Assembly: GCA_016177805.1 (NCBI GenBank)
Contig: JACOUN010000006.1
Coordinates: forward strand, 1-64,000
DNA: 64,000 nucleotides
DNA from: Rhodocyclales bacterium
GTDB taxonomy: Bacteria; Pseudomonadota; Gammaproteobacteria; Burkholderiales; Rhodocyclaceae
Direction: 5' to 3'
Shown piece after piece: positions 1 to 64,000 of the stretch; within the stretch, counting starts at the first letter, position 1, and each line of letters opens with the position of its first letter. The notes under the pieces were generated by a model that ran no database searches, was not told the DNA's origin, and was given only the letters and a program-made list of their open reading frames with translations. The position numbers and the translations under genes are program-made.

Positions 1-139
1 ACAGAATGCCTTCCACGCGCTCAAGCTCGCCGACCGGGGCTACGTGCTGGTCAACGGCAAGATCCACTTGAGCGGCAGCGGCGAAGAGCTGCTCACCAAC
101 CCCGAAGTGCGCAACGCATATCTGGGCGGCGGGCACTGA
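1..139 (+). CDS. livF: 3' end of a second livF (branched-chain amino acid ABC transporter ATPase), partial
   Basis: Only the last 45 codons and the stop are inside the window. The DNA is identical, base for base, to the end of the complete livF at 5331-6059 (window positions 1-141 equal 5921-6061), so this is the end of a paralogous or duplicated livF. The visible part is the C-terminal tail of the ATPase after the Walker B region, ending in Leu-Gly-Gly-Gly-His. An upstream liv operon probably lies left of the window, but only its last gene end is seen. Confidence 0.85.
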   Translation, partial: QNAFHALKLADRGYVLVNGKIHLSGSGEELLTNPEVRNAYLGGGH

Positions 140-184
140 CATCACTGACTTGGTGCCCGGAGCCGGCAGGCAACGGGTATCAAG

Positions 185-649
185 TCAGACAGGGCGATTG
201 ATCGGCACGCTGCACTCGTCCTTGACGACTTCCATCACGACGTAGGTATGGGTCTGCTTGACGCAAGGCAGCTCCGAAATGCGTTCGCCCATCACTTTGC
301 GATACTCGTGGATGTCGCGCGTCCTGACCTTGAGCAGGTAGTCGAAATCGCCCGCGATCATGTGGCAGGACTGGATCTGCGGTATCCGCATAACGCCATC
401 ATTGAAACGCTTGAGATCATGGGCGGTTGTGCTGCTAAGCAGCACCTGCACCATGACCACGTGTCCGGCCCCCATCGCGACCGGTTCAAGGTCGGCATGG
501 TAGCCCCGGATCACCCCTGATTTCTCCAGCCGGCGCACGCGTTCCGCGCAAGGTGTCTTGGTCAGGCCGACGCGCCGCGACAGTTCGACGATGGAGATGC
601 GGGCGTCGTCCTGTAGCTCCGCAAGTATCTTGAAATCAATTCTGTCCAT
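185..649 (-). CDS. Lrp/AsnC family transcriptional regulator
   Basis: A 154-residue protein of the feast/famine regulator family. The first ~60 residues form the winged helix-turn-helix typical of Lrp (Asp-Arg-Ile-Asp-Phe-Lys start; Leu-Ser-Arg-Arg-Val-Gly-Leu-Thr recognition region), followed by the ~80-residue RAM/AsnC ligand-binding domain. I chose the ATG at 649 because Lrp proteins begin at this point; an in-frame GTG at 733 would add 28 residues without family resemblance. It is divergent from the livKHMGF operon, so control of branched-chain amino acid uptake with leucine or another amino acid as effector is a reasonable inference, not a demonstrated one. Family and fold are secure; the target is inferred. 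Confidence 0.9.
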   Translation of the reverse strand: MDRIDFKILAELQDDARISIVELSRRVGLTKTPCAERVRRLEKSGVIRGYHADLEPVAMGAGHVVMVQVLLSSTTAHDLKRFNDGVMRIPQIQSCHMIAGDFDYLLKVRTRDIHEYRKVMGERISELPCVKQTHTYVVMEVVKDECSVPINRPV

Positions 650-991
650 TGCACTGCAAAAGGCTATCTGCCTATCGTTGCCTGTATGGGTGGGGATTAT
701 GACTGTATATCCGGATTTTTTGGAGCCATTCACTATTAAAACTCAATAACAATGCAGCCACGCGAACTGCCTGCGCCAGAATTATGACAAGACCGGCAGT
801 CGCACCTACGGGAGGAGCTTCATGGTGTATACCCTCGCTGCCGGATTCGGCGGTATCTTTGTGCCGCCGTCATCCACTCCGCAAGGGGCGGATCGATACG
901 GACGTGTGCCGCATCCAGTTTGCGTCGGGTCAACAGCCGAAGTTACATCCGGTTTTTCCATTGAAAACCAAACGATCAAGGAGCATCAGGC
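650..991. promoter_or_regulatory. Divergent lrp-like / livK control region
   Basis: This 342-base region lies between two divergent genes. Its left part (about 697-755) is strikingly AT-rich against a GC-rich background and includes runs of A and T, as expected for promoter DNA and for an Lrp-type operator. I could not settle on one -35/-10 pair. The right part holds a short open frame (822-995, listed separately) and the livK ribosome binding site aaggag at 978-983, 8 bases before the ATG. Confidence 0.5.
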
Positions 992-995
992 ATGA
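822..995 (+). CDS. Possible 57-residue ORF upstream of and overlapping livK
   Basis: An ATG at 822 follows a very strong Shine-Dalgarno sequence (ggaggag, 811-817). The frame stays open for 57 codons and stops at TGA 993-995, which overlaps the livK start in an ATGA arrangement typical of translational coupling. Against it, third-position GC is only a little over half, well below neighbouring genes, and the predicted peptide has no recognisable domain or signal. It could be a coupling or leader ORF, or chance. It is not rich in Leu/Ile/Val, so a classical BCAA leader peptide is unlikely. Confidence 0.25.
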   Translation: MVYTLAAGFGGIFVPPSSTPQGADRYGRVPHPVCVGSTAEVTSGFSIENQTIKEHQA

Positions 996-2119
996 ACCGT
1001 TCCCCTTTTAAGAAGACGCTGTTTGCATCGGTGCTGTGCGCGAGCATGGCGCTGTCGGGCGTGGCGATGGCAGAAGTACTGAAGATATCGGTAGCGGGAC
1101 CTCACACTGGGGCGTACGCGGCGTTTGGCGAGCAGTTGTGGCGCGGCGCGGAACAGGCGGCCAAGGACATCAACGCGGCGGGCGGGATCAACGGCAAGAT
1201 GCTGGAGCTGGTCAAATCCGACGACGCGTGCGAACCGAAGCAAGCGGTAGCGGTGGCCAACCGCGCGGTCGATGCGGACAAGGTGGTCGGTGTCGTGGGT
1301 CACTTCTGCTCATCCTCGACGATGCCGGCCTCGGAGATCTACGCCGACGCCGACATCCTGACGATCACGCCGGCCTCGACCAACCCGCAGGTCACCGAGC
1401 GCGGCCTGCCGACGATGATGCGCATGTGCGGTCGTGACGACCAGCAAGGCATCGTCGCGGGCGACTACATCGTCAAGAAGCTCGGCTCCAAGCGCGTGGC
1501 GATCATCCACGACAAAGACACCTACGGCCAGGGACTGGCGGACGCGACCCGTGCGCAACTGCGCAAGAACGGGCTGACCGAAGTACTGTACGAAGGGCTG
1601 ACGCGCGGCGAGAAAGACTTCAACGCGCTGGTCACCAAGATCCGCTCGCTCAACACCGACGCCGTGTACTTCGGCGGCCTGCACACCGAAGCGGGCCCGC
1701 TGGTGCGCCAGATGCGCGAGCAAGGGGTGAACGCGGTGTTCATCTCGGGTGACGGCATCGTCTCGGAAGACTTCGCCACCGCCGCTGGCGGCAACAACTT
1801 CGTCAAGGGCGTGCAGATGACGTTCGGCGCGGACCCGCGCAAGAACGCCGCCGGCAAGGCCGTGATCGAGAAATTCCGCGCCGCCAACTACGAACCGGAA
1901 GGCTACACGCTGTACTCGTACGCCTCGATGCAAGTACTGGCCGCCGCGCTCAAGGGCTCGGGCTCGACCTCGGGGGCCAAGATGGCCGCGTGGCTGAAGA
2001 AGAACCCGGTCGACACCGTGATGGGGTCGAAGGCGTTCGACGCCAAGGGTGACCTGCAAGTGTCCGACTACGTCATGTACAGCTGGGACGACAAAGGCAA
2101 GTACGCCGAAGTCCAATGA
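992..2119 (+). CDS. livK: Branched-chain amino acid ABC transporter substrate-binding protein
   Basis: Periplasmic receptor of 375 residues that captures leucine, isoleucine, valine or a related amino acid and delivers it to LivHMGF. A Sec signal peptide is visible (Lys-Lys, hydrophobic core, Ala-Met-Ala cleavage near residue 27). The mature part matches the type I periplasmic binding fold, including the cysteines at about 80 and 106 that form the conserved disulfide in LIV-binding proteins. It is first in the operon and is followed by a terminator-like hairpin, which would let it be made in excess over the membrane parts. Ligand specificity cannot be read from the sequence; amide- or urea-type ligands are possible alternatives. 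Confidence 0.93.
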   Translation: MNRSPFKKTLFASVLCASMALSGVAMAEVLKISVAGPHTGAYAAFGEQLWRGAEQAAKDINAAGGINGKMLELVKSDDACEPKQAVAVANRAVDADKVVGVVGHFCSSSTMPASEIYADADILTITPASTNPQVTERGLPTMMRMCGRDDQQGIVAGDYIVKKLGSKRVAIIHDKDTYGQGLADATRAQLRKNGLTEVLYEGLTRGEKDFNALVTKIRSLNTDAVYFGGLHTEAGPLVRQMREQGVNAVFISGDGIVSEDFATAAGGNNFVKGVQMTFGADPRKNAAGKAVIEKFRAANYEPEGYTLYSYASMQVLAAALKGSGSTSGAKMAAWLKKNPVDTVMGSKAFDAKGDLQVSDYVMYSWDDKGKYAEVQ

Positions 2120-2158
2120 CCGGCATAGTGACCTTCGCAACCTACTGAGCCAATGAAG

Positions 2159-2200
2159 AAGCCGCCGCCTCGCGGACCCACGCGGTGCGGCGGCTTTTTT
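2159..2200 (+). terminator. Intrinsic terminator/attenuator between livK and livH
   Basis: GC-rich arms gccgccgc (2161-2168) and gcggcggc (2187-2194), flanked by AA before and followed by TTTTTT. It stands inside the operon just before livH, so partial termination would lower permease and ATPase expression relative to the binding protein. Confidence 0.85.
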
Positions 2201-2244
2201 ACACCCGCCACGACCGTGGCGGGCGAAGCCCAAAGGAAATCCTG

Positions 2245-3168
<924 letters not shown>

Positions 3169-3173
3169 AGATC

Positions 3174-4451
3174 ATGACACAGACACGAGGAATCGATTAC
3201 GGGCACGCGGTACGCGACGCGGTGCTCGCGGGGATGGTGGCGCTGCTGGTGTTCGGCCCGATCACCGGCCTGCAACTGTCCGGCTATGAAGTGGTCGCGC
3301 GCATGCAATGGCCGCTGCTGTTCGCCGGCATCGTCACGCTGGGGCGCTTCTGCATGGCGGTATGGGTGCAGACCGAAGCGGGCGAACGCTCACTGGCGCG
3401 CATGCGCGCCAAGCGCAGCGGCGGCGTCACGGTAGCCGAAGGCAAGGGCAAGAACTGGCAACAAAAGCTGGTCCCGTTCGCGCTGATCGGCGGGCTGGCG
3501 CTGCCCTTCATCCTGATGGACAACCGCTACTGGCTCACGGTAGTGCTGCTGGCACTGATCTACGTACTGCTCGGACTGGGGCTGAACATCGTGGTGGGCC
3601 TGGCGGGCCTCTTGGACCTGGGCTACGCCGCGTTCTACGCGGTGGGCGCCTACGTACTCGCGATGGGCGCGCAGTACTGGGACATGGGCTTCTGGGGCGC
3701 GCTGGTGCTGGCGATGGTGTTCGGCGCGCTGCTCGGGATGCTGCTCGGCTTTCCGGTGCTGCGCATGCACGGCGACTACCTGGCGATCGTGACGCTGGGC
3801 TTTCACGAAATCATCCGCCTGATCCTGACCAACTGGGTCTCGTTCACGGGCGGCCCCAACGGCGCCTCGGCCCCGTTGCCGACACTGTTCGGGCTGGAAT
3901 TCTCGCGCCGGGCCAAACAGGGCGGACAACCCTTCCACGAATTCTTCGGCATCGACTACAGCGCCTCCTACCAATACATGTTCGTGTACCTGATCCTGTT
4001 CCTGTTCGTGGTCGCGGCGATCGTGTTCTGCGTGCGGCTGCGCCAGATGCCGATGGGGCGGGCGTGGGAAGCGCTGCGCGAAGACGAGATCGCCTGCCGC
4101 TCGCTGGGGATCAACCACGTCACGGTCAAACTGTCGGCCTTCATGATGGGGGCGATGTTCGCAGGCGCGGCCGGCGTGTTCTTCGCCACCTACCAGGGGT
4201 TCGTCAATCCGACCTCATTCACCTTCATTGAATCGGCCATGATCCTCGCGATCGTGGTACTGGGCGGACTGGGCTCGATCACCGGCGTGGTGATCGCGGC
4301 GCTGGTGCTGATCATGCTGCCCGAAGTGCTGCGCGACTTCGCCAGCTACCGGGTACTGGCCTTCGGCATCGTCATGGTACTGATGATGATCTGGCGCCCG
4401 CGCGGGCTGATGCACATCGTGCGCCCCCGTTTCACCGAAAAAGGAGCCTGA
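3174..4451 (+). CDS. livM: Branched-chain amino acid ABC transporter permease LivM
   Basis: Second permease, 425 residues. It has the longer LivM form with an extra N-terminal region of about 110 residues (two hydrophobic segments and a basic linker) before the conserved permease core, where the LivM hallmark Gly-Leu-Gly-Leu-Asn-Ile-Val-Val-Gly occurs. The cytoplasmic loop Ala-Leu-Arg-Glu-Asp-Glu-Ile-Ala contacts the ATPases. It begins 5 bases after livH and ends one base before livG, so it is co-transcribed and likely translationally coupled. Confidence 0.93.
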   Translation: MTQTRGIDYGHAVRDAVLAGMVALLVFGPITGLQLSGYEVVARMQWPLLFAGIVTLGRFCMAVWVQTEAGERSLARMRAKRSGGVTVAEGKGKNWQQKLVPFALIGGLALPFILMDNRYWLTVVLLALIYVLLGLGLNIVVGLAGLLDLGYAAFYAVGAYVLAMGAQYWDMGFWGALVLAMVFGALLGMLLGFPVLRMHGDYLAIVTLGFHEIIRLILTNWVSFTGGPNGASAPLPTLFGLEFSRRAKQGGQPFHEFFGIDYSASYQYMFVYLILFLFVVAAIVFCVRLRQMPMGRAWEALREDEIACRSLGINHVTVKLSAFMMGAMFAGAAGVFFATYQGFVNPTSFTFIESAMILAIVVLGGLGSITGVVIAALVLIMLPEVLRDFASYRVLAFGIVMVLMMIWRPRGLMHIVRPRFTEKGA

Positions 4452-4452
4452 C

Positions 4453-5330
4453 ATGAGTGAAGCCATGCTCAAGGTATCGGGCCTGACGATGCGCTTTGGC
4501 GGCATCCGCGCGCTCAACGACATCAGCTTTGAAGTCCAGCGCGGCTCGATCTCGGCACTGATCGGCCCCAACGGCGCTGGCAAGACCACCGTATTCAACT
4601 GCGTCACCGGCTTCTACAAAGCCACCGAAGGCGCGCTCACGCTGCACCCGCAGGCCGGGCAAAGCTACAACATCCCCAAGCTGCTGGGAGAGCCGTTCCA
4701 GGCGGCCGACTTCATCAACCCGGTGGCCTTCGGCCGGCGTCTGTACTACAAAATGTTCGGCGGCTCGCACCGAGTCGCCAACGCCGGTGTCTCGCGCACC
4801 TTCCAGAACATCCGGCTGTTTCGCGAAATGACCGCGGTGGAGAACCTGCTCGTGGCCCAGCACATCCACATGGTGCGCAACCCACTGGCCGGCGTGTTCA
4901 AGACCAAGCGCTTTCGCGAAGCCGAAGAACGCGCGGTCGAACGCGCCTACTTCTGGCTCGACGCGCTGAACCTGCGCGACGACGCCAACCGCCTGGCCGG
5001 CGGCCTGCCCTACGGGCGGCAACGGCGCCTGGAGATCGCACGCGCCATGTGCACCGGCCCCAAGATGATCTGCCTGGACGAACCGGCGGCCGGACTGAAC
5101 CCGTCGGAGACAGCCGAACTGGCCGAGATGATCCGCATGCTGCGCGACAAGCACGGTGTGACGGTGCTGCTGATCGAACACGACATGTCGCTGGTGATGA
5201 AGATCTCCGAACACATCGTGGTGCTCGACCACGGCGAAGTGATCTGCGCCGGCGGCCCGGACAAGATCGCCAACGACCCCCAGGTGATCGCGGCCTACCT
5301 GGGCGTTGCCGACGAAGACGAGGTTAACCT

Positions 5331-5334
<4 letters not shown>
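4453..5334 (+). CDS. livG: Branched-chain amino acid ABC transporter ATP-binding protein LivG
   Basis: ATPase subunit of 293 residues. Walker A is GPNGAGKTT at residues 38-46. The ABC signature region reads LAGGLPYGRQRRLEIA, the LivG variant of the usual LSGGQ. Walker B (MICLDEPAAGLNPSE) and the switch histidine (LLIEHDMSLV) follow. An insertion of about 30 residues after the P-loop (around residues 72-100) is longer than in E. coli LivG but is common in betaproteobacterial forms. The ribosome site aaggag lies at the end of livM. Confidence 0.94.
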
Positions 5335-6059
<725 letters not shown>

Positions 6060-7159
6060 CACCAGGCCTTGATGACCGCCGCGATCACGGTGGCGAGCGG
6101 GATGGCGAAGAACACGCCCCACAACCCCCAGAGTCCGCCGAAAATCAGCACTGCCGAAATGATGGCGATTGGGTGCAGGTTGACGACGCCGGAGAACAAC
6201 AGCGGCACCAGCACGTTGCCATCGAGGGCCTGGATGACGGTATATGCGAGCATCAGGTACCAGAAAGCGGCTTCCAGACCGAACTCGAAATAGGCGACGG
6301 CGGCAACCGGTATCGTGACGACTGCCGCGCCCACGTATGGAACGACTACCGACAGTCCTACCGCCAGCGAGAGCAGCATCGCGTAGGGCAGCTTGAGCAA
6401 GGCGAAGGCGATGTAGCTCACCACCCAGACAATCAGGATCTCGATGAACTTGCCGCGCACGTAGTTGCCGATGCCCGCATCGACATCGGCCCATACGCTG
6501 TTGACCAGGGTGCGCTCGCGCGGCAGGAAGCGCAGGAACCAGTCGATGATGAGTTGCTTGTCCTTGAGCATGAAGAACACCAGCAGCGGGACCAGCACCA
6601 GATACACCAGGAAGGTCACCAGTTGCACCGCGGATGACAGCGAAAGCAGAACGATCTGCTGGCCGAAGTTGGTCAGGTTCTGGCGTATCGATCCGAGCAG
6701 GTCGTTGATCTGGGATTCTGAGAATATCTGCGGATACTTCAGCGGTAGTTGCAACAACAGGTCCTGGGTTTTGGTCACGATCGCGGGCAACTCGCGCACC
6801 AGTTGGCTGAGCTGGCCGGCAAGCAGTGGCACCAGCAGCAGCATCATGACCACGAAGGAGGTCAGGAACAGGCTGAATATCAGGGTGACGGCGTTGAACC
6901 GGTGTACGCGCTGGCGTTCGAGCGCGCGCACCGCCCCTTCGAGCAGGAACGAGACCACTACGCTGGCGATCAGTGGCGCGAGCAAGCGTCCTGCGAACAC
7001 TACGGTGGCCAGGCTGATCAGCAGCACCAGCGCGAGGATGACGACCTGCGGATCGGAGAAGTGGCGCGTGAACCAGTTACGCAGATAGGCGATCATTGGG
7101 GCTCGGTTGTATCGTTTCCACTGAACCGTCGGCCGCGAAGGCTCAGTGGCAAGGCAATG

Positions 7160-7957
7160 TCACCAGAGCTGCCACCAGGGTTTGTCCATCTGCGGCCCGC
7201 CCGAGAAATAGACGCTCTCCGGGTAGTTGGCGCGCATGACCCGGTCGGCGTCGTCGCGTAGCTGGGTCATGCCCAGTGCGTCATAGCTCCTGACCAGGAT
7301 GAACAGCGCCTCTTCGATGGCCGGGGCGGCGGGGAAGGTCGCGATCGCTTGCTTGGATCGGTTGGCGGCCGCCACGTAGGCGCCGCGCCGGTAGTAGTAA
7401 CGGGCAACGTGAACCTCGTGTGCCGCCAGGGCGTTGACGAGGTATTGCATGCGCTGGCGCGCGTCTTCCGCGTAACGGCTTTCGGGGAAGCGGGTCACCA
7501 GTTCCTTGAACGTGTCGAATGATTCCTGCGCGCCCTTCGGGTCGCGCTCGGACAGGTCCTGATTCGATACGCTGCCCAACAGGCCGAGGTCTTCGTTGAA
7601 CGTCGCCAGTCCCTTAAGGTAATAGGCGTAGTCGACGTAGGCGTGGTTGGGGTGCAGGCGTATGAAGCGGTCCGCGGCCGCGATCGCGAGCACCTGCTCG
7701 TTGGACTTGTAGTGCGCGTAAGCCACTTCGAGTTGTGCCTGCTGCGCGTAGCGGCCGTACGGGTAGCGCGCTTCGAGTTTCTCGAAGAGTTTGATCGCGC
7801 GTTCGTAGCCCCCCTCGGTGAGCGATTCCTTGGCTTCGGTGTAGATCTTCTGGGCGCTCCAGCCAGCCGTTTCGTCAACTTGCTCGGGCATCAGGCCGCA
7901 ACCGCCGAGCAGCAATGCACCGATTACCGCTAAACTTCGCAGGATCAAACTAGCCAT
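7160..7957 (-). CDS. bamD: Outer membrane assembly lipoprotein BamD (ComL)
   Basis: Lipoprotein of about 265 residues and essential partner of BamA in inserting beta-barrel proteins into the outer membrane. It has a signal peptide with lipobox Leu-Leu-Gly-Gly-Cys near residue 20, then five TPR-type repeats beginning with the family motif Tyr-x-Glu-Ala-Lys-Glu-Ser-Leu and Arg-Tyr-Pro-Tyr-Gly. I place the start at the ATG at 7957; an in-frame GTG at 7966 is also possible. It is divergent from rluD with only 13 bases between the starts, an arrangement common in betaproteobacteria. Confidence 0.95.
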   Translation of the reverse strand: MASLILRSLAVIGALLLGGCGLMPEQVDETAGWSAQKIYTEAKESLTEGGYERAIKLFEKLEARYPYGRYAQQAQLEVAYAHYKSNEQVLAIAAADRFIRLHPNHAYVDYAYYLKGLATFNEDLGLLGSVSNQDLSERDPKGAQESFDTFKELVTRFPESRYAEDARQRMQYLVNALAAHEVHVARYYYRRGAYVAAANRSKQAIATFPAAPAIEEALFILVRSYDALGMTQLRDDADRVMRANYPESVYFSGGPQMDKPWWQLW

Positions 7958-7970
7958 TTCCAGCACTCGT

Positions 7971-8936
7971 GTGAATGAATCAGCGGATTATAGCTCACAG
8001 CACCTAGACGCTTCCTGTCATGAACTGACGATTCCTCGGGAATGTGCCGGACTGCGTCTGGACCAGGCGCTGGCGCGCCTGTTTCCGACCCACTCTCGCA
8101 GTCGGCTGCAGGGGTGGCTCAAGGCCGGACTGGTGACGCTGGATGGCGGTGCGCGGGACGCCAAGTTCAAGGTGTGGGGCGGGGAGCGTGTGCATCTGGT
8201 CGAGCCGCAGGCGCAAGAGGAAAGCGCGGGTGACGCCGAGGACATCCCCCTCGATGTGGTCTACGAGGACGACGCGCTGCTGGTGGTGAACAAACCGGTC
8301 GGGTTGGTGGTGCACCCCGGTAGCGGAAACTGGAGCGGCACGATGCTCAATGCGCTGTTGCATCGTCTGCCCCAACTGGCGGGGGTGCCGCGCGCCGGTA
8401 TCGTGCACCGGCTGGACAAGGATACGAGCGGGCTGATGGTGGTCGCCAAGTCGCTGGAGGCGCAAACCAGCCTGATCCGCCAGTTGCAGGCGCGCTCGGT
8501 CAAGCGTCACTACCTGGCGCTGGTGCAGGGCGAGACGGCAGCATCGGGGTTGATCGACAAGCCCATCGGTCGTCATCCAACCCAGCGTACGCGCATGGCG
8601 GTGGTCGATGCGGGCCGGCATGCCGTGACGCGTTACTGCGTCAAGGAGCGTTTCGCGCGCGCGACCCTGGTCGAGTGCCAGTTGGAGACCGGACGTACCC
8701 ATCAGATCCGGGTGCATATGGCGAGCATCGGTCATCCCTTGATCGGGGATGCGACCTACGGCGCGCGCCGCTGCGGCTCGCCGCTGCTTGATGGATTTCC
8801 ACGCCAGGCCCTGCATGCCTATCGACTCGGTTTGCAGCATCCCGAGCACGGCGAGCCGCTGGAGTGGGAGGTCGCGTTGCCCGCGGATTTCTCCCGCTTG
8901 CTCGCGCAACTGCGCGCGGCGGAGGTGGTACGGTGA
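7971..8936 (+). CDS. rluD: 23S rRNA pseudouridine synthase RluD
   Basis: Pseudouridine synthase of 321 residues expected to modify U1911, U1915 and U1917 in helix 69 of 23S rRNA. It has an N-terminal S4 RNA-binding domain (about residues 20-80) and the RluA-type catalytic domain with HRLDKDTSG, catalytic Asp at residue 149. The start is a GTG at 7971. The stop overlaps the pgeF start, so the two genes are coupled. Confidence 0.94.
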   Translation: MNESADYSSQHLDASCHELTIPRECAGLRLDQALARLFPTHSRSRLQGWLKAGLVTLDGGARDAKFKVWGGERVHLVEPQAQEESAGDAEDIPLDVVYEDDALLVVNKPVGLVVHPGSGNWSGTMLNALLHRLPQLAGVPRAGIVHRLDKDTSGLMVVAKSLEAQTSLIRQLQARSVKRHYLALVQGETAASGLIDKPIGRHPTQRTRMAVVDAGRHAVTRYCVKERFARATLVECQLETGRTHQIRVHMASIGHPLIGDATYGARRCGSPLLDGFPRQALHAYRLGLQHPEHGEPLEWEVALPADFSRLLAQLRAAEVVR

Positions 8937-9709
8937 CGGTGATGGGCGACCCGTGGCGGCAGACAGTGTGCGAGCATGGCTGGATAGCCCCCGAGTGGGC
9001 CGCCCCGGCAAACGTTCGCGCGCTGGTGACCACCCGTGGCGGTGGTGTGAGCCTCCCTCCTTACGCCGGTCTGAATCTGGGCCTGCACGTCGGGGACGAC
9101 GGGATTGCCGTACGGCGCAACCGGGAGATCGTCTCGGCGCTGCTGCCCGGCGTCCCATGCTGGCTGGATCAGGTGCATGGCACCGATGTTGCCGATGCGG
9201 ACGCGCCGCGTGTCATCGAGCCGGTTTGCGCCGATGCGGCGATCGCACGGCGGCCCGCGAGCGTGTGTGTGGTGATGACGGCCGACTGCCTGCCGGTGCT
9301 GCTGTGCGACACCGCTGGCAGCGTGGTTGCGGCGGTGCATGCGGGGTGGCGAGGGCTGGCGGCCGGTGTGCTGGAAGCGGCGCTCGAGCGCATGCGGTGC
9401 GTGCCCGCGTCGGTCATGGCGTGGTTGGGGCCGGCCATAGGCCCGACGCATTTCGAGGTCGGTGACGAGGTCCGGGCGCGCTTCGTGGCTGCTGACGCCG
9501 CGGCCGCATCGGCCTTCGTGCCTGGGCATGCTCGTGGTAAGTGGATGGCGGATTTGTATGCGCTGGCGCGTTTGCGCCTGGCGGCGGCGGGCGTGACGCA
9601 AGTTACTGGCGGCACGCTGTGCACCTACGCGGATCAGGCGCGGTTTTATTCGTACCGGCGCGACGGGGTGACCGGGCGTTTTGCGTCACTGATATGGCGC
9701 GTGTCCTGA
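8933..9709 (+). CDS. pgeF: Laccase-domain purine nucleoside phosphorylase / peptidoglycan editing factor
   Basis: YfiH/DUF152 family protein of 258 residues. Members act on purine nucleosides, and the E. coli protein keeps L-Ser out of peptidoglycan stems. The metal-site motifs are visible: Met-Thr-Ala-Asp-Cys-Leu-Pro-Val and His-Ala-Gly-Trp-Arg-Gly, with a third block Gly-Pro-Ala-Ile-Gly. I chose the GTG at 8933: it has ggagg 7 bases upstream and overlaps the rluD stop as GTGA. The ATG at 8942 is too far from that site. Confidence 0.9.
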   Translation: MTVMGDPWRQTVCEHGWIAPEWAAPANVRALVTTRGGGVSLPPYAGLNLGLHVGDDGIAVRRNREIVSALLPGVPCWLDQVHGTDVADADAPRVIEPVCADAAIARRPASVCVVMTADCLPVLLCDTAGSVVAAVHAGWRGLAAGVLEAALERMRCVPASVMAWLGPAIGPTHFEVGDEVRARFVAADAAAASAFVPGHARGKWMADLYALARLRLAAAGVTQVTGGTLCTYADQARFYSYRRDGVTGRFASLIWRVS

Positions 9710-9760
9710 GTCCGATCGCGCTGGTGGATGAGCAGGACCGGTGGTCGTATCCCGGCCCGG

Positions 9761-9791
9761 TGGCGGTCACTACCAGATGGCGGTCACTACC
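9761..9791. repeat. Two direct copies of a 14-base sequence, period 17
   Basis: tggcggtcactacc occurs at 9761-9774 and again at 9778-9791. It sits in the short space between convergent pgeF and the small membrane gene and touches the latter's stop codon. Replication slippage is the simplest explanation. Confidence 0.8.
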
Positions 9792-10015
9792 TATTGCCCG
9801 CCGTCCGATTCGGCTCTATCGTTATCCTCGCTCGGCGTTTTTCCGCGGGCGCGCGCGGCGTTGCGCCGGCGCGCCGGGGTGCCGAACAACCACAGGAACA
9901 GCGCGAGCGGGGCGAGCCCCCAGAATACGAAGGTGAGCGCGCCGCCGACGATGGTGGTGTCGGCAATGGCGACAACCATGACGACGTACAACCAGGCGAT
10001 GGCGATGATATACAT
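9791..10015 (-). CDS. Small two-helix membrane protein, conserved in betaproteobacteria
   Basis: A 74-residue protein starting Met-Tyr-Ile-Ile-Ala-Ile-Ala-Trp. It has two clear membrane segments (about residues 3-18 and 24-44; the second contains Phe-Trp-Gly-Leu-Ala-Pro-Leu-Ala-Leu-Phe), then a basic, hydrophilic cytoplasmic tail (Pro-Ala-Arg-Arg-Arg). I recall similar short proteins in this position in relatives, but know of no function. It is convergent with pgeF and divergent from phaC. The reading frame stays open upstream of this ATG, but only this part looks like protein. Confidence 0.7.
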   Translation of the reverse strand: MYIIAIAWLYVVMVVAIADTTIVGGALTFVFWGLAPLALFLWLFGTPARRRNAARARGKTPSEDNDRAESDGGQ

Positions 10016-10144
10016 GCCGCTGATTGTACGTCGTGGAACTTGATCGAGGTCTGTCCAGCTTGGCGGACCGGTTGCAAGGGGTACGCCCCGAGAGTGGTCA
10101 GGCTGCATTGGGTGCGGCCGCAATGTATGCCTCAGGAGGGGCTG

Positions 10145-11887
10145 ATGTCCGATCCCAGCGACAAGCCGCCGCAGGCGGGGGTGGCAGCTTTTGCCCAGGC
10201 GACGCAGATGATGGCGCAGGGGTTCTTCGACATGCTGTCGCGTCAGCATGCCGCGATCAAGGACAGCAGTGGCGTGGCCTTGCCCAGTCTGCAACTGCCC
10301 CAGTCGGGCGAGATGTCGCGCTTGCAGCAGCAGTTCGCCGACCGTCATGCGGCGTTGTGGTCGTCGATGCTTGCCCGCGAGCCGGGCAAGCCGCCTGAAC
10401 CGGTTGCCGTGGCGGAGCCTGGAGACAAGCGCTTTACCAGCGAGGAATGGAGTGCCAGCCCGGTCTACGACTATGTGCGCCAGGCCTATCTGCTGAACGC
10501 CCAGTATCTGACCCAGGTGGCCGATGCGTTGCCGCTGGCCGATGGGCGGGCCAAGGCGCGCGTCAGGTTTCTCACCCGGCAGTATCTGGACGCGCTGGCG
10601 CCGTCCAATTTCGCTGCGACCAACCCGGAGTTCGTCAAGGCGGCGCTGGAGAGCAAGGGCGAGAGCATCACCCGCGGCGTGCGGAACATGCTTTCCGATC
10701 TGGAAAAAGGGCGCATCTCGATGACCGACGAGTCGGCCTTCGAAATCGGCCGCAATCTTGCGATCACGCCTGGTTCGGTGATCTACGAGAACGCCTTGAT
10801 GCAGTTGATCCAGTACGCGCCGCTCACCGCCAAGGTGGCGGAGAAGCCGCTGCTGATCGTGCCGCCGTGCATCAACAAGTTCTACATCATGGATCTGCAA
10901 CCGGAGAATTCGCTGGTCCGGTTCATCGTCGAGCAGGGGGTGACGGTATTCCTGATTTCGTGGAAGAACCCCGGCCCGGAGGAGTCCGGCTTCGGCTGGG
11001 ATGATTACCTCGAAATGGGGCCGCTGGCGGCGCTGGAGGTGGTGCGCGCGGTGACACGCGTGGGCAAACCCAACGCGCTCGGGTTCTGCGTGGGCGGGAC
11101 GCTCCTGGCCAGCGCGCTGGGCGTGGCGCGCGCGCGCGGCGAAGATCCTGTGGAAAGCCTGACATTGATGACGACCCTGCTCGATTTCGCCGACGCCGGG
11201 GAGCTTGGCTGCCTGGTCGATGAGGCCAGCGTGACGGCACGCGAAGCGGCCATCGGCAAGGGCGGATTGTTGCGCGGGCAGGAGCTGGCGAGCGTGTTTT
11301 CGTCCTTACGCGCGAACGACCTGATATGGCAATATGTTGCCGGGAACTACCTGAAGGGCAAGAAGCCCCAGGCGTTCGACCTGTTGTACTGGAACGCCGA
11401 CAGCACCAATCTTCCGGGGCCGTTCCTGACCTGGTACTTGCGCAACATGTACCTGGAGAACAGTTTGCGCGTGCCCGGCAAGCTCAGGATGCTGGGTGCC
11501 AAGGTGGATCTGGGCAAGATCACCGCGCCCGCGTATCTGCTGGCGACCAGCGAGGATCATATCGTTCCATGGAAAAGCGCCTACCTGGCGCGCAACCTGC
11601 TCGGAGGGGAGACGACATTCGTGCTGGGCGCCAGCGGCCACATCGCGGGGGCCATCAATCCGGCGTCGCGCAATCGCCGCAGCTACTGGTCCAGCCCGTC
11701 GGGGGTGGCCGATCCCGACGAGTGGCTGGAAACCGCCACCGAGCATCGCGGAACATGGTGGCTGCACTGGATAGAGTGGCTCAAGATCCACAGCGGCAAG
11801 CAGGTCAACGCGCGCAACAAGGCCGGCAATGCCCGCTTTCCGCTGATCGAACCCGCGCCGGGGCGTTATGTCCGGCGGCGTGCATAG
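10145..11887 (+). CDS. phaC: Class I poly(3-hydroxyalkanoate) synthase
   Basis: Polymerises (R)-3-hydroxybutyryl-CoA into PHB at the granule surface. The 580-residue length is normal for class I. An N-terminal region of about 200 residues precedes the alpha/beta-hydrolase core with the lipase-like box GFCVGG. The catalytic triad is Cys315, Asp471 (SEDHIVPW) and His499 (SGHIAG), corresponding to C319/D480/H508 of Cupriavidus PhaC. The start at 10145 is set by a strong aggagg 5 bases upstream; the frame is open further left but that part is not PhaC-like. It is followed by two phaB genes; no phaA thiolase is in the window. Confidence 0.96.
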   Translation: MSDPSDKPPQAGVAAFAQATQMMAQGFFDMLSRQHAAIKDSSGVALPSLQLPQSGEMSRLQQQFADRHAALWSSMLAREPGKPPEPVAVAEPGDKRFTSEEWSASPVYDYVRQAYLLNAQYLTQVADALPLADGRAKARVRFLTRQYLDALAPSNFAATNPEFVKAALESKGESITRGVRNMLSDLEKGRISMTDESAFEIGRNLAITPGSVIYENALMQLIQYAPLTAKVAEKPLLIVPPCINKFYIMDLQPENSLVRFIVEQGVTVFLISWKNPGPEESGFGWDDYLEMGPLAALEVVRAVTRVGKPNALGFCVGGTLLASALGVARARGEDPVESLTLMTTLLDFADAGELGCLVDEASVTAREAAIGKGGLLRGQELASVFSSLRANDLIWQYVAGNYLKGKKPQAFDLLYWNADSTNLPGPFLTWYLRNMYLENSLRVPGKLRMLGAKVDLGKITAPAYLLATSEDHIVPWKSAYLARNLLGGETTFVLGASGHIAGAINPASRNRRSYWSSPSGVADPDEWLETATEHRGTWWLHWIEWLKIHSGKQVNARNKAGNARFPLIEPAPGRYVRRRA

Positions 11888-12003
11888 GATGTTCTGATTC
11901 TCGATGAGCTTACAGGCAATTACTGGTGGCAGTGAAAACGGGGGGCACTGCCGGGCAACGCACCAGACCCTTCGAAAGATGAATCGGGAGAGGAGGTAGC
12001 ACC

Positions 12004-12744
12004 ATGACAAGAGTTGCACTCGTTACAGGTGGCATGGGTGGTCTCGGAGAGGCCGTCTGCATCAAGCTGGCGGCCCTCGGATACAGGGTTGTCACGACAC
12101 ACTCGCCCGGCAATGCCAAGGCTGCGGACTGGCTGCAGAACATGCATAACATGGGATACGGGTTCAAGGCCTATCCGTGTGATGTGTCCGACTTCGATTC
12201 ATGCAAGGCGTGCGTGGAACAGGTGGCCAACGAGGTGGGGCCCGTCGATGTGCTGGTCAATAACGCCGGTATAACCCGCGACATGACCTTCAAGAAGATG
12301 ACCAAGAATGACTGGGATGCCGTGATCAAGACCAACCTCGACAGCGTCTTCAACATGACCAAGCAGGTCATGGACGGGATGGTGGAGCGCAAGTGGGGGC
12401 GTGTGATCAACGTGTCGTCGGTCAACGGCCAGAAGGGCGCGTTCGGGCAGACCAACTACTCGGCCGCCAAGGCCGGCATGCATGGCTTCACCAAGGCGCT
12501 GGCGCTGGAAGTGGCGCGCAGCGGCGTGACTGTCAATACGATTTCGCCTGGTTATATCGGCACCAAGATGGTCATGGCCATTCCGCAGGAGATTCTCGAT
12601 TCCAAGATCCTGCCGCAGATACCCGTGTCGCGCCTCGGCAAACCCGAGGAAATCGCGGGTCTGGTGGCGTACCTGTCATCGGAAGAGGCGGCGTTCGTGA
12701 CCGGAGCCAATATTTCGATCAATGGTGGCCAGCACATGTTCTGA
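12004..12744 (+). CDS. phaB: Acetoacetyl-CoA reductase, copy 1
   Basis: NADPH-dependent reductase of 246 residues that makes (R)-3-hydroxybutyryl-CoA for PhaC. It is a classical SDR: nucleotide motif TGGMGGLG near residues 8-15, NNAG at 86-89, catalytic Ser138, Tyr152 and Lys156 (YSAAK). The C-terminus has Ile-Asn-Gly-Gly-Gln-His-Met as in PhaB. The ribosome site aggagg lies at 11992-11997. The 116-base gap from phaC contains an imperfect hairpin (ggcagtg...cactgcc). Confidence 0.95.
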   Translation: MTRVALVTGGMGGLGEAVCIKLAALGYRVVTTHSPGNAKAADWLQNMHNMGYGFKAYPCDVSDFDSCKACVEQVANEVGPVDVLVNNAGITRDMTFKKMTKNDWDAVIKTNLDSVFNMTKQVMDGMVERKWGRVINVSSVNGQKGAFGQTNYSAAKAGMHGFTKALALEVARSGVTVNTISPGYIGTKMVMAIPQEILDSKILPQIPVSRLGKPEEIAGLVAYLSSEEAAFVTGANISINGGQHMF

Positions 12745-12934
12745 GCACAAGGGTTTGAATGACGGCGCCGGCGAAGGTCGGCGCCGATTTATTGCGTCGC
12801 AACATTTTTTTGCATTTCGCGCTATAATTGGATCCGCTGGGCGGCTTGTGCGCCGCCGCAAGGCACTGTCGAAAACCGTCGCGGTGACTCGTCAGTTGCT
12901 TATCAATATTCAACTTGCAGCGAAAGGATCCAGT
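12745..12934 (+). promoter_or_regulatory. phaB1-phaB2 spacer with hairpin and promoter-like -10
   Basis: An early GC hairpin (cggcgcc / ggcgccg, about 12763-12786) could end phaB1 transcription weakly. A perfect TATAAT at 12823-12828 follows, without a convincing -35 at 17 bases. This suggests the second phaB has its own promoter. Ribosome site aaagga is at 12923-12928. Confidence 0.45.
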
Positions 12935-13675
12935 ATGTCCCAGAGAATTGCACTAGTAACGGGAGCCATGGGTGGCCTCGGCACGGCCATCTGTCAAGCG
13001 CTGTCCAAGGATGGTGTGAAGGTCGTGGCCAACTGCCTGCCGGGTTTTCCGCAACGGGACGAATGGCTGGCGCGTCAGCGCGAGCTCGGTTTCGAATTCG
13101 TTGCCGCCGAAGGTGACGTGTCCGACTATGAGTCCTGCCGCGACATGGTTGCGCGTATCGAAGCCGAAGTGGGTCAGGTGGATATCCTGGTCAACAACGC
13201 CGGAATCACGCGTGACAAGTTCTTTCCGAAGATGGAAAAGTCCCAGTGGGATGCGGTGATCAATACCAATCTGAACAGCCTCTTCAACGTGACCCATCAC
13301 GTGTCGGCGAAGATGGCCGAGCGCGGCTGGGGCCGGATCGTCAATATCTCTTCGGTCAACGGCGTCAAGGGTCAGGCGGGTCAGGCCAACTACTCGACCG
13401 CCAAGGCGGGGGTGCTCGGTTTCACCAAGGCGCTCGCGGCCGAGCTTGCCAACAAGGGCGTGACGGTTAACGCAATTGCTCCGGGCTATGTGGGCACCGA
13501 GATGGTGATGGCGATTCGTGATGACATCCGCCAGGGCATCATCGATACCATACCGATGAAGCGCCTGGGCAAGCCAGAGGAAATCGGTGGGCTGTGCTCG
13601 TACCTGGCATCGGATCTGGCGGGCTACATCACCGGTGCGACCATCAACATCAACGGTGGCTTGCACATGTGCTGA
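12935..13675 (+). CDS. phaB: Acetoacetyl-CoA reductase, copy 2
   Basis: Tandem paralogue of the preceding gene, also 246 residues and SDR family, with TGAMGGLG, catalytic Tyr153 and Lys157 (YSTAK) and the same C-terminal His-Met end. The two proteins differ at many positions, so this is an old duplication with room for different cofactor preference or expression. I start it at the ATG 12935 after aaagga; the longer open frame upstream covers the promoter. A strong terminator follows. Confidence 0.94.
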   Translation: MSQRIALVTGAMGGLGTAICQALSKDGVKVVANCLPGFPQRDEWLARQRELGFEFVAAEGDVSDYESCRDMVARIEAEVGQVDILVNNAGITRDKFFPKMEKSQWDAVINTNLNSLFNVTHHVSAKMAERGWGRIVNISSVNGVKGQAGQANYSTAKAGVLGFTKALAAELANKGVTVNAIAPGYVGTEMVMAIRDDIRQGIIDTIPMKRLGKPEEIGGLCSYLASDLAGYITGATININGGLHMC

Positions 13676-13708
13676 TGCAGCATCGCGGGTTCTGACCGCG
13701 TGCCGAAG

Positions 13709-13733
13709 CCCCGCTCCCGAGCGGGGTTTTTTT
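13709..13733 (+). terminator. Intrinsic terminator after phaB2
   Basis: Arms ccccgct and agcgggg with a short cccg loop, followed by seven T (13727-13733). It ends the phaC-phaB-phaB unit before phaR. Confidence 0.92.
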
Positions 13734-13747
13734 GTTTCGCGGCGCGG

Positions 13748-13753
13748 TATAAT
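13748..13753 (+). promoter_or_regulatory. Probable phaR -10 element
   Basis: TATAAT directly after the terminator and 45 bases before phaR. No good -35 is seen at normal spacing, so only the -10 is supported. Confidence 0.45.
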
Positions 13754-13797
13754 GAACGATCCGTGTATCAGAACCGCGTGCGAGGAGACACTATAAA

Positions 13798-14442
13798 ATG
13801 GCCGACAAAGCTCGTCTGATCAAGAAATATCCGAACCGGCGTTTGTATGACACCCGGACCAGCTCGTACATCACGCTTGCCGACGTCAAGGAGTTGGTGC
13901 TCGGGCGGGAGGAGTTCCAGGTGGTTGACGCCAAGACCGGTGAAGACCTGACGCGCAGCATACTGTTGCAGATCATTCTTGAAGAAGAGGCGGGTGGGGC
14001 GCCCATGTTTACCAGTGATCTGCTGTCGCACATGATCCGCTTCTATGGCAACGCCACCCAGGGGATGATGGGCAAGTACCTGGAGAACAACATCAAGGCG
14101 TTCACCGAAATGCAGGCCAAACTGCAAGACCAGACGCGTGCGATCTACGGTGACAACAGTCCGATTTCCCAGGATCTGTGGGCCCAGTTTCTCAACTTCC
14201 AGGGGCCGGCGCTGCAAAGCGTGATGGGGTCCTATGTTGAGCAGAGCAAGAAGATGTTCGATCAGATGCAGGAGCAGATCGAGAGCCAGACACGCAATAT
14301 CTTCGCCGGCTTCCCGTTCCCGAACTACACCCCCACGGCCGCTGATGATAAGCGGCAGGGACGGGCGGGCAGCGCTGACGAGGATGAAACGGTGCCTGCG
14401 GGTTCTGGCGAGAAGGCTCATCGCACCACCCACAAACGATAG
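13798..14442 (+). CDS. phaR: Polyhydroxyalkanoate synthesis regulator PhaR
   Basis: DNA- and granule-binding repressor of 214 residues that senses nascent PHB and controls phasin and pha genes. The N-terminal PhaR DNA-binding domain is plain (Ile-Lys-Lys-Tyr-Pro-Asn-Arg-Arg-Leu-Tyr-Asp-Thr), followed by two PHB accumulation regulatory blocks. The region around residues 90-170 is Gln/Met-rich and probably coiled, suiting binding to hydrophobic polymer. The tail is acidic then basic and poorly conserved. Confidence 0.94.
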   Translation: MADKARLIKKYPNRRLYDTRTSSYITLADVKELVLGREEFQVVDAKTGEDLTRSILLQIILEEEAGGAPMFTSDLLSHMIRFYGNATQGMMGKYLENNIKAFTEMQAKLQDQTRAIYGDNSPISQDLWAQFLNFQGPALQSVMGSYVEQSKKMFDQMQEQIESQTRNIFAGFPFPNYTPTAADDKRQGRAGSADEDETVPAGSGEKAHRTTHKR

Positions 14443-14490
14443 CGCCGCACGCCTCGTTTCAGCAGTGTGGCCGCTTTCCCGGCAGAGAAT

Positions 14491-15822
14491 ATGACGCAAC
14501 AGACAATGCAGGGCGCACCGCGAGTCGGCTTCGTGTCACTCGGGTGTGCCAAGGCCACCGTTGACTCCGAGCGCATCCTTACGCGGCTACGCACCGAAGG
14601 CTATGATATTTCGGGCAGCTACGACGATGCCGACCTGGTGGTCGTCAATACCTGCGGATTCATCGATGCGGCGGTCGAAGAGTCGCTCGACGCGATAGGC
14701 GAGGCGCTGTCCGAGAACGGCAAGGTCATCGTGACCGGCTGTCTGGGCGCGCGCGACGATGTGATCCTCGCGGCGCACCCGCAGGTGCTCGCGGTGACCG
14801 GTCCGCACGCGACCGAAGAGGTCATGCGGGCCGTGCACCAGCATCTGCCCAAGCCGCACGATCCGTTCGTCGACCTGGTGCCGCCGCAAGGGGTGCGCCT
14901 GACTCCGGGGCACTACGCCTACCTCAAGATTTCGGAAGGATGCAACCATCGCTGCACCTTCTGCATCATCCCGTCGCTGCGCGGCGATCTGGTCAGCCGC
15001 CCGGTGCACGACGTGATGCGGGAGGCCGAGGCGCTGGTCAACTCGGGGGTCAAGGAGCTGCTGGTGGTGTCACAAGACACCAGCGCCTATGGCGTGGACA
15101 TGAAATATCGCACCGGCTTCTGGAACGGCCGCCCGCTCAAGACCCGTCTGGTGGATCTCGCGAAGGCTCTTGGCGAACTGGGAGTGTGGGTGCGCATGCA
15201 CTATGTCTACCCCTACCCCAGCGTTGACGATCTGATTCCACTGATGGCCGAAGGGCTCATCCTGCCTTACCTCGACATACCTTTCCAGCACGCCAGCCCG
15301 CGTATCCTGAAAGCGATGAAACGTCCTGCCAGTGCCGAGAACGTGCTTGAGCGGATACGGAAGTGGCGCAGCATCTGCCCGGATCTGACGTTGCGTTCGA
15401 CCTTCATCACCGGTTTTCCGGGTGAGACCGATGAGGATTTCGAACTGTTGCTGCAGTTTTTGCAGGAGGCGCAACTGGATCGGGTCGGCGCCTTCGCGTA
15501 TTCGCCGGTCGACGGCGCGGTCGCCAACGAACTCGCCGACCCCGTGCCAGACGACGTGCGCGAGCAGCGCCGCATGCAGTTGATGGAATTCCAGGAAGAC
15601 ATCTCGACCCAGCGCCTGGAGCGCTGGATAGGGCGGGAACTGACCGTGCTGGTTGACGAGGTCGATGAAGAAGGCGCTCTCGCCAGGTCATGTGCCGACG
15701 CCCCCGATGTGGATGGCCTGGTGGTGATTCCCGATGGCGAGGGCTGTACGCCCGGCGAGTTCGTACGGGTGCGCATCACCGACTGTGATGTTCATGATCT
15801 CTATGCCGAGCCGATAGGCTAA
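14491..15822 (+). CDS. rimO: Ribosomal protein S12 methylthiotransferase RimO
   Basis: Radical-SAM enzyme that puts a methylthio group on the conserved Asp of ribosomal protein S12. It is 443 residues from the ATG at 14491 (ggcagaga just upstream). Domains run UPF0004 (Cys19 in [12 protein letters not shown], then NTCGF and TGCLG cysteines for the auxiliary cluster), radical SAM core with CxxxCxxC at Cys151, 155 and 158, and a C-terminal TRAM domain. The motif SLGCAK, where SLGCPK is common, is a minor variant. Confidence 0.95.
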
Positions 15823-15829
15823 ATCACCC

Positions 15830-16747
15830 ATGTACGAGTCAGCGCTCGTAACCAAGAGTGATGGCAGCCCGGTGCTCGGGCTGGCATTGGGCAGCGGCGC
15901 GGCGCGTGGCTGGGCGCATATCGGGGTCATACAGGCGCTGGCCGCTGAAGGGATAGTCCCGGATGTGGTGTGCGGCTGCTCCATCGGGGCGCTGGTGGGG
16001 GCGGCCTATGTTTCAGGCAAGCTCGAACCGCTCGCCGGCTGGGTCACCTCGCTGGATTGGCAGGACGTGGTGGCGATGCTCGACATCAGCTTCAAGGGCG
16101 GCCTGATTCATGGCGACCGGGTCGTGCAGCACTGCGCCCAGCATTTTTTCATGGGCGATTTCGCTAGCCTGTCCAAACCCTTTGCGTGCGTGGCGACCGA
16201 GCTGTCGTCGGGGCGCGAGGTGTGGTTGCGCGAAGGCAGTCTTGCCGATGCCGTGCGGGCTTCGATTGCGCTACCGGGGCTGTTTTCCCCTGTGTCGCGA
16301 GGCGGGCGCGTGCTGGTCGATGGGGGATTGGTGAACCCCGTTCCGGTGTCCTTGTGCCGCGCCCTGGGCGCGGATGTGGTGATCGCGGTCGAGCTGGGCT
16401 CGGGGGTGGTCGGGCGTACTCTCAGAAAGAACGGCAAGACCCTGCTGTCGACCGGTGCCGAGGATAACTGGATGCAACGGCTGCTGAGTACGGTGGGGCT
16501 GCGTGGTGAGACGTCTGACACGGTGTCTCCGTCGCTTGGCGACGTGGTGACCTCCAGCATCAACATCATGCAGATGCGTATCGCGCGCAGCCGCCTTGCC
16601 GGCGAGCCGGCCGACGTGCTGGTGTCGCCGCGCGTCGCGCAGCTCAACATGATGGAATTCGATCGCGCACGCGATGCGATCGACGAGGGGGAGGCCGCAG
16701 TCAAACGCGTGCTGCCGTCACTGCAGCACGCCCTCGGAATGGAGTGA
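15830..16747 (+). CDS. Patatin-like phospholipase family protein (RssA type)
   Basis: A 305-residue bacterial patatin. The oxyanion motif (Gly-Ser-Gly-Ala-Ala-Arg-Gly-Trp), nucleophile elbow Gly-Cys-Ser-Ile-Gly and catalytic Asp-Gly-Gly are all present, so it should be an active serine-aspartate lipid acyl hydrolase. No signal peptide is seen, implying a cytoplasmic or membrane-associated enzyme. It lies 7 bases after rimO and 6 bases before the next gene, likely one operon. Substrate unknown. Confidence 0.88.
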   Translation: MYESALVTKSDGSPVLGLALGSGAARGWAHIGVIQALAAEGIVPDVVCGCSIGALVGAAYVSGKLEPLAGWVTSLDWQDVVAMLDISFKGGLIHGDRVVQHCAQHFFMGDFASLSKPFACVATELSSGREVWLREGSLADAVRASIALPGLFSPVSRGGRVLVDGGLVNPVPVSLCRALGADVVIAVELGSGVVGRTLRKNGKTLLSTGAEDNWMQRLLSTVGLRGETSDTVSPSLGDVVTSSINIMQMRIARSRLAGEPADVLVSPRVAQLNMMEFDRARDAIDEGEAAVKRVLPSLQHALGME

Positions 16748-16753
16748 TCCGAC

Positions 16754-18169
16754 ATGCTTGCTGACAGGGTGGTTCTTGATCAGTTGACGCTCGCGCTCGG
16801 CGCCGCACGTGTGGCGAGCACCCCGGCCGAAATGGCGCCGTACATAGAGGATTGGCGCGGGCGCTACCGTGGCGACGCGCTGGCGGTGGTCCATCCTGGA
16901 ACGGTCGATGAAGTTGCCGCCGTGGTCGGGATTTGTGCCGCGCGGCAGGTATCCATCGTGCCGCAAGGCGGCAATACCGGCCTGTGCGGCGGTGCGACAC
17001 CCCTGCAGGGCGGTCGGTCGGTGGTGGTCAATCTGTCGCGCATGAATCGCATCCGCCAGATCGACGTGGACAACAACACCTTGATTGCCGAGGCCGGGTG
17101 CACCCTGGCGGCAGTGCAGGCGGCGGCGGCTGGCGTTGATCGCTTGTTCCCGCTGTCGCTGGCGGCGGAAGGCAGTTGTGAGATAGGCGGCAACTTGTCG
17201 ACCAACGCTGGTGGCGTGCATGTGCTGCGCTACGGCAACATGCGCGAGCTGACCCTGGGGCTGGAGGTCGTGCTGCCCGACGGACGGGTCTGGAACGGGC
17301 TGCGTGCCCTGCGCAAGGACAACACTGGCTACGACCTGAAACACCTGTTCATTGGGGCGGAAGGCACTTTGGGCATCGTCACCGCCGCCGTGCTCAAGCT
17401 GTTTCCGCGCCCCAGGGCCCGCGTTGCCGCGTGGCTGGATATTCCCGCGCCGGCAGCGGCGGTCAAGTTGCTGGGACTCCTGCAGGCCCGTTGTGGCGAA
17501 CGCTTGACGGCATTCGAGATCATCGGGCGTGAGGCGTTGAATCTCGTGTGCAAGCATCTGCCAAACGCGCGCGCGCCGTTCCCGTCGAATCCCGAATGGT
17601 CGGTGCTGGTGGAACTCTCCGACCCCCTGGAAGGGGCGCGGCTTGAAGGCATGCTTGAAGCCACTCTGGCTGCCGCGATCGACTCCGATCTGGTGCGTGA
17701 TGCGGTACTTGCCGCAAACCTCGCGCAGACCGAGGCCCTGTGGGCCTTGCGCGAGAACATCTCGGAAGCGCAACGGCTGGAAGGCATCAGCATCAAGCAC
17801 GACATCGCGGTCCCCGTCAGCCGCATCGCCGAGTTCATCGAACGCGCCGGTGCTGCGCTGAAGGCGCGCTGGCCGGATACTCGCCTGGTCGTGTTCGGTC
17901 ATATCGGCGACGGCAATCTCCACTACAACCTCTCCCGCCCGGATGCGGTGAGCAATCAGCAGTTCATCGCCGAAACAGGGGTAGTGAACCGGGTCGTACA
18001 CGACCTGGTGCATCAACTAGGAGGTTCGATTTCGGCCGAGCACGGGCTGGGGCAGCTCAAAAGGCAGGAAATCCTGCGCTACAAGGATGAGGTCGAACTG
18101 GATCTGATGCGGCGGGTGAAGTCGGTCCTCGATCCACAGGCGCTGATGAATCCGGGCAAGCTCATCTGA
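16754..18169 (+). CDS. FAD-linked 2-hydroxyacid dehydrogenase (D-lactate / D-2-hydroxyglutarate type)
   Basis: 471-residue flavoprotein of the GlcD/DLD/D2HGDH family. The N-terminal FAD-binding PCMH domain has Pro-Gln-Gly-Gly-Asn-Thr-Gly-Leu-Cys-Gly-Gly and Gly-Gly-Asn-Leu-Ser-Thr-Asn-Ala-Gly-Gly. The C-terminal FAD-oxidase domain has the metal/substrate motif Gly-His-Ile-Gly-Asp-Gly-Asn-Leu-His and Ser-Ala-Glu-His-Gly-Leu-Gly. Electrons probably go to quinone or ETF. Exact hydroxyacid substrate is not decidable from sequence. Confidence 0.88.
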   Translation: MLADRVVLDQLTLALGAARVASTPAEMAPYIEDWRGRYRGDALAVVHPGTVDEVAAVVGICAARQVSIVPQGGNTGLCGGATPLQGGRSVVVNLSRMNRIRQIDVDNNTLIAEAGCTLAAVQAAAAGVDRLFPLSLAAEGSCEIGGNLSTNAGGVHVLRYGNMRELTLGLEVVLPDGRVWNGLRALRKDNTGYDLKHLFIGAEGTLGIVTAAVLKLFPRPRARVAAWLDIPAPAAAVKLLGLLQARCGERLTAFEIIGREALNLVCKHLPNARAPFPSNPEWSVLVELSDPLEGARLEGMLEATLAAAIDSDLVRDAVLAANLAQTEALWALRENISEAQRLEGISIKHDIAVPVSRIAEFIERAGAALKARWPDTRLVVFGHIGDGNLHYNLSRPDAVSNQQFIAETGVVNRVVHDLVHQLGGSISAEHGLGQLKRQEILRYKDEVELDLMRRVKSVLDPQALMNPGKLI

Positions 18170-18194
18170 TTGCCCAAGATAGCGGGTTTCGGGC

Positions 18195-18223
18195 TTTACA
18201 CGGGTTCAGCGGCACCCTATAAT
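18195..18223 (+). promoter_or_regulatory. Promoter of the first tRNA triad
   Basis: TTTACA (18195-18200) and TATAAT (18218-18223) with the optimal 17-base spacer, followed by a GC-rich discriminator as in stringently controlled stable-RNA promoters. Confidence 0.8.
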
Positions 18224-18241
18224 GCGCGCTCTTTCGGGGAC

Positions 18242-18317
<76 letters not shown>

Positions 18318-18333
18318 ATCGAAGAGACACTAG

Positions 18334-18409
18334 GTCCCCATCGTCTAGAGGCCTAGGACATCGCCCTTTCACGGCGGTAACCGGGGTTCGAATCCCCGTG
18401 GGGACGCCA
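18334..18409 (+). tRNA. tRNA-Glu (anticodon TTC)
   Basis: 76 bases with encoded CCA. Anticodon loop CTTTCAC gives TTC. The T arm GGTTCGAAT is standard. Confidence 0.97.
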
Positions 18410-18469
18410 GACAAGGCGACACGTCGAAGACGGGTCGCAAGCCGGAGCGGTAGCGCCGGTAGCAGTTCA

Positions 18470-18546
18470 GGAGTGGTAGTTCAGTTGGTTAGAATACCGG
18501 CCTGTCACGCCGGGGGTCGCGGGTTCGAGTCCCGTCCACTCCGCCA
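18470..18546 (+). tRNA. tRNA-Asp (anticodon GTC)
   Basis: 77 bases with encoded CCA. Anticodon loop CTGTCAC gives GTC. Third member of the first triad. Confidence 0.97.
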
Positions 18547-18622
18547 ATATCGAGTCACCCTGCCGACGGTTCAACCGGGTGCGGGGCGCAGGTGGAAACG
18601 GCACGGATGTTGTGTCGGAGGC

Positions 18623-18651
18623 TTGCGGTAGTAGGGTTGCATGGCTATAAT
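18623..18651 (+). promoter_or_regulatory. Promoter of the second tRNA triad
   Basis: TTGCGG (18623-18628) and TATAAT (18646-18651), 17-base spacer, 13 bases before the second tRNA-Ala. The second triad can therefore be transcribed independently of the first. Confidence 0.7.
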
Positions 18652-18664
18652 GCGCAGCTCCGTT

Positions 18665-18740
<76 letters not shown>

Positions 18741-18756
18741 ATCGGAGTAACACTAG

Positions 18757-18832
18757 GTCCCCATCGTCTAGAGGCCTAGGACATCGCCCTTTCACGGCGG
18801 TAACCGGGGTTCGAATCCCCGTGGGGACGCCA
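18757..18832 (+). tRNA. tRNA-Glu (anticodon TTC), second copy
   Basis: Same sequence as 18334-18409, also displaced by 423 bases. The spacer before it differs at a few positions from the first copy. Confidence 0.97.
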
Positions 18833-18892
18833 GACAAGGCGGCACGTCAGTGACGGGTCGCGAGCCGGAACGGTAGCTCCGGTAGCAGTTCA

Positions 18893-18969
18893 GGAGTGGT
18901 AGTTCAGTTGGTTAGAATACCGGCCTGTCACGCCGGGGGTCGCGGGTTCGAGTCCCGTCCACTCCGCCA
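18893..18969 (+). tRNA. tRNA-Asp (anticodon GTC), second copy
   Basis: Same sequence as 18470-18546, displaced by 423 bases. It is followed closely by an intrinsic terminator. Confidence 0.97.
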
Positions 18970-18974
18970 ACACC

Positions 18975-19006
18975 AAAACGGGAAGCCAGCAGGCTTCCCG
19001 TTTTTC
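18975..19006 (+). terminator. Intrinsic terminator of the tRNA cluster
   Basis: Arms acgggaagcc and ggcttcccgt with loop agca, preceded by AAAA and followed by a T-rich run (ttttctttt). Confidence 0.93.
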
Positions 19007-19135
19007 TTTTCCTCACACACGTTACCCTTTGCTGGCGCAGTTCGCGCAAAGTACGCTACAGTCTTGCACCATACGCATGGGTATGGGGCAAGACTGCTCC
19101 CGGCGTTCAACCAAACAGTTACGGTGAGGCAAGGC

Positions 19136-19987
19136 ATGGACATACGCAGGATCGGCGTCGTAGGCGCCGGAACGATGGGCAATGGTATCGCGCAGACGCT
19201 GGCGGTTGCAGGTTTTCAGGTCGTGATGACCGATGTCGCCGAAGCGTCGTTGCAGAAGGGTTTGAAGACCCTCAGCGGTAGCCTCGACAGGCTGGTCAAG
19301 AAAGAGAAAATGAGCGAGGCCACGAAGGCCGACGTGATGGCCCGGATCGCGACTTCAACTGAAATTGCGTCACTCGCCGATGTCGATCTGGTGATCGAGG
19401 CGGCGACCGAGAACCTCGACCTGAAGCTGAAAATTTTTGCGCAGATCGATGCAACCGTGAAGAACGATGCGGTCATCGCGAGCAATACCTCGTCGATTTC
19501 CATCACCAAGCTTGCTGCATCGACCGGTCGTCCGGATCGCGTGATAGGCATGCACTTTTTCAACCCGGTGCCGATGATGGCGCTGGTTGAGTTGATCAGG
19601 GGGTTGCAGACCTCCGATGCGACTTATGCGGCGGTCGAGGCGCTGACCAAGGCCGTCGGCAAGACGTCGGTGCAAGTGCGCAACAGCCCGGGCTTTGTCG
19701 TCAATCGCATGCTGTGCCCGATGATCAACGAGGCGATATTTGCACTGGGCGAGGGACTGGCGACCGCGGCGGAGATCGATGAGGCGATGAAGCTCGGTTG
19801 CAACCATCCGATCGGTCCGTTGGCCCTGTGTGACCTGATTGGGCTCGATGTCGAGCTGGCGGTCATGCAGGTGCTGTTCGAAGGGTTCAAGGACCCGAAA
19901 TACCGCCCGGCGCCGCTGCTGGTCGAGATGGTCGAGGCGGGTTATCTCGGGCGCAAGAGCGGCAAGGGGTTCTTCGACTACCAGTAA
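19136..19987 (+). CDS. hbd: 3-hydroxybutyryl-CoA dehydrogenase
   Basis: NAD(P)-dependent (S)-3-hydroxybutyryl-CoA dehydrogenase of 283 residues, the usual length of the single-domain form. Rossmann motif [13 protein letters not shown] is at the N-terminus, catalytic His in GMHFFNPVP, and Asn-Ser-Pro-Gly-Phe in the substrate region. It serves butyrate/crotonyl-CoA metabolism or the lower part of aromatic degradation and links to the PHB genes through acetoacetyl-CoA. I start at the ATG 19136 because the Rossmann fold begins at once; the longer open frame runs back through tRNA-Asp. Confidence 0.93.
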
Positions 19988-20007
19988 TCCGGCTGCCACC
20001 CGAACCG

Positions 20008-20034
20008 AAAAAAAACGCCACCCTCGGGTGGCGT
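20008..20034 (-). terminator. Intrinsic terminator of rho
   Basis: On the minus strand the hairpin cgccacc / ggtggcg is followed by a run of eight T (plus-strand A run 20008-20015). It lies 21 bases after the rho stop, so the rho transcript ends by a Rho-independent signal. There is no T tract on the plus strand, so it does not serve hbd. Confidence 0.9.
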
Positions 20035-20054
20035 ATATGCTGAAGCGCCGGGAA

Positions 20055-21314
<1,260 letters not shown>

Positions 21315-21455
21315 GGCAGCGGGACGCGACGAGGCGTAGGTGAGTAGAACAGATGATGGAGAAAACTGCGGGGGATGTACGCGGCGCCAGGGCGGAGATC
21401 AAGGATCGGTCCGGCGCCGCACAAGCAGGAAGTGTTGTTGCGGTGCTGCGGTATT

Positions 21456-21782
21456 TCAGAGGTTGCTGTCGATGAAGGCCGTCAGTTGCGACTTTGAAAG
21501 CGCGCCGACCTTGGTCGCCTCGACGTTGCCAGCCTTGAAGAGCATCAGGGTGGGTATGCCGCGTACGCCAAACTTGGCGGGTGTTTCCTGGTTTTCGTCG
21601 ATGTTGAGCTTGGCGACCTTGAGCTTGCCGGCGTAGTCCTTGGCGACGTCGTCGAGGATGGGGGCAATCATCTTGCACGGGCCGCACCATTCGGCCCAGT
21701 AGTCAACGAGTACCGGCACCTGCGCCTGCAGGACCTCGGCCTCGAAATTGCCGTCGGTAACGTAATGGATATGCTCGCTCAT
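21456..21782 (-). CDS. trxA: Thioredoxin 1
   Basis: 108-residue cytoplasmic thioredoxin with active site WCGPCK and the cis-proline region Arg-Gly-Ile-Pro-Thr-Leu. It reduces protein disulfides using thioredoxin reductase. It is transcribed toward rho and divergent from fdxA; the 270-base divergent gap shows no clear element that I can name. Confidence 0.97.
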
Positions 21783-22052
21783 GTTTCCTCACTTCAGGGG
21801 TGGCGAATAGGTGTGATGGTATGGAGTGCGAACTTCGTAAAGTTCGGTCACTCGGGCCGAGAATGGCCCGTAAATTTCCGGGTGTCGGCAAAAGTTATGC
21901 GAAGCAGCGCACGGCGTCAAGGATTTCTCCCGCTTTTGCCCTCCGGTGCGCCTGCCAACGTGGTAAAAATACCCTCACGTCGGCTATATTGTGCGCCATT
22001 GAGCGGAACATTGCAGTCCGCGAGCCATGGATGAGCAAGGAGAATTCCCGTC

Positions 22053-22376
22053 ATGACCTATGTAGTGACCGAATCGTGCATACGCTGCAAGTACACGGAC
22101 TGCGTTGACGTCTGCCCGGTCGATTGTTTTCGCGAAGGGCCGAATTTTCTCGTGATCGACCCCGAGGAGTGCATCGACTGTACGCTGTGCGTAGCCGAAT
22201 GCCCGGTCGAGGCGATTTTCGCCGAGGACGACGTGCCTGCCGGACAGGAGCAGTTCATCGAGCTCAACGCCGAGCTGTCCAAGCAATGGAAGCCCATCGT
22301 CGAGCGCAAGGATGCGCTGCCCGATGCGGAGGATTGGGCCAGTCGCAAGGACAAGCTGGGTGAATTGAAGCGCTAG
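22053..22376 (+). CDS. fdxA: 7Fe ferredoxin FdxA
   Basis: 107-residue ferredoxin carrying one 3Fe-4S and one 4Fe-4S cluster. The two cysteine motifs are visible: [17 protein letters not shown] (with the atypical spacing of the 3Fe site) and [12 protein letters not shown]. The C-terminal ~45 residues form the FdxA-type extension. It acts as a low-potential electron carrier in the cytoplasm. A ribosome site aaggag precedes the ATG. Confidence 0.95.
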
Positions 22377-22443
22377 CCCATGTCGGCACAATGCACTAAC
22401 ATGGCCGCCATCTGAAAAATCTGAACATCGCAAGGGGGTAGGA

Positions 22444-22893
22444 ATGCTGGTGAGCGAGATACTCGCGATCAAGGGCAAGGTGCTCTACACGATCGCGCCC
22501 AGCAAGCGCCTCGCGGAGGCTGTCGAGATCATGACCGAGCAGGACGTAGGCTCGCTGGTCGTGTTCTCGAAAGGACAGATGGCGGGGATGCTGACCTTTC
22601 GCGAGGTTCTGCAGGCAGTGCACAAGGCCGGGGCCACCTGGGCAGACATGGAAGTCGGAGAGGCCATGCTTGCGGCGCCGATGAAGGCGGCACCCGACAT
22701 CGAGATGGATGAGCTGCGCCGGCTGATGATAGATCACCATCAACGCTATCTTCCCGTCATGGACGGAGATACGCTGATGGGGGTCGTTTCGTTTCACGAC
22801 GTGGCCAAGGCGGTGCTGGAGGAACAGAGCTTCGAGAACCGGATGCTCAAGAACTACATCCGGAACTGGCCTGAAGAAGACAGTGATGCCTGA
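22444..22893 (+). CDS. CBS-domain pair protein
   Basis: 149-residue protein consisting of two CBS motifs (about residues 10-65 and 75-130), which together form a Bateman module that binds adenine nucleotides. No effector domain is attached, so it is a stand-alone sensor of unknown partner. Similar proteins are common in betaproteobacteria. Its stop codon lies at the left edge of a MITE-like repeat. Confidence 0.85.
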   Translation: MLVSEILAIKGKVLYTIAPSKRLAEAVEIMTEQDVGSLVVFSKGQMAGMLTFREVLQAVHKAGATWADMEVGEAMLAAPMKAAPDIEMDELRRLMIDHHQRYLPVMDGDTLMGVVSFHDVAKAVLEEQSFENRMLKNYIRNWPEEDSDA

Positions 22894-23013
22894 GAGCTTG
22901 TGAAGAAATCGTAGCGAGCAGGGCCGAGTGCAAGGTCTCATTTTGCAAGTGAGTGAGTGAGCGAGTGAGCAACGCAGCAATCGGGTCGCGCAGTAGATTT
23001 ATTCGCAGGCTCT
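22893..23013. mobile_element. 121-base MITE-like element with 18-base terminal inverted repeats
   Basis: Left end agagcttgtgaagaaatc (22893-22910) matches the reverse complement of the right end (22996-23013) at 15 of 18 positions. The inside is non-coding and includes a gtgagtgagtgagcgagtga array. No transposase is present. It fills much of the 318-base gap between the CBS gene and fadD; the rest of that gap holds only a hairpin. Confidence 0.6.
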
Positions 23014-23158
23014 GAGTAGCATCACCACCCAGTCGATCGCACACCGACATTGTCGGTGAATCAAATACCTATATTGCGACGTCGGGTCCTGCGGATCATG
23101 CGGGAATGTTGGAATGCGGTGCGCGATGGCGTGTCGCAATCGCCTGGGGAGGGCGGAA

Positions 23159-23182
23159 ACCGGGCCTGTTATCAGGCCCGGT
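23159..23182 (+). other. Perfect 10-bp hairpin upstream of fadD
   Basis: accgggcctg and caggcccggt separated by ttat, followed by gtgatttt. It lies 30 bases before the fadD start. Without a full T tract it is a weak terminator at best; attenuation or mRNA 5'-end protection are alternatives. Confidence 0.6.
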
Positions 23183-23211
23183 GTGATTTTCCAACTCATG
23201 GAGGCGACAAC

Positions 23212-24873
23212 ATGGAAAAAGTCTGGCTGAAGAGCTATCCCCCCGGCGTTCCCGCCGAAATCGATATCGACGAGTTTCGCTCGCTTGGTGACCTGTTCGA
23301 GCAGGGTGTGCGCAAGTACGGAAACCGCACTGCCTACATCAACATGGGCAAGGCGATCACCTACGACGAGCTGGACCGGTTGTCGGCCAGGTTTGCCGGG
23401 TATCTGCAAGGCATCCTGAAATTGCCCAAGGGGGCACGCGTTGCGTTGATGATGCCCAACCTGCTGCAATACCCGATTGCAATGTTCGGCGTGCTGCGCG
23501 CCGGGTACACGGTGGTCAACGTCAACCCGTTGTATACCGCCCGTGAGCTGGAACACCAACTGCGGGACTCGGGGGCCGAGACGATCGTTATCGTCGAGAA
23601 CTTCGCGCATACGCTGGAACAAGTCCTTCCCAAGCTGAACATCCCCAACGTCGTGGTCACCAGCCTGGGTGAAATGCTCGGCTTCCCCAAGCGCCTGATC
23701 GTCAATTTCGTGGTGCGCCGGATCAAGAAGCTGGTCCCTGCCTGGCGTATACGCGGTCACGTGAGTTTTTCCGACGCGCTGGCGCGCGGCGCGGCGCATC
23801 CGCTCAAGCGGGTCGACGTCGGACACGCCGATATCGCCTATCTCCAATACACCGGTGGGACCACTGGTGTTGCCAAGGGCGCGGTGCTGACGCACCGCAA
23901 CATCATTGCCAACCTCCAGCAGGCGCACGCGTGGATCGACCCCTTCCTGGCCAGGCAGGAGGTGATCATTACCGCGTTGCCGCTCTATCACATCTTCTCG
24001 CTGACGGCGAACTGCCTGACGTTTTTCAAGGTCGGCGCGATCAACATATTGATCACGAACCCCAAGGATATACCGGGGTTCGTCAAGGAAATGGGCAAGC
24101 ACAAGTTCACCACCATCACCGGCGTCAATACCCTGTTCAACGCGTTGCTGAACAACCCGGAGTTCGCCAAGCTGGATTTTTCCTCGCTCAACTTCACTCT
24201 GGGCGGGGGCATGGCGGTGCAGCAGGCGGTGGCTGAAAAATGGCGCCAGGTCACCGGCAAACCCTTGATCGAGGCCTACGGGCTTACCGAGACGTCGCCT
24301 GCGGTCACGATCAATCCACCGACGCTCAAGGCCTTCAACCAGTCGATCGGCCTGCCCCTGCCTTCAACCGAGATCAGCATCCGTGACGACGAAGGTGTGG
24401 AAGTCGGGTTGGGGCAGCCGGGCGAGCTGTGCGTTCGTGGCCCGCAGGTGATGCGCGAATACTGGAACCGGCCCGACGAGACCGCCAAGGTGCTCGGCCC
24501 TGACGGTTTCCTGCGCACCGGGGATGTGGCGACCGTCGATGAGGCCGGTTTCGTGCGGATAGTCGACCGCAAGAAGGACATGATCCTGGTGTCGGGCTTC
24601 AACGTCTTCCCGAACGAAATCGAGGATGTCATCGCCGGGCTTGCCGGCGTGCTCGAAGTCGCGGCGGTTGGCGTGCCGGATGAACGCAGTGGCGAGGCGG
24701 TCAAGGTGTTCGTGGTGCGCAAGGACCCGGCCCTGACGAAAGAGGCCGTTGTCGCGCATTGCAAGACCAACCTGACCGCTTACAAGGTTCCGCATCAGGT
24801 CGAGTTTCGCGACGAGTTGCCCAAAACCAACGTCGGCAAGATACTGCGCCGGCAGTTGCGGGACGACAAGTGA
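23212..24873 (+). CDS. fadD: Long-chain-fatty-acid--CoA ligase
   Basis: Acyl-CoA synthetase of 553 residues, normal for FadD. It activates fatty acids with ATP and CoA for beta-oxidation or polymer precursors. The AMP-binding P-loop [11 protein letters not shown], the YGLTET motif and the FadD-type hinge [24 protein letters not shown] are intact, with a conserved C-terminal catalytic Lys near TNVGKILRR. The start at 23212 is set by ggagg 7 bases upstream. Confidence 0.94.
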
Positions 24874-24929
24874 AGCGCATGCACGCCGCTGGGTGCGTAC
24901 CGCGATCGGGCATGGGCGGGATTTTGTGC

Positions 24930-24959
24930 TTGTGTTCTGCTGCGGTGCATGACTAGAAT
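24930..24959 (+). promoter_or_regulatory. Candidate ilvB promoter
   Basis: TTGTGT (24930-24935) and TAGAAT (24954-24959), 18-base spacer, placing the start of transcription about 20 bases before the leader ORF. The 313-base gap between fadD and ilvB is explained by this promoter, the leader peptide and the terminator. Confidence 0.55.
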
Positions 24960-24986
24960 GCAAGCTGATTTCAATTCTGTCTCGAC

Positions 24987-25070
24987 ATGAATCTCCTGAG
25001 CCTGCCCCTCGTCGTCGTGATTTCTGTAGTACGCCTGGTAGTCGTAGGCGTACGCACAGACGCGTCGTAA
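24987..25070 (+). CDS. ilvBN operon leader peptide (27 residues)
   Basis: A short ORF, ATG to TAA, in which 15 of 27 residues are branched-chain amino acids: five Leu, nine Val and one Ile, including Val9-Val10-Val11-Ile12 and Val18-Val19-Val20. It is followed by a strong intrinsic terminator and then ilvB, the classical layout of amino-acid-controlled attenuation. Codons 15-22 lie within a perfect hairpin (GTACGCCT 25029-25036 / AGGCGTAC 25046-25053), the expected pause structure. Stalling at Leu/Val codons would open it. I found no well-defined antiterminator by eye. Confidence 0.85.
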   Translation: MNLLSLPLVVVISVVRLVVVGVRTDAS

Positions 25071-25103
25071 CGGGCCAGGACGAAACAGACACTTACCGAA
25101 TCC

Positions 25104-25145
25104 AACCCCCGCCGGCGCGCAAGCACGGCGGGGGTTTTCGTTTTT
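25104..25145 (+). terminator. Attenuator terminator of ilvBN
   Basis: Arms cccccgccg (25106-25114) and cggcggggg (25126-25134), then ttttcgttttt. It lies 35 bases after the leader peptide stop and about 40 before ilvB. Confidence 0.9.
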
Positions 25146-25186
25146 CCGCCGGGCAAGTCGCCGATACAGACCCGAAGGAGAACGAA

Positions 25187-26854
25187 ATGATGCAGATGAC
25201 TGGCGCCGAACTGATCGTGCGCTTGATCGAACGACAGGGCGTGCGCACCGTGGCCGGCATACCCGGAGGCGCAATCCTGCCGCTCTACGACGTGCTGTCC
25301 GGGAGCGAGAGCATACGCCACGTACTGGCGCGGCACGAGCAGGGGGCCGGATTCATCGCCCAGGGTATGGCGCGGGTGTCGGGACGGCCGGAAGTGTGTT
25401 TTGCTTCCAGCGGTCCGGGCGCGACCAATCTTGTGACTGCCATCGCGGACGCGATGCTGGATTCGATTCCGATGGTGGCGATTACCGGTCAGGTGCCACT
25501 GCCCATGATAGGCACGGATGCGTTTCAGGAAGTCGACATCTACGGCATGACGGTGCCGATCACCAAGCATAATTTTCTGGTGCGCTGTGCCAGTGAATTG
25601 CTGGAAGTGATCCCGGAGGCGTTTCGCATTGCCATGTCAGGGCGGCCGGGGCCGGTCCTGGTCGATGTGCCCAAGGATGTGCAGAACCAGCTTGTCTGCT
25701 TTGCCGAGCTGCCTCCGCCGGCGGTGCCGGACAGCTTGCCCGGCGTCGATCTTGCCGCGATCGAGAAGGCCGCGCGCATGATCAATGAGGCCGAGCGACC
25801 GGTGTTGTATCTGGGTGGCGGGGTGATCCACGCGAATGCCTGTTCGCTGGCGGTGACGCTGGCGGAGCAGGCGGGCTTGCCAACCACCATGACGCTGATG
25901 GGACTGGGCGCGATGCCGGTGGATCACCCGCTGTCCCTGGGTATGCTCGGCATGCACGCGGCCCGCTATACCAACTACGTGCTGGAGGAAGCGGATCTGC
26001 TGGTCTGCGTGGGCGCGCGTTTTGATGACCGGGCGATCGGCAAGGCAGCGCAGTTCTGTCCCAGGGCCAACATCGTGCATGTCGATATCGACCCTTCGGA
26101 ACTGAACAAGATCAAGACCGCGCATGTCGCGATCAACGGAGATGTTGCGGTGGTGCTCGAAGCGCTGCTGCCACGGATCAAGGTCGCGCTGCGTAAGCGC
26201 TGGCTGTCACATGTGGAGAGCCTCAAGTCCAGATTCCCGATGGAGATGCCGGCCCTTGACGACCCCCGTAGCCATTACGGATTGGTGCATGCGGTCGCCG
26301 CGGCACTCGACGACGATGCGATCATTACGACTGACGTGGGACAACACCAGATGTGGGTGGCGCAGGCCTATCCGCTGCGCCGTCCGCGCCAGTGGTTGAC
26401 CTCGGGGGGGTTGGGGACGATGGGCTTCGGTCTGCCCGCCGCGATCGGTGCGGCGCTGGCCGCGCCACAGCGCACCGTGGTGTGCTTCTCGGGTGACGGC
26501 AGCTTGAAGATGAACATCCAGGAGCTGGCGACGCTGGCGGAGGAGGGGTTGAACGTCAAGATCGTACTGATGAACAACAACGCGCTCGGACTCGTGTATC
26601 AACAGCAGAACCTGTTCTACGGCAAGCGCGTGTTCGCCTCGCGCTACCGGAATGCCCCAGATTTCTGCAAGATTGCCGAAGGGTTTGGCATCGCCGCGGT
26701 TGATCTCGATACCGCGCGCAATCCCCGTGCCGCGCTTGCGCAGGCGCTTATGGAGCCTGGCCCGTGCCTGATCCACGTGTCGGTGGACCGCGAGCAGTTC
26801 GTCTACCCCATGGTGCCGCCGGGCGCCGCCAATACTGAAATGATCGGAGGTTGA
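25187..26854 (+). CDS. ilvB: Acetolactate synthase large subunit
   Basis: Thiamine-diphosphate and FAD enzyme of 555 residues catalysing the first common step of Val/Leu/Ile synthesis. The ThDP glutamate lies in VLARHEQGAGFIAQGMARVSG, and the ThDP-Mg motif GDGSLKMNIQELATLAEEGLN is present near residue 435. Compared with ordinary IlvI/IlvB it is slightly short and has ARHEQGAGF instead of the usual RHEQGAAH. Its pairing with the small subunit and an attenuator supports the anabolic role. Ribosome site aaggag precedes the ATG. Confidence 0.93.
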   Translation: MMQMTGAELIVRLIERQGVRTVAGIPGGAILPLYDVLSGSESIRHVLARHEQGAGFIAQGMARVSGRPEVCFASSGPGATNLVTAIADAMLDSIPMVAITGQVPLPMIGTDAFQEVDIYGMTVPITKHNFLVRCASELLEVIPEAFRIAMSGRPGPVLVDVPKDVQNQLVCFAELPPPAVPDSLPGVDLAAIEKAARMINEAERPVLYLGGGVIHANACSLAVTLAEQAGLPTTMTLMGLGAMPVDHPLSLGMLGMHAARYTNYVLEEADLLVCVGARFDDRAIGKAAQFCPRANIVHVDIDPSELNKIKTAHVAINGDVAVVLEALLPRIKVALRKRWLSHVESLKSRFPMEMPALDDPRSHYGLVHAVAAALDDDAIITTDVGQHQMWVAQAYPLRRPRQWLTSGGLGTMGFGLPAAIGAALAAPQRTVVCFSGDGSLKMNIQELATLAEEGLNVKIVLMNNNALGLVYQQQNLFYGKRVFASRYRNAPDFCKIAEGFGIAAVDLDTARNPRAALAQALMEPGPCLIHVSVDREQFVYPMVPPGAANTEMIGG

Positions 26855-26856
26855 AA

Positions 26857-27171
26857 ATGATCGAACAGGTCGCCGACCCCTTGCCCCAGGCCGGATTCGC
26901 CAAGGTGGTGCTGGAACTCGACGTGAACAATCATGCTGGAGTGATGAGCCACATCTGCAATCTGTTTGCGCGCCGGGCCTTCAACATGGAGGGCATCCTG
27001 TGCATGCCGCTGCCCGACCCGCAACGCAGCCGCATCTGGTTGCTGGTGTTCGAAGATCAGCGCCTGGAGCAGATGGTGCTGCAACTGGAAAAGCTCATCG
27101 ACGTGCTGGCGGTGCGGCGTCATGGTGCCGAGCACGAAGTGTTCGAGAGGCTCGAACACTATTTTCGCTAG
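26857..27171 (+). CDS. ilvN: Acetolactate synthase small (regulatory) subunit
   Basis: 104-residue ACT-domain subunit that gives feedback inhibition by valine. The ACT core reads Val-Leu-Glu-Leu-Asp-Val-Asn-Asn-His-Ala-Gly-Val-Met. It is short like E. coli IlvN rather than the ~165-residue IlvH, so it lacks the C-terminal extension. I use the ATG at 26857, six bases after ggagg; a TTG at 26851 overlaps the ilvB stop and is less likely. Confidence 0.93.
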   Translation: MIEQVADPLPQAGFAKVVLELDVNNHAGVMSHICNLFARRAFNMEGILCMPLPDPQRSRIWLLVFEDQRLEQMVLQLEKLIDVLAVRRHGAEHEVFERLEHYFR

Positions 27172-27201
27172 CGATGGCGATTGCCGTGGTGGAGCGCTGG
27201 G

Positions 27202-27715
27202 TCACGCGCGGGGCACCGGGCGGATCCGGAACACTTCCGGATCGGCCTGGTGTTCCACGATGATGCGCGCGACCCGCTCCTGCCACATTGTGGCGAAGCG
27301 GCGTAGTGTGGCGGCGTCGGCTGAAGCGCATCGCCAGCGGTATGTCAGCGCTGAAGTCCTGCAGATTGCGTCGCACGAAACGCCCTGCCAGCCCCTTGAA
27401 TCCGCCTGCCTGAGTGGCGCCGGTGAGGAGCGTGACCACGCTGGCGATCACGCCGGTCACGCCTTCTTCGAACGGGCTGCGGAACGCCACCCTCACCCCG
27501 CCACGCTCGGGCAGCGCATCAGGGTACAGCGAGGCCATGGCGCGGCAGGTCAGCAGATAGGCTGAAGCGACGGTGGGGCAGGAGTGCCCGGCCAGCTTCA
27601 CCGCATCCTCGTAGCCGTATTCGAGCACTCCATCGGTGGCGGCGCCGAGAAATTCGGCCAGCGGATCCCGCACCGTCAGACGCGGGGCGAGCTTGAAGAA
27701 ATCAGGTAGTTCCAT
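27202..27715 (-). pseudogene. FmdE-like (formylmethanofuran dehydrogenase subunit E) protein with a frameshift
   Basis: The first ~130 residues from ATG 27715 form an FmdE-type domain (Leu-Ala-Gly-His-Ser-Cys-Pro-Thr-Val, with likely metal-binding His/Cys, and Phe-Arg-Ser-Pro-Phe-Glu-Glu-Gly). Near 27320-27328 the frame breaks. In another frame the coding pattern continues (Thr-Leu-Arg-Arg-Phe-Ala-Thr-Met-Trp-Gln-Glu-Arg-Val) to a stop at 27202-27204. A two-base deletion in an agcgcc-like stretch would explain it; restored, the protein would be about 171 residues. It is third in a unit after the DUF59 and NnrS-like genes. It may be a real mutation or a sequencing error. Confidence 0.75.
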
Positions 27716-27753
27716 GGGTGAGGTTTCCGACAAGGGGATATTTGGGGGTGAAG

Positions 27754-28833
27754 TCAGCGCTTGCGGTTGCGGATCACGCTGGTCAGCATGGTCAGTATGA
27801 AGATCGCCAGTGCCACGGCGTTGGCCATCGCGCCATGCTGGCGCAGGGCGAAATGCTCGCTCAACACGCCACTCACCCGCAGCACGAGCGAGCCGTGCAA
27901 TGCCAGCAACGGAACGTAGAAAAACGGGTGGTAGGGGATCTTCACCCGCATCACGGCCGGGAAGATGATGGGGGCGTGGCCGAACACCATCGCGAATACG
28001 AAGCCCAGCGCGATCATGTGGATCGCCGCGTCGCGCAGCGGGTGGCCGACGCTGTATCCACCCGTCAGCCCCAGCGCCGCGCCGAACGCCAGCCAGACGT
28101 AGCCGCTCAACAGACAGATTGCGATGAAGCGCGCCAGGCCGCTTTGGCGCGCGTTGTGGCGTGCGATGTCGTAGCGCAACAGCCACGTCGCTAGCGCGAG
28201 CAACCCTGCGGCAAACACGCGCAACCCTGAGTCCTGGTGCCACAGTGCGACGATGGCTCCCCCCAGTATGATTGCCGCTGCCGCGATGAACAGCGGAGCT
28301 GCCGCCGGGCGCACGGGCAGAAAGCGCGTCAGCTCAAGGCGTTCGCCGGCGATCGTCAATACCAGGAACGCCAGCCACCACGGCGTGAGCGCGTGGACGT
28401 CCGCGCCGGCGAGCCACAGCATGTTGCCCGCCAGCAGGCATAGCCCGCCCACTCCGAGCATGATGGTGAACAGCGCGGTCTGGCGTATGACCACCTGTAT
28501 GCAACCCAGCGTCAGGACGAGTGCCGAGAGGGTCAGCAAGCCTTGCACGATCACGACGGGTGTTCCGGCCAGCAACAGTACGCCGCCCAGCCCGGCGCAC
28601 GCGGGAGCCGTGTAGGCCCAGCCTCGCCCGATCGCCACCGCCCGCTCCAGGCTGATGACGGTGCCGAAAAAGGCTCCGATCATCAAGGCGCTGTGTCCGG
28701 TGGTCTGTGCGGCGGCAACGTCGGGCACGGCCACGCCCAGGCGCGCCAGCCCGCCCAGCACGCCACCCAGCAGAGACAGCATGCCCAGTATCAGCAACGG
28801 AAGACGGCCCAGCGGGGCGAGGTCTTTACTCAT
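27754..28833 (-). CDS. NnrS-like polytopic membrane protein
   Basis: 359-residue, extremely hydrophobic protein with about 10-12 membrane segments and scattered intramembrane His/Met. The late block (His-Met-Ile-Ala-Leu-Gly-Phe-Val-Phe-Ala-Met-Val-Phe-Gly-His) resembles the C-terminal half of NnrS, a haem/copper membrane protein tied to nitric oxide metabolism. Family assignment is from memory of motif shape and is tentative. It sits between DUF59 and FmdE-like genes in a tight minus-strand unit. Confidence 0.6.
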   Translation of the reverse strand: MSKDLAPLGRLPLLILGMLSLLGGVLGGLARLGVAVPDVAAAQTTGHSALMIGAFFGTVISLERAVAIGRGWAYTAPACAGLGGVLLLAGTPVVIVQGLLTLSALVLTLGCIQVVIRQTALFTIMLGVGGLCLLAGNMLWLAGADVHALTPWWLAFLVLTIAGERLELTRFLPVRPAAAPLFIAAAAIILGGAIVALWHQDSGLRVFAAGLLALATWLLRYDIARHNARQSGLARFIAICLLSGYVWLAFGAALGLTGGYSVGHPLRDAAIHMIALGFVFAMVFGHAPIIFPAVMRVKIPYHPFFYVPLLALHGSLVLRVSGVLSEHFALRQHGAMANAVALAIFILTMLTSVIRNRKR

Positions 28834-28858
28834 GGATGAGAGTGGCGGCTGTGTGTGT

Positions 28859-29185
28859 TTACCAGCCGAAATGCTTGCGCGCCTCGTTGCTCATCATCTC
28901 GCGATTCCACGCCGGCTCCCATACCAGGTCGACGTCGACGCGCACGTTCTCCGACAAGGCCATGGACAGCACGACCTTGATGTCGTCGATGATCATGTCG
29001 GCCATGGGGCAGGCGGGCGTGGTCATGGTCATGGTGATGCGCAGGTGTTCAGGCGCGCATTCGATGCCGTAGATCAACCCCAGGTCGACGATGTTCATGC
29101 CGACTTCGGGATCGATTACCTGGCGCAGGATGTCGCGCACGGAATCTTCATCAAGGGTGGGGAGTGGGGTCGTAGGGGTGGTCAT
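28859..29185 (-). CDS. DUF59/MIP18 family metal-sulfur cluster assembly protein (PaaD/SufT-like)
   Basis: 108-residue protein with the two family hallmarks Asp-Pro-Glu-Val-Gly-Met-Asn-Ile-Val-Asp-Leu-Gly-Leu-Ile-Tyr and Thr-Pro-Ala-Cys-Pro-Met, the latter with the conserved cysteine. Such proteins help mature Fe-S enzymes. It is the first gene of the unit with the NnrS-like and FmdE-like genes and ends with the Phe-Gly-Trp often seen in stand-alone forms. Confidence 0.85.
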   Translation of the reverse strand: MTTPTTPLPTLDEDSVRDILRQVIDPEVGMNIVDLGLIYGIECAPEHLRITMTMTTPACPMADMIIDDIKVVLSMALSENVRVDVDLVWEPAWNREMMSNEARKHFGW

Positions 29186-29203
29186 GGTGACAAGGTATCC
29201 TTA

Positions 29204-29226
29204 AAGATCCTTTGGTGATGCATGTT
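29204..29226. promoter_or_regulatory. Possible NsrR-type operator upstream of the DUF59 gene
   Basis: Two 11-base half sites (aagatcctttg and tgatgcatgtt) are separated by one base, in the geometry of the nitric-oxide sensor NsrR. Each half matches the half-site consensus AAGATGCATTT or its complement at 8 of 11 positions. It lies 19 bases before the start codon. No NsrR gene is in the window, so this rests on pattern and gene context. Confidence 0.35.
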
Positions 29227-29279
29227 AAACCCGTGCGTTGCTGCGGGTCAATCGCGTGGTCCTGCCATGTGAGGGAACG

Positions 29280-30833
29280 CTATTCGGCTGCCTGGCGACG
29301 AAAGTCGCGCAGGCGGAAGCCGAGCATGAAGAGCGTGGCGAAGTAAACTGCGGCTCCGCCGCAGACCAGCGCGGTCAGGTGCAGGATGCGTTCGGGGGAC
29401 GAGCGTTCCAGCCACGCCGTTTCCACTCCCATGCCCAGCCACAGCACGCATCCGAGCATCGCCAGCGCTACCGCGAGTCGTGTCGCGAAACCGGTCCATC
29501 CGGGTTTGGGGGTATATATGGCCCGCGCGCGCAGCCCGTGCAGCAGCATTCCCGCGTTGAGCAGCGCGGCGAGTCCTATCGAGAGGGCCAGCCCGGTGTG
29601 TGCCAGCCCGGTGTGTTTGAGCGGCAGGACGAAAGCCAGATTCATCAGTTGGGTTGCCGTGAGGGTGATCAGGGCGAACTTGACCGGGGTGCGGATATCC
29701 TGCCGCGCATAGAATCCGGGCGCAAGTATCTTGACTGCGATCAGGCCGGTCAGCCCCACGCTGTAGGCGATTAGCGCGAGGCGGGTCTGCAGCACGTCAT
29801 CGGCGCCAAAGGCGCCGTGCTGGAACAGCGTGGAGATCAGCGGGGTGGCAAGGATGGCGAGCGCGAGCGCGGCGGGCAGGGTCAGCATCAACGTCAGGCG
29901 CAGCCCCCAGTCCAGCGTCGCCGAGAACTCCGCCCCCTTGCCGCCGGCGTGGAGCCTGGAAAGACTGGGCAGCAGGATGGTGCCGAGCGCCGCGCCCAGC
30001 AGTCCGGCCGGGAACTCCATCAGCCGGTCGGCGAAGTACAACCACGACACACTGCCGCTTTGCAGAAACGACGCGAATATCGTGTTGACCAGCAATGATA
30101 TCTGCGCCACCGACACGCCGAGCATCGCAGGCAACATCAGCGTCATGATGCGGCGCACGCCGGGGTCCGACAGCTTGAGATCGAAACGTGGAAGCAAGCC
30201 GATACGCGCCAGCGGGCGTAGTTGCAGCAGCAACTGCAGTACCCCGCCGATGAATACCGCCCATGCCAGCGCCAGCACCGGCGGGTCGAACCACGGCGCG
30301 GCAAAGAGCGCCATGCCGATGAACGACAGGTTGAGCAGCACCGGCGTAAACGCTGGAATGACAAACCGGCTCCAGGTGTTGAGCACCCCACCGGCCAGCG
30401 CCACCAGCGACATGAACAGGATGTAGGGGAAGGTGATGCGGGTCAGCTTCACCGTAAGCGCGAATTTGTCCGCATCCGCGGCGAAACCGGGAGCTGACAC
30501 GTAGATGATCAGCGGTGAGGCAAGAATGCCGAGCACCGATATCGTCGCAACGACCAGGCTGAGCAGCGTCGCGACCCGGTTGACGAGCTGATGCGTTTCT
30601 TCTGGTCCGCGCCGGTTCCTGTACTCAGCGAGTATCGGAACGAAGGCCTGCGAGAAGGCGCCTTCGGCAAACATCCGGCGCAACAGGTTGGGCAGGCGAA
30701 ACGCGACAAAGAAGGCATCAGTGGCCATACCCGCGCCAAAGGTCCGGGCGATGACGAAGTCGCGGACAAAGCCGAGTATGCGCGACAGCAGGGTCATGGC
30801 ACTTACCGTGGCGAGTGCGCGCAGCAGGTTCAT
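29280..30833 (-). CDS. murJ: Lipid II flippase MurJ
   Basis: 517-residue MviN/MurJ protein with about 14 membrane segments; flips undecaprenyl-linked peptidoglycan precursor across the inner membrane. The N-terminus (Ser-Arg-Ile-Leu-Gly-Phe-Val-Arg-Asp) and [20 protein letters not shown] are family signatures. It is divergent from rpsT. Confidence 0.96.
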
Positions 30834-30966
30834 GGCGTGGGCGAAAAAAGCGCCATCATAACGTTTGCGGCGCCATCCGCCGCATATAGGTAGCGACGAG
30901 TTTCATTTCACTGCGCGGACTGCCAGTGCCGGTCGTAAGGTGGAGCGTGCCAAGGTGTGATACAGG

Positions 30967-30995
30967 TTGCATTGCGCACGCGGGGCGGGTAAACT
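30967..30995 (+). promoter_or_regulatory. rpsT promoter
   Basis: TTGCAT (30967-30972) and TAAACT (30990-30995) with a 17-base spacer, about 38 bases before the rpsT start. Confidence 0.65.
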
Positions 30996-31032
30996 CGCGC
31001 GTTTTACAGAACCAACGAACGGAAGATCTCAT

Positions 31033-31299
31033 ATGGCCAATTCGGCACAAGCCCGCAAGCGCGCACGTCAGACGGTCAAGGCCCGCGCGCACAACGCCAG
31101 CCTGCGCTCACGTCTGCGTACCGCCATCAAGGCCGTGCGAAAGGCGATCGGCGGTGGCGACAAGGAGGCTGCCAACGCAGTTTTCCGTACTTCGATGAGC
31201 ACCATCGACAGCATCGCGGACAAGCGCATCATCCACAAGAACAAGGCATCGCGGCACAAGAGCCGTCTGTCGGCAGCGATCAAGGCGATGGCTGCCTGA
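31033..31299 (+). CDS. rpsT: 30S ribosomal protein S20
   Basis: 88-residue, Lys/Arg/Ala-rich S20 ([13 protein letters not shown]). The ATG 31033 is the family start; the frame is open further upstream but that part would cover the promoter. Monocistronic: its own promoter before and a strong terminator after. Confidence 0.98.
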
Positions 31300-31322
31300 A
31301 CGGCACGTCGTCCTGTCTGAAG

Positions 31323-31349
31323 ACGGCGACCGTGGTCGCCGTTTTTTTT
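31323..31349 (+). terminator. Intrinsic terminator of rpsT
   Basis: Arms acggcgac and gtcgccgt around cgtg, followed by a run of T to 31349. Confidence 0.93.
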
Positions 31350-31442
31350 GCGGTGCGTCAGCGGAAGTCGTGGTGGGGTGCGGTGAGCGGCCCGCCTCGA
31401 GGGGTTTGCGCGGTCGCTGGTTCGTGAGGTGAGGGTGCTGCT

Positions 31443-31739
31443 TTAGACCTGCGCCTGGTCCGCGTCCAAGGGTTCGACCTGGAGCAGGTTGTCGTTGGCG
31501 AAGTTGACCAGGAATTTGTACGCAAGAGGCTCGATGTCGTAGAGCCGCGCATCGACGACGACGGTCTTGTCGCCTTTGAGGTTGCATCCGGGGCGTACAT
31601 AGCGCGAATACTTCATGCGGTTGTCGGAGCCGAATGCCGACATGATTCCGCACAGACGGTCTGCCCAGTCGCTCGGGCGGAATTTCTTCCCTTCCCGCGT
31701 AACGCCGATAATCACGAAACTCTCGAATGTCTGGTTCAT
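31443..31739 (-). CDS. DUF3579 domain-containing protein
   Basis: 98-residue protein of a family almost confined to betaproteobacteria. The conserved blocks Gly-Lys-Lys-Phe-Arg-Pro-Ser-Asp-Trp-Ala-Asp-Arg-Leu-Cys-Gly and Asp-Ala-Arg-Leu-Tyr are clear. Function unknown; family genes often adjoin argD as here, but on the opposite strand in this genome. No membrane or signal sequence. Confidence 0.88.
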   Translation of the reverse strand: MNQTFESFVIIGVTREGKKFRPSDWADRLCGIMSAFGSDNRMKYSRYVRPGCNLKGDKTVVVDARLYDIEPLAYKFLVNFANDNLLQVEPLDADQAQV

Positions 31740-31944
31740 CTGTCAGGCCGTGGTCGCTGCATTTTTATCGCGCTGCAACATGGGCCGGGATTCTAACAGA
31801 AAACCGCGCCCCGGCAGGGGGTATATGCACGCGAGTGATCATGATGTGCTCGGGGGCGAGCCGGGGTGCCGGGGCGATTCAAGGGGGGGTATGGCCGGTT
31901 ATGTACAATGATCCCCGTTTACCTTAAGATTCCCGCCTTAGCCG

Positions 31945-32106
31945 GCAGCCTGCCGGACTTGAGGCTGATCTACCGCGCCAGTGGGAAAACGGTTCATATT
32001 TTCCCGTTTTCTCGTTGCATAGAACCACTATGCGCCTCGAAAACGGGCAAATCTGTCCTCGTTCTCCCACATCGCGAGTGACGATCGCTCAAGTCCGGCA
32101 GGCTGC
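31945..32106. mobile_element. 162-base palindromic repeat with perfect 19-base terminal inverted repeats, copy 1
   Basis: The ends gcagcctgccggacttgag (31945-31963) and their exact reverse complement (32088-32106) bound a non-coding body. The centre carries a nested palindrome, cccgtttt ... gcatag aacca ctatgc ... aaaacggg. A diverged copy of the same length is at 52678-52840. No transposase is encoded, so it is a non-autonomous MITE or a structured RNA/DNA repeat. The rest of the 425-base gap (31740-32164) shows nothing recognisable. Confidence 0.8.
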
Positions 32107-32164
32107 TAGTCACGGCGGCGCCTGCCGCCGTGTGCGTTTCTGGATCATATAGACGGGGTTCGTC

Positions 32165-33337
32165 ATGTCGCATCTCATGAACACCTACGCCAGGCTGGCA
32201 GTGGCGTTTTCGCATGGTGAGGGTGTCTGGCTCTTCGATGAAGATGGCAAGCGTTATCTGGACGCGTTGTCCGGGATTGCCGTCTCTACGCTGGGCCACA
32301 ATCACCCGCGCCTGGTGCGTGCCATCGCGGAGCAGGCCGGGTGCGTGCTGCACACATCGAATCTTTACCGCATTCCGTTGCAGGAAGAACTTTCCGATCG
32401 GCTCGCGGCCTTGTCCGGAATGGATGAGGTGTTTTTCTGCAACTCCGGATGTGAAGCCAACGAGGCTGCGATCAAGCTGGCCAGGTTCTATGGGCATCGC
32501 AAGGGCGTCGATCAGCCGACCATCATCGTGATGGAGAATGCTTTTCACGGACGCACCATGGCAACCCTCTCGGCCACCGGCAACCGTAAGACCCAGGCCG
32601 GCTTCGAGCCGCTGGTGTCGGGGTTCGTGCGGGTGCCGTACAAGGACATCGGTGCGATCCGCAAGGTCGCCGAGCACAACGGTAATGTCGTGGCGGTGAT
32701 GCTGGAGATGGTGCAGGGCGAGGGTGGCATCAACATCGCCGACGACGAATTCCAGCGCGAACTGCGCTCGGTGTGTGACGAGCGTGGCTGGTTGCTGATT
32801 TGCGACGAGGTGCAGTGTGGCATAGGCCGCACCGGCGGCTGGTTTGCTTTCCAGCAGGCGGGGGTGATGCCCGACGTCGTGACGGTGGCCAAGGGGCTGG
32901 GGTCGGGGGTGCCGATAGGCGCCTGCCTGGTAGCCGGTCGTGCGACCGGCCTGTTCGGGCCGGGCAACCACGGCTCGACGTTCGGTGGCAATCCTCTGGC
33001 GTGCGCGGCGGGGCTGGAGACGCTGTCGACGATAGAAGACGATCACCTGATGATGAATGCCGTGAAAATGGGCGAAGTCATCAAGAGCGGCTTGCGTGAA
33101 GCGCTCGATGGGGTGTCCGGTGTGGTGGACATACGTGGCCGCGGGCTGATGATCGGCGTCGAACTCGATCGTCCGTGCGGCGAACTGGTCGCGCGTGCGC
33201 TTGACGCGGGGTTGCTGATCAATGTGACGGCGGAGCGGGTCATCCGTCTGTTGCCGCCGCTGATCTTCTCCGAGCAGGACGCGCATGCTCTGGTGCACCT
33301 TCTCGCCCCGCTAGTACGCAAACATCTCGAACAGTGA
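32165..33337 (+). CDS. argD: Acetylornithine transaminase
   Basis: PLP-dependent aminotransferase of 390 residues in arginine (and possibly lysine) synthesis. Class III motifs: Asn-Ser-Gly-Cys-Glu-Ala-Asn-Glu-Ala-Ala, Phe-His-Gly-Arg-Thr, Cys-Asp-Glu-Val-Gln-Cys-Gly-Ile-Gly-Arg-Thr-Gly, and the Schiff-base Lys in Thr-Val-Ala-Lys-Gly-Leu-Gly. It starts a three-gene arginine operon. Confidence 0.95.
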   Translation: MSHLMNTYARLAVAFSHGEGVWLFDEDGKRYLDALSGIAVSTLGHNHPRLVRAIAEQAGCVLHTSNLYRIPLQEELSDRLAALSGMDEVFFCNSGCEANEAAIKLARFYGHRKGVDQPTIIVMENAFHGRTMATLSATGNRKTQAGFEPLVSGFVRVPYKDIGAIRKVAEHNGNVVAVMLEMVQGEGGINIADDEFQRELRSVCDERGWLLICDEVQCGIGRTGGWFAFQQAGVMPDVVTVAKGLGSGVPIGACLVAGRATGLFGPGNHGSTFGGNPLACAAGLETLSTIEDDHLMMNAVKMGEVIKSGLREALDGVSGVVDIRGRGLMIGVELDRPCGELVARALDAGLLINVTAERVIRLLPPLIFSEQDAHALVHLLAPLVRKHLEQ

Positions 33338-33347
33338 GGGCCGTCCC

Positions 33348-34271
33348 ATGACTGCGCCAAGACACTATCTGCAATTCAAGGATTTCAATCGCGACGATTA
33401 CGAACATGTTTTCGAGCGCACGCGCTGGATCAAGGACAAGTTCAAGCGCTACGAGCCCTACCACCCGCTGTTCGACCGCACGCTGGTGATGATCTTCGAG
33501 AAGGCCAGCACCCGCACCCGTCTGTCTTTCGAGGCGGGCATGCATCAGCTAGGGGGGTCGGCAATCTACCTGAATACTCGGGATTCCCAGCTCGGGCGTG
33601 GCGAGCCGGTCGAGGATGCCGCCCAGGTCATGTCGCGCATGAGCGACCTGGTGATGATCCGCACCTTCGAGCAGGACGTGATCGAGCGCTTTGCCGCGAA
33701 CTCGCGCGTGCCGGTGATCAACGGCCTGACCAACGAGTATCACCCGTGCCAGATCCTGGCCGACATTTTTACCTTCATCGAGCATCGCGGCTCGATACAG
33801 GGCAAAACCGTGACCTGGATCGGTGACTCCAACAACGTCTGCAACACCTGGCTGCAGGCCGCCGAAGTGCTCGATTTCAACGTGCACGTATCCACCCCGC
33901 CGGGCTACGAAGTCGAACCCGAACGTGCCGGCCTCTATGGCACCGACAATTTCGAGCAGTTCGCCGACCCGATGCAGGCGTGCAAGGGCGCCGACCTGAT
34001 TACCACCGACGTATGGACCTCCATGGGGTTCGAGGCCGAGAACGAGGAGCGCAAGAAAGCCTTTGCCGACTGGTGCGTCGATGCCGACATGATGGCGCAG
34101 GCGCGTCCCGACGCCGTGTTCATGCACTGCCTGCCCGCCCATCGTGGCGAGGAAGTCGCAGCGGAAGTGATAGACGGCCCGCAATCGGTGATCTGGGACG
34201 AAGCCGAGAACCGACTGCACGCTCAAAAGGCGTTGATGGAATACCTGGTGCTCGGCAAGGTGTTGCGCTGA
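33348..34271 (+). CDS. argF: Ornithine carbamoyltransferase
   Basis: 307-residue anabolic OTCase. Carbamoyl-phosphate site Ser-Thr-Arg-Thr-Arg, HPCQ motif and ornithine-side His-Cys-Leu-Pro-Ala-His-Arg-Gly are intact. It begins 10 bases after argD and makes citrulline for ArgG. Confidence 0.97.
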   Translation: MTAPRHYLQFKDFNRDDYEHVFERTRWIKDKFKRYEPYHPLFDRTLVMIFEKASTRTRLSFEAGMHQLGGSAIYLNTRDSQLGRGEPVEDAAQVMSRMSDLVMIRTFEQDVIERFAANSRVPVINGLTNEYHPCQILADIFTFIEHRGSIQGKTVTWIGDSNNVCNTWLQAAEVLDFNVHVSTPPGYEVEPERAGLYGTDNFEQFADPMQACKGADLITTDVWTSMGFEAENEERKKAFADWCVDADMMAQARPDAVFMHCLPAHRGEEVAAEVIDGPQSVIWDEAENRLHAQKALMEYLVLGKVLR

Positions 34272-34333
34272 CCCACAATTGGTGTGTATGACCCGTCGCC
34301 GGTCTGGCGGCCCCTGTGTTGAACGGAAAGAAC

Positions 34334-35563
34334 ATGAGTGACGTGAACAAAGTAGTGCTCGCCTATTCGGGCGGACTCGATACCTCGGTGATCCTGAAGT
34401 GGCTGCAGGACAGCTACCAGTGCGAAGTGGTGACCTTCACCGCCGACCTCGGCCAGGGTGAGGAACTGGAGCCCGCGCGGCACAAGGCGCTCAAGCTCGG
34501 CATCAAGCAGGAGAACATCTTCATCGACGATCTGCGCGAAGAGTTCGTGCGGGATTTCGTCTTCCCGATGTTCCGCTGCAACACTGTCTACGAAGGTGAA
34601 TACCTGCTGGGGACCTCGATCGCGCGCCCGCTGATCGCCAAGCGCCAGATCGAGATTGCACGCGCCACCGGGGCCGACGCGGTATCGCACGGCGCCACCG
34701 GCAAGGGCAATGACCAGGTGCGCTTCGAACTCGGGTATTACGCGCTGATGCCGGGGGTCAAAGTTATCGCGCCGTGGCGCGAATGGGATCTGTTGTCGCG
34801 CGAAAAACTGCTCGCCTATGCCGAACAGGCCGGCATTCCGATCGAGATGAAGCACAAGCAAGGTGGCTCGCCGTACTCGATGGACGCCAACCTGCTGCAT
34901 ATCTCGTTCGAAGGTCGGCACCTCGAAAATCCGGCAGCCGAAGCCGAAGAAGACATGTGGCGCTGGACCGTGTCGCCCGAAGCCGCGCCGGACGCCGCCG
35001 AATACGTCGATCTCGAATTCGAGCAGGGCGATCTGGTGGCGATCAACGGCACGCGCATGAAACCCCACGAACTGCTGGCCAAGCTCAACGAACTGGGCGG
35101 CAAGCATGGCGTCGGGCGCCTGGATCTGGTGGAAAACCGCTACGTGGGCATGAAGAGTCGCGGCTGCTACGAAACCCCAGGTGGCACCATACTGCTGCGC
35201 GCCCACCGCGCGATCGAATCAATCACGCTGGACCGCGAAGTGGCGCACCTCAAGGATGACCTGATGGCGCGCTATGCCGCGCTGATCTACAACGGCTACT
35301 GGTGGAGCCCCGAGCGCAAGGCGCTGCAGGCCCTGATCGACACCACCCAGCAGACCGTGAACGGCTGGGTGCGCCTCAAACTGTACAAGGGCAACGTCAT
35401 CGTCACCGGGCGCGACTCGAAGACCGATTCGCTGTTCGATCCGACCATCGCCACCTTCGAGGACGACCAGGGCGCCTACAACCAGAAAGACGCCCATGGC
35501 TTCATCCGCCTCAACGCGCTGCGTTTGCGCATACAAGCCAATGCGAAGGCCGGGCGTAGCTGA
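34334..35563 (+). CDS. argG: Argininosuccinate synthase
   Basis: 409-residue type 1 argininosuccinate synthase joining citrulline and aspartate with ATP. N-terminal PP-loop Ala-Tyr-Ser-Gly-Gly-Leu-Asp-Thr-Ser and the [11 protein letters not shown] motif are present. I start at the ATG 34334 after ggaaag. argH is not in the window. Confidence 0.97.
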
Positions 35564-35622
35564 TCGGGGCGCTCTAGCTGCGCGGATGGTCGGGAGGTTT
35601 GTTGTGGAGAGGAGTGCGGGCG

Positions 35623-35853
35623 GTGGGTGACGAGCCGATCATTTTCGGGCTGACCATCGCCGAATTCGAGGACATATCGCTCAGGGTACTGCTCACGGCG
35701 CTGATCCTGTATATGGTCTTCATCATCGGCAACCTCGCGTGGAAATCCCGCGCCGGCAAGTACGGAACGATCTGGATGTTCGTGGCACTTGGACTCGGCT
35801 TTCTCGGGTTCGTGTCCAAGGGACTGATACAGCGGTATCTCGGTATCGAGTAG
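35623..35853 (+). CDS. DUF2788 small membrane protein
   Basis: 76-residue protein from the GTG at 35623 (agagg about 9 bases upstream). Two membrane segments are evident, separated by the family motif [13 protein letters not shown]. Function unknown. A TTG farther upstream would add eight residues. Confidence 0.8.
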
Positions 35854-35873
35854 TGAAAATTGAGAGGATGTGC

Positions 35874-36197
35874 ATGAGCGCGAACATGAGAATCGACGGT
35901 GTATCGCTGGAGCCCAAGGCGAACGTGTACTTTGACGGCAAGTGCGTCTCGCATACCTTTGTGCTGGCGGATGGCACAAGAAAATCCGCTGGCGTCGTCT
36001 TGCCGGCCAGTCTGACCTTCGGCACCGGCGCTCCCGAGATCATGGAGTGCGTCGCAGGCGCGTGCCGCGTGCGGCTCAAGGGCGAAGATGAATGGCGCGC
36101 CGTTGCCGAGGGCGAATCGTTCAACGTGCCGGGCAACTCCAGCTTCGACATCGAAGTCGCCGACGAGCCGTTTCACTACATCTGCCATTTCGGTTGA
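35874..36197 (+). CDS. ppnP: Pyrimidine/purine nucleoside phosphorylase
   Basis: 107-residue cupin of the PpnP (DUF1255, YaiE) family that phosphorolyses diverse nucleosides. Family features: [12 protein letters not shown] and Phe-Asn-Val-Pro-Gly-Asn-Ser-Ser-Phe. Start chosen at 35874, six bases after gagagg; the ATG at 35868 abuts that site. Confidence 0.88.
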
Positions 36198-36212
36198 ACC
36201 CCCGGAGGCCGT

Positions 36213-36698
36213 ATGCCCAGCTTTGACGTTCTGTCCGAAGTCGACCTCGTCGCGCTGCGCAACGCGGTCGATGTCGCCAATCGCAAGATCGGCAACCGCT
36301 ATGATTTCAAGGGTACCGACGCGCGCGTCGAAGAAAGCGACAAGGTGCTCACGCTGTTCGGCGACAGCGACTTCCAGCTCGATCAGATGAAGGCGGTGCT
36401 GCTGCCCGAGATGACCGGCAAGAAGATCGACGTACGCTGCCTGGAGTACGGCGACCTGCAAAAGGTGTCCGGCAACAAGGTCAAGCAGGAACTCAAGGTG
36501 CGGGTTGGGGTGGAGCAGGACTTGTCCAAACGCATCGTCAAACTACTCAAGGACAGCAAGCTCAAGGTGCAAGCCTCCATCCAGGGCGACGCGGTTCGCG
36601 TTTCCGGCGCAAAGCGTGATACGCTGCAAGACGCTATCACGCTGATCAAGAAGGAAGTGACCGATTTTCCGCTGCAATACGGGAATTTCCGCGACTGA
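36213..36698 (+). CDS. yajQ: YajQ family nucleotide-binding protein
   Basis: 161-residue protein that binds nucleotides; the Xanthomonas homologue binds cyclic di-GMP and affects transcription. The start Met-Pro-Ser-Phe-Asp-Val-Leu-Ser-Glu and Tyr-Asp-Phe-Lys-Gly-Thr motif are characteristic, and the full two-domain length is present. Confidence 0.95.
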   Translation: MPSFDVLSEVDLVALRNAVDVANRKIGNRYDFKGTDARVEESDKVLTLFGDSDFQLDQMKAVLLPEMTGKKIDVRCLEYGDLQKVSGNKVKQELKVRVGVEQDLSKRIVKLLKDSKLKVQASIQGDAVRVSGAKRDTLQDAITLIKKEVTDFPLQYGNFRD

Positions 36699-36717
36699 AG
36701 AGCAGGAGACTCACGCC

Positions 36718-36915
36718 ATGAACGTCTCAAGCGCCACGTCCGCCGCGTCCAGCGCCAACCTCGGCAGTGTTCAGGGGCAAGCCTCGCTGCTGGTGTTCAA
36801 GAAGGCCCTCGACCTTCAGGAAGCCAACGCCCTCCAGTTGCTCCAGACCATCCCTCAGCCCGCACCGCTGAATCCCGCCGCCAGCGTCGGCGGACGGATC
36901 GACACCTACGCCTGA
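36718..36915 (+). CDS. YjfB-like putative motility protein
   Basis: 65-residue peptide with the family's Ala/Ser-rich start and the core Leu-Val-Phe-Lys-Lys-Ala-Leu-Asp-Leu-Gln-Glu-Ala-Asn-Ala. Members are often linked to flagellar or motility regulons, function unproven. The following 215 bases, up to the pilin operon, hold only a small inverted repeat (tggtcg / cgacca, 37040-37059). Confidence 0.75.
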   Translation: MNVSSATSAASSANLGSVQGQASLLVFKKALDLQEANALQLLQTIPQPAPLNPAASVGGRIDTYA

Positions 36916-37130
36916 TCCGTTCTCCCGGTCTGCGGCGATCGCTGCGGACCACATCCGCACCTTGCCTGGCACGTCAATCACCACGCGCTTCAATTCGCCC
37001 GCCCGGTCGCCTGAACGTCTCGCCACCGAATTGCACCACTGGTCGCTATGCAACGACCATTCGTCGCTCGCCCGTCGCGGCCCGCAACCACGCAGCCAAT
37101 AATCCAGCCGTACCCAAAGGAACCGAGAAA

Positions 37131-37676
37131 ATGCGATCTTCCCGTGGATTCACGCTTATCGAATTGATGATCACGGTGGCCATCCTGGCGATACTTCTGG
37201 GAGTGGGGGTGCCGAGCTTTGTCGATTACATCCGCAACAGCCGGACATCGACGCAGGTTAACGAGTTGGCAACCGCGCTCAATACTGCTCGTTCAGAGGC
37301 TATTGCGCGAGGCGTACCGGTGTCCGTCAGTGCCTGCTCAGTAGCGCCCGATGTAAGCCCCAATGACTGTGCAGCAGGTGGACTGTCGTTTGAGCAGGGC
37401 TGGTGCATCCATCTCGGCGATGCTGGAGCGGCGCCTGCTGCAACCTGCACCGCCGCCAATCAGTTGCGTCGGCACGAGGGCATGCTGGAAGTTGTAGTCG
37501 CACCGGCGGTGCCGTCCTTGACCTTCGGGCGCTTGGGGCAGAAAACAAGTCCCGCGGGCGAAATTGCATTGTCCATCGTCCCTAAGTCGTGCCCTCCGGG
37601 TTCTGCCGTGCGTGCTCGAATCTTGAGCGTTTCTCCTGGTGGACGGGTGTCCGTGGTGCGGACGAGTTGTCCGTGA
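37131..37676 (+). CDS. fimT: GspH/FimT family minor pilin
   Basis: 181-residue pseudopilin. Short leader ending Arg-Gly, then the prepilin site Phe-Thr-Leu-Ile-Glu-Leu-Met with Glu5, and a hydrophobic helix. The C-terminal globular domain with paired cysteines matches FimT/FimU. It is the first gene of the minor-pilin operon and helps prime type IV pilus assembly (and DNA uptake in some species). Confidence 0.9.
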   Translation: MRSSRGFTLIELMITVAILAILLGVGVPSFVDYIRNSRTSTQVNELATALNTARSEAIARGVPVSVSACSVAPDVSPNDCAAGGLSFEQGWCIHLGDAGAAPAATCTAANQLRRHEGMLEVVVAPAVPSLTFGRLGQKTSPAGEIALSIVPKSCPPGSAVRARILSVSPGGRVSVVRTSCP

Positions 37677-37700
37677 GCAGGATGATATGGGAATCGGGTC

Positions 37701-38207
37701 ATGATCACTAACAGACACATTGTTTCTTTGCGGCGTATGCGACCACTGCTAACCAGGTCTCAGGCGGGATCCACGCTCATGGAGGTGCTGGTCGCGCTGG
37801 TTGTGCTGTCGTTCGGGTTGCTCGGGCAGGCCGGTCTGCAGGCAGCAGCGATGAAGGTCAATCAGGGTGCGATGCTGCGTTCGCATGCGACAACGCTTGC
37901 GTATGACATTCTTGATCGCATGAGGGCGAATTCGTCAGCGGCAACAGGTGGTAGCTATCTTGTCGGATGGGGGGCGGTAAGTCCGGGGGCTACCGTGGTT
38001 AGCACTGACCTGTCGGAGTGGAAGGGGCGCCTCGCGGCCATGTTGCCCAGTGGTGATGGACGCGTTTGCAGGAATGCGACAGCGGCCGCCACGGGCTGTG
38101 GAGCTGCGGGTAACTTCTTTCTCATCGAGGTTCGCTGGGTCGAGACCGATGAGTCCAACCAGGATCGGGTCTTGCGTGCGCCGATACAAGTGGTGGGGCA
38201 GCTATGA
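37701..38207 (+). CDS. pilV: Type IV pilus modification protein PilV
   Basis: 168-residue minor pilin. The prepilin motif is Gly-Ser-Thr-Leu-Met-Glu-Val-Leu-Val-Ala-Leu after a longer basic leader. Its stop overlaps the pilW start (ATGATGA). Confidence 0.9.
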   Translation: MITNRHIVSLRRMRPLLTRSQAGSTLMEVLVALVVLSFGLLGQAGLQAAAMKVNQGAMLRSHATTLAYDILDRMRANSSAATGGSYLVGWGAVSPGATVVSTDLSEWKGRLAAMLPSGDGRVCRNATAAATGCGAAGNFFLIEVRWVETDESNQDRVLRAPIQVVGQL

Positions 38208-39283
38208 TGAACACACATATGCGACTGAATTCCCGCGCACGCATGTGCGGCATTACCTTGATCGAATTGATGGTGTCGATGGTCATCGGCCTGTTCATGA
38301 TGGGAGCGGTGCTGTACGTGGTTGAAGAGTCACGGGTTACCTACAGACACAACGACAATTTTGGTCGCATCCAGGAGGCAGGCCGGATCGGCATAGAGCT
38401 GATGGCGCACGATGCGCGCATGGCGGGGTATTTCGGATGTTTGCCGCCCAGGAACCAGGTTGTGGTCAAGGCTGTTCCGCCTCCGGCATCAGGTGTTGAT
38501 TTTCGCAAAGTTGCCGCGATTCAGGGTGATGTCTACCCTGGATCAAGCGCTGGGCTAGTCGATTACGGTGCCTTGCTCGGTGTTCCCGGTTCAGATGTCG
38601 TGACCTTGCGCAAGGCGAGCAACAACCCGATCAACCTGACTGGCAATCTCGCCACCAATAATGCCAACATACAGGTGAGCAGCAATCCGGACAATTTTCA
38701 GGCTGGCGATCTTTTGCTGATTACCGATTGTTCGGCGGGGGATCTGTTCAGGGCTACCACTGTCTCCAAGGGTGCGGGGCCGATTATCACGATTGCTCAC
38801 GCTGCGGCCACGAATACAACACCCCAGCTTTCCAAGGTATATGGTCCTGACGCGACCATCATGCGTTTTGCCCAAGAGATGTATTACCTGCGTGACTCGG
38901 GGCGCACTGCCGCAGACGGTTCTCCGATCATCTCGCTGTTCCGCCGCAATGTGGCCAACCTGGCGGAGGCGCCGGTAGAACTGGTTGAAGGTGTGACAAA
39001 CATGCGTGCCATCTATGGGCTGGATGTGGACAATGATGCGGCAAGAACCATTGATACCTACGTTTTGGCGGCAGCGGTTACTAGTGCCCAATGGGCACAG
39101 ATTAGATCGGTGCGGCTCGAAGTGCTGGTGGCAGGGGAAGACAACGTTGCACGTGATGCCCAACCATACTACTTCAATGGTGTGGTTAACACCCCTCCCA
39201 TCAATGGGGGTACCGGATTGCCGGACCGGAGACTGCGTCAGTCGTTCAATGTTACTGCGGCGTTCCGCAATTTATTGAATTGA
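38204..39283 (+). CDS. pilW: Type IV pilus minor pilin PilW
   Basis: 359-residue large minor pilin: Cys-Gly-Ile-Thr-Leu-Ile-Glu-Leu-Met-Val-Ser-Met start and PilW domain (Gly-Arg-Ile-Gly-Ile-Glu-Leu-Met-Ala-His-Asp-Ala-Arg-Met-Ala-Gly-Tyr). Part of the tip/priming complex with PilV, PilX and PilY1. Confidence 0.92.
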   Translation: MMNTHMRLNSRARMCGITLIELMVSMVIGLFMMGAVLYVVEESRVTYRHNDNFGRIQEAGRIGIELMAHDARMAGYFGCLPPRNQVVVKAVPPPASGVDFRKVAAIQGDVYPGSSAGLVDYGALLGVPGSDVVTLRKASNNPINLTGNLATNNANIQVSSNPDNFQAGDLLLITDCSAGDLFRATTVSKGAGPIITIAHAAATNTTPQLSKVYGPDATIMRFAQEMYYLRDSGRTAADGSPIISLFRRNVANLAEAPVELVEGVTNMRAIYGLDVDNDAARTIDTYVLAAAVTSAQWAQIRSVRLEVLVAGEDNVARDAQPYYFNGVVNTPPINGGTGLPDRRLRQSFNVTAAFRNLLN

Positions 39284-39303
39284 CGGCTCGGAGGAAACCG
39301 ATC

Positions 39304-39858
39304 ATGGAGAGAGTGATGCGTTTTATGTTTATGCAGAGCCAAACGGTTCCGACCCGACGAGCAATGGGGCGAGTCAGATGTCGGCAGAGTGGTGCGGTAT
39401 TGATCATTGGACTGATACTGCTGGTGATCATGGCGATGATAGGCATGACCGGCATGCAGACCACGACCCAACAGGAACGTATGGCAGGCAACCTGCGCGA
39501 CCGCAATGCCGGATTCCAGTCGGCCGAAACGGCTCTTAGGGCTGGCGAGAACGAGGTCAGGACAGGCATCGTAACCGGACTCGGGAACGGCTATTACGAC
39601 TCTTCTGAAGGTGTACCGCCACCGACAGATGGTGAGCTGGCCGATGACAGTTACTGGACGGCGGGTAACAGCAAGGTTGTCGCAGCGGTTCATGGTACTG
39701 CGGCGCCTCCTTCCTACAAGATCGAGAAGCGTCCTCCCGTGCGCGAAGACATGGAGGCGGGGGCCGCCAAGACCAAGGAAATATTCAAGGTTACCGCCCG
39801 AGGTGTGGGTGCGAGTGCCAACGCCGTGGTCGTTGTGCAATCGACGTTCTCGCCATAG
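39304..39858 (+). CDS. pilX: Type IV pilus minor pilin PilX
   Basis: 184-residue PilX/PilX_N protein with Gln-Ser-Gly-Ala-Val-Leu-Ile-Ile-Gly-Leu as processing and helix region and the family block Arg-Asn-Ala-Gly-Phe-Gln-Ser-Ala-Glu-Thr-Ala-Leu. It lacks the Glu5 of other pilins, normal for PilX-type. I start at ATG 39304 after ggagga. Confidence 0.88.
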   Translation: MERVMRFMFMQSQTVPTRRAMGRVRCRQSGAVLIIGLILLVIMAMIGMTGMQTTTQQERMAGNLRDRNAGFQSAETALRAGENEVRTGIVTGLGNGYYDSSEGVPPPTDGELADDSYWTAGNSKVVAAVHGTAAPPSYKIEKRPPVREDMEAGAAKTKEIFKVTARGVGASANAVVVVQSTFSP

Positions 39859-39978
39859 GTAAGGCTGACAGATGGCGAGGGTTGGTGTCGGTGACGCCAA
39901 TTGTCCTTGACGTGCGTTGTTCGTGGTTCAGAAAAATACCGAGTGCCGCACTGTATGCGGATTGCAGGAGAGTTCATC

Positions 39979-42900
39979 ATGAGCAAGAAGCGGAATCAAC
40001 TGAACCGAAGGGCGGTCATGCGGCCCCGCATGCTGGTTATGGCTGTACTCTCGGCCATGCCGCTGTTGCATGCTACGGTGACCCAAGCAGCGCCGTTCGA
40101 CATCTCGAATGTGCCGCTCTATCTCGGTGGCACGCTGGACCCGAACCTGATGTACATCCACGATGATTCCGGATCGATGTACTGGTCCTTCTTGCCGGAT
40201 AATGCGAGTTCCAACTCCGTCCTTGCAACCAGCAGTTCCGCCAACCTGCAGTACTACAATCCCACTGCGACCTATTTGCCACCGGTTGACCACAATGGCG
40301 ACAGCTTGGGCGATGCATCGTTTACTGCGGCATGGTTTGACGGGTACGACCTTGCGTCGCGCGCATCGAATGTGGTGAATTTGTCGACATCGTTTCGCGC
40401 CACTTGGGCTTATGCGGGGTCCTGGATAGGCGGCGCCCAGCCGGCCTATTATCACCAGTATAGTCCGCCGCGCACGAACTGCACGACCGTGGCGGAAATG
40501 GTCTCCACGAACACCAACTGCTATGTGAAGGTGGTCGTGCCTACGGCACAGCAACAGAACTTTGCCAACTGGTATTCCTATTACCGTACGCGCGTGTATT
40601 CGGCCAAGGCCGGCATCAGCCGCGCCTTCGCGACGCTGGGCGAGGGTATACGTGTCGGCTATGGGCGTATTAATGACGGGACGAGCGATACCATCGACGG
40701 CAAGAGCGTGCCCGTGATACAGCGTGGCGTGCGGGCCTTCTCCGGGACATCGCGCCAGCAGTTCTTCGACTGGCTGTTCGCCGCTCCGGCATCTGGCAGT
40801 ACCCCGTTGAGAAGGTCGCTCGATGCCGCCGGCAAGTACTTCGACAACGATAATGCGGTGGGACCGTGGAGCACCACGCCCGGCGTATCTGGAGGGGAGC
40901 ATCTGTCGTGCCGCAAGAGTTTCACCATATTAATGACGGATGGCTACTGGAACGGATCTGCGTCCGGACCGGCGCTGGCCAATAACGATGGCACATCAGG
41001 CCCCAGTCATAGCGGTCCGGACGATCCATCGTACACCTACTCGGCAGTGTCGCCCTTTACCGACACCTATTCTGGCACTCTTGCCGATGTGGCCATGTAC
41101 TACTGGAAGAATGACCTGAGCAGCTTGGACAACCGGGTGAAACCCACCCCCTTGGACCCGGCCTTCTGGCAGCACATGTCAACCTACGCGATAGGTTTTG
41201 GCCTGGCCGGGGCGGTTGATCCGGACGCCGCGTTCGATGCAATCACCTCCGGCGCGACCATCACCTGGGGCAATCCGTCCGGCACGGCGAGCATACCGGC
41301 CAAAATCGATGATCTCCTGCACGCTGGGGTCAACAGCAGGGGCGGCTATTTCTCGGCCAACAACCCCACCGAGTTCTCGGACGCACTCGCCAAGACCCTT
41401 GCCGCGATCAGTGATGCGACCAGCACAGCCTCGGCTGCGGTTGCGAATTCGACGCGACTCGACGGCAACACCATGGTTTACCAGGCGAAGTTCGACAGCG
41501 GTGACTGGACCGGCGAGCTTCTTGGGTACAAGCTCGACACTACAACCGGGCTGTTGGGCACAGCCGACCCGAAAAAGGCATCTGAGGGTATCGACGCTCA
41601 TGGTGCGCGTAAGCTCTTCACGTGGCGTACAGATGCCGGCAAGGGCATTGTTTTTGATTGGGATGAGTTGTCCGGAGCACAACAGGCAGACTTAGGAAGC
41701 AAGGCAATGGTCAATTATCTCCGTGGAGACAAGAGTAACGAAGGTACCGGGGCGACCAAGTTCAGGATTCGCAACAGCGCTCTGGGCGACATCGTGAATT
41801 CCACAGCGACCTTCGTGGGGACTCAGGATTTCGGTTATGGCACTGCGAGCGGGCTAACGGCTAGCGAGCGGGATAGCTATAAAACTCGTCGCGCGGATGG
41901 CAGCTACAAGAGTCGGACGCAGATGCTGTATTTCGGAGCCAACGACGGAATATTGCATGCTGTTCAAGCAAACGATCTAAAGGAGGTCTTCGGCTACGTA
42001 CCGAACATACTGTTCTCCGGGGGGCATCTTGCCGCGCTGGCGGACAAGGATTACACGCATCGCTACTATGTCGATGGTTCGCCCCGTGCGGCTGATGCAC
42101 GGGTGGGCGGAGCTTGGCGTACGGTGTTGGTTGGCTCGACAGGCGCTGGTGGGCGCGCATATTTTGCGATGGATGTTGAAGATGCTCCTTCATTCGACAA
42201 ATCCAAGGTGCTGTGGGAGTTTACAGAACCCGATGTGGGTTCTGCTCTTGGTCAGGCTTCCATCGTGCGCACCGAGAGCGGCAACTGGGTGGCGCTGTTC
42301 GGCAACGGCTACAATAGTGACGGTCACACCGCGCGCCTGTTTATCCTTGACTTGCAAACCGGTGCCAAACTCGCTGAACTGGATACCGAGGTGGGAACGG
42401 ACGCCAGCCCCAACGGACTCAGCACACCACTGGCGGTTGATTCGGATCTCAACGGCAATGCTGACCTGGTGTATGCCGGCGATATGTATGGCAATCTGTG
42501 GAAGTTCGATCTGAGCGGGTCCAACAGCAGTCAGTGGAAGATCGCGTACAAGAGTGGTCCGAATCCAATGCCGCTGTTCAAGGCCGAGGATAGTGGTGGC
42601 AAGGCTCAACCGATTACGGCAAAACCTCAAGCTGCTCGCTTTGCCTCACGTGGCAAGCCGGAGATCATCGTGTACTTTGGTACGGGCAAATTCTTCGAGG
42701 TCGGTGATCAAGGCGCGGTTAGTGATCCTCAGACCCTCTATGGCGTTGTGGACGAGTGCATTACCGATACCAGCGGTTCTTGTGGTACCGCAAGCGTGGC
42801 GGAGGTGAGGCGCAGCAATCTTGTTGAGCAGACGATCAACGTCGAGGCCTACAATGTTCCGTTTGGCTCGTTCACGAGTGACATCCGCTTGATTTCGGAT

Positions 42901-43338
42901 AACCCGATAACACCCAGTCATAAGGGTTTCTTCATTGACCTGATTTCGCCGGTCAAGGGACTGCAAGGCGAGCGTATTGTGGTTGAGCCGGTGGTTTCGG
43001 AGGACCGAGTGGAGTTCATTTCCATGATTCCCAATCCTGATCCATGTGGTGAGGGTGGCGAAAGCTGGTTCTTTGCACTGAACCCGACCACAGGCGGCCA
43101 GACCAAGTTCAGCCCGTTTGATTTGAACAAGGATGGGGATTTCTCTGACAAGGAGTTCTATAACGATGGGAGCAAGGATGTTCCGGTGAACGGTCGGCGC
43201 CATCCGGGCGGAATTGTCAATGGACCACCTGCTGGACCCAAGGATTGCGAGTTCGTGACTGATAGTGGCGGCAATCTCTCATGCGAGAAAAAGGAAACTG
43301 CCGCGAGCGGGCGTCGCTCATGGCGGCAGATTAGATGA
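39979..43338 (+). CDS. pilY1: PilY1 type IV pilus tip adhesin / assembly protein
   Basis: 1119-residue exported protein. A signal peptide ends Thr-Gln-Ala-Ala. A von Willebrand A-like region starts with the metal motif Asp-Asp-Ser-Gly-Ser-Met (about residue 60). The C-terminal half is the PilY1 beta-propeller with the calcium loop Asp-Ser-Asp-Leu-Asn-Gly-Asn-Ala-Asp and Met-Tyr-Gly-Asn-Leu-Trp-Lys-Phe-Asp-Leu. It supports pilus extension, surface sensing and adhesion. Start at the ATG after aggag (39966-39970). Confidence 0.93.
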   Translation: MSKKRNQLNRRAVMRPRMLVMAVLSAMPLLHATVTQAAPFDISNVPLYLGGTLDPNLMYIHDDSGSMYWSFLPDNASSNSVLATSSSANLQYYNPTATYLPPVDHNGDSLGDASFTAAWFDGYDLASRASNVVNLSTSFRATWAYAGSWIGGAQPAYYHQYSPPRTNCTTVAEMVSTNTNCYVKVVVPTAQQQNFANWYSYYRTRVYSAKAGISRAFATLGEGIRVGYGRINDGTSDTIDGKSVPVIQRGVRAFSGTSRQQFFDWLFAAPASGSTPLRRSLDAAGKYFDNDNAVGPWSTTPGVSGGEHLSCRKSFTILMTDGYWNGSASGPALANNDGTSGPSHSGPDDPSYTYSAVSPFTDTYSGTLADVAMYYWKNDLSSLDNRVKPTPLDPAFWQHMSTYAIGFGLAGAVDPDAAFDAITSGATITWGNPSGTASIPAKIDDLLHAGVNSRGGYFSANNPTEFSDALAKTLAAISDATSTASAAVANSTRLDGNTMVYQAKFDSGDWTGELLGYKLDTTTGLLGTADPKKASEGIDAHGARKLFTWRTDAGKGIVFDWDELSGAQQADLGSKAMVNYLRGDKSNEGTGATKFRIRNSALGDIVNSTATFVGTQDFGYGTASGLTASERDSYKTRRADGSYKSRTQMLYFGANDGILHAVQANDLKEVFGYVPNILFSGGHLAALADKDYTHRYYVDGSPRAADARVGGAWRTVLVGSTGAGGRAYFAMDVEDAPSFDKSKVLWEFTEPDVGSALGQASIVRTESGNWVALFGNGYNSDGHTARLFILDLQTGAKLAELDTEVGTDASPNGLSTPLAVDSDLNGNADLVYAGDMYGNLWKFDLSGSNSSQWKIAYKSGPNPMPLFKAEDSGGKAQPITAKPQAARFASRGKPEIIVYFGTGKFFEVGDQGAVSDPQTLYGVVDECITDTSGSCGTASVAEVRRSNLVEQTINVEAYNVPFGSFTSDIRLISDNPITPSHKGFFIDLISPVKGLQGERIVVEPVVSEDRVEFISMIPNPDPCGEGGESWFFALNPTTGGQTKFSPFDLNKDGDFSDKEFYNDGSKDVPVNGRRHPGGIVNGPPAGPKDCEFVTDSGGNLSCEKKETAASGRRSWRQIR

Positions 43339-43383
43339 GGTACGCCTGCGGCAGTGCAACTGAACTATCTTGGGAAGATAATC

Positions 43384-43770
43384 ATGAAACTGATGAGAAC
43401 TAGTGTTGACAGCCGTTTGCGTCGGAGTGCAGGAGCCTTGCTTTGGGCGACGCTGCTGGTATCGACGATGGCGACTGCGCAGCAGCAGAGCGACGCACCC
43501 ACCGTCGTGGAGCGCGACATTCACACTGTCGAGATTGGGCGCGTGAATGGAGTCAACGGCGCGCCGGTGTCGATTACCATCGACAATCGCGCCTACGCGG
43601 TGACCGAGGAGATCTACGTGGATGGGAGCCCTTTGAAGGGTGACAACAACGCGATGGCTAAGACGCTGCGCAGGCTGGTTGGGCGCGACGTGGGGTATGG
43701 CTGGTACCAGACGCCGGGGCATCAGCCGGTGGTCGTCAATATCATGCCCTTCAAGGCCGAAAAACAGTGA
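43384..43770 (+). CDS. Small exported protein, PilY2-like by position
   Basis: 128-residue protein with a signal peptide (ends Thr-Ala-Gln-Gln region) and a short beta-rich domain (Val-Glu-Ile-Gly-Arg-Val-Asn-Gly ... Asp-Asn-Arg-Ala-Tyr-Ala-Val). It sits between pilY1 and pilE, the place of pilY2 in Pseudomonas. Sequence resemblance is only general, so PilY2 is an inference. Confidence 0.65.
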   Translation: MKLMRTSVDSRLRRSAGALLWATLLVSTMATAQQQSDAPTVVERDIHTVEIGRVNGVNGAPVSITIDNRAYAVTEEIYVDGSPLKGDNNAMAKTLRRLVGRDVGYGWYQTPGHQPVVVNIMPFKAEKQ

Positions 43771-43781
43771 CGAGGTGTCGC

Positions 43782-44213
43782 ATGCTCAAGCGCAACAAGC
43801 GCGGCTTCACGCTGATCGAAGTGATGATCGTGGTGGCGATAGTTTCGATACTGGTTGGTATTGCTTATCCGTCGTATGTGGAACATATACAGAGGTCGCG
43901 TCGATCAGAGTGCACGACAGTCATGGTGAGCGTTGCCAACATGTTGGAGAGGCGTTATTCGACTACCGCTCCGGCGACATACGTTGCTGCTCCCCCGATT
44001 CCGGCGGCTTTGACCGCATGTCCGTCGCAAGGTGGAGGTGGAGTCTACTACAACATTGCACCCACTGTTCTTACTGCAACGACCTTTACTATACAAGCGA
44101 CGCCAACTATCTCGCAGGCCGGCGATAAATGTGGATCTTTAACGCTTACGCATGCGGGAGTCAAGGGTGTGATTGGCGCAAAACCGGGAGTCACGGCGGA
44201 GCAGTGCTGGTAG
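43782..44213 (+). CDS. pilE: Type IV pilin PilE (minor pilin)
   Basis: 143-residue type IVa pilin: leader Met-Leu-Lys-Arg-Asn-Lys-Arg-Gly, then Phe-Thr-Leu-Ile-Glu-Val-Met-Ile-Val-Val. The C-terminal domain has two cysteine pairs (Cys-Gly ... Glu-Gln-Cys-Trp end). Last gene of the operon; its place after pilY1 fits the PilE minor pilin rather than the major subunit. Confidence 0.88.
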   Translation: MLKRNKRGFTLIEVMIVVAIVSILVGIAYPSYVEHIQRSRRSECTTVMVSVANMLERRYSTTAPATYVAAPPIPAALTACPSQGGGGVYYNIAPTVLTATTFTIQATPTISQAGDKCGSLTLTHAGVKGVIGAKPGVTAEQCW

Positions 44214-44246
44214 GGCTGGCAGGCGCCGGGTTGGTTTTGTGTGTTA

Positions 44247-45176
44247 CTACCACCCGCGCGCCTGCTTCTTCGCCTGTGTGATTTCCGCCCGGACCAGCCG
44301 GTAGTGTTCCATACGCCGCTGGTTGATCGCGCCTGCTTCGATGGCGGCTGATAGGGCGCAGCCGGGTTCGGCGTTGTGCTGGCAGTCGCGGAATCGGCAT
44401 TTTCCGAGGTGTGGCCGGAGTTCGGTGAAGCTTTCGGCCAGTTCGTCGGTGTCAAGGTGGGCGAGGCCGAAGGCTTGCATGCCGGGGCTGTCGATCAGCC
44501 AGCCGCCTGTTTCAAACGGGTACAGCCGCGCGAAGGTGGTGGTGTGTTTGCCGCTGTCGAGTGCTTCCGAGATTTCGCGTGTCGCGGCCTGCGCTTCCGG
44601 TATCAATGCGTTAGTCAGCGTCGATTTGCCCATGCCGGACTGGCCGACGAAGATGCTGCGTTCGCTGGCGAGATAGGGCAGCAGTGTTGCCGCGCCGTCC
44701 AGGGCGCTCAGTTCGACGACGCGATAGCCGAGCGCGGCAAAGGGTTTGAGCAGTTTGCGCGCGGCGTGCAGGCGCTCGTGCAGGTCGACCTTGTTCAGGA
44801 CGATCAGCGGTCTGATGTGTTGATGTTCGGCGGCGGCGATGCAGCGGGAGATCAGCAGGTCGGAGAAGCCCGGTTCGGTCGCGACGACGATCACGACCTG
44901 GCTGAGGTTGGAGGCGATGAGTTTCTGACGGAAGGCGTCGGAGCGCCACAGCAGGTTCTGTCGCGGTTGCAGGGCGGTGATCACCCCTTGGTCGGGGCTG
45001 GTGAGCTGGATGTCGACGTGGTCGCCGCAGGCGTAGATGCTTTTCTTGCCGCGCGGATCGCACTTGATGATCTGTTGCTGGCCTTCCGCTGGCTGGTCGA
45101 GTCTGACTTCGTAGTGACGGCCAAAGGCCGCCATGATGGTGCCGTGCTGGGGGTGGTCAGGGGAGGCTTGATTCAT
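44247..45176 (-). CDS. rsgA: Ribosome small subunit-dependent GTPase A
   Basis: 309-residue circularly permuted GTPase for late 30S maturation. An OB fold is followed by Asn-Lys-Val-Asp-Leu (G4), then Gly-Gln-Ser-Gly-Met-Gly-Lys-Ser-Thr (G1) and Asp-Ser-Pro-Gly (G3), the permuted order. The C-terminal zinc motif reads Cys-Arg-Phe-Arg-Asp-Cys-Gln-His with a later Cys. It overlaps the Ste24-type gene by four bases. Confidence 0.96.
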   Translation of the reverse strand: MNQASPDHPQHGTIMAAFGRHYEVRLDQPAEGQQQIIKCDPRGKKSIYACGDHVDIQLTSPDQGVITALQPRQNLLWRSDAFRQKLIASNLSQVVIVVATEPGFSDLLISRCIAAAEHQHIRPLIVLNKVDLHERLHAARKLLKPFAALGYRVVELSALDGAATLLPYLASERSIFVGQSGMGKSTLTNALIPEAQAATREISEALDSGKHTTTFARLYPFETGGWLIDSPGMQAFGLAHLDTDELAESFTELRPHLGKCRFRDCQHNAEPGCALSAAIEAGAINQRRMEHYRLVRAEITQAKKQARGW

Positions 45177-46423
45177 CGCGGTGTGCGTAGCTGTGCGATG
45201 CGTGCCGCTGCCGGCGGGTGTGAATCAAACACGCGAGAATACAGCGGGTCGGGGGTGAGGGTGGAGGCGTTGTCGCGGTACAGCTTGAGCAGCGCGCTGA
45301 CCAGATCTTCCGCTTGTGTGTGCTGGGCGGCGTAGCGATCGGCTTCGAATTCGTTCTTGCGCGACCAGTGGCTCATCAGCGGCCCGATCGGGAAGGCGAA
45401 CGCCGGTAGCGCGAGCGACAACAGCGCCAGCGCGGCGGCGGTGCTTTCGGTGTGCATGCCCAGACCGCTGAAAAACCACTGCTGGGTCATCAGCCACGCG
45501 AGTAGCCACAGCGTGCCCAGCGTCATCGCCGACGTGACGGCAATACGCTTCCAGATGTGGCGGTGATGGAAGTGCCCGAGTTCGTGGGCCAGCACGGCTT
45601 CGATTTCCTGCGGCGCGAGCTTGTCCAGCAGGGTGTCGAAGAACACGATGCGGCGCGATGCGCCGAAGCCGGTGAAGTAGGCGTTGCCGTGCGCGGAGCG
45701 GCGCGAGCCGTCCATCACGTACAGTCCCTGGGCCTGGAAGCCGCAGCGCTGCAGCAGTTTCTCCACGCGGGCCTTGAGATCCTGGTCGGCGAGCGGGGTG
45801 AATTTGTTGAACAAAGGGGCGATCCAGGTCGGCCAGATCAGCAGCCCGAGCAGGTTGAAGGCGAGCCAGAACAGCCATACCCACAGCCACCAGCGCTCGC
45901 CCATCGCCTCCATCAGCCACAGCACCGCGAACAACAGCGGCAGGCCGATCGCCGTGGTGATCGCGGCGCTGCGCAGCAGGTCGGCGATGAACAGCGCCGG
46001 GGTCATGCGGTTGAAGCCGAAGCGCTTTTCTACCGCGAAGATGCGTAGCAGCGTGATCGGCATTTCGATCAGCCAGCCGGCGATGCCCAGCGCGGCGAGC
46101 AGCGCGACGCCGTGGGTGAGTCCGTCGGTGGGTAGCCAGTGTGCCAGCATGTCATGGAGTGCGGCGAGCCCGCCGCCCAGGGTCATCAGCAGGACGAAGG
46201 TGGCGTTCAGCAGGACGTCCACGATCCCGAGTTGCATGCGCGCCCGCGTGTACTCGGCCGCCTTGCGGTGCGCCTCGATGCTGATCGATGCGGCGAACGG
46301 CGCCGGGACCTGGTCGCCATGGAGGCGCACATGGCGCATCTGGCGCAACATCAGCGCGACCTTGGTCATTGCCGAGAGGAACACGGCAGCGAGAAAGATA
46401 CTGGCCAGGATTTGAGGGGTCAT
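45173..46423 (-). CDS. M48 family membrane metalloprotease (Ste24/CAAX prenyl protease 1 type)
   Basis: 416-residue integral-membrane zinc protease. His-Glu-Leu-Gly-His is at about residue 276, with a third ligand Glu in Glu-Phe-Glu-Ala-Asp. Several membrane helices precede it, and an N-terminal peptidase_M48_N domain makes it Ste24-like rather than HtpX. In bacteria it is presumed to degrade or process membrane proteins; no prenylation is implied. Paired with rsgA, as in other betaproteobacteria. Confidence 0.9.
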
Positions 46424-46516
46424 GCGCGGAAGGGGGAGGTGTCAGGTTGTGTCTGTGGGCGGCGCATGAACTGTGACACAATTCGCGTCTGTACGGTTTC
46501 TTATGGCGCGGCGATT

Positions 46517-47065
46517 ATGGCACAGGATCAGAACCACCTCATCTGGCTGGACATGGAGATGACCGGCCTTGAGCCGGATACCGACCGGATCATCGAGGTC
46601 GCGATCGTGATTACGGATGGTCAGCTCAACCCCGTCGCGGAGGCGCCGGTGCTTGCGGTGCACCAACCGGATGCGGTGCTCGACGCGATGGATGAGTGGA
46701 ACCGCAATACACATGGCAAGTCGGGGTTGACCGGGCGGGTGCGTGCTTCGACATTGTCCGAGGCTGACGTTGCCGCGCAGATGCTCGAATTTCTGCAGCA
46801 GTACGTACCTGCGCGCACCTCCCCCATGTGCGGCAACTCGGTGTGCCAGGACCGGCGCTTCATGGCGCGCTACATGCCGACGCTGGAGGCCTGGTTCCAC
46901 TACCGCAACCTGGATGTATCGACGCTGAAGGAACTGGCGCGGCGCTGGCGCCCCGAGGTGTACAAGGGGGTGCAGAAGAAGGGCAAGCACGAGGCGCTCG
47001 CCGATATCTACGAGTCGATAGATGAGTTGCGTCACTACCGGGATCACTTCCTGCGCCTCGATTGA
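46517..47065 (+). CDS. orn: Oligoribonuclease
   Basis: 182-residue DEDDh exonuclease that finishes RNA turnover by cleaving 2-5 nt RNAs, including pGpG from cyclic di-GMP. The Exo I motif is Trp-Leu-Asp-Met-Glu-Met-Thr-Gly-Leu, followed by Cys-Gln-Asp-Arg-Arg-Phe and Tyr-Arg-Asp-His-Phe. Start at ATG 46517. Upstream, ttgtgtc and gacacaa (46447-46481) form a spaced inverted repeat in the divergent region. Confidence 0.96.
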
Positions 47066-47097
47066 GAGGCTGTCTAAGTTGCCGCGCCTCGCCTCCC

Positions 47098-47153
47098 GTA
47101 GGAGCGGCTTCAGCCGCGACCACCGGAGCATTCGGGGCTGAAGCCCCTCCTAC
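47098..47153. repeat. REP-type palindromic pair, unit 1
   Basis: gtaggagcggcttcagccgc at the left and ggggctgaagcccctcctac at the right: two inverted small hairpins, as in bacterial REP/BIME elements. It lies between convergent orn and pgi. Confidence 0.85.
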
Positions 47154-47175
47154 GAAGCAACCGAGCCATGCCCCC

Positions 47176-47233
47176 GCAGGAGCGGCTTTTGCCGCGATCG
47201 CCACGTCATTCGGGGGTGAAAGCCCGTCCTATG
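47176..47233. repeat. REP-type palindromic pair, unit 2
   Basis: A diverged second copy (caggagcggcttttgccgcg ... gggtgaaagcccgtcctat) beginning 78 bases after the first. It supplies the pgi stop codon (TAG, minus strand, 47229-47231). Confidence 0.8.
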
Positions 47234-48866
47234 ACTGTTCGTCCGCGCGGGCGCGCATTGCCGCAACTGCCGCCATCAGTCCGGCGGTCGACGGGTCGTG
47301 GTTCTCCGCGTTCCCACTGGCAAGCTGGCGCGCCATGTCCTTGCCGAGTTCGACGCCGTACTGATCGAAGCTGTTGATCCCCCAGATCCAGCCCTGCACA
47401 AAAACCTTGTGTTCGTACAGGGCCATCAACTGACCCAGTGTGTAGGGAGTAAGCGTGGGTAGCAGGATGGTGGTGCTGGGCTGGTTGCCGGGGCAGACGA
47501 GGTGCGGGGCGAGCCGTTCGACTTCGGTTTCCGGCAGGTTTCTGGCCCGCAGGCTGGCTTGTGCGGCCTGCAGGTCGCGACCGCTCATCAGTGCGGCGGA
47601 TTGCGCCAGGGCGTTGTCCACCAGCATGCGTTCGCGCTCGTCGGTGCCACCCGCGATCACCACGAAATCGAGGGCGACGCGCCGGGTGCCTTGATAGAAC
47701 AACTGGTGGAAGGCATGTTGCCCGACCGTGCCGCTGCCGCCCCATATGATGGGTGAGGTCTGGATCTCGACGGCGCTAGCGTCGCGCGTGCAGCGCTTGC
47801 CGTTGCTCTCCATTTCGAGTTGCTGCAGCCAGGCGGGGAGGCTGCGCAGGGCGTGCGCATACGGAAGCAGCGCGAGTGAATCGATGTCCATGAAACTGGC
47901 GTTCCACAGGCCGATCAGTCCCATCAGCACCGGCAGGTTGTGTTGCAGCGGGGTATCGCGAAAATGTTCGTCCATCGAACGCCCGCCCGCGAGAAAGTGC
48001 TCGAACCCGGCGCTGCCCAGCGCCAGCATGGCGGGCAGTCCGATCGCGGACCACACCGAATAGCGTCCGCCTACCCACTCGGGCAGTTGAAACACGCGTT
48101 CGCCAGGTACGCCGAAGGCGGTTGCGGCGCTGGTCGCATTGCTCACCGCTGCAAGGTGGCGCCCGATGTCGGCATCGTCGCCCAGTCCGTTGCGCAGCCA
48201 GCGCAGTGCGGCGCGAGCGTTGGCGAGGGTTTCGGCGGTGGTGAAGCTCTTGGACGAGATGATGAACAGGGTCGTATGCGGGTCAGCCTCGGCCAGTACC
48301 AGATCCAGTTCGAGCGGATCGACGTTGGCGACGAAACGTATCTGGGGAGCGCGCGGGTCGGCGTGCCGGGTCAGAGCTTCGACCACGAAGCGTGGCCCAA
48401 GATCGGAGCCGCCTATGCCCAGGTTGACGACCCGCTGGATCGGCTGGCCGTTGGCACCGATGATGTTGCCGTTGCGCATGCCGTCGACGAAAGCGCGTAC
48501 GCGCGCGGAGGTGTCCCGCATCGCGGCCTGATCGCGCTGCGGGACGGCACAACTGCCCCGCAGCGCCATGTGCAGGGCGGCCCGTCGTTCGGTGAAGTTC
48601 AGCGGCTGTGCGGCGAAGAGGGCGCCGATGGCGGTGGACAGGTCGCACTGGCGAGCAAGTTCGAGGAGTGCGCCGAGCGCCGCCGGGTCGATGTGTTGCT
48701 TGGAGAAATCAACCAGTATCCCGTCGTGGGACAGGCTCAGTTCAGCATAGCGTTGCGCCTCGGATGCGAACAGCGACGGTACCGGGGAGGCGCCGAGACG
48801 CGTGGCGTGAGCTTCGAGTGCATGCCATGTGGCGCGTGGAGGGAGCGGATGGGCGATGTCAGTCAC
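47229..48866 (-). CDS. pgi: Glucose-6-phosphate isomerase
   Basis: 545-residue phosphoglucose isomerase interconverting glucose-6-P and fructose-6-P. Signatures Asn-Leu-Gly-Ile-Gly-Gly-Ser-Asp-Leu-Gly and Ser-Lys-Ser-Phe-Thr-Thr-Ala-Glu-Thr are present. I prefer the GTG at 48866 (Met-Thr-Asp-Ile-Ala-His), overlapping the stop of the upstream glycosyltransferase; an ATG at 48908 would add 14 residues not seen in the family. The last residues lie within a REP unit. Confidence 0.94.
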   Translation of the reverse strand: MTDIAHPLPPRATWHALEAHATRLGASPVPSLFASEAQRYAELSLSHDGILVDFSKQHIDPAALGALLELARQCDLSTAIGALFAAQPLNFTERRAALHMALRGSCAVPQRDQAAMRDTSARVRAFVDGMRNGNIIGANGQPIQRVVNLGIGGSDLGPRFVVEALTRHADPRAPQIRFVANVDPLELDLVLAEADPHTTLFIISSKSFTTAETLANARAALRWLRNGLGDDADIGRHLAAVSNATSAATAFGVPGERVFQLPEWVGGRYSVWSAIGLPAMLALGSAGFEHFLAGGRSMDEHFRDTPLQHNLPVLMGLIGLWNASFMDIDSLALLPYAHALRSLPAWLQQLEMESNGKRCTRDASAVEIQTSPIIWGGSGTVGQHAFHQLFYQGTRRVALDFVVIAGGTDERERMLVDNALAQSAALMSGRDLQAAQASLRARNLPETEVERLAPHLVCPGNQPSTTILLPTLTPYTLGQLMALYEHKVFVQGWIWGINSFDQYGVELGKDMARQLASGNAENHDPSTAGLMAAVAAMRARADEQS

Positions 48867-50499
48867 GTTGGTAGAGCCGGAACAGTTCAAGTTTTTTGCC
48901 TCCGCCATGGCGGAATTCCCAGATTTGACGCCACTGCCCGTCAGGGTTCAGGGCGGCGGGACCCTGATCGTCGCGCACCAGCAAGTAGGGGCAATGCGTT
49001 TCGTTGCGGGTGACCATGACCGGACGTATGTCTGCAAAGTAGTCGAGCGCGGCGCGATGACTCGCGCTCAGCCCGAGTGCGGCCACGCAGTTTTTTGTCC
49101 CGCTTGGCAGCGCGGCCGCGATGGCGGTGGCGACCGGGCGGTAATTCCTGCTGTAGTCGAACCACGGCAGTAGCAGCGTTACGGCCAGTAACCACAACAT
49201 GGTCATGCCCATGGCCCAGTTCGATGGTCCACGGTTGGGCGAGCGTGGTAGCTTCCATACCAGTAGCGCCCACACCACGCAGATGGCGATGCCCAGGGTG
49301 GCCTGAAACTGTGTGCCGTGCAGCACAAACTCGGGTGACATGCGGGCGATACTGCGTGCCAGGCCGGGCGGCCAGCGCACCACCTGGGCGCTCCAGGCGA
49401 GCCATACCAGCAGGCCGAAGACCGAGAAAGTCATCACCGCGAACCAGTCAAAGGCATTCGCCGCGCCGCGCCGCAAGGTTGGAACGCCTGCGGCCGCGAG
49501 GAGCGCGCAGGGCGGAATCAGGGGTAGCAGGGCCTCCGGGCTGAAGGTGCCGTTGGCGTACACCAGGATGCCCGCCAATCCGATCGATGCCAGCGGCAGC
49601 AGCCAGGCGATGTTGGTCAGGCGATGCCGCGCGCGCCACAGCGACCACAGCGCGATAGGCCACAACGGCCAGATGAACCAGCCCAGCAGTTCAAATAAAC
49701 GTCGCAGGTCGGTGGTGCGTAGCGGATCGCTGCCAAAGGCGGCCCATTCCAGCTTCCACCATAGTGCGAGCAGGTCGGGCGCGTTGTAGTGCAGCGACAG
49801 AGGCCACAGCGCGCTGGCGCCGAGCGCGATGCCGACGCCCAGTATGTGGGCGCCGCTGGCGCGCGGGTTGCGGCACTCCGGTGCGCACAGGGCCGTGATC
49901 AGGAATAGTGGCAGGGTCAGGAGCAACCCGGCCGGCCCGGCCGCGAGGAGCGCCAGCGTCACCCCCAGGGCAGCCTGGAGACTGCCCTTCAGCGGTTGCG
50001 CGGGCAGCATCGCCAGCCCGGCGAGCACCATGGCCTGCATTGCCATGAGTGCCATCATGGGCTGGTTCTCGTGCGCATGCACGACGAACCCCAGTGTGCC
50101 CAAGGTCAGCAGCGCGGCAGGGGTGCGGGTGTGCTTGCCGTACAGGCGCGCTGCGGCCCGGGATGTCCAGAATATCGCCAGCCCGGCGAAAAACGGTGTC
50201 GCGATGCGCGCGGCATCGTGTATGGGCAGGGCCCAGCCGAGAATTTGCGCGAAGAGCGCGCCGGTCCAGTAATAAAGTGGCGGAAAGGCGGTTGCTGCCT
50301 CGCCCGCCAGGGTCGGAAACAGCCAGCCGTCGCCGCGCAGCATGCCGTGGATGATGCTGAAGTGCTGGATGTCGTCGCCGCGCCATGGGTCGTGCCCGAT
50401 CGACCCCGGCAACAGGTAGAGCGCTACTAGCAGCGTGAGCCCGAAGCCACCGTATAGATGTCGTTGTAGTGATGAGGTCGAGCTTAGGGTTTCGGACAT
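48859..50499 (-). CDS. ArnT-like membrane glycosyltransferase (PMT/GT-C family)
   Basis: 546-residue polytopic protein from ATG 50499. The first periplasmic loop has Ile-Gly-His-Asp-Pro-Trp-Arg-Gly-Asp-Asp, carrying the acidic catalytic residues of GT-C enzymes, and Phe-Pro-Pro-Leu-Tyr-Tyr-Trp follows as in ArnT. About 11-12 membrane segments precede a short periplasmic C-terminal domain. It uses a polyprenyl-linked sugar to modify lipid A, another glycan or protein; acceptor unknown. It overlaps pgi by 8 bases. Confidence 0.8.
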   Translation of the reverse strand: MSETLSSTSSLQRHLYGGFGLTLLVALYLLPGSIGHDPWRGDDIQHFSIIHGMLRGDGWLFPTLAGEAATAFPPLYYWTGALFAQILGWALPIHDAARIATPFFAGLAIFWTSRAAARLYGKHTRTPAALLTLGTLGFVVHAHENQPMMALMAMQAMVLAGLAMLPAQPLKGSLQAALGVTLALLAAGPAGLLLTLPLFLITALCAPECRNPRASGAHILGVGIALGASALWPLSLHYNAPDLLALWWKLEWAAFGSDPLRTTDLRRLFELLGWFIWPLWPIALWSLWRARHRLTNIAWLLPLASIGLAGILVYANGTFSPEALLPLIPPCALLAAAGVPTLRRGAANAFDWFAVMTFSVFGLLVWLAWSAQVVRWPPGLARSIARMSPEFVLHGTQFQATLGIAICVVWALLVWKLPRSPNRGPSNWAMGMTMLWLLAVTLLLPWFDYSRNYRPVATAIAAALPSGTKNCVAALGLSASHRAALDYFADIRPVMVTRNETHCPYLLVRDDQGPAALNPDGQWRQIWEFRHGGGKKLELFRLYQRD

Positions 50500-50646
50500 G
50501 TGAGAGGCGGCTTCGACTTCTTCCGGGCGGGCTGACGGGGGTGAAAAAATGACGATTCTACCCGTTCGCACCCGAGGAACGTGAAAGCGGAGTGCTTGCA
50601 GCGCGCTGCGAGCGGCCTGCATGTATTGATTTTGTGTGTGGCAAAG

Positions 50647-50674
50647 AAAAAAGGCAGCCTGTGGCTGCCTTTTT
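50647..50674 (-). terminator. Bidirectional intrinsic terminator after rpmE
   Basis: Arms ggcagcc and ggctgcc around tgt, with six A on one side and five T on the other. Lies 20 bases after the rpmE stop. Confidence 0.9.
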
Positions 50675-50693
50675 CACGGGTGCGCGCCGGCGT

Positions 50694-50912
50694 TCAGCCC
50701 AGGCGCTGCACGTTGCCGTATTTCTGGCGGAAGCGCTCGACACGGCCGGCGGTGTCGACGATCTTCTGCTTGCCGGTGTAGAACGGGTGGCAGGCGGAGC
50801 AGACTTCTACGTGCACCGTCGGCTTGCCCAGCGTCGAGCGCGTGGTGAAGGTGTTGCCGCACGAGCAATTCACCTGCACATCAGCGTAATTGGGATGGAT
50901 GTCGGCTTTCAT
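50694..50912 (-). CDS. rpmE: 50S ribosomal protein L31
   Basis: 72-residue zinc-binding (C+) type L31 with cysteines 16, 18, 38 and 41. Start at Met-Lys-Ala-Asp-Ile-His-Pro (50912). The 5' leader carries a stem-loop (50933-50953), and the promoter is at 50977-51005. Confidence 0.97.
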
Positions 50913-50932
50913 GGTGAATCCTTGGTTATAGC

Positions 50933-50953
50933 GGGTGGCGGATGTGGCCACCC
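50933..50953 (-). ncRNA. Stem-loop in the rpmE leader (possible L31 leader motif)
   Basis: gggtggc and gccaccc separated by 7 bases, located between the promoter and the rpmE ribosome site (aagga), so it is transcribed. L31 autoregulatory leaders are known as RNA motifs in gammaproteobacteria, Firmicutes and Actinobacteria. Whether this hairpin is an equivalent is an inference. Confidence 0.45.
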
Positions 50954-50976
50954 AGAGTGATCATGGAAAACGCGAT

Positions 50977-51005
50977 ATTATGCTAGGCCCGGTGGATGAA
51001 ATCAA
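50977..51005 (-). promoter_or_regulatory. rpmE promoter
   Basis: On the minus strand TTGATT and CATAAT with exactly 17 bases between, placing the transcript start near 50970, about 58 bases before the start codon. Confidence 0.65.
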
Positions 51006-51014
51006 GGTTCTTGA

Positions 51015-51731
51015 GTGAGTTACGCGAATTCCCGTATTCCTGCCAGCGCCCAGGCTGGTGTGCATGAGAAGCTTGCGCAGTGCGTAAGCCGGCATTTGTC
51101 GCAGCCGTTTCGCAAGCCTTACGTGCAGTACAACCGGGATGCCCTGGACGCGAGCCTGGCCGGTTGGGACGGGCGGGCGCCGCTGATACTCGACGCGGGG
51201 TGCGGGGTCGGCCACAGCACCATACAACTGGCGCGCAGCTATCCCGACCATTGGGTGATAGGCGTCGACCAGTCGGAGGACCGCTTGAATCGGCGCAAAC
51301 CCTATCCCGAAGCGCTTCTGCCGCGCAACATGGTGTTCGTGCGCGCCGATCTGGTCGACTACTGGCGGCTATGCTGCGATGCGGGCTTGCAACTGGCGCG
51401 CCACTACATCCTGTACCCCAACCCGTGGCCCAAGATCGGTCATCTTGGGCGACGCTGGCATGCGCATCCGGTGTTCCCGTTCGTGCTGCGACTGGGTGGC
51501 GTGCTGGAGTGTCGCAGCAACTGGCGCGTCTATACCGATGAGTTTGCCGTGGCGCTGGCGCTGGCAAGTGGGCGTGACGTGGCGTGCGAGGACTACGAGG
51601 CCGCGACGCCACTGACGCCGTTCGAGCGCAAGTATCGCGATTCTGGCCAGTCGCTGTACAGGGTGATATGTGATCTCGATGCTGTCGTCGCGGGCGCATC
51701 TTGCGCGATGCGTCCGGATGGCGCAGTCTGA
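51015..51731 (+). CDS. TrmB-like SAM-dependent methyltransferase
   Basis: 238-residue protein from a GTG. SAM motif I is [10 protein letters not shown], and the TrmB hallmark Leu-Tyr-Pro-Asn-Pro-Trp-Pro-Lys is present. The TrmB C-terminal Thr-Asp-x-Glu motif is replaced by Tyr-Thr-Asp-Glu-Phe. The family makes m7G46 in tRNA. The N-terminus is shorter and unusual, so it may be a TrmB paralogue with another substrate. Confidence 0.75.
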
Positions 51732-51751
51732 GCGACTTGCTGGAGATGAAC

Positions 51752-52456
51752 ATGAATGCTGATGCCGCCCACCCGTTTGAATTGTCCGACGACGAATTCG
51801 ATGCCCTGGAAGAGTTGCTGACTTCGGAAGTCGTGCCCGACGACTGCATGAACCTTGAAATGCTCGATGGCTATCTTGCGGCGGTGGTTGCGTCGCCGGT
51901 GGTGATCGCCTCGACACGCTGGCTGCCCCACATATGGACCGCCCATGGTGACGAAGTGGACTTCGTTGCCGGGCACCGGATGCAGCGGGTGATACGCCTG
52001 GTGCTGTGCTACTACAACGAGCTTGCGACGACGATAGGCGCGCCCGACGGCTGGGAGCCTTTCTGGTACGGGGGGTCGGATGGCGAGGAGTTCGAGACCG
52101 GCGAGGAATGGATAGAGGGCTTTGCCCAGGGGCTGGAACTGTGGCCCGCCGATTGGGGCAGTGGTGTGCCCGAGGCCGATGCCGCGGCGGTCCGCATCGA
52201 GCTTGAGACACTGATGGAGCCCTGGAAGGACGGTTCCGTGGCGGGCGCCGATGAGCAGGCGCGGCTGGAGTGGCTGGAGCGGGCGCGGGTCGCGGTTTGC
52301 GCGATTGCCAGCCGCTGGCGCTCGCTGGGGCTGGCCTCGCCTGAGCCGCTGGTGGTCGAGGAGCCGGGGTTGCGTCGCGTGTCGACGCCGGGGCGCAACG
52401 ATCCGTGCCCGTGTGGCAGCGGCAAGAAGTATAAAAAGTGCTGCGGCGCGGAGTAA
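51752..52456 (+). CDS. UPF0149 (YecA-like) protein with C-terminal SEC-C zinc motif
   Basis: 234 residues. The N-terminal two-thirds is the helical, acidic UPF0149 domain (Glu-Met-Leu-Asp-Gly-Tyr-Leu). The last 20 residues are a SEC-C metal-binding motif ([13 protein letters not shown]) like that of SecA. E. coli YecA binds ribosomes through this element. Start at 51752, six bases after ctggag. Confidence 0.88.
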
Positions 52457-52593
52457 GTCCGCGGACGTGGCACAGGATGGCGAGTGACTTCGCAAGACAC
52501 TGAAAACAAAAGCGTTTCACTCCGCGATTCGATGGTCTGGGGTTTCGGCTGTCGTGACCCGATCCGGGTTTTTCGCGGGGCGCGTGGATCTTC

Positions 52594-52621
52594 TTGCGTT
52601 TGCCGTTGGAAGCGCTAGAAT
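52594..52621 (+). promoter_or_regulatory. Promoter-like pair upstream of the second 163-base repeat
   Basis: TTGCGT (52594-52599) and TAGAAT (52616-52621), 16-base spacer. Transcription from here would run through the palindromic repeat into the YkgJ-like gene. The rest of the 463-base gap (52457-52919) has no gene that I can support. Confidence 0.5.
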
Positions 52622-52677
52622 CCGCGCGCCGTGATCGATCGGCCGCTCTTGAGCACATACAACCATGGGCATCCCTA

Positions 52678-52840
52678 GGAGGCTGTCGGACTTGAGGCTG
52701 ATCTACTGCGCCAGTCGGTAAAACGGTCCATATTCGCCCGGTTTCTCGTTGCATAGAACCACTATGCGCCTCAAAACCAGGCAAATCTGTCCTCGTTTTC
52801 CCGATTGGCTCGTTACGATCGCTCACGTCCGATAGCCTCC
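52678..52840. mobile_element. 163-base palindromic repeat, copy 2
   Basis: Ends ggaggctgtcggacttgag (52678-52696) and ctcacgtccgatagcctcc (52822-52840) are inverted repeats with 2 mismatches in 19. The interior aligns with copy 1 along its whole length, including ctgatctac, ctcgttgcatagaaccacta, tgcgcctc and gcaaatctgtcctcgtt. The central gcatag-aacca-ctatgc palindrome is kept exactly. Confidence 0.8.
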
Positions 52841-52919
52841 AAGCAGGCGCGCAGCAGCGTCGATCCGGTGGTCTGGTCCTTCGGACCCGGCCGGCGATCG
52901 TCATTTGCGTGCGTTGGAC

Positions 52920-53282
52920 ATGAGCGAACCTAATCCCTGTCTCGATTGCGGAATCTGCTGTACGCATTTCCGCATTTCCTTCTATTGGGCTGAAGCGGAC
53001 GATGCCGAGGGCGGCTTCGTGCCGGCCGGCATGACCGAGAAGCTCAACCACCACATGCGTTGCATGAAAGGCAGCAACGATGTGCCGCGACGTTGCGCCG
53101 CGCTGGCCGGCACGCCGGGCAGTGCGGTGTTGTGCACCATTTACGAGCACCGCCCGACGCCTTGTCGCGAATTCCCGGTGTATTTCGAGGACGGCAGTCC
53201 CAACCCCAAGTGCGACGAACTGCGCGCCACCATCGGGCTGGGGCCGTTGCGGCCGTTGTTTCCGCTACCCGAGGCGGCCTGA
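52920..53282 (+). CDS. YkgJ family cysteine-cluster protein
   Basis: 120-residue protein of the zinc/iron-chelating CxxCxxCC family: Cys-Leu-Asp-Cys-Gly-Ile-Cys-Cys near the N-terminus and later Cys in His-His-Met-Arg-Cys and Thr-Pro-Cys-Arg-Glu-Phe-Pro. Probably binds an Fe-S cluster or zinc; function unknown. Start at ATG 52920. Confidence 0.85.
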   Translation: MSEPNPCLDCGICCTHFRISFYWAEADDAEGGFVPAGMTEKLNHHMRCMKGSNDVPRRCAALAGTPGSAVLCTIYEHRPTPCREFPVYFEDGSPNPKCDELRATIGLGPLRPLFPLPEAA

Positions 53283-53287
53283 ACCGG

Positions 53288-54181
53288 TCAGGGTAGCGAC
53301 CGCGCGCAGGCTACCGCCGCGAGTAGTTGCAGCGGCCCGATCTGCTCCACGGTTGCAATCTGCTCGGGTTGGCGCACGAACAGCGAGCCGGCGAACCCCA
53401 GCGCATTGACCGGGATGCCTTGGTGCTGCGCTTGGCTGCGCGGCAGCAGCAACAGCCAGTCGCGATTGACCAGCAAGTTGTATGGCACGCCCGGCCGTTG
53501 CTCGCCGAGTATGCCCAGGGTGTCGCGGGCGAGCGAAAAGGCGCGCGCCAGCACGGCACCCGTCATGGACGCGGCGTCATCGTCGCGCCCGCGCAGGCGC
53601 ACGAAGCAGTGCTGCCACGGCAGCGCGGGGTGGGTCGCCGTGTCGAATCGGGCGAGCGCCTCCGGCAGCGCATCGGCAAATGCGGCCAGGCTCGCGTTCG
53701 CGCCTTCCTCCGGTATCCATTGCAGGTGCTTGTGGCGTTGACTGGCGCCGGCTTCCACGCCACCGTTGTAGAACCCCAGCCCGCCAAGGCGGTTCATGAG
53801 CTGGGCGAGCGCGTCGAAATCGCGTGGGGTGAGGGGTGCGATCTGGTCTTCGAAGGCTCGCGTGACGATCAGCAGGTGGCGCGGGATCACCGGAAACTTG
53901 TTGAGTATCGCGATGTGATCGGTGCCAATGGCGCCTATCGTGAGGTCGGGTTCGGGCGGCAGGAAGGGGTTGGTGCGCGGGTCCGCGCGGGTGGCGGCGG
54001 CAAGGTGCGACAAGTCCTTGCTCGCCAGTGTCGACACCCAGCGCACCACGAAGTGGAAGCCGGCCTGTTCGATCGATTGCTGTTCGGTGTGGATGGCTTG
54101 CAATGCGCCGGAGCGTTCAGCGCGGGCGGTTGTTGCGTCTATGGTGTTCGGGTCGAAGGTGGGCATGGCGGGATCGGGCAT
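53288..54181 (-). CDS. ATP adenylyltransferase (Ap4A phosphorylase)
   Basis: About 297 residues from ATG 54181 (54166 is an alternative). A HIT-superfamily enzyme that splits Ap4A with phosphate into ATP and ADP. The catalytic histidine motif Gly-Ala-Ser-Gln-Arg-His-Lys-His-Leu-Gln is clear, and the C-terminal domain keeps Pro-Tyr-Asn-Leu-Leu. Divergent from the S4 gene. Confidence 0.85.
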   Translation of the reverse strand: MPDPAMPTFDPNTIDATTARAERSGALQAIHTEQQSIEQAGFHFVVRWVSTLASKDLSHLAAATRADPRTNPFLPPEPDLTIGAIGTDHIAILNKFPVIPRHLLIVTRAFEDQIAPLTPRDFDALAQLMNRLGGLGFYNGGVEAGASQRHKHLQWIPEEGANASLAAFADALPEALARFDTATHPALPWQHCFVRLRGRDDDAASMTGAVLARAFSLARDTLGILGEQRPGVPYNLLVNRDWLLLLPRSQAQHQGIPVNALGFAGSLFVRQPEQIATVEQIGPLQLLAAVACARSLP

Positions 54182-54248
54182 ATGGGTTACGCTCGCGGTT
54201 TTCACCTTATCAAGCACGCGACCACGCGTGCGGGCAGCGGAGCGTCGG

Positions 54249-54470
54249 ATGAAGAGTACCTTTGTTGTGCGGGGCGAGTACATACAGCTCGATCAATTGC
54301 TCAAGGTCGCGGGTCTGGTGACCACCGGCGGCGAGGCGCATGCGGCGGTCGCGGCGGGGCTGGTCAAGGTGGATGGCAAGGTCGAGGGGCGCAAGCGCGC
54401 CAAGCTGCGGGCGGGGCAGGGTGTGAGCTACGCCGGGCACAACATTACACTGGTGGCCGATCAGGGCTGA
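54249..54470 (+). CDS. S4-domain RNA-binding protein (YbcJ/RlbA-like)
   Basis: 73 residues, essentially one S4 domain: Ile-Gln-Leu-Asp-Gln-Leu-Leu-Lys ... Gly-Glu-Ala ... Val-Lys-Val-Asp-Gly-Lys-Val-Glu-Gly-Arg-Lys-Arg. Likely an RNA-binding accessory factor in translation or ribosome assembly. Its last 26 bases overlap the convergent potassium channel gene. Confidence 0.88.
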   Translation: MKSTFVVRGEYIQLDQLLKVAGLVTTGGEAHAAVAAGLVKVDGKVEGRKRAKLRAGQGVSYAGHNITLVADQG

Positions 54471-56214
54471 CCGGGTCGCGCCGGGTGGCGGCGGTGATGG
54501 TCTTGCGTGGGCGCGTCAGGTAGCGCCATATCCAGCCCCGCGCCAGTTCCTCCCCGGTCAGTACGTAGTGCAGGGCGAATTCGTTGCCGAGGGTGAAACC
54601 CAGGTCATTGCGCGCGGCCGGAGTTCCCACCAGCAGCAACTCGTCACCGGCGCGGATCCTGGTATCGCGGTCGGGCATGAGGATGTCGTCGCCGTCATCG
54701 CGGCTCAGGTACAGCACTTCGCAGGCCAGTGGCTGGGTATGGTCGTGAGGCGGCCTGAGCAAGGTACCCAATTCCATCGACGCACCCTGCATCAGGCGAA
54801 GATACAGCGCGGGCGTTTGCGACAGGTCGATGCGCACGCTCCACACGCTCGGTACGGCCCAGCCGTGGCACTCGGTCATGCGTTCGAGCAGGGTCGCGCA
54901 CCAGGGTTCGTCGCGCCCCTTCATGGCTTCCAGGAACGGCACCATCAGCGGGGTGGTCAGTACCGCCAGGCACTCGTGCGCGATGATCTTGCTCGGTACC
55001 ATGGTTACGTCCGAGTCGAAGGCGTCGAACAGCGCATGGTTGACCGCCTGATTCTGGCGCACGATGACGAACAGATCCGGGTTCAGTTCGCGTGCGGTGA
55101 CCGCTACCGAAAGATTGTCGACGTCGTTGTGGGTGCTTGCAATGATACCTGCGGCGCGCATGATGTTGGCTTGCTGCAGCGCCTGCGCCCCGGTACCGTC
55201 GCCCCGCACCCACGGGTGGTCGAAATCGCGCCGCGCCGCCAGGTCGATGATGGTGACCGGTATCCGCGCGCCTTCCATGGCTTCCACCATGAGCCGGCCG
55301 AAGCGCCCATGACCACATACGACCCACGCGCCGTGCGGGGGCGCGCGATGCCTGTCGACGGTGGTGCCGGGCAGTCCGGTCAGCCAGATCAGCAACTGCC
55401 AGGCCGCCGGATTGCGCAGTGCAAGCGCCAGGTATTCGCTGAATTTTTCAAACGGGTTGATGACGTGGCGGGTGCTGAACGAGGCCATGTTGACCGCTGT
55501 TTCACGTGTTTCGGCACGACACAGGACGGGCAGGCGCGGCGCAAGCAGGCGTGCGGCGATCGCGATCGCCAGATTTGCGTTGTCGTCGTTGGTCAGCGCC
55601 AGTACGCCGACACAGCGCGGGTGGGTGAGGCCGGCGAACTTCAGTATTTCCGGATTCCCGGCGTCCGCGCATAGCGCTGGAACATCGGCGGCGTATGCTT
55701 GCAATTCGCTCTCGCCCAAGGCTCTTTCGTCCGAGTCCACCACCACCACCCGGTAGCGCAACCGGTCCAGCGCGTCGACGACCAGGCGGCCGGTTTCGCC
55801 ATAGCCGCACACCAGGTAGAAAGGCTCGCCGAGCCGGTTGACCGCGCGTAGAAAGCGCTGGGTGCTGATGGCCTGTTGCAGGTTGCGGTCCGACAGCAGC
55901 GCGAACACCCGGCTCAGGGTATAGGCCCAGCCCGCCACTGACATGTAGATGCAGACGATGACCCACAGGCGCTGCTGGTCGGAGAAGGACTCCGGTATCT
56001 CGCCAAAGCCTATGGTGGTAGCGGTGTAGCTGACGAAATAGAAGGCATGAAAGAAACTCAGGGAGGTGGGCCGGCCCGTGGCGTCCGGCGCGCCGGGCGC
56101 GAGCGTCAGCCCGAGTATCGAGATCGCGAAGATCACGATCAATGCCAACAGCGGCGCGCGCAGGCGCCGCATGATGAGGAAGAAGATGCTGTGATGGCGC
56201 GCCAGTGGCGTCAT
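54445..56214 (-). CDS. Potassium channel with two RCK (TrkA-N/TrkA-C) units
   Basis: 589 residues from ATG 56214. Membrane helix at about 18-39, pore loop with selectivity filter Thr-Thr-Ile-Gly-Phe-Gly-Glu (a GFG variant of GYG), second helix about 82-105. Then two NAD-binding Rossmann units (Val-Cys-Gly-Tyr-Gly-Glu-Thr-Gly-Arg and Val-Cys-Gly-His-Gly-Arg-Phe-Gly-Arg), the second followed by a TrkA-C domain (Asp-Glu-Leu-Leu-Leu-Val-Gly). A ligand-gated K+ channel fits. It ends 8 bases after the DUF6394 gene stops being needed, in the same unit. Confidence 0.88.
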   Translation of the reverse strand: MTPLARHHSIFFLIMRRLRAPLLALIVIFAISILGLTLAPGAPDATGRPTSLSFFHAFYFVSYTATTIGFGEIPESFSDQQRLWVIVCIYMSVAGWAYTLSRVFALLSDRNLQQAISTQRFLRAVNRLGEPFYLVCGYGETGRLVVDALDRLRYRVVVVDSDERALGESELQAYAADVPALCADAGNPEILKFAGLTHPRCVGVLALTNDDNANLAIAIAARLLAPRLPVLCRAETRETAVNMASFSTRHVINPFEKFSEYLALALRNPAAWQLLIWLTGLPGTTVDRHRAPPHGAWVVCGHGRFGRLMVEAMEGARIPVTIIDLAARRDFDHPWVRGDGTGAQALQQANIMRAAGIIASTHNDVDNLSVAVTARELNPDLFVIVRQNQAVNHALFDAFDSDVTMVPSKIIAHECLAVLTTPLMVPFLEAMKGRDEPWCATLLERMTECHGWAVPSVWSVRIDLSQTPALYLRLMQGASMELGTLLRPPHDHTQPLACEVLYLSRDDGDDILMPDRDTRIRAGDELLLVGTPAARNDLGFTLGNEFALHYVLTGEELARGWIWRYLTRPRKTITAATRRDPVSPDRPPV

Positions 56215-56222
56215 CGCGCGGA

Positions 56223-56606
56223 CTAACGGCGTTGCATGATGGTTTCGGCGATCAGGAACACCACCGACACCACGTTGGCGAACAGTGCGCCGCCCGACAG
56301 CGAGACGATGCTGGAGGTCAGCTCCGGCGTCAGTCCGGTCGCGGACACGTGCACCGCGTAGCCCCACATCATCGCGGCGGCGATCAGTTGCAGATCCGCC
56401 ACCAGACTGGTCGATAGCTGCACCGCGCCGATCTGCGTGCGATCGCCCAACTTCAGCACCGTCGCGATCAGGCTCACCACCAGCGCGGCGAACAGTTCGT
56501 AGATGTCGTGATGGAGGGGGTTGTCCACTTCGCCGACGAAGAAGCCGAAGTTGAGCGTGGCGGCGAGCACGATGAAGAAACCGAAGATGACTTTTTCGAG
56601 ATTCAC
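56223..56606 (-). CDS. DUF6394 membrane protein
   Basis: 127 residues from a GTG at 56606. Four membrane helices and the conserved Leu-Gly-Asp-Arg-Thr-Gln-Ile-Gly-Ala-Val block. It stands 8 bases before the K+ channel gene; families like this regularly accompany such channels, so a subunit or modulator role is likely but unproven. Confidence 0.75.
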   Translation of the reverse strand: MNLEKVIFGFFIVLAATLNFGFFVGEVDNPLHHDIYELFAALVVSLIATVLKLGDRTQIGAVQLSTSLVADLQLIAAAMMWGYAVHVSATGLTPELTSSIVSLSGGALFANVVSVVFLIAETIMQRR

Positions 56607-56719
56607 GGTGATTTCGTCCGGCGGGTTCCGAGTTTTGGCATTATAGGCACGGCCCGGTGGATACCGGGAGCATCGCGACCGGCCGATCGGGGCCGAGGGA
56701 TGATTACGGAGGGGATACG

Positions 56720-59026
56720 ATGGACATGCGCAACGAGGACGTGGCGGCATTGCGCCATGTCACCCATTACGGACAGATCGCTTCCGGCGATACCGGTTAC
56801 AGCGGCCCGATCCCGGACGATTTCACCTTCAACTCCCCGATCGGGTTGTGCATGGATCGCAATCACCACGTGTGGATATGCGATACCGGCAACAACCGGG
56901 TGGTGATCGTGGACCGCGACCTTGCCCGTATCGTGCGCATCATTCGCGCGCCGGGCGAGGGGGTCAAACCGTTCCTGATGCCGTTTCACGCGTGCCAGCA
57001 CCCGCAACTGGACCGCATGTACATCACCGACATCGGTAATTCGCGCGTGGTCGTGATGGACTTCGAGGGCGGGCGTTTCGACTTCGCGTTCGATTTCGGC
57101 TATGCCGGGGATGGCATCAACGATGCGAATTTCGAGCCGCTGCAGGATCCGAACGGGATCACCCTGGTGCGCGAGCCGGACGGCGCGCACGCGGTGTACG
57201 TATGCGACGAGTTCTTCCACGCACGTGCCCGGCCGGGGCAGGGCGGCGCCAAGTCGCGGCCTTTGCAGCCGAACCGCTGCGTGAAGTTCAGTGACGAGGG
57301 GCGCTACCTGGGCGAATTCAACACTGTCGCACCCGATCCGGCGCATCCGAAGAAGGATGGGCATACCCTGTACTGGCCGCAGGGCATCAGTTCGGACGCC
57401 GAGGCCAACCTCTACATCGCCAACACCGGCGCCTACGAGATCCTCAAGACGCCTGGGGTGCGCGCAGCGCCGGCTCCAGCGTCGCGCCGGCGCGGACGCG
57501 GTGATGCGGGGCAAGCGGTTGCGGGGCAGGTGTTCGAGCACGGTTTCGGCAAGCCCAACGGCATTGGCATGCTCAACATCATGCGTAGCGTCAACGTGGT
57601 CGGCGAGCGGGTGTTCGTGGCCGACCACGTCATGAACACCATCTCCGTGTATGCCTGCGACGGCACCCCGCTGACCACCATCGCCGGCATCAATCCGCTG
57701 TGGAATCACGGGCATGAGCATAGCCGCTCGTTGGGCGATCTCGTCTATTACGGCATGGAAGACGAAGCACTCCTGAGCCCCTACGTGGTTGCTCAGGGTG
57801 AGGCCGACGACATCTTTCTCGTCAGCGAGCCATTTACCTCGCGCATCCTGAAGCTGCGCATCGCGGATTTCACCCAGCCGCTCACCACGGCGGAACTGCT
57901 GGTGGCGATCGGCAATCGTCGCGATACGCCCGAGCGCCGGTGCAACAGCACGCAGTTCAATTGCGTGACCTCGGTGGTCGGACTGCGCGATGCAAGGCGC
58001 GCGCCGGCGCGCACGGTGCCGGACAACTTGCCCGACATGCCGGCGTGGCTCAAGTACAACCCTTGGCAGCAGTGGTACATGGGGGTCAGTGCCGGGGTGA
58101 CCGAGCAGTACCGCATCTGGTATGAACAGATGCACAAGCTCGTCGCGGCGAACACCGATTCGGCCCACCCGGCGGTGTTCAACGTCGATGCGGGCAACTG
58201 GACCATCCGGGCGTGGTCGGCCTCGACGCGGGCGTTCGGCAACGCCCCCCGCGTGCTGGAAGGCTATTATCTGCCGGGGGATCTGGCGATGGCCATGTAT
58301 TACCCGCGGCGACCCCTGCTCGGACAGTTGTGCCCTGGCACCCCGCTGATGTTCGTGACCAACTTCAATTTCGGCACGGTCAGCATTTATCAGTTCGGCC
58401 CGCAAGGCAAACTGCTCAACTACGGCGTGCCGTTCGGCATCAAGGGCTCGGGCGATGGGTGTTTGTCCGGACCGCAAGGTCTGGCGATCAGCGATCAGGG
58501 CGAAATCCATATCGCCGATTCGCTCAACAACCGCGTGGCGAAATGGCAGATCCTGCAGACCGGGCAGGTGGTTTTCATCCGCAATTTCACCTGGGACGCA
58601 GCTTGCGACGGCACCGAGGGGCAAGCCTTCATGCCGACCGACGTCGCCATGGATGACAAGCAGCGCCTGCTCGTCACTGACCAGTTCAGCAACCGCATTT
58701 GCGCCTTCGACCGCGATGGCGCGAGCCTGTGGAGCTACGGCAAGGAAGGCTACTGGGATAACGAGGATTCGGATGAAACCCACTTCATGCTGCCCACCAG
58801 CCTGTGCGTCGATGGTGAGTTTCTGGTGGTCAACGACCTGGTCAACCGCGCGCTGAAGATCTTCAGGGTGGGCGACAACGGGCTGGAGTTCATCAGCGGC
58901 AAGCAGTTCTTCAAGAACCCGCCCGAACAGGGCGGCATCTGGATGCCTTATCTGTTGTACGCTCACCAGCGGCGCATCTACGTGCCGGATTCCACCTATA
59001 ACGTGGTACAGATCTTCGAGTACTGA
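56720..59026 (+). CDS. NHL-repeat beta-propeller protein
   Basis: 768 residues without signal peptide or membrane helix. NHL-type repeats occur at both ends: Asp-Thr-Gly-Asn-Asn-Arg-Val-Val (55-62), Asp-Ile-Gly-Asn-Ser-Arg-Val-Val, and later Ala-Asp-Ser-Leu-Asn-Asn-Arg-Val-Ala and Thr-Asp-Gln-Phe-Ser-Asn-Arg-Ile-Cys. A low-complexity Arg/Ala linker lies near residue 255. The start has ggagg 7 bases upstream. Function unknown; a cytoplasmic propeller just before a giant signalling kinase suggests a sensor or scaffold. Confidence 0.8.
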   Translation: MDMRNEDVAALRHVTHYGQIASGDTGYSGPIPDDFTFNSPIGLCMDRNHHVWICDTGNNRVVIVDRDLARIVRIIRAPGEGVKPFLMPFHACQHPQLDRMYITDIGNSRVVVMDFEGGRFDFAFDFGYAGDGINDANFEPLQDPNGITLVREPDGAHAVYVCDEFFHARARPGQGGAKSRPLQPNRCVKFSDEGRYLGEFNTVAPDPAHPKKDGHTLYWPQGISSDAEANLYIANTGAYEILKTPGVRAAPAPASRRRGRGDAGQAVAGQVFEHGFGKPNGIGMLNIMRSVNVVGERVFVADHVMNTISVYACDGTPLTTIAGINPLWNHGHEHSRSLGDLVYYGMEDEALLSPYVVAQGEADDIFLVSEPFTSRILKLRIADFTQPLTTAELLVAIGNRRDTPERRCNSTQFNCVTSVVGLRDARRAPARTVPDNLPDMPAWLKYNPWQQWYMGVSAGVTEQYRIWYEQMHKLVAANTDSAHPAVFNVDAGNWTIRAWSASTRAFGNAPRVLEGYYLPGDLAMAMYYPRRPLLGQLCPGTPLMFVTNFNFGTVSIYQFGPQGKLLNYGVPFGIKGSGDGCLSGPQGLAISDQGEIHIADSLNNRVAKWQILQTGQVVFIRNFTWDAACDGTEGQAFMPTDVAMDDKQRLLVTDQFSNRICAFDRDGASLWSYGKEGYWDNEDSDETHFMLPTSLCVDGEFLVVNDLVNRALKIFRVGDNGLEFISGKQFFKNPPEQGGIWMPYLLYAHQRRIYVPDSTYNVVQIFEY

Positions 59027-59086
59027 AATCGACTCCCGGTGGCGACTGCAGCGGCGGCTGCCGGGATGGGCACGGGAGCCTGCACG

Positions 59087-62000
59087 GTGACGCAATACAT
59101 GTCCGGTGTCGCGGACTACGAGATCCTCGACACCCTCTACGAAAGCCAGAACAGCGTCGTGCTGCGCGGCGTGCGCGTGGCGGACCGCCAGGCGGTGGTG
59201 CTCAAGGTGCTCAAGGACGAGTTCCTGACGCCGGCCGAGGTCGACCGCTATCGCCATGAGTTCGAGATTCTCGATCAACTCGGGCTGGACCAGGTGGTAC
59301 GCGTGCTCGACTTCAAGCGCCACCAGAACAGCTACTACATCGCGCTCGAAGATTTCGGCGGCGATTCGCTCAAACAGTTGCTGAGGTTGCGCCGCCCAGG
59401 GCTGGCCGAGTTTCTGCGCATTGCGATCCACATGTGCGAGGCGCTCGGGCACGTTCACCTGGCCGACATCATCCACAAGGACATCAACCCGTCCAACATC
59501 GTGTACAACGCCGCGACCGGGGCGCTCAAGATCATCGATTTCGGCATCTCCAGCGTGCTGCCGCGCGTCAACCCGACCCTCAAGAGCCCCGAATTCCTTG
59601 AGGGTACCTTGCCCTACATCGCGCCGGAGCAGACCGGGCGCATGAACCGCTCGCTCGACTACCGCGCCGACCTGTATTCGCTCGGCGCCACCCTGCACGA
59701 GATGCTGACCGGCAGGCCGCCGTTTGACGAGGACGATCCGGCCGCCCTGGTGCATTGCCATATCGCGCGCGAGCCGGTGCCGACCTCGGTGATCAACCCG
59801 GAGGTGCCCGCGCCGGTTTCGGACATCATCGCCAGGCTGCTGGCCAAGAACGCCGAGGATCGTTACCAGAGCGCCTGGGGGGTGCGGGCGGATCTGGAGG
59901 AATGTCTCGCGCGCCTGGAAGCTGACGGGCACGTTGCCGCGTTTACCCTGGCGCGGCGCGACGTGCCGCATCGCTTCCAGATCGCCCAGCAACTGTACGG
60001 GCGCGAGGCGATGATAGAACGCCTGCTCGCGATGTTCGAGCGGGTGCGTCATGGCGAGCGCCAGATGGTGCTCATCGCCGGATACTCCGGGATAGGCAAG
60101 ACGTCGCTGGTGAGTGAAATCCACCGGCCGATGGCGGGGGCGGGCGGGCATTTCATCGCCGGCAAGTTCGACCAGTTGCAGAAGAACGTGCCGTACAGCG
60201 CGGTGGTCATGGCGTTTCGCGAGCTGGTGCAACAACTGCTGTCGGAACCGGCCGAGGTGCTCTCGGACTACCGGCAGCGCATGCTCGCGGCGGTTGGCGG
60301 CAATGGACGGGTCATCAGTTTGGTGATTCCCGAGGTTGAGTTGATCACAGGTGTGCAGCCGCCGATTGCCGAGCTGCCGCCGCGCGAATCGCAGAATCGC
60401 TTCAACCAGGTGTTTCTCGGGTTCATGCGCGTATTCTGCGACACCGACCGGCCGCTGGTGGTGTTTCTCGACGATCTGCAATGGGCTGATCTGGCCTCCC
60501 TGCGCTTGATGGAACTGATGATGTCCAGCCAGGAGCTGACGCACTTGTTCCTGATCGGCGCCTATCGTGACAACGAAGTGGACGCCACTCATCCGCTCGT
60601 GGTGTCGCTGGAGGGGATGCGCGGCGCCGGGGCCGAGTTCGAGAGCATGGCGCTCGAACCGCTGAGCGTCGATCACGTCACCGCCCTGATAGCGGATTCG
60701 CTATACGCTCCGGCCAACATCGCGCGACCGCTGGCCGAGCTGGTCCATCGCAAGACGCTTGGCAACCCATTCTTCGTCAACCAGTTCCTCAAGACCCTGC
60801 ACCGCGAAAAACTCATCGCGCTGCGCGTTGAAGACGCCGCCGCAGGCGTAGGCCGCGTGGGCTGGCACTGGGATATCGATCGCATCACCGCCCAGGACCT
60901 GACCGACAACGTGGTCGAGCTGATGCTGGACAAGCTGCGCGCCCTGCCCGAGGGGACACGTGACGTGTTGCGCCTGGCCGGATGCGTCGGCAACCGGTTT
61001 GCGCTCAAGACGCTGGCCATCGTACGGCAACAGCCGCAGGCCCAGGTGCTGGCGGACCTGCACGTGGCGCTGCGCGAGGATCTGATCGAAGAACACGCCA
61101 TGACCGCCGTGGCGCGCGAGTACCGCTTCGTGCATGACCGCATCCAGCAGGCGGCGTATTCCCTCATCGATCTGGACGAGCGTCGCGCCGTGCATCTGCG
61201 CATCGGGCGCTTGTTGCTGGACAACCTGTCGGAGGTCGAGCGCGACGAGCGTATCTTCGAGCTGGTCGATCATCTGAACATGGGGCGTGATCTGCTGGCG
61301 GGCGGGGCCGAACTCGACGCGCTGGCGGGGTACAACCTGACCGCCGGACGCCGCGCCCAGCAGGCCAACGCCTACCAGGCATCGCTTGCCTACCTGAACG
61401 CGGGTCATGCCTGCCTGGGCGCCACGGCGTGGACGGACCACTACGATCTCACGCTCGCGTTGTTCAAGGCGCGCGCCGAACTGCACTACCTGTGCAGCGA
61501 CTACGAGGCGTCGATGGCGGACATCGCCGAGGTCTGGCGCCGTGCCCGCTCGGCGCTGGAAAAGGCCGAGATCTATGCGCTGCTGATCACCGAATACACC
61601 ATGCTGGGGCGCAACCAGGAGGCGGTCGAGGCGTCGGCCGAGGCGCTGGCGCTGCTGGGCATCGAAGTGCCGCTCGATGCGCCGCGCGAGGCGCTCACGC
61701 GCGAGATCGAGCCGATCAAGGCGGTGTTGCGCGAGCGCAGCATCGCGTCCTTGATCGATCTGCCGCCGATGCAGGACCCGATCCGCAAGGTCGCGATGAA
61801 GGTGCTGATGAACGTGCACACCGCCGCCTATTTCGGCGGCATGCACGACATCTATGGCTGGTTTCTGGCCAAGATGACCAATCTTTCGATCGAGTTTGGC
61901 CATGTGCCCGAATCGTCCAAGGGCTATGCGAGCTTCGGCAACACCCTGGCGGCTGGTTTCGGCGAATACCGCGATGGCTACGAATTCGGCCTGCTCGCGA

Positions 62001-64000
62001 TCGCGCTTGCCGACCGCTATCACGACCACGGCCTGAAGTGTCGTGCCTGTCTGATCATGGTGGCCTTCCTCAACCACTGGGTGCACCACCTGCGGCTCTC
62101 GGACCAGTACGAGGACGAGGGCTTGCTTGCCGGCATGGCGGCGGGCGAACACCAGTTCGTCGGTTACCTGCTCGCATGGGGCCGCACCATCAGCCGCTTT
62201 CACCGGGGCCACAACCTGCACCAGCAGCTCGACACGGTGCGCGAATCGCTGCCGTTCGCGCGCAAGGTCAGCAACCACATGGCGGTGGACACGATACGCG
62301 GCGCGCAGATGGTCATCGCCAACCTGGTGGGCGCAAGCGCCACGCTCACGCGCTTCGATCTGGAGGATCTGAGTGAAGAGGCGTATCTGCGGATCTGCGA
62401 AAAAAACCGCAGCAATTCGGCGCTGGCGTTTTACTACACCGTCAAGGCGCAGACGCTGTTCCTGCATGACGTGCCCGAACTGGCGCTGGCCTGCATAAAC
62501 AAGGCCAAAGCGCTGGCGACCTTCATTCGCGGTTACGTGACCGAGGCGGATCTGAATTTTCTCGAATCGCTGATCCTGATCGCGCTGCGCCATGGCGTGC
62601 CCGGACCCGAACTGGCGCAGCGGGTCGAGCGCAATCAGGCGCAACTGGCGCGTTGGGCGGAGCTGTGTCCGGACAACTTCCGGCACAAGCATCTGCTGGT
62701 GCGGGCTGAGTGGGCGCGTATCGAGGGCAATGCCGCCGAAGCGATGGAGGGCTATGACCACGCCCGCGCCGCGGCCGCGGCCAGCGGCTTCATGCATGAC
62801 GAGGCGCTGGCGAACGAGCTGGCGGCACGCTTCTGGCTGGAGCGCGACAAGCGCGATTTTGCCGCGCTCTACCTGCGCCGCGCCTATCAGTGCTACCAAC
62901 TGTGGGGCGCGCGGCGCAAGCTGGATCTGCTGCGTCAGGCCCACCGGGCCATGCTGGACGCGGAGGCGCCGCGCAATGGCACGCTCACCGCCCATGCCGC
63001 GACGCACACCGGAGGGTCGACCACCGCCTACCAGCTCGACATTGGTACGGTGATCGAGGCTGCGCACGTGTTTGCCGGGGAGATGAACCTGGGTGATCTG
63101 AAGCGCAAGATCATGCGTCTGGCGATCGGCAACGCCGGGGCCGAGCATGGATTCCTGATCCTGCGCGAGGACGGCGAGTTGCGGGTGCAGGCGCAGGCAT
63201 CGGCCGAGCGTGACGCTTTCGTCGATCTGTCGTCGCGGCCGCTCGAACAAGCGTGCCGGGGGCCGGCGGGTTTGCCGCTGTCGGCGGCCATCGTCCAGTA
63301 CGTTGCCCGTTCCGGGCGGGCCGTGGTGGTGGCGGACGCCTCGGCCGATGCACGCTTCGCCCAGGACCCGGACATTGCACGGCGTGCCCCCCGGTCGGTG
63401 TTGTGTCTGCCGCTGATCCACCGTGGCACCCTCACCGGCATGCTGTACCTGGAGAACAACTTGGCCAGCGATGCGTTCGCGCCCGAACGCATCCGTATCC
63501 TCGAACTGCTGTCCTCACAGATGGCGATCGCGATCGAGAACGCGAAGATCCACAGTCAACTGGACAGTCTGGTGCAGACACGCACCGTGGAACTGGAGCG
63601 GGCCAGAAAAGTCGCCGAGGATGCCACCCGCGCCAAGAGCGACTTCCTGGCCAACATGAGCCACGAAATCCGCACCCCGATGAACGCCATCATCGGCATG
63701 GCCTATCTCGCGCTCAAGACCGATCTGACCGCCCGTCAGCGCGACTACGTGACCAAGATCCACAACGCCGGCACCTCGCTGCTGGGGGTGGTCAATGACG
63801 TACTCGATTTTTCCAAGATCGAATCCGGCAAGCTCGAACTCGAACAAGCGGAATTCAGCCTGCGGGAGGTGCTGGACAACGTCAATGTGCTGGTGGGCAA
63901 CCGCATCATCGAGCGCGGGGTCGAGTACATCATCAACATCGCCGCCAACGTGCCAGACCAACTGCGTGGCGATCCGCTGCGGCTCGGACAGGTGCTGACC
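59087..64000 (+). CDS. Hybrid Ser/Thr kinase - AAA-type ATPase - GAF - sensor histidine kinase (3' truncated by window)
   Basis: 1638 codons are visible and the frame is open at the window edge. Order: protein kinase with Lys40, catalytic loop His130-Lys-Asp132 ... Asn137 and Asp151-Phe-Gly (all catalytic residues kept); STAND/AAA ATPase with P-loop GYSGIGKT (332-339) and Asp462-Asp463; a long helical repeat region (about 620-1310); GAF domain (about 1345-1485); coiled linker; HisKA box with His1526 in SHEIRTPMN; start of HATPase. I use GTG 59087 (gggag 8 bases upstream); ATG 59066 or 59099 are alternatives. Receiver or HPt domains may follow outside the window. Confidence 0.88.

Follow-up and report, generated by a model that had tools for sequence, protein, structure and literature searches.

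A dispersed hairpin repeat with a polar, covarying core, probably a MITE mobilised by IS1182-family transposases

The window, a 64,000-nucleotide stretch of the genome of a Rhodocyclales bacterium, carries a DUF3579 gene (31443-31739, minus strand) that is divergent from a class-III aminotransferase (argD-like) gene (32165-33337, plus strand). Copy 1 of a hairpin element (31945-32106, plus strand; oriented with its ATCTACTGCG-type half as the left one) lies between them, upstream of the aminotransferase gene. Its left terminal inverted repeat (TIR), GCAGCCTGCCGGACTTGAG (31945-31963, plus strand), is near-identical to IS1182-family ends and is the exact complement of the right TIR (32088-32106, minus strand), with which it pairs over 19/19 bp. 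A central stem-loop, GCATAG-AACCA-CTATGC, lies at 32017-32033 (plus strand); the family core is GTTGCATAG..CCACTATGCGCCTC. The positions given for the perfect 19-base repeats and the palindrome in the original prediction were borne out; both of the palindromes it described as nested are present, but folding showed them to be parts of one imperfect hairpin formed by all 162 bases. This fold has a stability of -95.7 kcal/mol as RNA (z -11.4) and -55.4 kcal/mol as DNA (z -10.9), with 0 of 200 shuffles equally stable in either case. Copy 1 contains no transposase gene and, at 162 bp, is too short for one. On its right, TAG (32107-32109) forms CTAG with the last C of the element, as a target duplication; the left counterpart is degenerate (TTAGCCG at about 31939-31944).

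A GC-rich stem-loop, CACGGCGGCGCCTGCCGCCGTG (32111-32132), lies next to copy 1 upstream of argD, with a conserved promoter-like TTAAGAT stretch upstream of it. It is kept in a genome of the same genus (G001) and nearly so in one of the same family (G010), and is possibly a leader element of the aminotransferase gene. Elsewhere, at 18242-18969, the window carries two tandem copies of a tRNA-Ala(ggc)/Glu(ttc)/Asp(gtc) triplet, 423 bases apart; the tRNA scores are exactly the same in both, and the 423-base units are 78% identical overall.

Copy 2 (52675-52842, plus strand), neighboured by a UPF0149/SEC-C gene (51701-52456) and a CxxCxxCC gene (52905-53282), proved to be real and is 86% identical to copy 1. 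It is flanked on the left by CTAG (52675-52678), while its right end is degenerate (CAAG). Whole-genome search identified thirteen near-full copies at 76-100% identity, copy 1 included; beyond these, one copy at 70% and several fragments were found, giving a total of about fourteen near-full copies. The claim of a dispersed family of constant length holds.

The core pattern GTTGCATAGNNCCACTATGCGCCTC was found in 76 stretches of named genomes, from Marinobacter, Sedimenticola, Thioalkalivibrio, Pseudothauera, Azoarcus, Thiobacillus, Endozoicomonas and others. Marinobacter MAG-100 has dozens of copies, and many of its contigs stop inside them, making the element a likely cause of assembly breaks. 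As the core was the query, its conservation in this search is partly built in, and therefore a centre-free search using only the facing ends was run; this recovered the element in every genome (18 of 18) and gave no hit for the reversed control. The covariance model that had been proposed was built from 36 diverse copies; it matches copy 1 over 31946-32105 and has hits in 49 of the phylum's 398 genomes, the majority from one family of another class. The hairpin family ranges over beta- and gammaproteobacteria and a second class of the phylum, its subfamilies being about 160-170 bases long, and Azoarcus taiwanensis (G034) and the window's genome are placed in the same family. Copies are nearly absent from plasmids and phages: the window copy was found in none of either, the second subfamily in one plasmid among 72,556 and in no phage, and the viral contigs matching three core patterns numbered 0, 2 and 0.

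Derived forms were also seen. In Sedimenticola (L100, L127, L141) there is a hairpin subfamily with a ~48-base insertion in the left arm, which is common to several copies, so the subfamily spread with the insertion. Derivatives of ~79 bases (L102, 1481-1559; L108, 4006-4084) have kept both ends and lost the centre.

The original prediction had set its family against a mere pair of copies without structure-preserving substitutions, and this is clearly not what is seen: copies are many, 93% of cells pair in the 36-copy alignment, and double changes, affecting both sides, occur in 40 of 52 pairs. Double-change cells number 245 versus 68.2 ± 6.7 in shuffles, a value reached by 0 of 500 of these, and the covariation signal is gone when the partner is slid by one base. 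The outer ends (~11 bp), the core and two blocks, ATCTACTGCG on the left and CTCGCTACGAT on the right, are conserved; the remaining arm sequence varies with pairing maintained. The proposal that the centre is better conserved than the ends holds only in part: the outer ~11 bp are conserved as well, and it is the arms between that vary. The conserved blocks pair only partly with each other, which gives the element a fixed polarity. The same polar blocks are retained in the core and the ends differ between subfamilies, while asymmetric mismatches (TACTGCG/GTAGCGAG, GGTCCA/GAGGACA and CGTT/GAGGC) persist in the main subfamilies.

In comparisons of recent copies from five genomes, mutation rates were alike at paired and unpaired positions, showing that inserted copies decay. 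Within genomes, 25 kept double changes were counted versus about 3 expected (~8x chance). Thus, inserted copies decay and the lineages that spread retain the hairpin; 'rather than simple decay', as the structure had been interpreted, describes these lineages but not the individual copies. Template switching between the arms in replication, instead of selection, may be what explains most of the covariation, although we regard this as rather doubtful; it would complement mobilisation as a MITE. Even recent copies differ from each other by more double changes than chance would give. In at least one copy (L097), a clustered change in the right arm copies the left arm, for which reason template switching probably contributes. 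Uncontrolled correction of this kind would nonetheless erase the asymmetric mismatches that persist in the main subfamilies.

The strong covariation, and the location of copy 1 upstream of argD and downstream of the conserved promoter-like stretch, would also suit a structured RNA (a regulatory leader, sRNA or RNase III substrate) selected via its transcript, one of the roles originally suggested. This is very unlikely. There is no match to any curated Rfam family, individual copies decay, and wobble pairs are not favoured: on the modelled strand, G.T and A.C mispairs are both rarer than in shuffles (47 versus 79, with 154 versus 191 in shuffles), and one-sided changes within genomes give 46 G.T versus 64 A.C. 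That G.T is not preferred speaks against a selected transcript from the modelled strand; on the opposite strand, any wobble preference is weak at most. No strong preference for orientation or gene context was found either; this context was taken from crude longest-ORF calls (by which copy 1, truly divergent, was called convergent), and only the lack of a strong bias was used. Selection or arm-copying at the level of DNA and mobilisation, rather than of RNA, is what the signal suggests.

A matching transposase had been proposed as a lead, and it was a correct one, pointing to the IS1182 family, whose ends are alike over 19-22 nt. Using a 40-nt consensus end as query, the TIR CTAGCAGCCTGTCGGACTTGA proved to match, at 95-100% identity over 21-22 nt, the termini of IS1182-family elements from P. 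putida pKF715A, P. aeruginosa pNY8709 and Aromatoleum EbN1, and the matched plasmid-borne elements (Pseudomonas, Aromatoleum) have CTAG on both sides. An IS5-type YTAR target, the first guess, was dropped for IS1182 on the basis of these plasmid matches. A second TIR type, GAGGCTGTCCGAGAATAGA, common to hairpin copies such as L245 and L260, is exactly one end of the intact IS1182 element L197 (G072). Genome G192 has an IS1182 element with the end TAGGAGGCTGTCCGAGAATGA together with hairpin copies ending in nearly the same sequence, TAGGAGGCTGTCCGATAATGA, and G392 has a decayed IS1182 element with one matching end. Further, different ends surround the same core in L119, L145 and L080. Against a part for IS1182, the ends of the resident IS1182 elements found in most host genomes are unlike those of the hairpin. 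Likewise, no IS1182 transposase (ISAzo1-like ones included) was found in the window's genome, the assembly of which is 91% complete, and drafts often lose repeats.

Two arrangements of these elements were observed in addition. At L275 (1345-3087, in G192), an IS1182 element has a ~14-base inverted repeat, AGAACCACCTATAG, on its two sides, as though it had inserted in the middle of a palindrome, with the target kept and not replaced. Adjoining elements, either two hairpin elements or a hairpin element and an IS1182 end, share a single CTAG at L084 (around 4384), L376 (its start), L285 (1926-1951) and L197 (around 2001), so element ends seem to serve as targets.

CTAG is present on both sides in 27 of 59 copies, and at least one flank departs from it in the other 32. 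In G061, occupied sites read CTGG-element-CTAG. Empty sites in Marinobacter relatives read CTAG at L097 and ATAG/TTAG at L108; CTAG or TA was duplicated at L097, and L108 is consistent with this. The flank data fit either a 4-bp or a 2-bp (TA) duplication and cannot firmly decide between them. Copy 1 is missing from G001, where the sequence continues as GATCAGTCACGGCGG, and the element is likewise missing upstream of argD in G010; in both, the right flank is intact, stem-loop 32111-32132 included, and the left junction of copy 1 can be placed only to within a few bases. The window has few CTAG sites (29 occurrences versus 220 expected from base composition), a rarity that would steer insertions away from genes. 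The idea that the hairpin is instead a stem-loop target replaced by IS1182 transposases, its ends being alike as target or scar, has a precedent in IS1272, an IS1182-family member that replaces inverted repeats (PMC5678879), and some IS1182 sequences do lie beside or around hairpin copies (L197, L285), but it is highly improbable, as the three empty sites (L097, L108 and copy 1) are simple insertions with no stem-loop lost, the stem-loop beside copy 1 is present in occupied and empty genomes alike, and replacement alone would not produce a homogeneous dispersed family.

The repeat is most probably a MITE moved in trans by IS1182-family (DDE) transposases, inserting at and duplicating CTAG or its inner TA. 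It is short, has no transposase gene, possesses TIRs of 19/19 bp and is dispersed at unrelated sites; target-site duplication is seen together with empty sites, and its ends are common to an autonomous IS (IS1182, over 19-22 nt). We infer that an IS1182 transposase is the mover. Such an enzyme would recognise the ends of the hairpin element and act in trans, and the element would insert at CTAG (or the TA inside it), duplicating the target. The hairpin is unusually strict, more so than an ordinary MITE needs, and this was counted against a plain MITE. It may be that only copies that still fold are good substrates for transposition, and/or that active lineages have their palindrome repaired by copying between the arms during replication; the transposase or a host factor may make contact with the conserved asymmetric blocks of the core. 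Palindrome-specific mutation may instead be what keeps the core, and the sequence data fit either.

A further proposal, which we offer only tentatively, is that the core, and not the ends, is the unit of descent of a phylum-wide polar hairpin superfamily. The core would have been coupled to several TIRs (L001, L245, L119, L145, L080), each suited to a different IS1182-type transposase, and the transposition machinery or a host factor would recognise the hairpin itself (as a cruciform or extruded single strand) with its conserved asymmetric bulges.

Among known systems, ISAzo1 and related IS1182-family ISs share with the hairpin element ends of the CTAGCAG[C/G]CTGTCGGACTT type and CTAG at both flanks; they differ in being about 1.55 kb long, in encoding a DDE transposase and in having no internal hairpin core. 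REPs and REPINs are likewise dispersed palindromic repeats of bacterial chromosomes, but are described as units of 20-40 bp with GTAG/CGTC tags (PMC3733652), compared to 162 bp here, and are linked to a tyrosine transposase (PMC2817692) instead of having IS1182-type ends. Hairpin MITEs of Thiomargarita were considered, and no link to the family was made.

In the papers searched, the family's sequence strings and IS1182 MITEs led only to the cases in Methanosarcina. The IS1182-derived MITEs (ISMac2) of Methanosarcina acetivorans listed in Table 4 of PMC3852290 are 160 and 169 bp long, are present in 7-14 copies and have inverted repeats of 25-26 bp; one of the two also has 4-bp direct repeats. 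They resemble the hairpin family in these respects and in their IS1182 partner, a likeness by description; they differ in their archaeal host and confinement to a single species, and the account of them in PMC3852290 reports no full-length hairpin or covariation. YPAL/RU-2 of Yersinia (167-168 bp) and ERIC/RU-1 (127 bp) are described in PMC2759123 as gene-less, mostly intergenic long hairpins with TA ends and TA duplications, as is the case here; the partner IS is unnamed in that description, unlike that of the IS1182-linked hairpin family. Homology to YPAL/RU-2 (168-bp repeat) was rejected, with a best local score of 21 compared to a shuffled mean of 21.4, and ERIC was set apart by length (127-bp consensus compared to about 160-170 here).

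The hairpin family looks undescribed as a family, while its general kind is known. It provides a widespread non-autonomous family, absent from Rfam and from the papers searched, for which a partner transposase is probable and a covariance model is at hand. As the polar core is kept across classes and the ends are variable, it allows a direct test of whether transposition of elements like ERIC and YPAL requires their long palindromes or whether these arise as a side effect of palindrome mutation. What sets the family apart is a polar, covarying core that spans the phylum and is joined to different ends.
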